A stretch of 28,765 bases of DNA from an uncultured Eubacteriales bacterium. Its GTDB lineage: Bacteria; Bacillota; Clostridia; Oscillospirales; Acutalibacteraceae. Under the pieces are notes generated by a model. It searched no databases and was not told the DNA's origin. It saw only the letters and a list, made by a program, of their open reading frames with translations. The stretch covers positions 1-28,765 of the forward strand of contig CAKRVQ010000001.1 of assembly GCA_934408795.1 (NCBI GenBank), in the 5' to 3' direction. The position numbers and the translations under genes are program-made. This document shows, piece by piece, positions 1-28,765 of the stretch (position 1 is its first letter; every line of letters starts with the position of its first letter).

Positions 1-150
1 CAACAATAAACCGCCGCGCAAAGCGGAAGCGGCGCGTAAAGCGGAGTTAATAAGCAATAGCGCATAGTGAAAAAGCATGGTGTCGGCTCCGCCGACGAAC
101 ATCCGTAATCGTCAGCCTGACCCTGTATTTTTTCATCCACCGCCCATCAC

Positions 151-217
151 CGCCCACCGCCGCGCACCCTGCGCGCGCCGACGGGCGGCGCTTTTTTGCA
201 CTCTACCGCGAGTAGAG
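151..217 (+). repeat. Module B1: terminator-like hairpin plus CTCTAC palindrome
   Basis: A nested GC-rich hairpin (outer arm GGGCGG, inner stem CGCGC around ACCCTGC) is followed by six T residues and then by the palindrome CTCTAC-CGCGA-GTAGAG at 201-217. The 67 nt are identical to 984-1050. The stem plus T run looks like an intrinsic terminator in the plus direction, although no gene in the window ends just upstream. Confidence 0.75.
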
Positions 218-240
218 CCGCGGTTTTTTCTTCGCTTTTT

Positions 241-263
241 GCGCCCGCGCAAGGTGCGGGCGC
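241..263 (+). repeat. Hairpin with conserved GCAAGGT loop
   Basis: An 8-bp perfect stem, GCGCCCGC/GCGGGCGC, encloses the loop GCAAGGT. The same loop is found in hairpins with different stems at 1184-1206, 1475-1499, 10994-11016, 17526-17548 and 21237-21255. Confidence 0.75.
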
Positions 264-466
264 GGCAGGGGGTCCGTACACTGCCTAAATTGGGAAGTTA
301 CAAGTAAAAGTGCATAGCGAAAAAAAGTAAAGTGTCGGCTCCGCCGACAGAAATTCATACACGACCGCCGCTTTGCCTTGACTCCCCTCCAATCCTTGCC
401 GACTACCGGTTCACAACTCATAAGAGGTCCATCGCTACCCGCCTGCCGAAGCGCTTATATTGTCCG

Positions 467-483
467 TGTCGAATTTTGTCTAA
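467..483 (+). promoter_or_regulatory. Tandem Spo0A-box-like sites, copy 1
   Basis: TGTCGAA at 467-473 and TGTCTAA at 477-483 are spaced 10 bp start to start. TGTCGAA is the known 0A-box consensus. The second box has one mismatch. Spo0A binding is inferred, not shown. Confidence 0.4.
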
Positions 484-627
484 CGCCGCGAACGGGGGGT
501 GGACAGGCGGAGGCGCTCCCTGCCGCGCAAAGCGGAAGTTATTATAAGTTATGGTGAACCGTGAAGAAGTACGGTATCGGCTTCGCCGACGAATATCCAT
601 AGTCATTGTTCAAGCCATCGGGAATAT

Positions 628-657
628 GGTCGGCGACGACAAAAAATGACGCCGACC
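628..657 (+). repeat. Module G hairpin, copy 1
   Basis: Arms GGTCGGCG and CGCCGACC pair perfectly over 8 bp around a 14-nt A-rich loop. The inverted copy at 1616-1645 keeps all eight pairs, two of them as G-U wobbles. Confidence 0.65.
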
Positions 658-691
658 GAAGGCATGACCGACAACAAACAAGAACATAAAT

Positions 692-731
692 GCAACCACC
701 GCCCGCGGCAGTCGTCGCGGGCGGTGGTTGC
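692..731 (+). repeat. Module F hairpin, copy 1
   Basis: A perfect 16-bp stem (GCAACCACCGCCCGCG and its complement) encloses the 8-nt loop GCAGTCGT. No T run follows, so it does not look like an ordinary intrinsic terminator. An inverted relative lies at 1543-1582. Confidence 0.75.
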
Positions 732-983
732 GTATTCAGTCATTAGCGATGCAAACCCAAAGCAGCAAACCGATCGAAGGCAGCGCCGCCCACGCCGAAG
801 GCGCGGCAATCGGGCAGCGGCAGGAGCCCCGATTTTCGAAAGCTCTGATTTTTCGGCAAGGTGCACTCCTTTATATCATACTCTGCCGCCCGTTTCGAGC
901 CCTCCTGTCGGAGGGCGCGCGGCGCTGCCTGCGGTTTGTTTGCCGTCTCAAGCAGATCCTGTCAGCTCAGTCTCCTCTTCCGC

Positions 984-1050
984 CGCCCACCGCCGCGCAC
1001 CCTGCGCGCGCCGACGGGCGGCGCTTTTTTGCACTCTACCGCGAGTAGAG
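984..1050 (+). repeat. Module B2: terminator-like hairpin plus CTCTAC palindrome
   Basis: Identical over 67 nt to 151-217. The outer stem CGCCGCCC/GGGCGGCG (981-988 with 1016-1023) is complete here and is followed by TTTTTT (1025-1030) and the palindrome CTCTAC-CGCGA-GTAGAG (1034-1050). Confidence 0.75.
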
Positions 1051-1183
1051 TCGGCGTGGTACCTCCGGATCGCCGCGACGGGGCGCCGTTCGGAGGATAG
1101 CATCGCGCCTGACAAGGTCGTTTCGGCATTCGCGCTCCCGCTTTAATAAGTGAACGGCACTGTCGATCGAACGCTACCGCCCC

Positions 1184-1206
1184 GCGCCCGCACCTTGCGC
1201 GGGCGC
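1184..1206 (-). repeat. Hairpin with conserved GCAAGGT loop, minus orientation
   Basis: An 8-bp stem GCGCCCGC/GCGGGCGC encloses ACCTTGC, which reads GCAAGGT on the minus strand. Confidence 0.7.
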
Positions 1207-1269
1207 ACAAATCGGATACGGCCAACGCCGCACAAGGTAACTAAAACCGGATTTCAAAATTTACACCTG

Positions 1270-1286
1270 TGTCGAAATTTGTCGGA
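1270..1286 (+). promoter_or_regulatory. Tandem Spo0A-box-like sites, copy 2
   Basis: TGTCGAA (1270-1276) and TGTCGGA (1280-1286) keep the 10-bp spacing. The second box has one mismatch to the 0A consensus. Confidence 0.35.
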
Positions 1287-1350
1287 TTTGCGATTTTAGC
1301 CACGGGTGGGAGCAGGTGGGAGGGAAAACCGTCAGCGTGTTTTTTGCTTG

Positions 1351-1384
1351 CGGGCGGCTTTTTCGCACTCTACTGTGGGTAGAG
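1351..1384 (+). repeat. Module B3, partial
   Basis: Only the right arm GGGCGGC, the T run and the palindrome CTCTAC-TGTGG-GTAGAG (1368-1384) remain. The palindrome stem is unchanged although all five loop positions may vary between copies. Confidence 0.6.
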
Positions 1385-1474
1385 TCGGTCGGGGGTGGGT
1401 CCCATGCATCCCTATATAATGCCCCCACAGTCCTACCGTAATAAACAATCGTGATCGCCCAAAGCGCTCGACTT

Positions 1475-1499
1475 CGCGCCCGCACAGGGTGCGGGCGCG
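1475..1499 (+). repeat. Hairpin with ACAGGGT loop
   Basis: A perfect 9-bp stem CGCGCCCGC/GCGGGCGCG encloses ACAGGGT, a close variant of the GCARGGT loop. Confidence 0.7.
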
Positions 1500-1542
1500 G
1501 ACAAAAGGCATCTTTGGGCTCGCACCGTTAATGGCTGAATAT

Positions 1543-1582
1543 GCAAGCACCGCCCGCGATGACTGCCGCGGGCGGTGCTTGC
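1543..1582 (-). repeat. Module F hairpin, copy 2
   Basis: A perfect 16-bp stem with an 8-nt loop reading GCAGTCAT on the minus strand. Relative to 692-731, stem position 5 has changed from C-G to G-C on both arms. Confidence 0.75.
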
Positions 1583-1615
1583 ATTTATATTTTGGTTGTT
1601 GTCGGTCGCGCATTC

Positions 1616-1645
1616 GGCCGGCATCATTTTCTGTCGTCGCCGACC
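1616..1645 (-). repeat. Module G hairpin, copy 2
   Basis: On the minus strand GGTCGGCG pairs with TGCCGGCC. Two substitutions relative to copy 1 both leave G-U pairs, so the 8-bp stem is preserved if transcribed in this orientation. Confidence 0.6.
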
Positions 1646-1785
1646 ATATTCCCGTCTGCTTAAGCAATGGTTGTGAATTTCCGTCGGCGGAGCCGACACC
1701 ATGCTTCTTCACTATGCACGTTTACTTATTACTTCCGCTTTGCGCAGTGAGGTGCGCCTCTGTCTACCCCTTTCCGTTTGCGGCA

Positions 1786-1802
1786 TTCGACAAAATTCGA
1801 CA
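1786..1802 (-). promoter_or_regulatory. Tandem Spo0A-box-like sites, copy 3
   Basis: On the minus strand two perfect TGTCGAA boxes lie 10 bp apart (plus strand TTCGACA at 1786-1792 and 1796-1802). Confidence 0.4.
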
Positions 1803-2163
1803 CGGGTGACAAAAACGCTTCGGCAGGCGGGTGGCAATGAACCTCTTATGAGTTGTGAACCGGTAGTCGGCAGGGATCGGTGTGGTTCAATGGAGGCAGT
1901 GGTTATGTATGAATTTCCGTCGGCGGAGCCGACACCGCACTTCTTCACTGTTCACTATAACTTATTACTTCCGCCTTGCGCGCCGACAGGCGCGAAGTGT
2001 GTACTTGTCGATGAATATTGCCCTTTTCCACTCATCCGTTCGCGCCCCCGCGCGGGCGCGAAGCCGAGCGCTTTAGGCAAGCTGTTTATTAAGGTAGGAC
2101 TGCGCGGGCATTATATAGGAGTGCGGGAACGCGCCCCGGCTGACTCTACTCACGGTAGAGAGC

Positions 2164-2210
2164 AAAAAAGCCGCCCGTCGGCGCGCGCAAGGTGCGCGGC
2201 AGTGGGCGGC
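2164..2210 (-). terminator. Intrinsic terminator of the glycan operon (module B)
   Basis: On the minus strand GCCGCCC pairs with GGGCGGC around an inner hairpin with a GCAAGGT-type loop, followed by TTTTTT. It lies about 60 nt after the stop of the last gene in the operon. A repeat module therefore appears to serve as the operon terminator. The CTCTAC palindrome follows at 2144-2160. Confidence 0.8.
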
Positions 2211-2272
2211 GGGTGCTCTGTACAACATCATCACCAAAACAAAAATCGGCGCATTTTGTGCTTGCTGCCGAT

Positions 2273-3535
2273 TCAATTGCTTTTGTCTGCGGAAAAATCG
2301 CGGCTTATAAATTCCAAAATTCCTGCTGCCTGTTTTACCGCATTCTTTTCCTCGGCAACGAATTTTCGGGCGCGTTCGCCCATGGCTTTACGCTCTTTAT
2401 CATCGACGGCGCAGATCCTCTCGATCGTATCTGCCAGCGCTTCCGCTGAATTGTTCGGCACATAATTCAGATAAGAATCGTACTCATCGGGAATTCCGTC
2501 CAGCTTATAGGCGACGACCGGAACGCCCGAAGAAAGATATTCCATTGTTTTTGAGGGAAAACTGTATTTTGTAAATTCCTCGTTGTTCTGTCTCGGGTTG
2601 ACAAGTACGGTCGCCCCTCTCTGGAGAGCAAGCGCCTCTCTCCTGTCGACCTTTCCGAGATATATGATCCGTTTGTCCTGCGATTCGGATATCGCCTTTT
2701 CGGCTTCGCCGAAGCCGCATATCACAAGCAAAAGGTCGGGAGCCGATATCTTACTAAAGGCTTCAAGAAGAGTACCGATCCCGAATTCATAGTTAAGAGT
2801 GCCGGTGTAGAGCACATAACGCTTTCCCGAAAAGCGGCTTGCCGCCGTCTCGTCGACCTCGACGCTTTCGTCGGGCGCAATACCCTCCATGACCGTATAC
2901 GGCACCCGAATGTTCAGCTTTTTTGCCATCTGATCGGTCAGAAGTACAAATCGGTCGACATACCGATAGAGGGAATTGCTTTTTTTCGTCTCATAGTCAT
3001 TGAAAAGCTTTTTGATGCCGTGAAGCGTTCGTGCGCTGAGAAATTCGGGCAGGTCGGCTATTATGCAGCAGACCTCAATGCCTGAGTTCAGGCGCTTTAC
3101 ATAACGGGCAAGCTGCAAAAAGATCGTGGATGCGGTGTACATCATAAGGATCTTTCTGCGGCCCGATCCGTCAAACACCCACCGCCGCACTTCTTTCTTA
3201 AAGCAGGGAAGATTGCAGAACTGCTTGACTATCGACATATTCGTGCAGCCGACTATCTTGTCGTCCGAACGGTATTTTTCCGTATGCTCAAAGACATATT
3301 CGGCTATGCGCCTGTCCGCATAACCGTTGGGATAGCTGTCGATCGGAAGATAATCGACTATTCTAATGGTTCCGCAGTCGTTTGCGTCCAGTCCGTCTAT
3401 GATGTTCCACTGCAGTGCATTTCCCGCATCCTGCATGCCGGACTTCATTTTAGCCTTTATTTCGGCTTCCTTTTCCTTGGGAAAGACCTTTCCCAAGAAT
3501 AAAATATCAAGATCCAAATTCAACGATCTCCTCAC
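2273..3535 (-). CDS. Glycosyltransferase, GT4-like (GT-B fold)
   Basis: A 420-residue protein predicted to transfer a sugar from an activated donor to a growing surface glycan on the cytoplasmic side of the membrane. The C-terminal half is a typical group 1 glycosyltransferase domain: YTGTLNYEFGIGTLLEAF (243-260), VICGFGE (271-277), and FPSKTMEYLSSGVPVV (326-341), which carries the donor-binding Glu. The N-terminal acceptor domain is divergent, so donor and acceptor cannot be named. It is the last gene of the operon, starting about 5 bp after the deacetylase stop. The start is uncertain. GTG at 3535 has only a distant AAGGA. TTG at 3523 has GAGGAG 4 nt upstream and would begin NLDLDILFLGKVFP, a natural start for this fold. 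Confidence 0.85.
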   Translation of the reverse strand: MRRSLNLDLDILFLGKVFPKEKEAEIKAKMKSGMQDAGNALQWNIIDGLDANDCGTIRIVDYLPIDSYPNGYADRRIAEYVFEHTEKYRSDDKIVGCTNMSIVKQFCNLPCFKKEVRRWVFDGSGRRKILMMYTASTIFLQLARYVKRLNSGIEVCCIIADLPEFLSARTLHGIKKLFNDYETKKSNSLYRYVDRFVLLTDQMAKKLNIRVPYTVMEGIAPDESVEVDETAASRFSGKRYVLYTGTLNYEFGIGTLLEAFSKISAPDLLLVICGFGEAEKAISESQDKRIIYLGKVDRREALALQRGATVLVNPRQNNEEFTKYSFPSKTMEYLSSGVPVVAYKLDGIPDEYDSYLNYVPNNSAEALADTIERICAVDDKERKAMGERARKFVAEEKNAVKQAAGILEFISRDFSADKSN

Positions 3536-3540
3536 GAATA

Positions 3541-4377
3541 TCAGATATCCTTAAAGCTTATTATCTTCGAATCGGAGTTTTGGAAAAGCTTGTAAAACTC
3601 GTCCGACATAAAGCATTTGTATTCGTCGACCCTGTCGCTTGTGATGTTCCCGAATAACGGGTTGTCTCCCGATGTCGCGGGATGTATTATGACCTCAACG
3701 GTCTTCTTCTTCGTTTTTCCGAGTCCCGCCCTTAATCTGTTGATATCGGTTTTTGAGTGATTTACGAAGGTTACTATCCTGCCGTCGGGCATGGCAAACT
3801 TCCGCTTTTCAAAAATGCCGAATTTGATATTGACATATGACGATACCAAAAACTCGCGAAGCTTCCGCGCCGCTCCTTTGCAGTTGTCATAGTCTATGTA
3901 GACTCTCCTAAAATTTCTGGTGCAGCGGATGTTGTGCTTTAAGGCGACCTTTTCAAACACACGGAACTCTTTCGGGTAAAGGGATGAGTTTTCGTGGGTG
4001 TTCCAGTACTCGGGCTCTCCGAAGGCATCTCGGAACAGTCGGTACTGATTTTCAAGCTCCAGCTCCAACTCGTCGGGGTTTATCAGACCCTTGCGGTACC
4101 GACTGCGAAATTCGCCCAAAGAAAGAAAGCTGCCGTCTTCCGTCACAAGGGTGGGAATATCTTTTATGTCGCTGACCGGGTTCCCGCAGGTCACATTCCA
4201 GTGAATACCTATGGAAAAGTCGGGACGGCCGATAAGGGGAGAATCCGAAAAATCTCTGCGGAAATTCATCAAAACATTCGTCGTCGAAAGGATGCCTTTG
4301 TCGGCAAGATCCTCGATCGCGCGGTCGACCTCTTCGCAAAAGCCGTAATCGTCGGCGGTAATCAAATATCGTTTCAT
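3541..4377 (-). CDS. YdjC/ChbG-HpnK family carbohydrate deacetylase
   Basis: About 278 residues, the usual length for the YdjC-like family of metal-dependent deacetylases, which remove acetyl groups from N-acetylated sugars. Visible family motifs are TADDYG near the N terminus (paired Asp), GIHWN near residue 58 (metal His), THEN near 127 (His) and IIHPATSGD near 230 (catalytic-region His). In this operon it could de-N-acetylate a hexosamine in the glycan or its lipid-linked precursor. That substrate is inferred from context only. ATG at 4377 is preferred. An in-frame TTG at 4380 has slightly better spacing from AAGGG. The upstream GT2 stop lies within 8 bp, so translation is probably coupled. 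Confidence 0.85.
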   Translation of the reverse strand: MKRYLITADDYGFCEEVDRAIEDLADKGILSTTNVLMNFRRDFSDSPLIGRPDFSIGIHWNVTCGNPVSDIKDIPTLVTEDGSFLSLGEFRSRYRKGLINPDELELELENQYRLFRDAFGEPEYWNTHENSSLYPKEFRVFEKVALKHNIRCTRNFRRVYIDYDNCKGAARKLREFLVSSYVNIKFGIFEKRKFAMPDGRIVTFVNHSKTDINRLRAGLGKTKKKTVEVIIHPATSGDNPLFGNITSDRVDEYKCFMSDEFYKLFQNSDSKIISFKDI

Positions 4378-4384
4378 CAAAACA

Positions 4385-5200
4385 CTATCCCTTCATAAGA
4401 AAAGCTTTGTAGGAACGCAGATCTTTATAACCCCGCATACCCGCGCGAAATAACTTTACCGCTTCCTTTCGCGACACCGAAACGGGCTTGCGCAGCACGG
4501 CGTAAAGGAATAAATAAGCGGGGACCAGAAGTTTCGGTGATGATGCGGCGGTTATCGCACCCGATGTGTAAAGCTTCTCCCTCGGATCGTCGGAATAACA
4601 GGTGGATACCGCATAAGAGACATCCCCGATCCTTTTCGGCGAGAGCATTACCCTCAGTCCCGAGGACATCATCCGACGGAGCCAGATCGAGTCCTCGCCG
4701 TTGCTGAACAGGCATCCTCCTCCGAAGAGTGTGGAAAATGCGATGTTGCTTTTAAGGACGGCATCTCTCCTGAGAGCGATCCTGGGCGCTCCGTAAGGAT
4801 TTCTGGACCAGGTGTGCATATACTTTTTCTTTTTTATCTGAGTGGGCATTCGTCCCATTTCGGGCGTGCTCGTTCCGATGTTGAAAATAATTATATCCGC
4901 CTTGGGATTTTCGGCAAACTCGTTTAATATGACCGATTCGTAGCCGTCGTCGTAACGCATATCGTCGTCCGCAAACAGACAGATATCTCCCGAGGCATAA
5001 TCGAAAGCGAGATTACGATTCATCCCCACACCGCGGGTCTCGGTGGAGATCATTTTTGCCGTATGACCGTCAAAGCGGAGCTCCTCGTAAGCCGTTCGGT
5101 CGCACTGATTGGCAAACACAACATCGGAGGAGATGTTCATCTCGCTTATCTTCGAAAAATCGGACTGATGCATCGTTGCAACCAATACTTCGAAATTCAT
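4385..5200 (-). CDS. Glycosyltransferase family 2-like protein
   Basis: A 271-residue GT-A type glycosyltransferase. RGVGMNRNLA (56-65) and FADDDMRYDDG (76-86) form the nucleotide-sugar and metal-binding (DXD) region. GGCLFSNGEDSIWLRRM (161-177) holds the ED catalytic-base motif typical of GT2. The C-terminal part is basic, with a hydrophobic stretch (PAYLFLYAVL), and may contact the membrane. ATG start with AGAGGAA 8 nt upstream. A 94-bp gap separates it from licD upstream, the largest gap in the operon, with no terminator visible. The sugar transferred cannot be predicted. Confidence 0.85.
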   Translation of the reverse strand: MNFEVLVATMHQSDFSKISEMNISSDVVFANQCDRTAYEELRFDGHTAKMISTETRGVGMNRNLAFDYASGDICLFADDDMRYDDGYESVILNEFAENPKADIIIFNIGTSTPEMGRMPTQIKKKKYMHTWSRNPYGAPRIALRRDAVLKSNIAFSTLFGGGCLFSNGEDSIWLRRMMSSGLRVMLSPKRIGDVSYAVSTCYSDDPREKLYTSGAITAASSPKLLVPAYLFLYAVLRKPVSVSRKEAVKLFRAGMRGYKDLRSYKAFLMKG

Positions 5201-5294
5201 TCGAACATTTCCTCTTCTCTCAGATCAATTTTGATTCGTCCGCAAAATTCACGCAATGTGGCAGAATCTGACGAAAATCTACCTCGGTGTTACA

Positions 5295-6101
5295 TTACTC
5301 GGAGTGCTGCGCCCACTTTATGCGGTCGGGGGACGGCGGCTTCATATAGTCCCCGAAACGATCGGAAAGGAATTCGTGCAGCTTTTTCGGAGCCCGCAGC
5401 TCGACCGTTTCAAAAGGGATATACTCCGTCTCGTCAAAGTATTCGCGCTTGTATATCGCATTCGAAAAAACGGCTTTGCCTAAGAAGTTGCAATAATAAT
5501 TTGTCTTGCGGTTCCGATACCTGTAGACCTGCTTCAGACCGTGCTTAACAAGGAATTTGTCGGGCATTTTTGCCATGACCTTGAGCGCAAACCCCAAAAA
5601 TCCTCCGCGGCGCGTATAGCCGCGAACGGCAAGACCCTTCATGATGACATACTTAGCCCACAGACATTGATGCAGCTGCTCCAAACGATTATTCGGACAG
5701 GTGTGAAGAATAAAGATGTCTATGTATATCCCCTGATGAATGTCCCAGTCTCGGAGCGACTCTTCAATATAAGTGGTGTTGTTCATACGGATCTTTGAGA
5801 TCGTGACCATTCCGTCGGTCGCACCCCACTCCTGAAGATAAAACTTATCATGATCGCCCTTCTCGGAAAAGACCTCGCGAAAGCGCTCATACTGTGAGGG
5901 TGTCATGAATATGTCAAGGTCGTCATCCCACGGGATAAACCCACCGTGCCGCTTCGCACCCAGCGCGGAACCGCCCATCAGACAATAGTCAATGTCGTTT
6001 TCGCGGCAGAGAGCGTCCGCATAGACGGCGATCTCAAGTATCTTATCCTGAAGAGGCAAAAAGCCGTAACGGTCGTCAAGACCCTCGCGCATATACTTCA
6101 C
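5295..6101 (-). CDS. LicD family phosphotransferase
   Basis: A 268-residue LicD/fukutin-type protein. Known LicD enzymes transfer phosphocholine from CDP-choline to surface glycans. The related fukutin enzymes transfer ribitol phosphate from CDP-ribitol. The signature spans residues 42-66: MGGSALGAKRHGG followed by FIPWDDDLDIFM, with the paired Asp residues for metal and nucleotide binding. The start is GTG at 6101, 4 bp after the FrhB-like stop, with an ATG three codons inside as alternative. The cluster contains a TagD-like cytidylyltransferase but no LicA/LicC-like choline activation gene, so the donor may be CDP-glycerol rather than CDP-choline. That donor is inference. Confidence 0.88.
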   Translation of the reverse strand: MKYMREGLDDRYGFLPLQDKILEIAVYADALCRENDIDYCLMGGSALGAKRHGGFIPWDDDLDIFMTPSQYERFREVFSEKGDHDKFYLQEWGATDGMVTISKIRMNNTTYIEESLRDWDIHQGIYIDIFILHTCPNNRLEQLHQCLWAKYVIMKGLAVRGYTRRGGFLGFALKVMAKMPDKFLVKHGLKQVYRYRNRKTNYYCNFLGKAVFSNAIYKREYFDETEYIPFETVELRAPKKLHEFLSDRFGDYMKPPSPDRIKWAQHSE

Positions 6102-6105
6102 AGAC

Positions 6106-7407
6106 TCATACCCCCATTATTTTTTTAAGACATTTCCGTATTGGCGACGGCAGGGAATAGTATAAACGCTTGGTTTTGTACGATCCCGGATCAGCCCACT
6201 TTTTAAGGAGCTCCTCGGTGTCAAGCTCCCGACTGTCCTTTATGAATTCGTCTCTCCCCGACGGCCTCTCGGTGCCCGAACCGAAAATGACACCGTCCCC
6301 GATCAGCCGCTCGACATCCATGGGGAAATGTACCGTGTCCTCTTTGCAAAGCTCCCAGAACGCCGAGCCCTTCGGCGAATTGACAACAACGGTGGAGACG
6401 CCGTCAAAACGGTCTATCCCGCCGAGGTATCTGTCTATCTCGTGAAAATCTCCGACGGTAATGTCGGAAAAGCGTTCTCTGCCGGCGAACCGACAGTTGT
6501 AGCAGCTCTCGCGCAGATCGATATATTTTTGAAACACGGCGTAAAACGGGGATCCGAAGTAGTAGTCGCTTACCGTCTTTTCCGTGCCGTCCTTTTCATA
6601 GACTTCGGTAAAATAGTGAGGGGTCGACCCGTGCTTTCTCTTTGTTCGGAACTCATACCCCTTTACCTTGCCGCCGAAACGCCTGCCGTCAACGGCAAGA
6701 CAATCGTCAAAAAATGCCTGACTCGGGACACCGTGGCAAAAGAAGTCAACTGTCAGAAGGTTGGAGTATTCCCTGCCGAGATACTTTCTGAGGGCTGCGA
6801 CCTGACATGGGGTCGACACAAACATCACCCCTTGCCCCGCGGTCAATCGGTCGCGGATCTCTTTATAACTGCCCGTCAGATCGCTCTGAAGATATTTGGA
6901 TTTGTAAAGAGGGGCGAGAGAATCGACCGAATCGGCGGAGGTGCACCTGAGCTTCATATCTTTATCAAAAGCGGCACCGTAGACGGTGTAGCCCGAACGG
7001 ATGGCTTTCCTTGCGAAAACTCCGAACATTCCGCCCGAGGAACCGGAAAAACGGATGCTGCCGTCCTTCGCATAAGCGGCAAAGACCCGCTGATCCGCGG
7101 AGGGTGTCCCGGCAGGGGAAGTTTCGGCATAAGGGACCTCAGCGGAAGAAATCTCGGTAAAGGAGGCTGCGGCGGAAGATCCTTCGGAAAGAGCGGCATC
7201 GGAAGAAGGGACTCCGACCGAAGGCGCAAGTCCCGGGATCATGGGGCAGACCTTGTCGCACAGACCGCAGTCAACGCATTTTTTTGCGTCGGCAGCGGGG
7301 AAAAGGTGCCCGAGGGTCCCTTTTTTCATGGTTATGCAGCCGCGCGGACAAACAACACTGCAGGCTCCGCACCCGCAGCAGTCGCTTTCTCTGACAATGT
7401 TGATCAT
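6106..7407 (-). CDS. Coenzyme F420 hydrogenase/dehydrogenase beta subunit-like iron-sulfur protein
   Basis: A 433-residue protein with two N-terminal [4Fe-4S] ferredoxin motifs, C10-x2-C13-x2-C16-x3-C20-P and C44-x2-C47-x2-C50-x3-C54-P, followed by an FrhB-type domain (SGSSGGMFG near 121-129, STPCQVAALR, DFFCHGVPS, YNCRF, DITVGDFH). FrhB-like proteins of this kind are common in capsule and surface-polysaccharide loci of Clostridia and Bacteroidetes, where their redox reaction is not well defined. Residues about 59-106 are a Ser/Ala/Pro/Glu-rich low-complexity linker between the domains, which I regard as unusual. The ATG lies 2 bp after the cytidylyltransferase stop, with AGGATATAGTT as ribosome binding site. 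It may oxidise or reduce a sugar or nucleotide intermediate. Confidence 0.85.
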   Translation of the reverse strand: MINIVRESDCCGCGACSVVCPRGCITMKKGTLGHLFPAADAKKCVDCGLCDKVCPMIPGLAPSVGVPSSDAALSEGSSAAASFTEISSAEVPYAETSPAGTPSADQRVFAAYAKDGSIRFSGSSGGMFGVFARKAIRSGYTVYGAAFDKDMKLRCTSADSVDSLAPLYKSKYLQSDLTGSYKEIRDRLTAGQGVMFVSTPCQVAALRKYLGREYSNLLTVDFFCHGVPSQAFFDDCLAVDGRRFGGKVKGYEFRTKRKHGSTPHYFTEVYEKDGTEKTVSDYYFGSPFYAVFQKYIDLRESCYNCRFAGRERFSDITVGDFHEIDRYLGGIDRFDGVSTVVVNSPKGSAFWELCKEDTVHFPMDVERLIGDGVIFGSGTERPSGRDEFIKDSRELDTEELLKKWADPGSYKTKRLYYSLPSPIRKCLKKIMGV

Positions 7408-7409
7408 AA

Positions 7410-7829
7410 CTATATCCTCGTCAGCTTTTCGGAAAGCAGCGTGGAAGATGTTCCGTCGGTGTGGGGCAGAAATACCAGGTCGACGCCTACTGCGGCGAGA
7501 CGCTTTTCAATGTCGTTGTAAAGCCCCGAGCCCTTCCAGTCGTCGCCGTGAAATATCGCGTTGAACCCAAGGCTTTGCCACGCCTCAAATTTGTCCAGAT
7601 TGACTTGCGGAACCACGCGGTCGACATATTTTATCGCCTCAACGATCGCCGCACGCTCATCAAACGGAATGATCGGGGTCTTGTGCTTGTACGACTGCAC
7701 CAGCTCGTCGGTACTGACCCCCACGATAAGGTAGTCGCACTGCTCCTTCGCCCGCCTCAATATGTTGAGATGACCGATATGAAACATATCAAAAACACCG
7801 GTGGTATAACCAATTTTATATTTCTTCAT
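7410..7829 (-). CDS. tagD: Glycerol-3-phosphate cytidylyltransferase-like protein (TagD family)
   Basis: A 139-residue nucleotidyltransferase of the size of TagD (about 130 residues), which makes CDP-glycerol from CTP and glycerol 3-phosphate for teichoic acid-type polymers. It shows GVFDMFHIGH (11-20, the HxGH motif), STDELV (39-44), FHGDDWKG (93-100) and the C-terminal GTSST (126-130), matching RTSTT-type motifs. Related enzymes act on other polyol or amino-alcohol phosphates, so the substrate is probable, not proven. ATG start with AAAGGAAAG ribosome binding site. It lies 14 bp after the upstream GT2 and directly before the FrhB-like gene. It probably supplies the CDP-activated group used by the LicD protein. 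Confidence 0.88.
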   Translation of the reverse strand: MKKYKIGYTTGVFDMFHIGHLNILRRAKEQCDYLIVGVSTDELVQSYKHKTPIIPFDERAAIVEAIKYVDRVVPQVNLDKFEAWQSLGFNAIFHGDDWKGSGLYNDIEKRLAAVGVDLVFLPHTDGTSSTLLSEKLTRI

Positions 7830-7843
7830 ATGTATCTTTCCTT

Positions 7844-8683
7844 TTATGACCTTGCAAATTTGCGGAACAGAAAACCTCTTATCTTATTCGGCATCATTAC
7901 CTGAAGTATAAAGCGTTCGGATACATTTATCAGATATCGCGGCAATCCGATAATACCGTTTTTGAGCATGTAGCGCTGAAGCTTTGCTTCGCTTTTAAAA
8001 TACTTTACACCGCCGCGGCGGCTATACATATCTTCGCCCACACGAACATTGGCGAGGTCATACTGAACATTGGCGAATTTTTTGCCGATCAGCGACATAC
8101 GGAGCCACAAATAATAGTCTTCTTCACAAAACCAATCCACGTAACCTCCGGCTTCCTCAACCGCGGCTTTTTTGAACATGACCGTTATCTGATTCATCGG
8201 ACACCGCTTTTTCAGATACTCCTTGATCTCGGCGTCGGTTTCGGGAACGATCCGCCTTCCGACACAGTTATCGGGGCTGCCGATAAACTCTCTGATGTTC
8301 CCGCCTACTACGGAAGTGTCGGGATCACGCTTGAAGATATCCAGTTGCTTTTCAAAGCGGTCGGGAAGCGACAGATCGTCTGCGTCCATCAGCGCAATAA
8401 GATCACAAGCGCAATTTTCAAAACAGACTCTGCGGGCTTCGCCGTGTCCGACATTTTTCTCCAAATATACAACCTTGAAACCAATGCTCTTTCGGGGCAG
8501 AGTATCGCGGTACTTTTGAATGACACTCTCGGTCTTTTCCGGAATGGGACCGTCTACCGTCAAAACCATTTCGGTCGGCTGAACAGTTTGCTCGGATATA
8601 CTTTCTATAGCAGCGTCGAAAAAGTCGGGATCGTCGCCTGCCCATACGCACATTGAAACCGAGAATTCAATTTTTTCGCTCAC
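7844..8683 (-). CDS. Glycosyltransferase family 2
   Basis: A 279-residue GT2 enzyme and first gene of the seven-gene operon. The N terminus has the nucleotide-binding start FSVSMCVWAGDDPDFF, LTVDGP (41-46), KNVGHGEARR (76-85) and MDADDLSLPDRF (99-110, DXD). The acceptor side has CEEDYYLWLRM (186-196) with the ED base motif. This arrangement resembles AmsE/WcaA-like exopolysaccharide transferases. GTG start at 8683 with AAAGGAAG about 9 nt upstream. An ATG nearby is out of frame. Transcription is expected from the promoter at 8806-8834. Sugar specificity is unknown. Confidence 0.87.
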   Translation of the reverse strand: MSEKIEFSVSMCVWAGDDPDFFDAAIESISEQTVQPTEMVLTVDGPIPEKTESVIQKYRDTLPRKSIGFKVVYLEKNVGHGEARRVCFENCACDLIALMDADDLSLPDRFEKQLDIFKRDPDTSVVGGNIREFIGSPDNCVGRRIVPETDAEIKEYLKKRCPMNQITVMFKKAAVEEAGGYVDWFCEEDYYLWLRMSLIGKKFANVQYDLANVRVGEDMYSRRGGVKYFKSEAKLQRYMLKNGIIGLPRYLINVSERFILQVMMPNKIRGFLFRKFARS

Positions 8684-8689
8684 AACACA

Positions 8690-8799
8690 TCTTCCTTTAA
8701 CGGTTGTTTTTTAGGGTATCAAAGAACGGGTGTCCGGGCGGCAACCGCCGGGGCTCCGTCCAAAAACGATTCATTTGTCTTATGATAAAAGGTCATACA
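8690..8799 (-). other. 5' leader of the glycan operon
   Basis: About 110 nt separate the predicted transcription start from the first gene. The leader contains the GC-rich hairpin CCGGCGG-TTG-CCGCCCGG-like element around 8740-8757. No match to a known riboswitch was recognised. Confidence 0.35.
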
Positions 8800-8805
8800 C
8801 ATAAT

Positions 8806-8834
8806 ATAATATCATATATTTGAAGGTTTATCAA
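8806..8834 (-). promoter_or_regulatory. Sigma-A type promoter for the glycan operon
   Basis: On the minus strand TTGATA (8829-8834) and TATTAT (8806-8811) are separated by 17 bp. The surrounding DNA is AT-rich in a GC-balanced genome, and the next start codon downstream belongs to the first operon gene. Confidence 0.75.
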
Positions 8835-8900
8835 TAGTTATAATCGGCATTTGCGGCGTGATAATCGGCTTACGAACAACGAATTTCGACTGTCAGAACG

Positions 8901-8928
8901 AAAAAAAGCAGCCGCCCTGACGGGCGGC
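8901..8928 (-). terminator. Intrinsic terminator, second of two after the sugar transferase
   Basis: On the minus strand GCCGCCC-GTCA-GGGCGGC is followed by GCTTTTTTT. It resembles the outer stem of repeat module B, and the flanking GCACTCTAC is a decayed half of the module B palindrome. It insulates the glycan operon promoter from upstream transcription. Confidence 0.8.
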
Positions 8929-9052
8929 GTAGAGTGCGCTGCGGCAGGCAGCTTGTGATTCGGATTCCGATCAACCCTGACAGGCGGTTACGGAATAATA
9001 AGCAGTGATCGTCTTTACCCTTGCTTCCGTGACCGACTTCAAAGGAAATGAG

Positions 9053-9080
9053 AAAACGGACTTCGGGCGATACCGAAGTC
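9053..9080 (-). terminator. Intrinsic terminator, first after the sugar transferase
   Basis: On the minus strand GACTTCGG-TATCGC-CCGAAGTC is followed by CGTTTTC. It lies about 120 nt past the sugar transferase stop. The T run is short, hence the second terminator at 8901-8928 may matter. The rest of 8929-9197 shows no gene. Confidence 0.6.
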
Positions 9081-9197
9081 GGAAGGGTTTCGGCAGAGAA
9101 GATGCACATTTTACACACAGGGGCCCGGCGAAACGGTTGACAGGCGAATATGCGGTTTGTAGGCATATTAACCGCACGATGCGGCCGTCAAACCGGT

Positions 9198-9893
9198 TTA
9201 TGCCTTCAAAAGCTCCTTTGCCTCTGACTGCTTTTCTTCATATTCCTCTTCGGCAATCTTACCCTCTTTTACAAGCCAGTCACCGAAATCCATATCCGAA
9301 GCGGTTCCTACCCTCACCGTGTCGCTCCGCTTAAGAACCTTCCACACTGTGCGGAAAATGATTTTCATATCCTTGACAGCCGTGATTCCGCTATCTATGT
9401 ATTCAAGATCGTAGGCAAATTTCTGCTCCCATGTTATGTTGTTTCGGCCGCTCACCTGCGCAAGTCCCGTAAGCCCGGGTCTGACACTGTGCCGGCGGCG
9501 CTGCTCGGGCGTCATAAACACCATATCCCGCACAAGCTGGGGTCGCGGACCGACTATTGCCAAGTCACCCTTCATAATGTTTATCAGCGACGGCAACTCG
9601 TCCGCTGAGGTGGAGCGCAGAAATCTGCCGTAACCGTTCAGTCTCTCCGCGTCGGGCAGCAGATTGCCTTCGGAATCTTTTTTATTGCTCATGGTTCGGA
9701 ATTTGATGAGCCTGAAAATTTTTTCGTTTCCGCTTTCACCTTTCATTCCCGGCCGAAGTTGGGTGAAGAACGGATTGCCGCGCATAGCAACGGCACCCAC
9801 CGCCGTCAGAACAAGCAGTATCGGGGACAACACAGCAAGAGCAAGAAAGGACAACAGAAAATCAAAAAATCTTTTAAAGTATTTGGCGTACAT
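9198..9893 (-). CDS. Undecaprenyl-phosphate sugar phosphotransferase (bacterial sugar transferase)
   Basis: A 231-residue membrane-anchored polyprenyl-phosphate glycosylphosphotransferase of the small PglC/WcaJ C-terminal type. It starts a lipid-linked glycan by moving a sugar phosphate from a UDP-sugar to undecaprenyl phosphate. Residues 8-36 form the N-terminal membrane helix. KFRTM (64-68), the catalytic pair in SADELP (D98, E99), GPRPQL (115-120) and RPGLTGLAQVSGR (138-150) are diagnostic. The C-terminal tail is long and Glu/Lys-rich. It lies next to the glycan operon but has its own promoter (10005-10033) and terminators, so it is transcribed separately. GAAGGG lies about 11 nt before the ATG. 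It probably initiates the glycan that the downstream enzymes extend. Confidence 0.92.
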   Translation of the reverse strand: MYAKYFKRFFDFLLSFLALAVLSPILLVLTAVGAVAMRGNPFFTQLRPGMKGESGNEKIFRLIKFRTMSNKKDSEGNLLPDAERLNGYGRFLRSTSADELPSLINIMKGDLAIVGPRPQLVRDMVFMTPEQRRRHSVRPGLTGLAQVSGRNNITWEQKFAYDLEYIDSGITAVKDMKIIFRTVWKVLKRSDTVRVGTASDMDFGDWLVKEGKIAEEEYEEKQSEAKELLKA

Positions 9894-10004
9894 TTACACT
9901 GTTTCCCTTCTCTCATACATAAATAAAACAACTGCGGCAGAGGGATCAGCATAATTTTGTTTTCCCGAATGCCGTCGCCCCGATAATTATATTTACACAA
10001 TCGT

Positions 10005-10033
10005 ATTATACTTTATTACATCAACCAAGTCAA
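10005..10033 (-). promoter_or_regulatory. Sigma-A promoter of the sugar transferase gene
   Basis: On the minus strand TTGACT (10028-10033) and a perfect TATAAT (10005-10010) lie 17 bp apart. The predicted leader is about 105 nt. The remaining gene-free DNA up to 10150 shows only short hairpins. Confidence 0.85.
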
Positions 10034-10152
10034 TGGTTCTTCTCGACATAGAAACGGAAGATATTGCGCATCCGTCAGACGGGATGGGCGGAAAAGTCAG
10101 CATCGGGACGCATGCCGACCGCCCGTGAAAAAAGAGAGGGAGGGGGTTGGTG

Positions 10153-10193
10153 AAAAAAAACGGGCGGAGCCGACAGTCTCGATCGGCTCCGCC
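10153..10193 (-). terminator. Intrinsic terminator of mscL
   Basis: On the minus strand the 11-bp stem GGCGGAGCCGA/TCGGCTCCGCC with a 9-nt loop is followed by CG and eight T residues. It begins about 15 nt after the mscL stop. Confidence 0.92.
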
Positions 10194-10208
10194 TGCGCGA
10201 AAACGGTT

Positions 10209-10721
10209 TTATCTTTTTAACAATGCGTCTCTGATCTCGGTGAGCAGGGCTTCCTGCCTCTGAACGCTCTCTTCGGCTGAAATAAGACGGTCTTCTTTGT
10301 CTTTCACAGCGGCTTCCGCCTCTGCGGCCTTCCTCTCTTCTTCTGCCTTTTTCTCTTCTTCGGCTGCTTTTTCGGCAGCTATCTTTTTTGCCTCAATGGT
10401 ATTCTTTGCCTTCATAATGACCTTAAGAAACAGGAATATGCAAAGCGCGGTTATCAAAAAGTCGATTATCGTCTGCAGCCATGTGCCCCAAAGAATGGCA
10501 ACCTCTTCAATGCCCGCATCCGGGTCGGCGGCGGTTATGACCGTCTTTACCGAGTCAAGGTTGCCGCTCGGTATGATAAACCCGAGGATCGGATTTATTA
10601 TATAGTTGACAAGCCCCGTCACGATTTTTCCGAATGATGCACCTATCACAACGCCGACCGCCATGTCGATGACATTGCCGCGCATTGCGAAATCCTTGAA
10701 ATCTTTAAGAAATTTTCTCAT
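10209..10721 (-). CDS. mscL: Large-conductance mechanosensitive channel MscL
   Basis: Encodes the pentameric inner-membrane channel that opens under membrane tension and protects against hypo-osmotic shock. MRKFLKDFKDFAMRGNV aligns with the MscL amphipathic N-terminal helix. AVGVVIGASFGKIV is the first, pore-lining membrane helix with its Gly/Ala packing, and LWGTWLQTIIDFLITALCIF the second. The C terminus LLTEIRDALLKR matches the conserved MscL end. Between the second helix and this end lies a charged Ala/Glu/Lys helix of about 50 residues, so the protein (170 residues) is some 30-40 longer than the E. coli form. The ATG at 10721 has GGTGG 5 nt upstream. GTG at 10730 is an alternative. Monocistronic, with its own promoter and terminator. 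Confidence 0.95.
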   Translation of the reverse strand: MRKFLKDFKDFAMRGNVIDMAVGVVIGASFGKIVTGLVNYIINPILGFIIPSGNLDSVKTVITAADPDAGIEEVAILWGTWLQTIIDFLITALCIFLFLKVIMKAKNTIEAKKIAAEKAAEEEKKAEEERKAAEAEAAVKDKEDRLISAEESVQRQEALLTEIRDALLKR

Positions 10722-10749
10722 ACCGTCCACCCCACCTTAATTTAGCTAC

Positions 10750-10778
10750 ATTATATCCGTACGGCACCGTCTTGTCAA
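10750..10778 (-). promoter_or_regulatory. Perfect-consensus sigma-A promoter of mscL
   Basis: On the minus strand TTGACA (10773-10778) and TATAAT (10750-10755) have a 17-bp spacer, exact consensus at all twelve positions. It abuts the composite repeat that starts at about 10800. Confidence 0.9.
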
Positions 10779-10907
10779 TAAGAAAAGCTTTGATCGCCCC
10801 GACGCGTAAAGAGAAAGTAATAAGTAATAGTGCATAGTGAAAAAGTACGGTGTCGGCTTCGCCGACGAATAATCATAACAGTCAGCCCGATCCTGAGTTT
10901 TTCATTC

Positions 10908-10970
10908 GCCGCCCACCGAGCACTCCCGCGCGCGACGGGCGGCTTTTTTTGTACTCTACCGTGAGTAGAG
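10908..10970 (+). repeat. Module B5: terminator-like hairpin plus CTCTAC palindrome
   Basis: GCCGCCC (10908-10914) pairs with GGGCGGC (10937-10943), followed by seven T residues and CTCTAC-CGTGA-GTAGAG (10954-10970). Confidence 0.7.
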
Positions 10971-10993
10971 TCGCGGTTTACTCGTTGCTTTTT

Positions 10994-11016
10994 GTGCCCG
11001 CGCAAGGTGCGGGCAC
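10994..11016 (+). repeat. Hairpin with conserved GCAAGGT loop and compensated stem
   Basis: The stem GTGCCCGC/GCGGGCAC encloses GCAAGGT. Compared with 241-263, position 2 changed from C to T and its partner from G to A, so pairing is kept. Confidence 0.75.
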
Positions 11017-11271
11017 GGCGGGGGTTCGTGAACTGCCAAAATCAGAAAGTAATTAATAAAAGCGTATAGTGAAAGAGTAAGGTGTCGGCTTCGCCGACGG
11101 AAATCCATGCATAATCGCCGCTACGCCTTGAATCCCGCCGCCGTTGCCGCTCATCGGTTCACGCACGCAAGAGGTTTACCGCACCCTCACCGCCCGCGCC
11201 CTGCGCGGGCGCACCGATCGAAAGCGGACAACACCTGACACGGTAAAAACCAAATTCAAAAAACACACCCG

Positions 11272-11288
11272 TGTCGAATTTTGTCGAA
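11272..11288 (+). promoter_or_regulatory. Tandem Spo0A-box-like sites, copy 4
   Basis: Two perfect TGTCGAA boxes lie 10 bp apart (11272-11278, 11282-11288). No gene start is close enough to name a target. Confidence 0.4.
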
Positions 11289-11362
11289 CGGCGCGGGCGT
11301 GGGGGGGCAGACGGGTGCGCGTCGATGCAGGATTTGCCTCTGCCGTCCGCTTACTGCAACCC

Positions 11363-11400
11363 CGCCGCCCACCGCGCACTCCCTCGCGCGGTGGGCGGCG
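11363..11400 (+). repeat. 15-bp perfect hairpin, diverged module B
   Basis: CGCCGCCCACCGCGC pairs perfectly with its complement around an 8-nt loop. The following T run is poor (TCTTTG), and the CTCTAC palindrome downstream (11410-11426) is decayed, so termination here would be weak. Confidence 0.65.
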
Positions 11401-11459
11401 TCTTTGCACGCTGCCGCAAGTAGGGTCGGTTGCTGCATCTTCCGCACTCGCCCCGCACC

Positions 11460-11660
11460 CACCGCCGCGTAAAGAGAAAGTAATAAGTAATAGTGCATAG
11501 TGAAAAAGTACGGTGTCGGCTTCGCCGACGGAAACCAGCAGCAGTTGTTTAAGCAGACAAGAGTGATCCGAGCCGGTCTTTAGAGGACAAATCGAGCGCA
11601 GGCAGCGCGCGCCGACGGGCGGCGTTTTTGTACTCTACCGTGAGTAGAGTTGATTCGGTG
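11460..11660 (+). repeat. Partial composite repeat next to the glycosidase gene
   Basis: Module A with its full AT-rich lead (11466-11530, an exact 65-nt copy of 10803-10867) is followed by a truncated module B: right arm GGGCGGCG, T5 and CTCTAC-CGTGA-GTAGAG (11633-11649). The left arm of B is missing, so it should not terminate efficiently. Confidence 0.7.
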
Positions 11661-11721
11661 AACTGCGGGGTCGATTAGGCGACGCACCGTCTTGTCTGCC
11701 GCGAGGGTTTTCCTTGCCGCA

Positions 11722-13650
11722 TCAACTGCCTGTCCGATCGCCCGATAAAAGAATATGGTAATAGTATATCGGCATCGCGCTCCAGCCGTGGCAGAGACTG
11801 CCGGCGCCGTCAAAGTCGCTTTCGCCCGACTCGGTCTCCCACACGGTGTCACTGCCGCTTTCCGCCATCGGGCGGTAGGTCTTCTCAATGTCGGCGAGTA
11901 TTGCCGCCCCGTATTCTTCTCGATTTGTTTTCAGCAACGCATCATACATAAAGCATTTCATCGATAATGAGATCGGGGTCATCTTCCGATCGTGAAGCAG
12001 TCGACGGCAGACCGCCGCCTCATCTCCGCTCGCCGCACCGCAAAGCACGGCGAGTGAGTTGCCGAGCTGACTGTAAGATGATCCGTCGGGGCGGTCGAAA
12101 AACAATCCGTCTTTTTCCGAAAAAAAGACATCGCGTATGCGATCGCTCAACCTTTTTGATTCGGATAAATAATCACTTTTCTTCCCGAGCGCATCGGATA
12201 TTGCCGCAAGATCCCGTAAAGCAAGGGATAACAAGGCGTTCAGAATGAGGTCTGGGCTGCCGCCGACATCAGCGGTGCCGTCAAGACCCGGCCTCCACTC
12301 GTAAAAGTTCCAGTAACACTTTCCCGTAAAAGGTATAGCAAGACCGTCTTTCATGTTGTCACGAAATGCCTTGATACACGAGGCCGCTTTCGGATATATT
12401 TTTTCAATGAATTCCTTATCGCCGCTGTATTCAAGATACTCTTTGCACGCGATTAAAAAAAGCAGGGTGAACGACGGTATCACCAGATCGCGTTTGGTGG
12501 GAAAGCAGATAGAGAGAAGTCCGTCGACCCTGCGATCTTCCGATATGAGCTGCAGATTTGCCCGAGGAAATGTGTATTCGCCGAAGGCGTAATATCCGCA
12601 GAGCATCTGATTCCGACTGTCCATTGTGTAAAGTGCCTGCTCGCGCCACGGGCAGTCCTCGTAATGCTCATGCATACAGGATCGAAGAGTCCTTACGCAC
12701 ATATCGTATACCTTGTTTTTGATGCCGTCAAGAGGCGGCCGCTCTTTTTCACAAACCTTGTACATACAGGGGATCAACGCCGCTTCGACATCGACGAGAG
12801 GCTGCTCGGAGCGCAGCTCAAGATACCTGCATCCGAGTCGGCGAAGAAGGTTGACAAACTTATTGTCACCCGCTGCGGCACGGTAAGAAAGGCTGAAATT
12901 CCGATCCCCGATGATCTGCCTGACGCAGCCGTCGGCAAGATGTTCGCCGTATGCCACCGTTATGTCCTGCTCGCACGGTGAAAAAAATGACAGGCTCAAA
13001 GCACCGACCTGCTCGCCGCCGAGGTCGTAAATAACATCGGTGTCCGAAATCTTCCTGCATTCGGATCCGATGACGGCAGGCAGCGGCGTCAGCCGCTCTA
13101 CGGGGCGTATGCGCAGGGGCAGAACCTGATCCACCGCCGCCGACGGGGCAAAACCTTCGCAGTCTTCTGTCATCCAGTCGTCCTCGCGTGAGGCGTCGTA
13201 ACTGAAGCTGAAGCCGAGTTGTTCGGTGATCAGCCGCCTCGTATGACTTTTATATGCCCTGCTCAGGCGGGAAAGACTGTTGCGGTCGCTTTTACATAGT
13301 ACCCGATCCCCGCAGCAGACCTCATATATCAAACCCGCATTTCCGGGGTAATACACTTGGGTAGTGTCCGTTCCGTAATACCAAACTATAACCGCAAGAC
13401 GGTTTTCACCGTCCCGACAGGCGGCGGTAATATCTATCTCATCATATATCTTGTCATACGGATAATCGGCATATTGCCCGAAGGCTACCGGAGATCCGTT
13501 TATATATGCCGCATAGTTACTGTCGGCCGAGACCCTTAAAACCGTTTTGCCCGACCGACGGTCAAAGGCGTCGATAAACTCCCCGTATTCGTCTTCCTTA
13601 GGATCGGCATTGCACCAAATCCATAAGGCGTCCTTAAAAGCATTCATCAT
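11722..13650 (-). CDS. GH78-like alpha-L-rhamnosidase family glycoside hydrolase
   Basis: A 642-residue cytoplasmic protein (no signal peptide). The N-terminal third is beta-rich, with WIWCNAD, RVSADSNYAAYINGSPVAFG and DEIDITAACRDGENRLAVIVW, as in the lectin-like and beta-sandwich domains of GH78. The (alpha/alpha)6 catalytic domain has DCPWREQALYTMDSRNQ near 332-348, which fits the position of the general acid, then TVWE near 602-605 and GSLCHGWSAMPIYYY. It is shorter than many GH78 enzymes (about 900-1000 residues). The family includes rhamnosidases, but the exact glycoside is unproven. The start ATG overlaps the upstream transporter stop as ATGA, indicating translational coupling. The reading frame stays open 31 codons further upstream, inside the transporter gene, and that part is not expected to be translated. 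Confidence 0.8.
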   Translation of the reverse strand: MMNAFKDALWIWCNADPKEDEYGEFIDAFDRRSGKTVLRVSADSNYAAYINGSPVAFGQYADYPYDKIYDEIDITAACRDGENRLAVIVWYYGTDTTQVYYPGNAGLIYEVCCGDRVLCKSDRNSLSRLSRAYKSHTRRLITEQLGFSFSYDASREDDWMTEDCEGFAPSAAVDQVLPLRIRPVERLTPLPAVIGSECRKISDTDVIYDLGGEQVGALSLSFFSPCEQDITVAYGEHLADGCVRQIIGDRNFSLSYRAAAGDNKFVNLLRRLGCRYLELRSEQPLVDVEAALIPCMYKVCEKERPPLDGIKNKVYDMCVRTLRSCMHEHYEDCPWREQALYTMDSRNQMLCGYYAFGEYTFPRANLQLISEDRRVDGLLSICFPTKRDLVIPSFTLLFLIACKEYLEYSGDKEFIEKIYPKAASCIKAFRDNMKDGLAIPFTGKCYWNFYEWRPGLDGTADVGGSPDLILNALLSLALRDLAAISDALGKKSDYLSESKRLSDRIRDVFFSEKDGLFFDRPDGSSYSQLGNSLAVLCGAASGDEAAVCRRLLHDRKMTPISLSMKCFMYDALLKTNREEYGAAILADIEKTYRPMAESGSDTVWETESGESDFDGAGSLCHGWSAMPIYYYHILLSGDRTGS

Positions 13651-14579
13651 CTGCCGTCGCCCTCCGTATTGTTTTTTGCTGCACGGACGGGTTGCCGAAA
13701 TGCTATCTGCGACACGGTTATTCCCGCGAACATAAGCACACATCCCGCTATTGCGCGGGGCGAAAGGGTGGTGTGGTTTATGAGTAGTCCGCTAAGCGCC
13801 CCGAACACCGATTCGGTCGACAGGAGCATGGAGGCGACGGCGGGATCGCTCCCTTTTTGACCGATGATCTGCAGGGTATAGGCAATCCCCGAAGACATCA
13901 CACCCGCGTAAAGTATCGCCCATTTGCTTTCGGCAACGGCGTAAAGGTCTATGTGCTCGGTGAACAGTGCAATAACGAGGGCGATAAGCCCGCAGGTGAA
14001 GAATTGGATCATCGCAAATCTCACGGGCATCGCGTTGCCGATGTATCGGTCAATGGTGAGTATCTGGAATGCCCAAAAAAATGCGCCCGCGAAGACAAGA
14101 AGATCTCCCAATGATATCCTTTCTCCCGGCACGACTCCGATGAAATACAGTCCCAGTACCGCAAGAAGCGCGCCGACCCACACATTAAATCCGGTCTTTT
14201 TCTTGAACAGGATCAAAGAAAAAATGGGGACGAGCACAATGTAAAAGCCCGTAATAAAGCTCGCTTTGCCGCCGTTTTTACCGATGTTTATCCCCATCTG
14301 CTGAAGCGTCGCCGCGGCGAACAGAAAAACTCCCGAAAGCATCGCGGGGAGCATGGTGCACCTTATAAACGGCTTTGATTCGGCGGAGGGCCTGCGCCTT
14401 TCGAAAATCAGAATAACGGGAATTAAGGAGATGCCGCCTATCAGAAATCTTATACCGTTGAAAGTAAAGGAGCCGAGCCCGTTCTCACCCGCGGTGACTT
14501 GGGCGGAAAACGCCGCTCCCCATATAAGCGCCGCGCTCAGAAGAATGATCGCTGACTTTATACTCATTTTTTTACTCAT
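13647..14579 (-). CDS. DMT-superfamily (EamA) transporter
   Basis: A 310-residue membrane protein with about ten hydrophobic helices and the duplicated EamA layout: AALIWGAAFSAQV (helix 1), IRFLIGGISLIPVILIF, ALLAVLGLYFIGVVPG, then the second half with MSSGIAYTLQIIGQKGSDP and VFGALSGLLINHTTLSP near the end. EamA transporters move small metabolites, and the related RhaT carries rhamnose. Coupling to the glycosidase gene suggests sugar uptake or efflux of the released product, which is inference. ATG start, with an in-frame ATG four codons later. Ribosome binding site weak (GGACGG). Transcribed from the promoter at 14808-14836 through a leader of about 220 nt. Confidence 0.88.
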   Translation of the reverse strand: MSKKMSIKSAIILLSAALIWGAAFSAQVTAGENGLGSFTFNGIRFLIGGISLIPVILIFERRRPSAESKPFIRCTMLPAMLSGVFLFAAATLQQMGINIGKNGGKASFITGFYIVLVPIFSLILFKKKTGFNVWVGALLAVLGLYFIGVVPGERISLGDLLVFAGAFFWAFQILTIDRYIGNAMPVRFAMIQFFTCGLIALVIALFTEHIDLYAVAESKWAILYAGVMSSGIAYTLQIIGQKGSDPAVASMLLSTESVFGALSGLLINHTTLSPRAIAGCVLMFAGITVSQIAFRQPVRAAKNNTEGDGR

Positions 14580-14801
14580 TGTTTTGCACCGTCCGTCAGA
14601 TTAGGCAAGCGGGAGTGATCCAAACTCGTTTTTTGAGCGTGGATTTCCCGCACTGCCGCGCAGAAAATTTAAGCAGAGAGGGCCGAGCCTTGCCGTCTGT
14701 CAGCGTCCCCTTTCGGCGCTTTCAGCGCCTTTTTTGCTTTGATGAGCGCCGATGTTTGCGGGGATCTTCGTACAGCTTTTCTCCGCTTATCATAATATCC
14801 G
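14580..14801 (-). other. Long 5' leader of the transporter-glycosidase operon
   Basis: About 220 nt lie between the predicted start of transcription and the ATG. It contains GGCGCT-GAAA-GCGCC (around 14717-14731) and several GC-rich segments. I do not recognise a known riboswitch class. The length suggests regulation at RNA level. Confidence 0.35.
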
Positions 14802-14807
14802 AACCAC

Positions 14808-14836
14808 AGTATACAACAACTGCGCATAAAAGTAAA
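14808..14836 (-). promoter_or_regulatory. Sigma-A type promoter for the transporter-glycosidase operon
   Basis: On the minus strand TTTACT (14831-14836) and TATACT (14808-14813) have a 17-bp spacer. Confidence 0.7.
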
Positions 14837-14904
14837 TCCCATTGAATGATTTCAGACCCGCCTTGCGAAAATGTGCGCCCCTCGGCGTAAACCGAGGGAC
14901 GCAC

Positions 14905-14945
14905 AAACAAAACCCGTCCCGCATCGGGCGGACCGCCCGATGCGG
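14905..14945 (-). terminator. Probable terminator of the second DMT transporter
   Basis: On the minus strand CCGCATCGGGCGG and its complement form a near-perfect hairpin just after the stop at 14967, followed by GACGGGTTTTGTTTG. The T tract is interrupted. Another hairpin, CCCTCGG-CGTAAA-CCGAGGG, follows at about 14878-14897. Confidence 0.55.
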
Positions 14946-14966
14946 CAGCGGACCGCCGCCCTCCTT

Positions 14967-15800
14967 TCAGGCGGAAATATTCAAAAGGATCAGGGAAACG
15001 AGTCCGCACAAAAGCCCCGCCGCCTGTTTAAGACTTGTTTTCTCTTTGAAGAATATCAACCCGACCGCCCATGCCGCCATAATATTGCTGACCGAAAGGA
15101 CGGGAAACAAAACGGAAGCCTTAACCTCGGCAGCCAAAAGCAGCACGATATATTGGGAGGCGCCGTTAAAGATCCCTGCCGCAAAACCCGAGGGACACGG
15201 CTTGAATGACTCCTTTTTCAAAAGCTTTTTCATAACAAGCAATACCGTTATTACAGTGAGCGCCGACAACATAAACTCCGTGCGATACTGCCCGGGGAAC
15301 GACCGTTGATGGTACTTTTGCGCCACCGAGCAAAAGCCGTTTGCCGCCATGGTAGACAGTGCATACACCGCCCATTTGAGCGAAGTGCCGCCGCCCGCTT
15401 TAGCGTTGATCATTATAAGCGAGGCCGCTAAAAGGCAGAGTCCCGCAATGCCGAACCCCGACAGGGTCTCGTCCCATGCGATCAGACCGAACAACAGAGG
15501 TATCACCAGATAAAACGAACCGATCATACCTGTCAATCCCATGGGTCCCAAGGCGAGCGCCTCAAGCCCGGTGTACATCGCGATGCAGAGAAATACACCG
15601 TAAACCGCTCCGATCATCACGGTCGGAGTGTGAAACTCAAGTCCGCCGATCAGCCCTGCGATAAGAAAAAACAAAGCTCCCGAAGCGGCTTTGCAAATAT
15701 TGAAATCCGTTGCCCGCCCGCCCTTTTTCGTATACTGCTTTCCGAGCGTCGTTTGTCCCACAGAACCGAAAATACTTATAACATATAAAAGCGCCGTCAT
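14967..15800 (-). CDS. EamA/DMT-family membrane transporter
   Basis: A 277-residue protein with about ten hydrophobic helices: MTALLYVISIFGSVGQTTLG, FFLIAGLIGGL, YGVFLCIAMYTGLEALALGP, GMIGSFYLVIPLLFGLIAWDE (the conserved EamA helix-Pro-helix pattern), then a second half ending AAGLLCGLVSLILLNISA. It is a different subfamily from the transporter at 13647-14579. ATG start with GGAGG 8 nt upstream. It is divergent from the AraC-type regulator remnant, the usual layout for a regulator and its target, so a sugar or glycoside substrate is plausible but not shown. A perfect -10 TATAAT lies upstream at 15856-15861, without a good -35. Confidence 0.82.
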   Translation of the reverse strand: MTALLYVISIFGSVGQTTLGKQYTKKGGRATDFNICKAASGALFFLIAGLIGGLEFHTPTVMIGAVYGVFLCIAMYTGLEALALGPMGLTGMIGSFYLVIPLLFGLIAWDETLSGFGIAGLCLLAASLIMINAKAGGGTSLKWAVYALSTMAANGFCSVAQKYHQRSFPGQYRTEFMLSALTVITVLLVMKKLLKKESFKPCPSGFAAGIFNGASQYIVLLLAAEVKASVLFPVLSVSNIMAAWAVGLIFFKEKTSLKQAAGLLCGLVSLILLNISA

Positions 15801-15855
15801 GTTTTGCCCTCCGGAATTGTGCCGCTATAGGTTTTAGTGCTGCAATTTGCTCTTA

Positions 15856-15861
15856 ATTATA
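15856..15861 (-). promoter_or_regulatory. -10 element upstream of the second DMT transporter
   Basis: TATAAT on the minus strand, 56 nt before the ATG. The -35 region (GTGTTC at 17-bp spacing) is poor, which fits a promoter that needs an activator such as the divergent AraC-type protein. Confidence 0.5.
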
Positions 15862-15902
15862 CTGCATACGCAGAAAACGAACACGGACATTTCAACCGAA
15901 AA

Positions 15903-16000
15903 GGTGGACAAATCATCATAAATCACAATGTTGTAATTCGCGTGATGTCGTGATATCATTATAACAGAGGTGGATAAATTGATCATAAATTGTCAGAATC
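15903..16000 (+). repeat. Near-duplicate 20-25 bp pair before and at the araC-type start
   Basis: GGTGGACAAATCATCATAAAT starting at 15903 is repeated, with small changes, as GGTGGATAAATTGATCATAAAT starting at 15969, 66 bp apart. The second copy carries the ribosome binding site and start codon of the regulator. It could be a duplicated initiation region or a direct-repeat operator. Confidence 0.45.
15931..15959 (+). promoter_or_regulatory. Possible promoter of the AraC-type gene
   Basis: TTGTAA (15931-15936) and TATCAT (15954-15959) are spaced 17 bp. The leader would be very short (about 13 nt), just including AGAGGTGG. Confidence 0.45.
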
Positions 16001-16714
16001 CCGTCAGACATATTATCGGTGTGGAACGCATAAAATGCGACGGCGGAACATTGAATGTCGGTCCGCGTGAATATGCCGCACTGTCGTTTCGGATGCGGGG
16101 CAGTGTCACCGTAAGATTATCCGATAACGACGGGCGATGTACTGTATCTCCCGCAGCACCTGCCTTATACGGCACAATATCACAACAGTGAAATAATCGT
16201 AATCCATTTTGATACCGAAAAGGATGATCCCGTCCCGGAGGTGTACCGCACCGGCGGATTCGACGATCTCTATCGGCTGTTTCTCAATGCCGAACTCTAT
16301 TGGGAGAGTAAAACTCCGGGCTGCCTGCCGTATGTTTTTTCCGGGATGTATCGTATTTTCGGGAAGATCGGAGAGGATCAGGCGGCGGAGCAGTGGCCCG
16401 ATTACTTTCTTAACGCCGTTTCTTTTATCAATGCGCACTTTAAGGATAATCACCTCTCGGTTCGGACCGTGTGCACCGAAACGGGTATCAGCGGCACCTC
16501 TCTCAGGACACTTTTTAATAAATACTATCAAAAATCGCCGATCGCATATATCACGCAGCTGCGCCTTGAATATGCCAGAACGCTGATCGCCTGCGGAGTG
16601 TCCGTGGAAGCGGCTGCATCACGCAGCGGTTTTTGCGACGCAAAGTATTTGGCAAGATCGGTAAAATCGCATTACGGCTGCACGCCGCGCGACCTAAAAA
16701 CATACGGTAAATAA
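15979..16714 (+). pseudogene. AraC-family transcriptional regulator, frameshifted
   Basis: The N-terminal sugar-sensing cupin part and the C-terminal DNA-binding part lie in different frames. Frame one runs from TTG 15979 (AGAGGTGG upstream) through FRMRGSVTVRLSDNDGRCTV and stops at 16189-16191. Frame two gives LYLPQHLPYTAQYHNSEI from 16142 and stays open to 16714. It contains the two helix-turn-helix motifs of AraC proteins (LSVRTVCTETGISGTSLRTL, then VEAAASRSGFCDAKYLARSV and HYGCTPRDLK). The switch lies near 16142-16152, where CTGTATCTCCC reads as TVSP in one frame and LYLP in the other. Intact relatives would be expected to have both motifs in series, so a short deletion is likely. A functional fragment starting at GTG/ATG near 16241 cannot be excluded. 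Confidence 0.8.
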
Positions 16715-16725
16715 TGCTTTGTACG

Positions 16726-16754
16726 GTATAAATCTTCTCAAATGACAGATAATA
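16726..16754 (+). promoter_or_regulatory. Possible forespore-type (sigma F/G) promoter of spoVT
   Basis: GTATA (16726-16730) and CAGATAATA (16746-16754) about 15 bp apart resemble sigma F/G elements. spoVT is sigma G-dependent in Bacillus subtilis. The match is loose. Confidence 0.3.
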
Positions 16755-16787
16755 GCATCACCAGCTGAACATAAAGGAGATCTATAT

Positions 16788-17333
16788 ATGAAAGCAACCG
16801 GAATTGTCCGCCGAATAGATGACCTCGGAAGAGTGGTCATCCCGAAAGAGATCCGCCGCGTAATGCGTATCCGCGACGGCGACCCGCTTGAAATATACAC
16901 CGCTACGGACGGTGAGGTTATATTCAAAAAGTATTCACCGATAGGCGAAATGACCTCTCTGGCTGCTCAGTATGCCGAGGTCATGGCGCAGGACTGCGCT
17001 TTCGGTATCGCGGTCTGCGATCGTGACCGTGTTGTGGCGGCAGCGGGTGTGTCGAAAAGAGAAACCGTTGATCGCAGGATATCGAGTGAGCTTGAGCGGC
17101 TGACCGAAGACCGTCGGATATATATCTACAAAAACGGCGAAACAAAGGTGATGAAGCCTTTTGAGGGAAGCGATCTGCGTGCGGCAATGGCGGCACCGAT
17201 AATCTCTTCGGGTGATATTTCGGGAGCGGTCGTTCTTATAATGCCCGAGGGCGCGAATTACGCACCCGGTGAGGCTGACATAAGGATATGCCGAGTTGCT
17301 GCGGGGTTTTTGGGGAGACAGATGGAAGAATAG
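16788..17333 (+). CDS. spoVT: Stage V sporulation protein T, AbrB-type regulator
   Basis: A 181-residue transcription factor that in spore formers adjusts forespore gene expression late in sporulation. Residues 1-46 are a SpoVT/AbrB swapped-hairpin DNA-binding domain (KATGIVRRIDDLGRVVIPKE, then RVMRIRDGDPLEIYTATDGEVIFKKYSP). Residues about 60-178 form a GAF-like ligand domain (FGIAVCDRDRVVAAAGVSKRE, APIISSGDISGAVVLI). Length and start match SpoVT of Bacillus and Clostridia (about 178 residues). ATG with a strong AAAGGAG site 8 nt upstream. It stands alone with its own terminator. Its presence is the best evidence that the organism belongs to a sporulating lineage. Confidence 0.93.
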   Translation: MKATGIVRRIDDLGRVVIPKEIRRVMRIRDGDPLEIYTATDGEVIFKKYSPIGEMTSLAAQYAEVMAQDCAFGIAVCDRDRVVAAAGVSKRETVDRRISSELERLTEDRRIYIYKNGETKVMKPFEGSDLRAAMAAPIISSGDISGAVVLIMPEGANYAPGEADIRICRVAAGFLGRQMEE

Positions 17334-17455
17334 CCATAGGCGGCAAGCGCCCGTCGGAGCGCTTGGGAGTGCTTCGGTGGGCGCGAGAAGATCGTTCGGG
17401 GCAGATCCGACCGAATAATAACGGCGGGGGCAGAAAGCCGGCGGCGCGAGGAGAT

Positions 17456-17481
17456 GCCGATGTGTAAAGCATCGGCTTTTT
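17456..17481 (+). terminator. Intrinsic terminator after spoVT
   Basis: GCCGATG-TGTAAAG-CATCGGC (7-bp stem) is followed by TTTTT, about 120 nt past the spoVT stop. Confidence 0.75.
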
Positions 17482-17900
17482 AATGTTTACCGCAGGCAAA
17501 AATTGCGGGTGCAGAGGAAGAGGAGCGCGGCGCGCAGGGTGCGCCGCGTTATTCTTTTGCGCGCGGAAGTCTTTTGTCGGGGAAGATGATCGCCGATCGG
17601 CGGCGCCGCGAAGCGCCGAAGGCGCGGCAAACGAGGGGCGGGACGGCTTCGCTTTACCGTTCGTGACTCAAAGGTGCGCTGTTCTGCTCGGCTGCATGTC
17701 CGGCAGGGGATAAAAACCGCCGTCCCCCCTCTGTTTCGCGACCGTCCGAGGCGGGTCGCGCGGCGCCGCCTCTCCGCTCGGATCATCTTCATACCGACTC
17801 ATCCAACGCCGACTACAGAGTCGTTTGAAGTCCTGCGTAGCTCCGTTAAAATCGCCTATCCTGATTGCCTTTGCAAAAAGTGTGAAAAAATGTTGAAAAA
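17482..17900. other. Gene-free stretch before the pyr leader
   Basis: No ORF with protein-family features is visible. The stretch contains a GCAGGGT-loop hairpin with a T-rich tail (17526-17558) and GC-rich inverted repeats around 17600-17640. It includes GCCGAAGGCGCGGCAA, which also occurs near 797-812 in the left mosaic. The remainder shows nothing I can name. Confidence 0.5.
17526..17558 (+). terminator. GCAGGGT-loop hairpin followed by T-rich tail
   Basis: CGCGGCGC-GCAGGGT-GCGCCGCG (8 bp) is followed by TTATTCTTTT. It could be a second terminator after spoVT and belongs to the constant-loop hairpin family by its loop. Confidence 0.6.
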
Positions 17901-17904
17901 AGAC

Positions 17905-17933
17905 TTTACAAATGGGGGCGGATGTGTTAGAAT
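17905..17933 (+). promoter_or_regulatory. Sigma-A promoter of the pyrR-uracil permease operon
   Basis: TTTACA (17905-17910) and TAGAAT (17928-17933) with a 17-bp spacer. The predicted start near 17940 gives a leader of about 160 nt. Confidence 0.8.
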
Positions 17934-17949
17934 ACCGTAAAAGAACTTT

Positions 17950-18070
17950 TAAGGGCGGTACAGAGAGACCGACAAGGTTTGTGATATGAGGCACGGCTAT
18001 GCCGAGAATTCGGTGTGCGCTCCGTGTCGGTATTTGTTGTAATCTTGTCGTTCGGCAGGGTTATTTTTTT
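17950..18070 (+). promoter_or_regulatory. PyrR-type attenuator leader
   Basis: CAGAGAGACCGACAAGG (17961-17977) closely resembles the PyrR-binding loop (CCAGAGAGG-type) of pyr leaders. The leader ends in a T run, TTATTTTTTT (18061-18070), and TGCCGA (18000-18005) can pair with TCGGCA (18052-18057) just before it. In the known mechanism UMP-bound PyrR stabilises the binding hairpin and so favours termination. I could not resolve the full alternative structure. The position directly before pyrR supports the call. Confidence 0.7.
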
Positions 18071-18102
18071 ATGCCTTTCCGAGCGAAACGGAGGACAGAA
18101 CA

Positions 18103-18639
18103 ATGAAATTCAAATCGCAGATTTTGGATGAAGCTTCGGTCGAGAGGGCGCTGCGCAGAATTGCTCACGAGATAATCGAAAAGAACGGCGGAGTGGACAA
18201 TGTGGCGCTTGTCGGCATTTACAGAAGAGGCGTTCCTCTCTCAAAAAAGATAGCTGCCAACATTGAGGCGGTTGAGGGTAAAGGGGTGAATGTCGGAACG
18301 GTCGACATTTCTCTTTACAGGGATGATATTTCGGAGATAACACCCGACCCCACCGTAAACGGCACCGACATCGGCTTTGATGTCACCGACAAACGGATCA
18401 TCCTGGTCGATGATGTTCTTTATACCGGCAGAACGGCACGGGCGGCTATAGATGCACTGATGTCCGTGGGCAGACCGTCGGTCATCCAGCTTGCGGTGCT
18501 TATAGACAGGGGGCATCGCGAATTGCCGATAAGAGGAGACTACATCGGCAAGAACATTCCGACCTCGCGAAGCGAGATGATATCGGTCTGTCTGCCCGAA
18601 TACGACGGCAAGACCGCCGTCGAGCTTTATGAGATGTAA
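18103..18639 (+). CDS. pyrR: Bifunctional pyr operon regulator / uracil phosphoribosyltransferase PyrR
   Basis: A 178-residue PyrR, the usual length (about 180). It binds pyr leader RNA in response to UMP and also makes UMP from uracil and PRPP. It has the phosphoribosyltransferase fold: IYRRGVPLSKKIA (39-51), DISLYRDD (68-75), the PRPP loop IILVDDVLYTGRTARAA (99-115), and LIDRGHRELPIRGDYIGKNIPTS near the C terminus, a PyrR hallmark. ATG with GGAGG 8 nt upstream. First gene of a two-gene operon with the uracil permease, preceded by a PyrR-type leader, so autoregulation is likely. Confidence 0.95.
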   Translation: MKFKSQILDEASVERALRRIAHEIIEKNGGVDNVALVGIYRRGVPLSKKIAANIEAVEGKGVNVGTVDISLYRDDISEITPDPTVNGTDIGFDVTDKRIILVDDVLYTGRTARAAIDALMSVGRPSVIQLAVLIDRGHRELPIRGDYIGKNIPTSRSEMISVCLPEYDGKTAVELYEM

Positions 18640-18675
18640 AAAACACGAAAGTGTTAAAATAGGGAGGATATACTT

Positions 18676-20052
18676 ATGAAAATGATCTACGGCATTAAGG
18701 ACCGTCCCGGCTTCGGGAAGCTGATCGTCTTCGGATTTCAGCAGCTTCTCGCAATCATGGCGGCAACCATCGCGGTTCCCGCTATAGTCGGAAACGGCAT
18801 GACTGCGTCTGCGGCGCTCTTCGGTGCAGGCATGGGAACAATAGTTTACCAGCTCTTCACCAAATTCCGCAGCCCCGTGTTCCTCGGTTCGTCCTTTGCC
18901 TTCATCGGCTCAATGTTTGCGGCATTCGCGGGCGGCATTTCAATGCAGCTCGGATATTTGGGCCTCATAATCGGCGCGGCTTTCGCAGGTCTTGTATATG
19001 TGCTGATCGCTCTTATCGTAAAGCTCGTCGGAGTCAACTGGATAAATAAACTTATGCCTGCGGTCGTTATCGGACCTACGGTTGCGATAATCGGACTTTC
19101 ACTTGCGGGAAACGCCGTGGGCGATATGCTTAAAGGCGATATCCTTGACGCCGAAAGCGCATCGCTCGCCAGCCCCTATGCAACACTTGCCTGCGGACTT
19201 GTGACCCTCTTCACGGTCGTTATCTGCTCAACCTACGGCAAGAAGATGGCAAAACTCATCCCCTTCATTATCGGTATACTTGCAGGATACGCGGTAGCAG
19301 CCGTAATGACGGTGATCGGACTTAACACCGGCAATACTGCACTTCAGATAATCGACTTCGCACCCTTCAAGGCGCTTGCCGCCGACGGCGTAAACTTCGG
19401 CACATTCTTCACGGTCCCCGAGTTCACATTCCTCAATGCAGCAAAGGGTATCGGAGAGCTGAACGGAGCTTACATAGGAACCATCGCAGTGGCTTATGTG
19501 CCGGTCGCATTTGTTGTCTTCGCGGAGCACATTGCCGATCATAAGAACCTCTCTGCAATAATCGAAAAGGATCTCCTTACCGATCCCGGTCTTTCAAGAA
19601 CCCTCCTCGGCGACGGCGTCGGCTCAATGGTAGGAGCCGTGTTCGGCGGATGCCCCAACACCACCTACGGTGAGTCGGTCGGATGCGTCGCTATAACGAG
19701 AAACGCTTCGGTCGCAACCATCACCGCAACCGCAATAATGTCCATGCTCATCGCCTTCGTCTCACCATTCGTCGCCTTCCTTGATTCGATACCTGCCTGC
19801 GTAATGGGCGGCGTTTGCGTGACCCTCTACGGATTCATCGCGGTAAGCGGTCTCAAGATGCTCCAGCAGGTCGACCTTGACGAAAACCGCAACCTCTTTA
19901 CCGCATCTGTCATCCTGATAGCCGGTATCGGCGGACTGTCGATATCCTTCGGAAAGGTAACCATAACCGAAGTTGCCTGCGCACTCATCCTCGGAATCAT
20001 CACCAATGTGGTCCTCACGGGCAAAAACAAAAAAGAGGACAAAGGCGAATAA
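18676..20052 (+). CDS. uraA: Uracil permease, NCS2 family
   Basis: A 458-residue NCS2 nucleobase transporter (UraA/PyrP) that brings uracil into the cell by proton symport. It has about 14 hydrophobic segments. FGFQQLLAIMAATIAVPAIV matches the N-terminal QH/QQ-containing helix, and SSFAFIGSM the following motif. FAEHIADHKNLSAI holds the substrate-helix Glu-His. GGCPNTTYGESVGCVAITRNASV (from about residue 322) is the diagnostic NCS2 signature. ATG with GGAGG 8 nt upstream, 36 bp after pyrR. Together they form a uracil salvage unit in which PyrR converts the imported uracil to UMP. The gene favours C-ending codons (TTC, ATC, CTC), which suggests good expression. Confidence 0.95.
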   Translation: MKMIYGIKDRPGFGKLIVFGFQQLLAIMAATIAVPAIVGNGMTASAALFGAGMGTIVYQLFTKFRSPVFLGSSFAFIGSMFAAFAGGISMQLGYLGLIIGAAFAGLVYVLIALIVKLVGVNWINKLMPAVVIGPTVAIIGLSLAGNAVGDMLKGDILDAESASLASPYATLACGLVTLFTVVICSTYGKKMAKLIPFIIGILAGYAVAAVMTVIGLNTGNTALQIIDFAPFKALAADGVNFGTFFTVPEFTFLNAAKGIGELNGAYIGTIAVAYVPVAFVVFAEHIADHKNLSAIIEKDLLTDPGLSRTLLGDGVGSMVGAVFGGCPNTTYGESVGCVAITRNASVATITATAIMSMLIAFVSPFVAFLDSIPACVMGGVCVTLYGFIAVSGLKMLQQVDLDENRNLFTASVILIAGIGGLSISFGKVTITEVACALILGIITNVVLTGKNKKEDKGE

Positions 20053-20080
20053 TCTCCGGGAACAGCGTCGACTCGCGATA

Positions 20081-20105
20081 GAAAGGAAGCTTTTGTGATC
20101 CTTTC
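20081..20105 (+). other. Hairpin after the uracil permease
   Basis: GAAAGGA and TCCTTTC form a 7-bp stem around an 11-nt loop, 28 nt past the stop. No T run follows. A role in 3' end formation is only possible. Confidence 0.3.
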
Positions 20106-20143
20106 CGCCGCGGCGGCAGAGCAGCCCTCGGATCCCGATAAAG

Positions 20144-20184
20144 AAAAAAGCACCGCCTTCGGACTTTATGTCCGAAGGCGGTGC
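20144..20184 (-). terminator. Intrinsic terminator of the alpha/beta hydrolase gene
   Basis: A perfect 14-bp stem, GCACCGCCTTCGGA and its complement, with a 7-nt loop. On the minus strand it is followed by TTTTTTCTTT, a strong signal. In the plus direction the tail TTGTCAT is weak, so it may act in both directions between the convergent genes but mainly serves the minus strand. Confidence 0.9.
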
Positions 20185-20223
20185 TTGTCATATGCCGTAG
20201 CTGCCGCCGAGTCAAAATACCCG

Positions 20224-21138
20224 TCACCGAATATTTCCGTTTACAAAATCGGATATGGTCTTAAGGACATCGTCATACGAAAAATCGTTCAGGATCTCGT
20301 GACGGAAGCCTTCGAATATTACGAGCCCTGCGTTCGCACCGCTTTTGATCAGCCGCTTGTAGACCTTTTCCACGCCCTTGCCGTAGTCACCCACGGGATC
20401 GTCGCCGCCCGACACCAAAAGTATGGGCATCTTTTTGTCGATCTCCTTATACCATTTCGCACTGTTTGCAAGCATATTGAGGCGGATAAGGTCCTCCGTT
20501 GCGCTCACGGTGAACTTGAAGGTGCAAAAAGGATCATGAGCATATTTCTTCAGGGTCTCTTTGTCGGTTGAGATCCAGGATGTCGGATCGTTCGGATCGA
20601 ACCGACTGCTGTAATTTCCGAAGATCATTCGGTCGAGCTTTTCCGAGTAATAGTGCGATCCTTTCCTCTTCTTTATACTTTTTGCAAGCGCCGCTCCGAA
20701 GGATGCCGCAGGGTTGGGACCGCCGGTGCCCATAATTATGAGTATATCGGGATCGGTGCCGTTTATCACTGCGGAACGCACTATAAAGGAGCCCATACTG
20801 TGCCCCATAAGAATATAGGGGAGCTCGTGCCCGAGTCTTTTGCGCATTGCGTCCGAAAACACCTTTACATCGCGGTAAAGGTATTTATAGCCGTCCTTTT
20901 CGGCTATGAACCCCAACTCTTTCTCGTTGTCGGCGGTGTATCCGTGACCGAGATTATCATAGCCGAATACGGCAAATCCCTGTTTGCACATATCCTGCAT
21001 AAATCTGTCATAACGGGCAATGTGCTCGGTCATTCCGTGCACGATATGGAACAGTCCCTTTATTTCTCCGTCGGGAAGATAAAGCCTTCCGCTTAAAGTA
21101 TGGATCCCGTCACTTGACGGCACTTTTACCGTTTCCAT
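20224..21138 (-). CDS. Alpha/beta hydrolase, monoacylglycerol lipase / lysophospholipase-like
   Basis: A 304-residue serine hydrolase of the Hydrolase_4 (PldB-like) family, which cleaves acyl esters of small lipids. It shows HIVHGMTEHIARYD (31-44, oxyanion-side HGxxEH), YDNLGHGYT (60-68), nucleophile elbow GHSMGS (112-117, Ser114), Asp in SGGDDPVGDYG (243-253) and His280 in EGFRHEILND. No signal peptide, so cytoplasmic. ATG with AAGGAG 7 nt upstream. It has a strong terminator and is convergent with the uracil permease. The natural substrate cannot be deduced from the neighbours. Confidence 0.9.
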   Translation of the reverse strand: METVKVPSSDGIHTLSGRLYLPDGEIKGLFHIVHGMTEHIARYDRFMQDMCKQGFAVFGYDNLGHGYTADNEKELGFIAEKDGYKYLYRDVKVFSDAMRKRLGHELPYILMGHSMGSFIVRSAVINGTDPDILIIMGTGGPNPAASFGAALAKSIKKRKGSHYYSEKLDRMIFGNYSSRFDPNDPTSWISTDKETLKKYAHDPFCTFKFTVSATEDLIRLNMLANSAKWYKEIDKKMPILLVSGGDDPVGDYGKGVEKVYKRLIKSGANAGLVIFEGFRHEILNDFSYDDVLKTISDFVNGNIR

Positions 21139-21236
21139 GGCAATTCTCCTTTTTGTTATTCGCCCGCCGCCGCTTTTCGGTGCCGAGCTTTACTGTTTGC
21201 CGTCCGACGGCATCTTACTCGCCCACGGAAAGCTCC

Positions 21237-21255
21237 GACGGCACCCTGCGCCGTC
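21237..21255 (-). repeat. GCAGGGT-loop hairpin between two minus-strand genes
   Basis: On the minus strand GACGGC-GCAGGGT-GCCGTC. The loop is the same as in the mosaic repeats but the stem is different. No T run follows directly. Confidence 0.55.
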
Positions 21256-21300
21256 TGCACGCCTTACGCTTGGCCGCACCCGCGGCCTCGCACGGTCCGA

Positions 21301-22473
21301 TTATTTAATGATCCCTTTGTTGCGCTTCCATTTGAGAATACGGACGGCAGACTTCTCAAGCTCCTTACGGCTGAGTTCCTTTTCTTTGAGCGCCCTTATG
21401 ACCGCGTGGATCTGAAGCTGATATTCGGTGCTGATTATAAGATCGTTTCCCGCCTTTATCGCCGCTACCGCGGCATATGCGGCGTCGCCTCCCGTGTATT
21501 CGGTTATGGCTTTCATATAAATATCGTCGGTCATTATCACACCGTCGAAACCGAGTTCTTCCCTGAGGACCTTATGCACAGCAGGGGAGAGCGAGGCCGG
21601 CAGCTCCGCGTCCATACACCTTACTATATTGTGCGACACCAGAACGGCGCCGCAGCCCGCGGCGATACCCGCCTTAAAGGGGAGAAAATCGCACTCTCGG
21701 AACTGCTCGATCGACCTGTCGTCATAGGCGATGCCGCTATGGGTGTTTTCACAGTCGCCGTATCCCGGGAAATGCTTCAGCACGGCAGCAACACCGCTTT
21801 TCTCGCTGCCCGTAACGACACGCTTTACAAATTCCGACACCGCCGACGCGTCATCACCAAAGGAGCGAGGATACATATAGCTCCCCTTTTTGCTCACATC
21901 GCACACAGGCGCGAGGTTTACATTTATCCCCAGGTTTTTGAGAAAGTTGGCTTTTATTACTGCGTCAGACTCTATCGCATCATATCCGCCTTCAGCAAAA
22001 ATATCCTTGGCAGATCTGAAAGGATCTTTGCCGTACTGACTGTAGAGGCTTACGCGGTTTACGGTACCGCCTTCCTCGTCGACCGCGATGATAAGCGGTA
22101 TGCTTGATGCCGCCTGATAAGCTGCTATGGCTCCGCAGACCCTTTCGGTCACCGAGTCCTGAAAATCTCTGCCGAAGAGGATATACCCCGAAAGCTTATA
22201 TTTAGAGACATCGGCGACCGCATTCTCTTTAGGGCACCGCACAAGAAAGCACTGACCCACGAGCTCCTCGTCGGTCATCCTGCTCACCATGCTCTCAATG
22301 TCTTCGTCACTCAATTTTGAGGGTGTGTCGGGTGTTATCCCTCCGCTTGAGTGATGATAACTGCTGTCTGACTCGCTGATGTTACCGATTGGGGCTTTCC
22401 CGATGCAGCCCGAAAGGCACATAATAATCATTGCCGAAACCGCGAGCAGTATGCGCTTCTTAGTTTTATTCAA
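21301..22473 (-). CDS. Glycoside hydrolase family 3, beta-N-acetylhexosaminidase (NagZ-like) lipoprotein
   Basis: About 390 residues. GH3 NagZ-type enzymes release GlcNAc from peptidoglycan fragments during cell-wall recycling. The start TTG 22473 has GGAGG 10 nt upstream and yields a lipoprotein signal: KKR, hydrophobic ILLAVSAMIIM, lipobox LSGC with Cys23, then a Ser-rich linker. An open frame continues upstream but its composition is unlike a protein. Motifs are VDEEGGTVNRV (from about 131), KHFPGYGDCENTHS (233-246, the NagZ catalytic-loop His) and VIMTDDIYM (nucleophile Asp near 316). The membrane anchor implies action outside the cytoplasmic membrane on wall fragments, as in Gram-positive NagZ. 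The loop differs from the usual GHGDT-x2-DSH form. Confidence 0.88.
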   Translation of the reverse strand: MNKTKKRILLAVSAMIIMCLSGCIGKAPIGNISESDSSYHHSSGGITPDTPSKLSDEDIESMVSRMTDEELVGQCFLVRCPKENAVADVSKYKLSGYILFGRDFQDSVTERVCGAIAAYQAASSIPLIIAVDEEGGTVNRVSLYSQYGKDPFRSAKDIFAEGGYDAIESDAVIKANFLKNLGINVNLAPVCDVSKKGSYMYPRSFGDDASAVSEFVKRVVTGSEKSGVAAVLKHFPGYGDCENTHSGIAYDDRSIEQFRECDFLPFKAGIAAGCGAVLVSHNIVRCMDAELPASLSPAVHKVLREELGFDGVIMTDDIYMKAITEYTGGDAAYAAVAAIKAGNDLIISTEYQLQIHAVIRALKEKELSRKELEKSAVRILKWKRNKGIIK

Positions 22474-22705
22474 TTTGACCAACCCTCCGTTTTGTCCGTG
22501 AAAGCGCCGCAATTGCTCCCGCTGACAGGCGTTTCCCTTGCCGCTTTTTTGCCGCAAAGCAGCGGGAAAAATCGGCGTTGACGCTCGATTTCGGCCCGCA
22601 GGGAAACGAATGCTTTGCGACTGTTTTCCGTTTTTTTCGCCCGCCCTGACGCGACAAGGACACGGCTTTGTCGTCAAAAGCAGTGTCCGTTCTTTGTCGG
22701 TCGGA
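22474..22705. other. Intergenic region with a strong imperfect hairpin
   Basis: The hairpin at 22658-22688 has outer arms GGACAC/GTGTCC and inner arms GCTTT/AAAGC with one mismatch between, starting 18 nt after the stop of the 187-residue protein gene. No T run follows on the minus strand, so it may be a processing or partial termination signal. No clear promoter for the GH3 gene was found. Confidence 0.4.
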
Positions 22706-23269
22706 TCAAACCGGGAAAAAACTTATGCTTTTCAAAATGGACTCCGTCTTGGATCTCATCCAACAGAAAAGCGTCTCCCCGAGCTCCTGATATATGGGGT
22801 CGCCGTCGTGAGAGCAGAGCATGGCAAAGGTCTGACCGACACGCCGCTCAAGGTCGGTCCCTCTGCGATATGCAAGATAATAAAAAGAAAATGCTCCGCT
22901 TTCGGCGGTCTCTTTGTACATCGCCGAATCAATATTTCTGAGGTCATCGAAAAAGCTGCGCCGCATAACATCCTCAAGCACGCTCGGAAGCGAAGCCGAT
23001 TCGATGGTCGCCACCGCCGAAAAGGCAAGCAGCAGACCCCTCTGAAGCTGGATCTCAAAGCTGTCGTCCTTTTCGTCGGACCAACTCAGTCCCGCCGCAT
23101 TTATAGTCTGAACCGCTATTTTACTGCCCGCATCACGGGCAAGCGCAATGTTGCCGCACGCAAGCTGCCGACGGTATTCGCTTTCCTCCTGCACGGCACT
23201 GTCGGAATCCCGACCGCTCTTTTTATCGCCCGCGTCGGCGCCCGCTATTTTGATATCTTCGTCAAACAC
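22706..23269 (-). CDS. Conserved-looking protein of unknown function
   Basis: A 187-residue protein that I do not recognise. It has no signal peptide or membrane segment and is predicted mostly helical. The first 45 residues are polar (DAGDKKSGRDSDSAVQEESEY). The rest alternates hydrophobic and charged residues with LLLAFSAVATIESASLPSVLEDVMRR and FSFYYLAYRRGTDLERRVGQTFAML. The GTG start at 23269 overlaps the upstream TSCPD gene by 8 bp, with AAGGGTACCGAGA before it, so it is co-translated with that gene. Starting at 23314 instead would need a 53-bp overlap and has no better site. Codon use and the coupling support a real gene. Confidence 0.7.
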   Translation of the reverse strand: MFDEDIKIAGADAGDKKSGRDSDSAVQEESEYRRQLACGNIALARDAGSKIAVQTINAAGLSWSDEKDDSFEIQLQRGLLLAFSAVATIESASLPSVLEDVMRRSFFDDLRNIDSAMYKETAESGAFSFYYLAYRRGTDLERRVGQTFAMLCSHDGDPIYQELGETLFCWMRSKTESILKSISFFPV

Positions 23270-23528
23270 TCTCGGTACCCTTGCTCGCTTTGTATTCCTT
23301 AAGAGCACGCGCAAGCTGATCGGGGCAGGAGGTCCCTTTCATTCCGCAGACCGTGTTCTCGAGACGGTCGATTATATCGTCGATCTTCATACCTTTGCAA
23401 AGCTGCGATATTCCCTTGAGATTGCCGTTGCAGCCGCCTTCAAAGTGAAGCTCGGTCAGGCGACCGTCGCCGTCCACATCAAAGCTGATGCTCCTTGAAC
23501 AGGTTCCCTTTGTTTTGTATGTATACAT
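23262..23528 (-). CDS. TSCPD domain protein (TIGR03905-type)
   Basis: An 88-residue single-domain protein named for the motif TSCPDQLARAL (residues 66-76). The same domain occurs at the C terminus of some class II ribonucleotide reductases, and stand-alone forms are common in Clostridia. It starts TYKTKGTCSRSISFDVD and has HFEGGCNGNLKGISQLCKGM, with conserved Cys residues at 10, 32, 43, 61 and 68 that may bind metal or act in redox chemistry. The biochemical role of stand-alone forms is unknown to me. ATG with GGGAGG 8 nt upstream. It overlaps the next gene by 8 bp. Confidence 0.9.
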   Translation of the reverse strand: MYTYKTKGTCSRSISFDVDGDGRLTELHFEGGCNGNLKGISQLCKGMKIDDIIDRLENTVCGMKGTSCPDQLARALKEYKASKGTESV

Positions 23529-23574
23529 TTTTTATTCCTCCCGGAATCATTACTTGTCGTAGATAATGGATATC

Positions 23575-23664
23575 CGGTATCGGCGGCGTTCCCCGTCGGA
23601 GAAGCCTCAAGTTTATTGCCGATACCGTCTTTTCGGCTTACGGAACTTTTCGGTGCGCCGAAAA
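23575..23664 (-). other. Structured-looking 5' region of the TSCPD gene
   Basis: CGGTATCGGC (23575-23584) and GCCGATACCG (23618-23627) form a 10-bp stem around 33 nt. CTTTTCGG-TGCG-CCGAAAAG (23645-23664) forms an 8-bp stem, and a further CCGAAAAG between them could compete for the same partner. The arrangement resembles a leader able to form alternative structures. No known riboswitch was recognised. Confidence 0.4.
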
Positions 23665-23722
23665 GCCGTGTTATGCACCTTCTGCAGCGATACAACCGCC
23701 CTTGTCGGGTCGTTTTTTTCCG

Positions 23723-23786
23723 CTTGCCGAGCTGCCGAACCGTCGAGCTATCGAGCTGCCGAACTGCCGAACTGCCGAACTGCCGC
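23723..23786 (-). repeat. Tandem repeat of eight 8-bp units
   Basis: Eight consecutive 8-bp units of the type NCTGCCGA, the last four almost identical and the third and fourth diverged. It lies 18 nt downstream of the Rrf2 gene stop, outside any gene. Confidence 0.85.
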
Positions 23787-23803
23787 AGCCTGCTTTGGAT
23801 GCG

Positions 23804-24208
23804 TCAGTCCTGTTTGCCGTGTTCCGACCCGAAGGTGACCTTCCCGAGCTCCTCTTTGAGCCGCAGACCCGCTCTGTCAAAAGCGGGCATAAATCTGCAC
23901 AGACCGCCGGGATTGGTGCAGCTTGACTCTCCGCATTGGCAGTGGATAAGCTCACATCCGCTGTTAACCTTTTCCACCACTTCAAACAACGATATCTCGT
24001 CCGCGGAGCGCGCCAAAACATATCCGCCTTTTGAGCCCTTATAGGACTTTACAATGTCAAACGACACAAGTCGGTTCAGTATTTTAAGGCAAAACCGCAG
24101 CGGGACGCCCGTCCCGTCGGCAATGCTTCTGGCGTCGCGCTTCTCATTCACATCGGCGAGAAACGCAACTATCCTTATTGCGTAATCGGTTTCCGCGTTT
24201 AACAACAT
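23804..24208 (-). CDS. Rrf2 family transcriptional regulator, probably iron-sulfur binding
   Basis: A 134-residue winged-helix regulator of the Rrf2/IscR/NsrR family. The DNA-binding part has TDYAIRIVAFLADV, ARSIADGTGVPLRFCLKILNRL (recognition helix) and YKGSKGGYVLARSADEISLFEVVE, which match the family. The effector region GCELIHCQCGESSCTNPGGLC holds five Cys, consistent with a [2Fe-2S] or [4Fe-4S] cluster as in IscR and NsrR and unlike cluster-free CymR. The ATG at 24208 lies 10 bp after the rpoD stop, so it is probably the last gene of the dgt-dnaG-rpoD operon. An open frame extending into rpoD is not protein-like. The inverted repeat at 24199-24214 covers the start codon. The regulated genes are unknown. 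Confidence 0.9.
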   Translation of the reverse strand: MLLNAETDYAIRIVAFLADVNEKRDARSIADGTGVPLRFCLKILNRLVSFDIVKSYKGSKGGYVLARSADEISLFEVVEKVNSGCELIHCQCGESSCTNPGGLCRFMPAFDRAGLRLKEELGKVTFGSEHGKQD

Positions 24209-24214
24209 TGTTAA
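24199..24214. promoter_or_regulatory. Inverted repeat over the Rrf2 start codon
   Basis: TTAACAA-TG-TTGTTAA on the minus strand, 7-bp arms centred on the ATG. AT-rich palindromes are typical Rrf2 operators, so autorepression is possible. Confidence 0.4.
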
Positions 24215-24218
24215 TACA

Positions 24219-25283
24219 CTACCTGTCCTTAAACTTGCTGCTTCTGACCGGGTGCCTGAGCTTTCGCAGAGCCTTCGCTTCGATCTGACGGATTCTCTCC
24301 CGGGTGACCTGGAATTCGCTTCCGACCTCCTCCAGTGTGTGACACCTGCCGTCCTTGAGTCCGAAACGGAGCCTGATGACCGCCTCCTCACGCGGAGTAA
24401 GCGTCTTGAGCACCGAGTCGATGTCCTCGTTTGTGATGGTCTTTAGTGCGGCATCATCGGGCGCAAGAGCTTCCTCGTCACGAATGAAGTCCATAAGCCT
24501 TGAGTCCTCCTCCGGACCGATGGGAGTCTCCATGGAGACGGGCTCCTGGGCGACCCTCATGATCTCCCTTACTCTTTCGACCGAGAGACCCATCTTTTCA
24601 GCAATGACCTCTTCGCTCGGCTCAACGCCGTTCTCGTGCAGAAGCTGGCTTTGAACCTTCTTGAGTCGGTTTATTGTTTCGACCATATGCACGGGGATAC
24701 GGATGGTCCTCGCCTGATCGGCAATGGCTCTCGTTATCGCCTGCCTTATCCACCAGGTCGCGTATGTCGAAAATTTGAATCCCTTGGTGTGATCGAATTT
24801 CTCAACCGCCTTGATAAGTCCGACATTTCCCTCCTGAATAAGGTCAAGGAAGTGCATACCTCTGCCGACATATCTCTTTGCGATTGATACGACAAGTCGG
24901 AGGTTGGCTTCGGTAAGGCGCTTTTTTGCCTTCTGGTCGCCGTTTTCTATCTGCTCGGCAAGCTCGATCTCTTCACCCGAGGTCAAAAGCGGAACCCTTC
25001 CGATCTCCTTAAGGTATTCCTTGACGGGATCGTCCAGCGATACCGAATCCCAACTGTCGTCGGTGACCGCTTTGTCGGCATCATACTCTTCGATCTTAAG
25101 CTCTTCTTCGCTCGGCTCATAGTCGAGATCAAGCAGAGGGGTCTCCTCCCCGAGAGCCTCAAGATCCTCTTCACTGTCTATCATAGTGGGATCGTCTTTA
25201 ATATCTTCGTAGAATTGCGCCTTGACTTCCTCCTCTGATTTCTTTTGGAGCTCTTCTGCAGTTTTTTTGTTATCCATTTTCAT
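24219..25283 (-). CDS. rpoD: RNA polymerase primary sigma factor RpoD/SigA
   Basis: A 354-residue housekeeping sigma factor. After an acidic N terminus (region 1.1-like, residues 1-80) come region 1.2 ([20 protein letters not shown], 85-104), region 2 with [20 protein letters not shown] and [21 protein letters not shown] (-10 recognition and melting), region 3 ([17 protein letters not shown]) and region 4.2 with [20 protein letters not shown] (-35 helix-turn-helix). Length is that of other Clostridia SigA proteins. ATG at 25283 overlaps the dnaG stop as ATGA. A second ATG two codons later is possible. The gene follows dnaG, as in the macromolecular synthesis operon. Confidence 0.97.
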
Positions 25284-27061
25284 ATATCCCCCGTGTTTTT
25301 ATCCCTTTTGATCTTACTGTTTGCCAGTGCTTCCATACGCTTTGCCCATTCGTCGGTGGTAAGCTCCGATGAAGTCCCGGATAACAGTTTTTCGGTCTTT
25401 ATGACCGCTATGCTTTCGCGTGCCGCCCGTTCGATATCGTCACCCGTCGGTATCAGGTTTTCAAGCATCGCGATATGCCCCATTTCGGCGGGCGTGTAGC
25501 TGCCGCCGAGGGACGCCATATTAAATACTCCTCCGTCACTGAGAGCCTCGCATACATCCCCGAAAAGACGCCTTCCGAAATCGGTGACAAAATCGTCGGT
25601 AGATATCTCACCGCTTATTCTGTCATACATATTAGGATGCGCAATAAGGAGTGCGGTAAGCATCTCCTCCGCCGCGGCAGCCCGCGGGTATAACGCCTTT
25701 TGCGGATTGACGGGATCTCTTGTGACCTTGGGTCTTACTATACTGTCAAGCTCTTTTTTGACCTGCTCTTTACGCTTTCTTTCTCTTGCCTTTGCGGCGC
25801 TCATCAGGATAGCATCCTTCGAAACACCGCAAACCTCGGAAAGCCTTCCCGCGTAAAGGTCGCGCGCCATATCGTCATTCAGGGCAGCAAGCACAAGTAT
25901 CGCCCGATTCAGATATTCAAGCTTGCCGTCGCTTGTGTCGAGGTCTAAACCGTCCGATGCCTCGTGCAGACGGTATTCGATGTCGCTCACGGCACCGTCG
26001 AGCAGCGCTTCAAAACGAGCGGCTCCCTTTTTCTTTATGAATTCATCGGGGTCCTTGCATTCGGGCAGGCGGAGTATCCTCGCCTTCACGCCCGCCTCCT
26101 GCAGAACGGCAAGCACCTTTTCAGTGGCCTTTTTACCCGCCGCATCGGCATCAAGGGTCACTACGACTTCGTCCGTATATCGCGCTATCAGGCGCGCCTG
26201 CTCCTTCGTGAACGCCGTTCCGAGAGGTGCCGCCGTCATATTGAAGCCCGCCTGGTGCATCTGGATCACATCCATATTGCCTTCGACCAGTATAAGCCTT
26301 TTGGAACAGTGATTTTTTGCAAAGAACAGACCGAACAGATTGTCGCTCTTTTTATACACGGGCGTATCCGAAGTGTTTACATATTTTCCGCCCGGATCGT
26401 CTTCGTTGAGCTTTCTTCCGCTGAAGGCTACGAAATTGCCCCTCAAGTCCATGACGGGGAACATCACCCGATTGCGGAACCTGTCGCACAAGGTGCCCCT
26501 TTTGGTGACCGTGACAAGGTTTGCAGACTTCATCTCATCGTCGGTAAAGCCGAGAGAGCGAAGATGGTCGGTAAGCGCCGTCCAGCCGTCGGGCGCAAAG
26601 CCCAGACCGAACTGCTTTATCGTTTTTGCCTGCAGACCTCTGCCCGTAAGGTATTCGAGAGCCTTTTTTCCGACGGGAGAGATCAGCTGCTCGTAAAAGA
26701 ATCTTGCCGCCGCGCGGTTGGCATCATATATGCGGGAGCGGAGCTTTGCAAGCCTGTCGTCGACCCCTTCGGCGGGCATTTGCATACCGCTGCGCTCGGC
26801 GAGCGCGCGAACCGCCTCAATATAGTCGAGACGCTCTATCTGCATCATAAATGTGATGGCATCGCCCCCCGCTCCGCATCCGAAGCAGTAAAAAGAACCG
26901 TTTTCGGGCCAGACCGTAAAGGAAGGGGTCTTTTCATTGTGAAAAGGGCAGAGTCCGACAAGGTTGTTTCCGCGGCGCTTCAGCACGACATAAGGCGATA
27001 TGACCGATTCAATGTCGTTTCTCATTTTAAGCTCGTTTAAGAATTCCGGCGGCAGACGCAC
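25280..27061 (-). CDS. dnaG: DNA primase DnaG
   Basis: A 593-residue primase that makes RNA primers for DNA replication. The zinc ribbon has C38-x2-H41 and C59-x2-C62 ([23 protein letters not shown]). Then come the RNA polymerase core, with [22 protein letters not shown], and the TOPRIM domain, with [17 protein letters not shown] (catalytic Glu) and [13 protein letters not shown] (metal-binding Asp residues). The C-terminal helicase-binding domain follows from about 450. GTG start with AAGGAAG 8 nt upstream. It overlaps rpoD by 4 bp. It lies about 110 bp after the dGTPase-like gene. That gap holds a small CACGGT/ACCGTG hairpin without a T run. Confidence 0.97.
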
Positions 27062-27169
27062 ATTTCACACTTCCTTTTTTATCGGTATTCGGCAGCTACA
27101 CGGTTTTGATACCGTGGGGATGATCTTTATTACATTACTGGCAATGATTGCGATCTTTTAAGGAAGACC

Positions 27170-28171
27170 TCAGATGTTCCAGGACTTGGGAATAAATATT
27201 TCCTTATAGAGTTCAAGGGCGTATGTGTCGGTCATCCCCGCAACCATATCGGTGACGGCGCGCTCGGCTCCCTCGGTCTCAAGAACCATTCGGTATTCAT
27301 CGGTAAGTTTTTCCGGATGGGTCATATAATATGTATAAAGCCCCTCTATTACTCCCTTGACCTTGCTTTCCTCGGATTTGCATTCGGGATTTGTATACAC
27401 CCGTTCAAACATAAAAGCATTGAGCTTTTCATAAGCACCGAAGACGGGTTCGTTCATCTTTATCACATCGTCGCTTGATTCCACCACCGAACGGACCATG
27501 GTGTCGATCCTGCCGCTTTTGCTGTTTCCGAGGATCAGCCGCAGCTCTTCCGGTATGTCGTTCTCGGTCAGGACGCCCGCTCTTTCGGCATCGTCGATAT
27601 CGTGATTTATGTAGGCTATATGATCGGCAAAACGAACTATCTGCCCCTCAAGGGTGAAAGCGGGTCTTCCGCTCGTGTGGCGGTCGATGCCGTCAAGCAC
27701 CTCGGCGGTGAGATTGAGACCTTTACCGCCCTTTTCAAGCTTTTTGCAGACCCTTACGCTCTGCTCGTAGTGATGAAACGGCATCCCGGTTATCTCGGTC
27801 AGCGCCCGCTCGCCCGCATGGCCGAAAGGCGTATGGCCTATGTCGTGACCGAGCGCTATCGCCTCGGTCAGATCTTCGTTAAGACGAAGCGCACGCGCAA
27901 TGGTCCTCGCGACCTGCGACACTTCAAGGGTATGGGTAAGCCGGGTACGGTAATGATCACCTTCGGGTGACAGAAAGACCTGCGTCTTGTGCTTCAATCT
28001 GCGGAACGAATCCGAATGAATAATGCGGTCGCGATCCCTTTGATATGCGGTGCGCAGATCGCTTTCCGCCTCGGGGCGCTCTCTCCCGCGCGTGTTTTCC
28101 GAAAGCGAAGCCCTGAAGGACAAGACCTTCCGCTCGGTGCGCTCAATGCGCTCCCTGATCGTTTCCGACAT
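27170..28171 (-). CDS. dgt: Deoxyguanosinetriphosphate triphosphohydrolase-like HD protein
   Basis: A 333-residue HD-domain phosphohydrolase. Dgt-type enzymes split dNTPs into the nucleoside and triphosphate and so influence dNTP pools. It shows YQRDRDRIIHSDSFRRLKHK, FLSPEGDHYRTRLTHTLEVS (first metal His), IALGHDIGHTPFGHAGE (the HD pair and further ligands) and RFADHIAYINHDIDDA (last Asp ligand). It is of the shorter type 2 class (about 330 residues), whose substrate range may be broader than dGTP. The ATG at 28171 has GGGGG 10 nt upstream. TTG at 28180 has almost no spacing and is less likely. The neighbourhood with dnaG and rpoD is common in Clostridia. Confidence 0.95.
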   Translation of the reverse strand: MSETIRERIERTERKVLSFRASLSENTRGRERPEAESDLRTAYQRDRDRIIHSDSFRRLKHKTQVFLSPEGDHYRTRLTHTLEVSQVARTIARALRLNEDLTEAIALGHDIGHTPFGHAGERALTEITGMPFHHYEQSVRVCKKLEKGGKGLNLTAEVLDGIDRHTSGRPAFTLEGQIVRFADHIAYINHDIDDAERAGVLTENDIPEELRLILGNSKSGRIDTMVRSVVESSDDVIKMNEPVFGAYEKLNAFMFERVYTNPECKSEESKVKGVIEGLYTYYMTHPEKLTDEYRMVLETEGAERAVTDMVAGMTDTYALELYKEIFIPKSWNI

Positions 28172-28274
28172 CCGTGTCAATCCCCCTTTTGCCTATAAAA
28201 CCTTCTACATATATAATTACGAGAAAAAGCCGAAATCACTTTATTTTTTTACCGTAACGGAAAAATTTCGCAAA

Positions 28275-28765
28275 TTATTCCCCCGATATCGGTATTTTTC
28301 CCTGCTTTTCTCCGATTTTTATCATCTTAAGACTGCCCGAAAAAGCGTCGGTAAGGCTTTTTGTAAAACTTTCCGCAGCCTTAATGGGAAGGGAAAACCT
28401 TACGGTCACCTGCTCGCCGAAATCGGCGACCTGTTCGGTTCCGCCCTCGGCCTCTATAAGAGAGGAAAGCTTACGATAGCTTTCGTAACCGCAGGAGACC
28501 GAGCATAGGTCGAGGTTTACAAGTCGGGCAAGTCCCGCGTTTTCGAGAGCAAGTCTGCCTGCTTCCCCGTATGCTCGCACAAGTCCGCCCGTTCCGAGCA
28601 GGATCCCGCCGAAATATCGCACGACCGCAATAAGGCAGCATCGGGCATTCGCACCCGCTATAACGCCGAGCAGCGGTTTGCCCGCAGTTCCGTGCGGCTC
28701 CCCGTCGTCGCTCATGCCGACGCGCCCGGTGCTGCCCGGCGCGCCGACGACGTACGCCCAGCAGT
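28275..28765 (-). CDS. YigZ/IMPACT family protein, 5' end outside the window
   Basis: The C-terminal about 162 residues of a YigZ-type protein (full length usually about 200-215). The reading frame is open to the window edge, and the signature lies across the first in-frame ATG: CWAYVVG, then SDDGEPHGTAGKPLL and CCLIAVVRYFGGILLGTGGLVRAYGEA. The C-terminal ferredoxin-like domain (SCGYESYRKLSSLIEAEGG) follows. Bacterial YigZ is structurally related to IMPACT, which links to translation control in eukaryotes. Its bacterial function is not settled. The true start is outside this window. The gene ends 103 bp before dgt in the same orientation. Confidence 0.93.
   Translation of the reverse strand, partial: CWAYVVGAPGSTGRVGMSDDGEPHGTAGKPLLGVIAGANARCCLIAVVRYFGGILLGTGGLVRAYGEAGRLALENAGLARLVNLDLCSVSCGYESYRKLSSLIEAEGGTEQVADFGEQVTVRFSLPIKAAESFTKSLTDAFSGSLKMIKIGEKQGKIPISGE

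Follow-up and report, generated by a model that had tools for sequence, protein, structure and literature searches.

What has assembled the two gene-free stretches of repeated blocks in this 28,765-nt piece of DNA (the window)? Island 1 covers approximately positions 1-2230, and island 2 approximately 10800-11660. The original prediction was a miniature dispersed element, either mobile or copied by recombination.

Two islands share an ordered set of modules

Self-BLAST of the window identifies three long copies with a common module order, at 31-767 (plus), 2212-1510 (minus; copy beta) and 10800-11320 (plus; copy delta). Partial copies lie at 983-1489 (gamma) and 11478-11650, which bears out those predicted at 980-1500 and 11460-11660. 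The main matches pair 30-435 with 10800-11182 (75.6%, E 4e-67), 293-762 with 1972-1512 minus (79.6%, E 4e-111), 1351-1489 with 2177-2046 minus (E 2e-25) and 1185-1284 with 11191-11286 (E 4e-13). Local alignment of the two islands scores 326, whereas 50 dinucleotide shuffles average 26 and peak at 35. For 1-767 against the inverted 1510-2215 the score is 464 (shuffles: mean 23, maximum 32). These scores lie far above chance, and the composite repeat is real.

The modules are given below. Module A was scored with model R1, built from seven window copies (including a1, without a2) and the relatives' rows of alignment A2; R1 matches those rows by construction.

45..97, plus: module A copy a1, degenerate heptamer array and hairpin GTCGGC-tcc-GCCGAC (R1 68.7 bits)
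150..217, plus: module C, GC-rich stem, T-run and CTCTACCGCGAGTAGAG hairpin; same as 983-1050 (self-BLAST, exact match)
238..265, plus: hairpin H2, GCGCCCGC..GCGGGCGC; counterpart at 10991-11018 is GTGCCCGC..GCGGGCAC
295..349, plus: module A copy a2 (R1 52.5 bits; outside the R1 building set)
361..516, plus: modules K and E; E has TGTCGAATTTTGTCTAA at 467-483
539..591, plus: module A copy a3 (R1 59.3 bits)
592..767, plus: module D and hairpin H4 (692-731), a further stretch common to two long copies (agrees with 1681-1510 minus in 144 of 174 columns)
983..1050, plus: module C of partial copy gamma (exact match to 150-217)
1185..1284, plus: stretch F with E-like TGTCGAAATTTGTCGGA (1270-1286); common to 11191-11286 (self-BLAST)
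1351..1489, plus: second C and block G; inverted counterpart 2177-2046 (self-BLAST)
1510..1681, minus: D and H4 of inverted copy beta (self-BLAST, alignment)
1682..1734, minus: module A copy b3 (R1 72.1 bits)
1754..1905, minus: K and E of beta, with a perfect TGTCGAATTTTGTCGAA (1802-1786)
1918..1970, minus: module A copy b2 (R1 75.3 bits)
2046..2209, minus: beta's G and C, flanked by its A copies and by the glycosyltransferase operon, whose 3' end is at 2273
10815..10867, plus: module A copy d1, same sequence as d3 (R1 80.6 bits)
10904..11018, plus: C and H2 of copy delta (self-BLAST, alignment)
11047..11099, plus: module A copy d2 (R1 67.8 bits)
11108..11320, plus: K and E of delta with F inserted; contains a perfect TGTCGAATTTTGTCGAA (11272-11288)
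11360..11428, plus: second C of delta, diverged (alignment)
11478..11530, plus: module A copy d3 (R1 80.6 bits)
11590..11650, plus: third C of delta (alignment)

Eight A modules occur in the window, each at the head of a cassette. An order A-B-C-A-E-D had been proposed for three copies. Ordered modules do recur, but beta reads C-x-A-K-E-A-D-H4, with no A ahead of its first terminator-like module, and all three long copies continue to a third A (539-591, 1734-1682 minus and 11478-11530). The second hairpin block of beta differs from that of the other long copies and is common to 1406-1489. Delta carries 11183-11268 and 11321-11462 between its modules, both of which the copy at 31 lacks. Island 1 contains a long inverted repeat, whose arms, 150-767 and 1510-2209, enclose a 742-nt centre. 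The left end of this island may be cut off by the window edge. Island 2 is in direct order, without inversion.

Both predicted exact segments are present. Their maximal lengths are 68 nt (150-217 with 983-1050, first noted as 67 nt) and 65 nt (10803-10867 with 11466-11530). Each is confined to one island, while the islands differ by about 25%. Within islands, d1 equals d3 at 53/53 positions and the C copies at 150-217 and 983-1050 agree at 68/68; between islands, A copies are 74-89% and C copies 74-84% identical. The remaining copies within one island reach only 69-91% identity. Homogenisation inside the islands is partial, and the exact matches support the suggested duplication or gene conversion locally, for single modules.

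The two islands flank a glycosyltransferase cluster (2273-9893) and mscL, with copies in direct order. They could therefore be recombination sites at which this cluster is exchanged.

The islands look non-coding, and no Y1 transposase is tied to module A in the genomes examined

The absence of a reading frame is supported. Between 293-767 and its inverted copy, substitutions are distributed 20/28/26 over the codon phases, and 9 of the 12 gaps are not multiples of three. ORFs of at least 60 aa overlap the islands in 25 cases, and the seven that were scanned have no Pfam match. The islands look non-coding, and a coding remnant was rejected on these three results.

Rfam gives no hit at gathering score in the window, and a known RNA was rejected. 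All seven low-threshold matches in 1-2272 fall under their gathering scores; in 13 loci of relatives, Rfam finds only tRNAs and one ZTP riboswitch. Phage or plasmid origin was also rejected, since 1-2230 has no match in phage or plasmid records and the viral contigs scanned contain no exact pattern match.

The Y1 transposase (PF01797) is present in 9 of 14 genomes, including one or two in G411 and G647, which have no A. It was not found in G530, which has the most A copies, or in G563, G359, G495 and G019, genomes that may be incomplete. R1 has no match at the 12 transposase places fetched out of 16. RAYT-driven spread is unsupported on these results.

Module A is a heptamer array followed by a hairpin

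In module A, a degenerate heptamer array is followed by a short hairpin. In the eight window arrays, identity at lag 7 is 0.51, compared with 0.18-0.34 at lags 1-6 and 8-9. It is 0.69 in 67 arrays of relatives, partly by construction, as these were chosen by likeness to a periodic consensus; shuffling gives 0.36. Runs contain 3 to 6 heptamers, or 10 in one case, and this variation blurs the ends.

Of 103 distinct arrays, those of the window among them, 58 have a hairpin behind them and the other 45 do not; 200 shuffles of the following 34 nt give a mean of 2.7 and a maximum of 8. Stem sequences differ among relatives. Alignment A2 holds 25 arrays of relatives, nearly all with 7-nt stem sides, and seven of the eight window copies. 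The other 26 of the 51 hairpin-bearing arrays of relatives (58 less the seven of the window) mostly have other stem lengths. In the 32 rows of A2, pre-chosen for having a hairpin, 11 cells are changed on both sides of the stem (shuffled mean 2.4), nine of them in one pair. The covariation score exceeds that of all 500 shuffles. Two of the 7 pairs carry changes on both sides, a number that 172 of 500 shuffles reach, and 348 of 500 reach the number of further pair types; neither measure is above the shuffles. Paired changes also occur in the window, in H4 (GCAACC..GGTTGC vs GCAAGC..GCTTGC) and H2 (GCGCCC..GGGCGC vs GTGCCC..GGGCAC).

Module A recurs in relatives

The window was placed by RpoD alone. 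The best score is to G495 (85% over 353 aa), the sole genome of its genus compared. Query 10800-11330 matches 48 of 300 family genomes (two candidates scored per genome), query 31-770 matches 9 of 61, and query 25-2230 matches G495; for all three queries, the matches listed fall at A positions only. Twelve genomes, hand-picked mostly for carrying the repeat or for close RpoD, were searched with the best 150 of 504-1376 candidates scored in each. Ten of them hold 129 A sites, 46 in G530. A phylum-wide sample has A in 3 of 299 genomes, including G001, all three already in the search of one order; this search took 19 candidates per genome under stricter filters. The family, 12-genome and phylum counts are lower bounds, because few candidates were scored per genome and the phylum filters were stricter. 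A strict A pattern has one match in genome_contigs, an Oscillospiraceae goat MAG.

Among the 129 sites of the 10 hand-picked genomes, 20 opposite-strand pairs and no same-strand pairs lie within 150 nt, and 38 distinct sites belong to pairs. In the paired units, roughly 8 to 60 nt separate the two inverted termini. Unlike the relatives, the window has no opposite-strand pair within 150 nt in the R1 search.

A search of relatives for further copies had been suggested as a check. Module A recurs in many of them; for the remaining modules, the relatives that were searched yielded nothing convincing. Queries holding K matched at A positions only, among the matches listed. In the genus of G359, query 605-1670, which spans C, F/E, G, D and H4 but no A, hit only 4 of 70 genomes, with five short matches of 20-36 nt and a best E of 0.001. 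It matched 0 of 55 near relatives by RpoD, an uninformative empty answer, as this search had no positive control. Only A is found with confidence in relatives, and the larger composite has so far been seen only in the two islands.

Competing explanations

Could the whole A-C-A-E-A composite be a miniature mobile element that moves as a single unit? Its one order in three long copies and its lack of coding signal would fit. However, the copies start and stop at different modules, self-BLAST reveals no common sharp or inverted ends among the window composites, and the returns for query 605-1670 speak against it. We consider this quite unlikely. The long inverted repeat of island 1, with arms 293-762 and 1972-1512 at 79.6%, might instead be what remains of a larger decayed element, such as a fold-back transposon or a prophage end. 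This is very improbable given that island 2 is direct, that none of 30 window proteins scanned against Pfam belongs to a mobile-element family, and that phage and plasmid records have no match to 1-2230. Of the original prediction, the non-coding ordered modules and the dispersed component A stand, but the composite as a mobile unit is so far unsupported.

The islands might also have arisen without mobility, the heptamers by slippage and the inverted copies by template switching, with selection retaining the hairpins as terminators or transcript ends. The variable heptamer number agrees with this, as do the arrays of relatives, which abut terminators, tRNA ends and promoter-like sequence. In 1-2400, 17 entries are terminator-like, compared with 3.7 in shuffles, although they include several overlapping entries for a single hairpin. 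Island 2 has no such excess (1 vs 1.9), however, and the C of the inverted copy is absent from the entries in 1-2400. Slippage alone is insufficient for similar arrays plus hairpins at dozens of sites in one genome (46 in G530), and this account is unlikely. A regulatory island, in which the tandem TGTCGAA pairs of E would bind Spo0A and control the neighbours or titrate Spo0A, seems most improbable. TGTCGAA is the 0A-box core in the excerpted text of PMC3485338, a SpoVT homologue lies within the window, and four sites at ≤3 mismatches (two perfect) compare with 0.23 expected. Sites in copies of one repeat are not independent, though, and the exact tandem site is found in 0 of 55 loci of relatives. 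At ≤3 mismatches, relatives show four weak sites, three of them in terminator stems, and 1-2400 has no promoter-like site.

Relation to known repeats

REP sequences, BIMEs and REPINs, in the excerpted text of PMC3733652 and PMC3116915, are short intergenic hairpins, often in inverted pairs and sometimes clustered. As far as these excerpts describe them, module A is alike in being a scattered intergenic hairpin with inverted pairs in relatives, and clusters. The over-represented inverted doublets of REPs and REPINs are found in the relatives (20 vs 0 pairs), not in the window. Module A differs in having no GTAG or conserved unpaired CGTC tag in alignment A2 and the variants; the foot of its hairpin is part of the stem and varies with it (GTATCC..GGATG, GTGCC..GGCAC). 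It also differs in the heptamer array ahead of the hairpin and in the lack of a tied Y1 transposase in the genomes examined. As excerpted, the catalogue PMC3733652 places tagged hairpin repeats mainly in Proteobacteria, and the words Clostridi- and Firmicutes are absent from its main text.

BOX of Streptococcus pneumoniae is, in the excerpt of PMC3049150, a composite intergenic repeat of 67-637 bp with variable module number and predicted stem-loops. The window composite is likewise modular, hairpin-bearing and intergenic, a likeness of modular design. Its modules and sizes differ, and it was seen only in two islands of one contig, one with an inverted copy. The heptameric simple sequence repeats of Xanthomonas and Nostoc are, by the excerpt of PMC4692102, G-rich intergenic arrays of 7-nt units in variable number. 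Module A shares such units in that description, but they are A-rich here, and many of the arrays have a hairpin behind them. The paired A units of relatives, with inverted termini around a short centre, resemble MITEs in part, a likeness that does not extend to the window composites, which have no common inverted ends. No partner insertion sequence was found, and the window islands are GC-rich (~57%). Judged from titles and abstract openings, the literature search returned no paper on this repeat.

A model for the islands

We think it somewhat more probable than otherwise that the islands are REP/BIME-like mosaics built on a dispersed hairpin repeat, with partial homogenisation at the local level, and not a proven composite transposon. 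We favour this because of the module order and identity, the local identity, the dispersion of A and its range in the phylum-wide sample, the hairpin behind the array, the paired changes and the inverted pairing. Module A would be a degenerate local version of a repeat, probably non-autonomous, that is scattered among relatives in one bacterial order. It would head every cassette, followed by hairpin payloads (terminator-like C, H2, K-E and D-H4) so far seen only here. We infer that A is mobile. The repeat may spread slowly through a hairpin or single-strand transposition step, with the help of a trans-acting enzyme or of repair synthesis, and settle in intergenic gaps beside terminators and promoters, where it may affect neighbouring transcripts. 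Neighbouring copies would then multiply the cassettes by unequal exchange, inverted duplication and gene conversion. This would account for the conserved order and the inverted copy as well as for the exact matches of 65-68 nt.

A wider proposal is possible, if doubtful: that these repeats form an undescribed class of intergenic element in one bacterial order, with heptamer-array terminal repeats and a hairpin core whose stem changes while its place and pairing stay constant. In some genomes it would head rows of varied small hairpins on a constant linker. Close to tRNA ends, it would carry a second copy of the local terminator arm. The window islands would then be an enlarged, lineage-specific form with long payloads. 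An A-type repeat in a gut-bacterial order, with changing yet often paired stems, would offer a new system for the spread of hairpin repeats without an evident transposase.

Two gene-free islands are assembled from shared modules

Two islands in the window, at about 1–2272 and 10731–11721, have no likely gene. Island 1 is on the 3′ side of a run of genes on the minus strand (2273–9893; glycosyltransferase, YdjC, LicD and related genes), and island 2 has mscL on one side and a rhamnosidase-like gene on the other. Upstream of mscL, and adjoining the first module of island 2, is a TTGACA-17-TATAAT sequence matching 12 of 12 consensus positions (10778–10750, minus strand). Self-comparison and alignment resolve the islands into four copies.

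Module copies in the two islands
31–767, plus strand: alpha (A1, C, H2, A2, K, E, A3, D, H4)
2212–1510, minus strand: beta (C, G, A2, K, E, A3, D, H4)
983–1489, plus strand: gamma (C, F with E, C′, G)
10800–11650, plus strand: delta (A1, C, H2, A2, K, F, E, C′, A3, C″)

Local alignment scores exceed the average of 50 dinucleotide shuffles more than tenfold. The module order of the original prediction, a composite A-B-C-A-E-D repeat, holds for alpha and delta and fails for beta, which lacks the first A; A3 is reached in all three long copies. D and H4 are common to alpha and beta (144 of 174 alignment columns). Each of the eight A modules heads a cassette, and neighboring A starts on one strand within one copy are 232–431 nt apart.

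The islands appear to be non-coding. Between alpha and beta, the three codon phases carry nearly equal shares of the substitutions, 9 of 12 gaps are frame-disrupting, and the 7 island ORFs scanned (25 ORFs overlap the islands) gave no Pfam match, bearing out the earlier claim that no reading frame is present. Outside the islands, a 39-nt palindrome (92%) at 20148–20186 between two convergent ORFs has no match to them and is likely a two-way terminator.

Two exact repeat segments had been proposed to reflect recent duplication or gene conversion, and both were present on re-check. The first and third A of island 2 are identical, as are the C modules of alpha and gamma in island 1. Identity between islands is 74–89% for A and 74–84% for C. 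Other within-island pairs are often no closer (69% for the second and third A of alpha, 87% for the first and second A of island 2, 69% for C′ and C″), and duplication or conversion is therefore shown for one pair per island, not for whole islands.

Module A is a heptamer array, often followed by a hairpin

Module A comprises about four 7-nt units with a consensus near AAGTAAT AAGTAAT AGTGAAT AGTGAAG AAGT. Lag-7 identity is 0.51 in the eight window copies and 0.69 in 67 arrays from relatives, which were chosen for likeness to this consensus. Of 103 distinct arrays, 58 are followed within 8 nt by a hairpin with 5 or more pairs (2.7 on average in shuffles). The stem variants, each with its complement, include GTCGGC, GTCTGC, GTCCGC, ATCCGC and GTGCC, among others.

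Pairing was assessed in 32 chosen rows (30 distinct), selected for having a hairpin. Pairing cells made up 97.1% against 90.1% in shuffles, changes on both sides occurred in 11 cells against a shuffled mean of 2.4 (9 of the 11 in a single pair), and the covariation score exceeded all 500 shuffles. Both-side variation was found in only 2 of 7 pairs, a number reached by 172 of 500 shuffles, and further pair types did not rise above shuffles (348 of 500 reached the observed value). The stem likely pairs, the sequence support coming mainly from one pair and from stem variants of other lengths outside the alignment. At locus L167 of relative G530, one array has grown to 10 heptamer units, against 3 to 6 in other runs, which points to slippage.

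Module A is dispersed in relatives

A strict A pattern matched once in the genome collection, in an Oscillospiraceae MAG whose genome became the first center (G001). The window RpoD matches genomes of the same order, scoring best against G495 (85%). With 10800–11330 as query, at least 48 of 300 genomes in the family of G044 matched, the places among the matches listed being A positions; with 31–770, 9 of 61 genus genomes matched, likewise at A. The payload modules were within these queries too, the listed matches again lying at A, and searches of 70, 55 and 1 relative genomes gave them no convincing match.

Searched with a covariance model of A, 10 of 12 chosen genomes yielded at least 129 sites between them (at least 46 in G530, 17 in G563 and 14 in G001); the candidates scored in G647 and G411 included no A sites. 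In a phylum-wide draw the model matched at least 3 of 299 genomes (G001, G014 and G019). All three were already known from the order search, and A is thus likely confined to one order.

Among the 129 sites, pairs within 150 nt were opposite-strand in 20 cases and same-strand in none. An inverted array lies at most 170 nt upstream in 47 of 84 distinct arrays. For 35 of these 47, the 20 nt directly ahead of the forward array can pair over 10 nt or more with sequence on the upstream side of the inverted one; the corresponding figure for other loci is 21%. A layout of terminator hairpin, inverted heptamer array, second terminator-arm copy and forward array is seen at L005, L010, L012, L026, L044, L062, L069, L074 and other relative loci.

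The array stands behind an Rfam-identified tRNA gene at L010, L044 and L136, and by eye at further loci. At L155 (312–620, G563) a unit occurs twice in tandem, at a distance of 185 nt; both units contain A-like arrays as an inverted pair and a putative small ORF (MKATGG-like, by eye), and L154 and L156 hold similar units. At L015, L017, L020, L028, L041, L073 and L172, in several genomes, the sequence ahead of the array is nearly the same: GATGCTCATCC, followed by a short loop rich in A/T and by GGATGAGC or GGATGGGC. At some of these loci it lies at the 3′ end of apparently one gene, a queA candidate, so inheritance, as opposed to fresh insertion, may account for some A sites.

Rows of small hairpins with differing stems and a constant linker occur at L077 (395), L142 (390), L146 (both strands), L153 and L169 of G530, and at L030, L048 and L061. 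The six G530 rows, located behind module A, have 3 to 6 RCATCAT linkers spaced 18–23 nt apart; similar rows with a TTACAT linker occur at L030 and, in G495, whose RpoD is closest to that of the window, at L061. A 4-bp stem is missing from 1 of 4 spacers in one L146 row and 1 of 2 in L048. Rfam returned only tRNAs and a ZTP riboswitch from 13 relative loci.

Modules C and E

Module C at 150–217 and 983–1050 fits a predicted intrinsic terminator. A scan of 1–2400 gave 17 terminator entries, several overlapping, against 3.7 in shuffles; the C of beta was absent from them, and entries were not in excess in island 2. Module E carries tandem TGTCGAA sites, two perfect and two imperfect, all copies of one repeat. 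Spo0A binds pairs of its boxes in tandem, and the sites in E resemble such pairs, a likeness we treat as a lead only. TGTCGAA is the core motif of the Spo0A box (PMC3485338). Among 55 relative loci, no exact tandem site and four weak ones were found, three of the latter within terminator stems.

Proposed origin of the islands

We propose that module A is a dispersed, hairpin-bearing intergenic repeat, probably non-autonomous, and that the islands are clusters grown through local duplication, inversion and conversion. A REPIN-like partner enzyme was also considered. Y1 (IS200/REP-type) transposases are present in 9 of 14 genomes. Since none was found in G530 and A was absent from the 12 transposase loci examined, such a partner is not supported, with the proviso that the genomes may be incomplete. 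BIME (PMC3733652, PMC3116915) and BOX mosaics (PMC3049150) are like the islands in how they work. The islands do not pass as REPs, however, on either the tag test or the transposase test. We place the islands among mosaic intergenic repeats, as a distinct variant.

The cell-surface glycosyltransferase cluster and mscL (2273–10730) have one island on each side, and the alpha, gamma and delta copies around the cluster stand in direct order. Recombination between such direct-order copies could let the surface glycosyltransferase cluster be exchanged.
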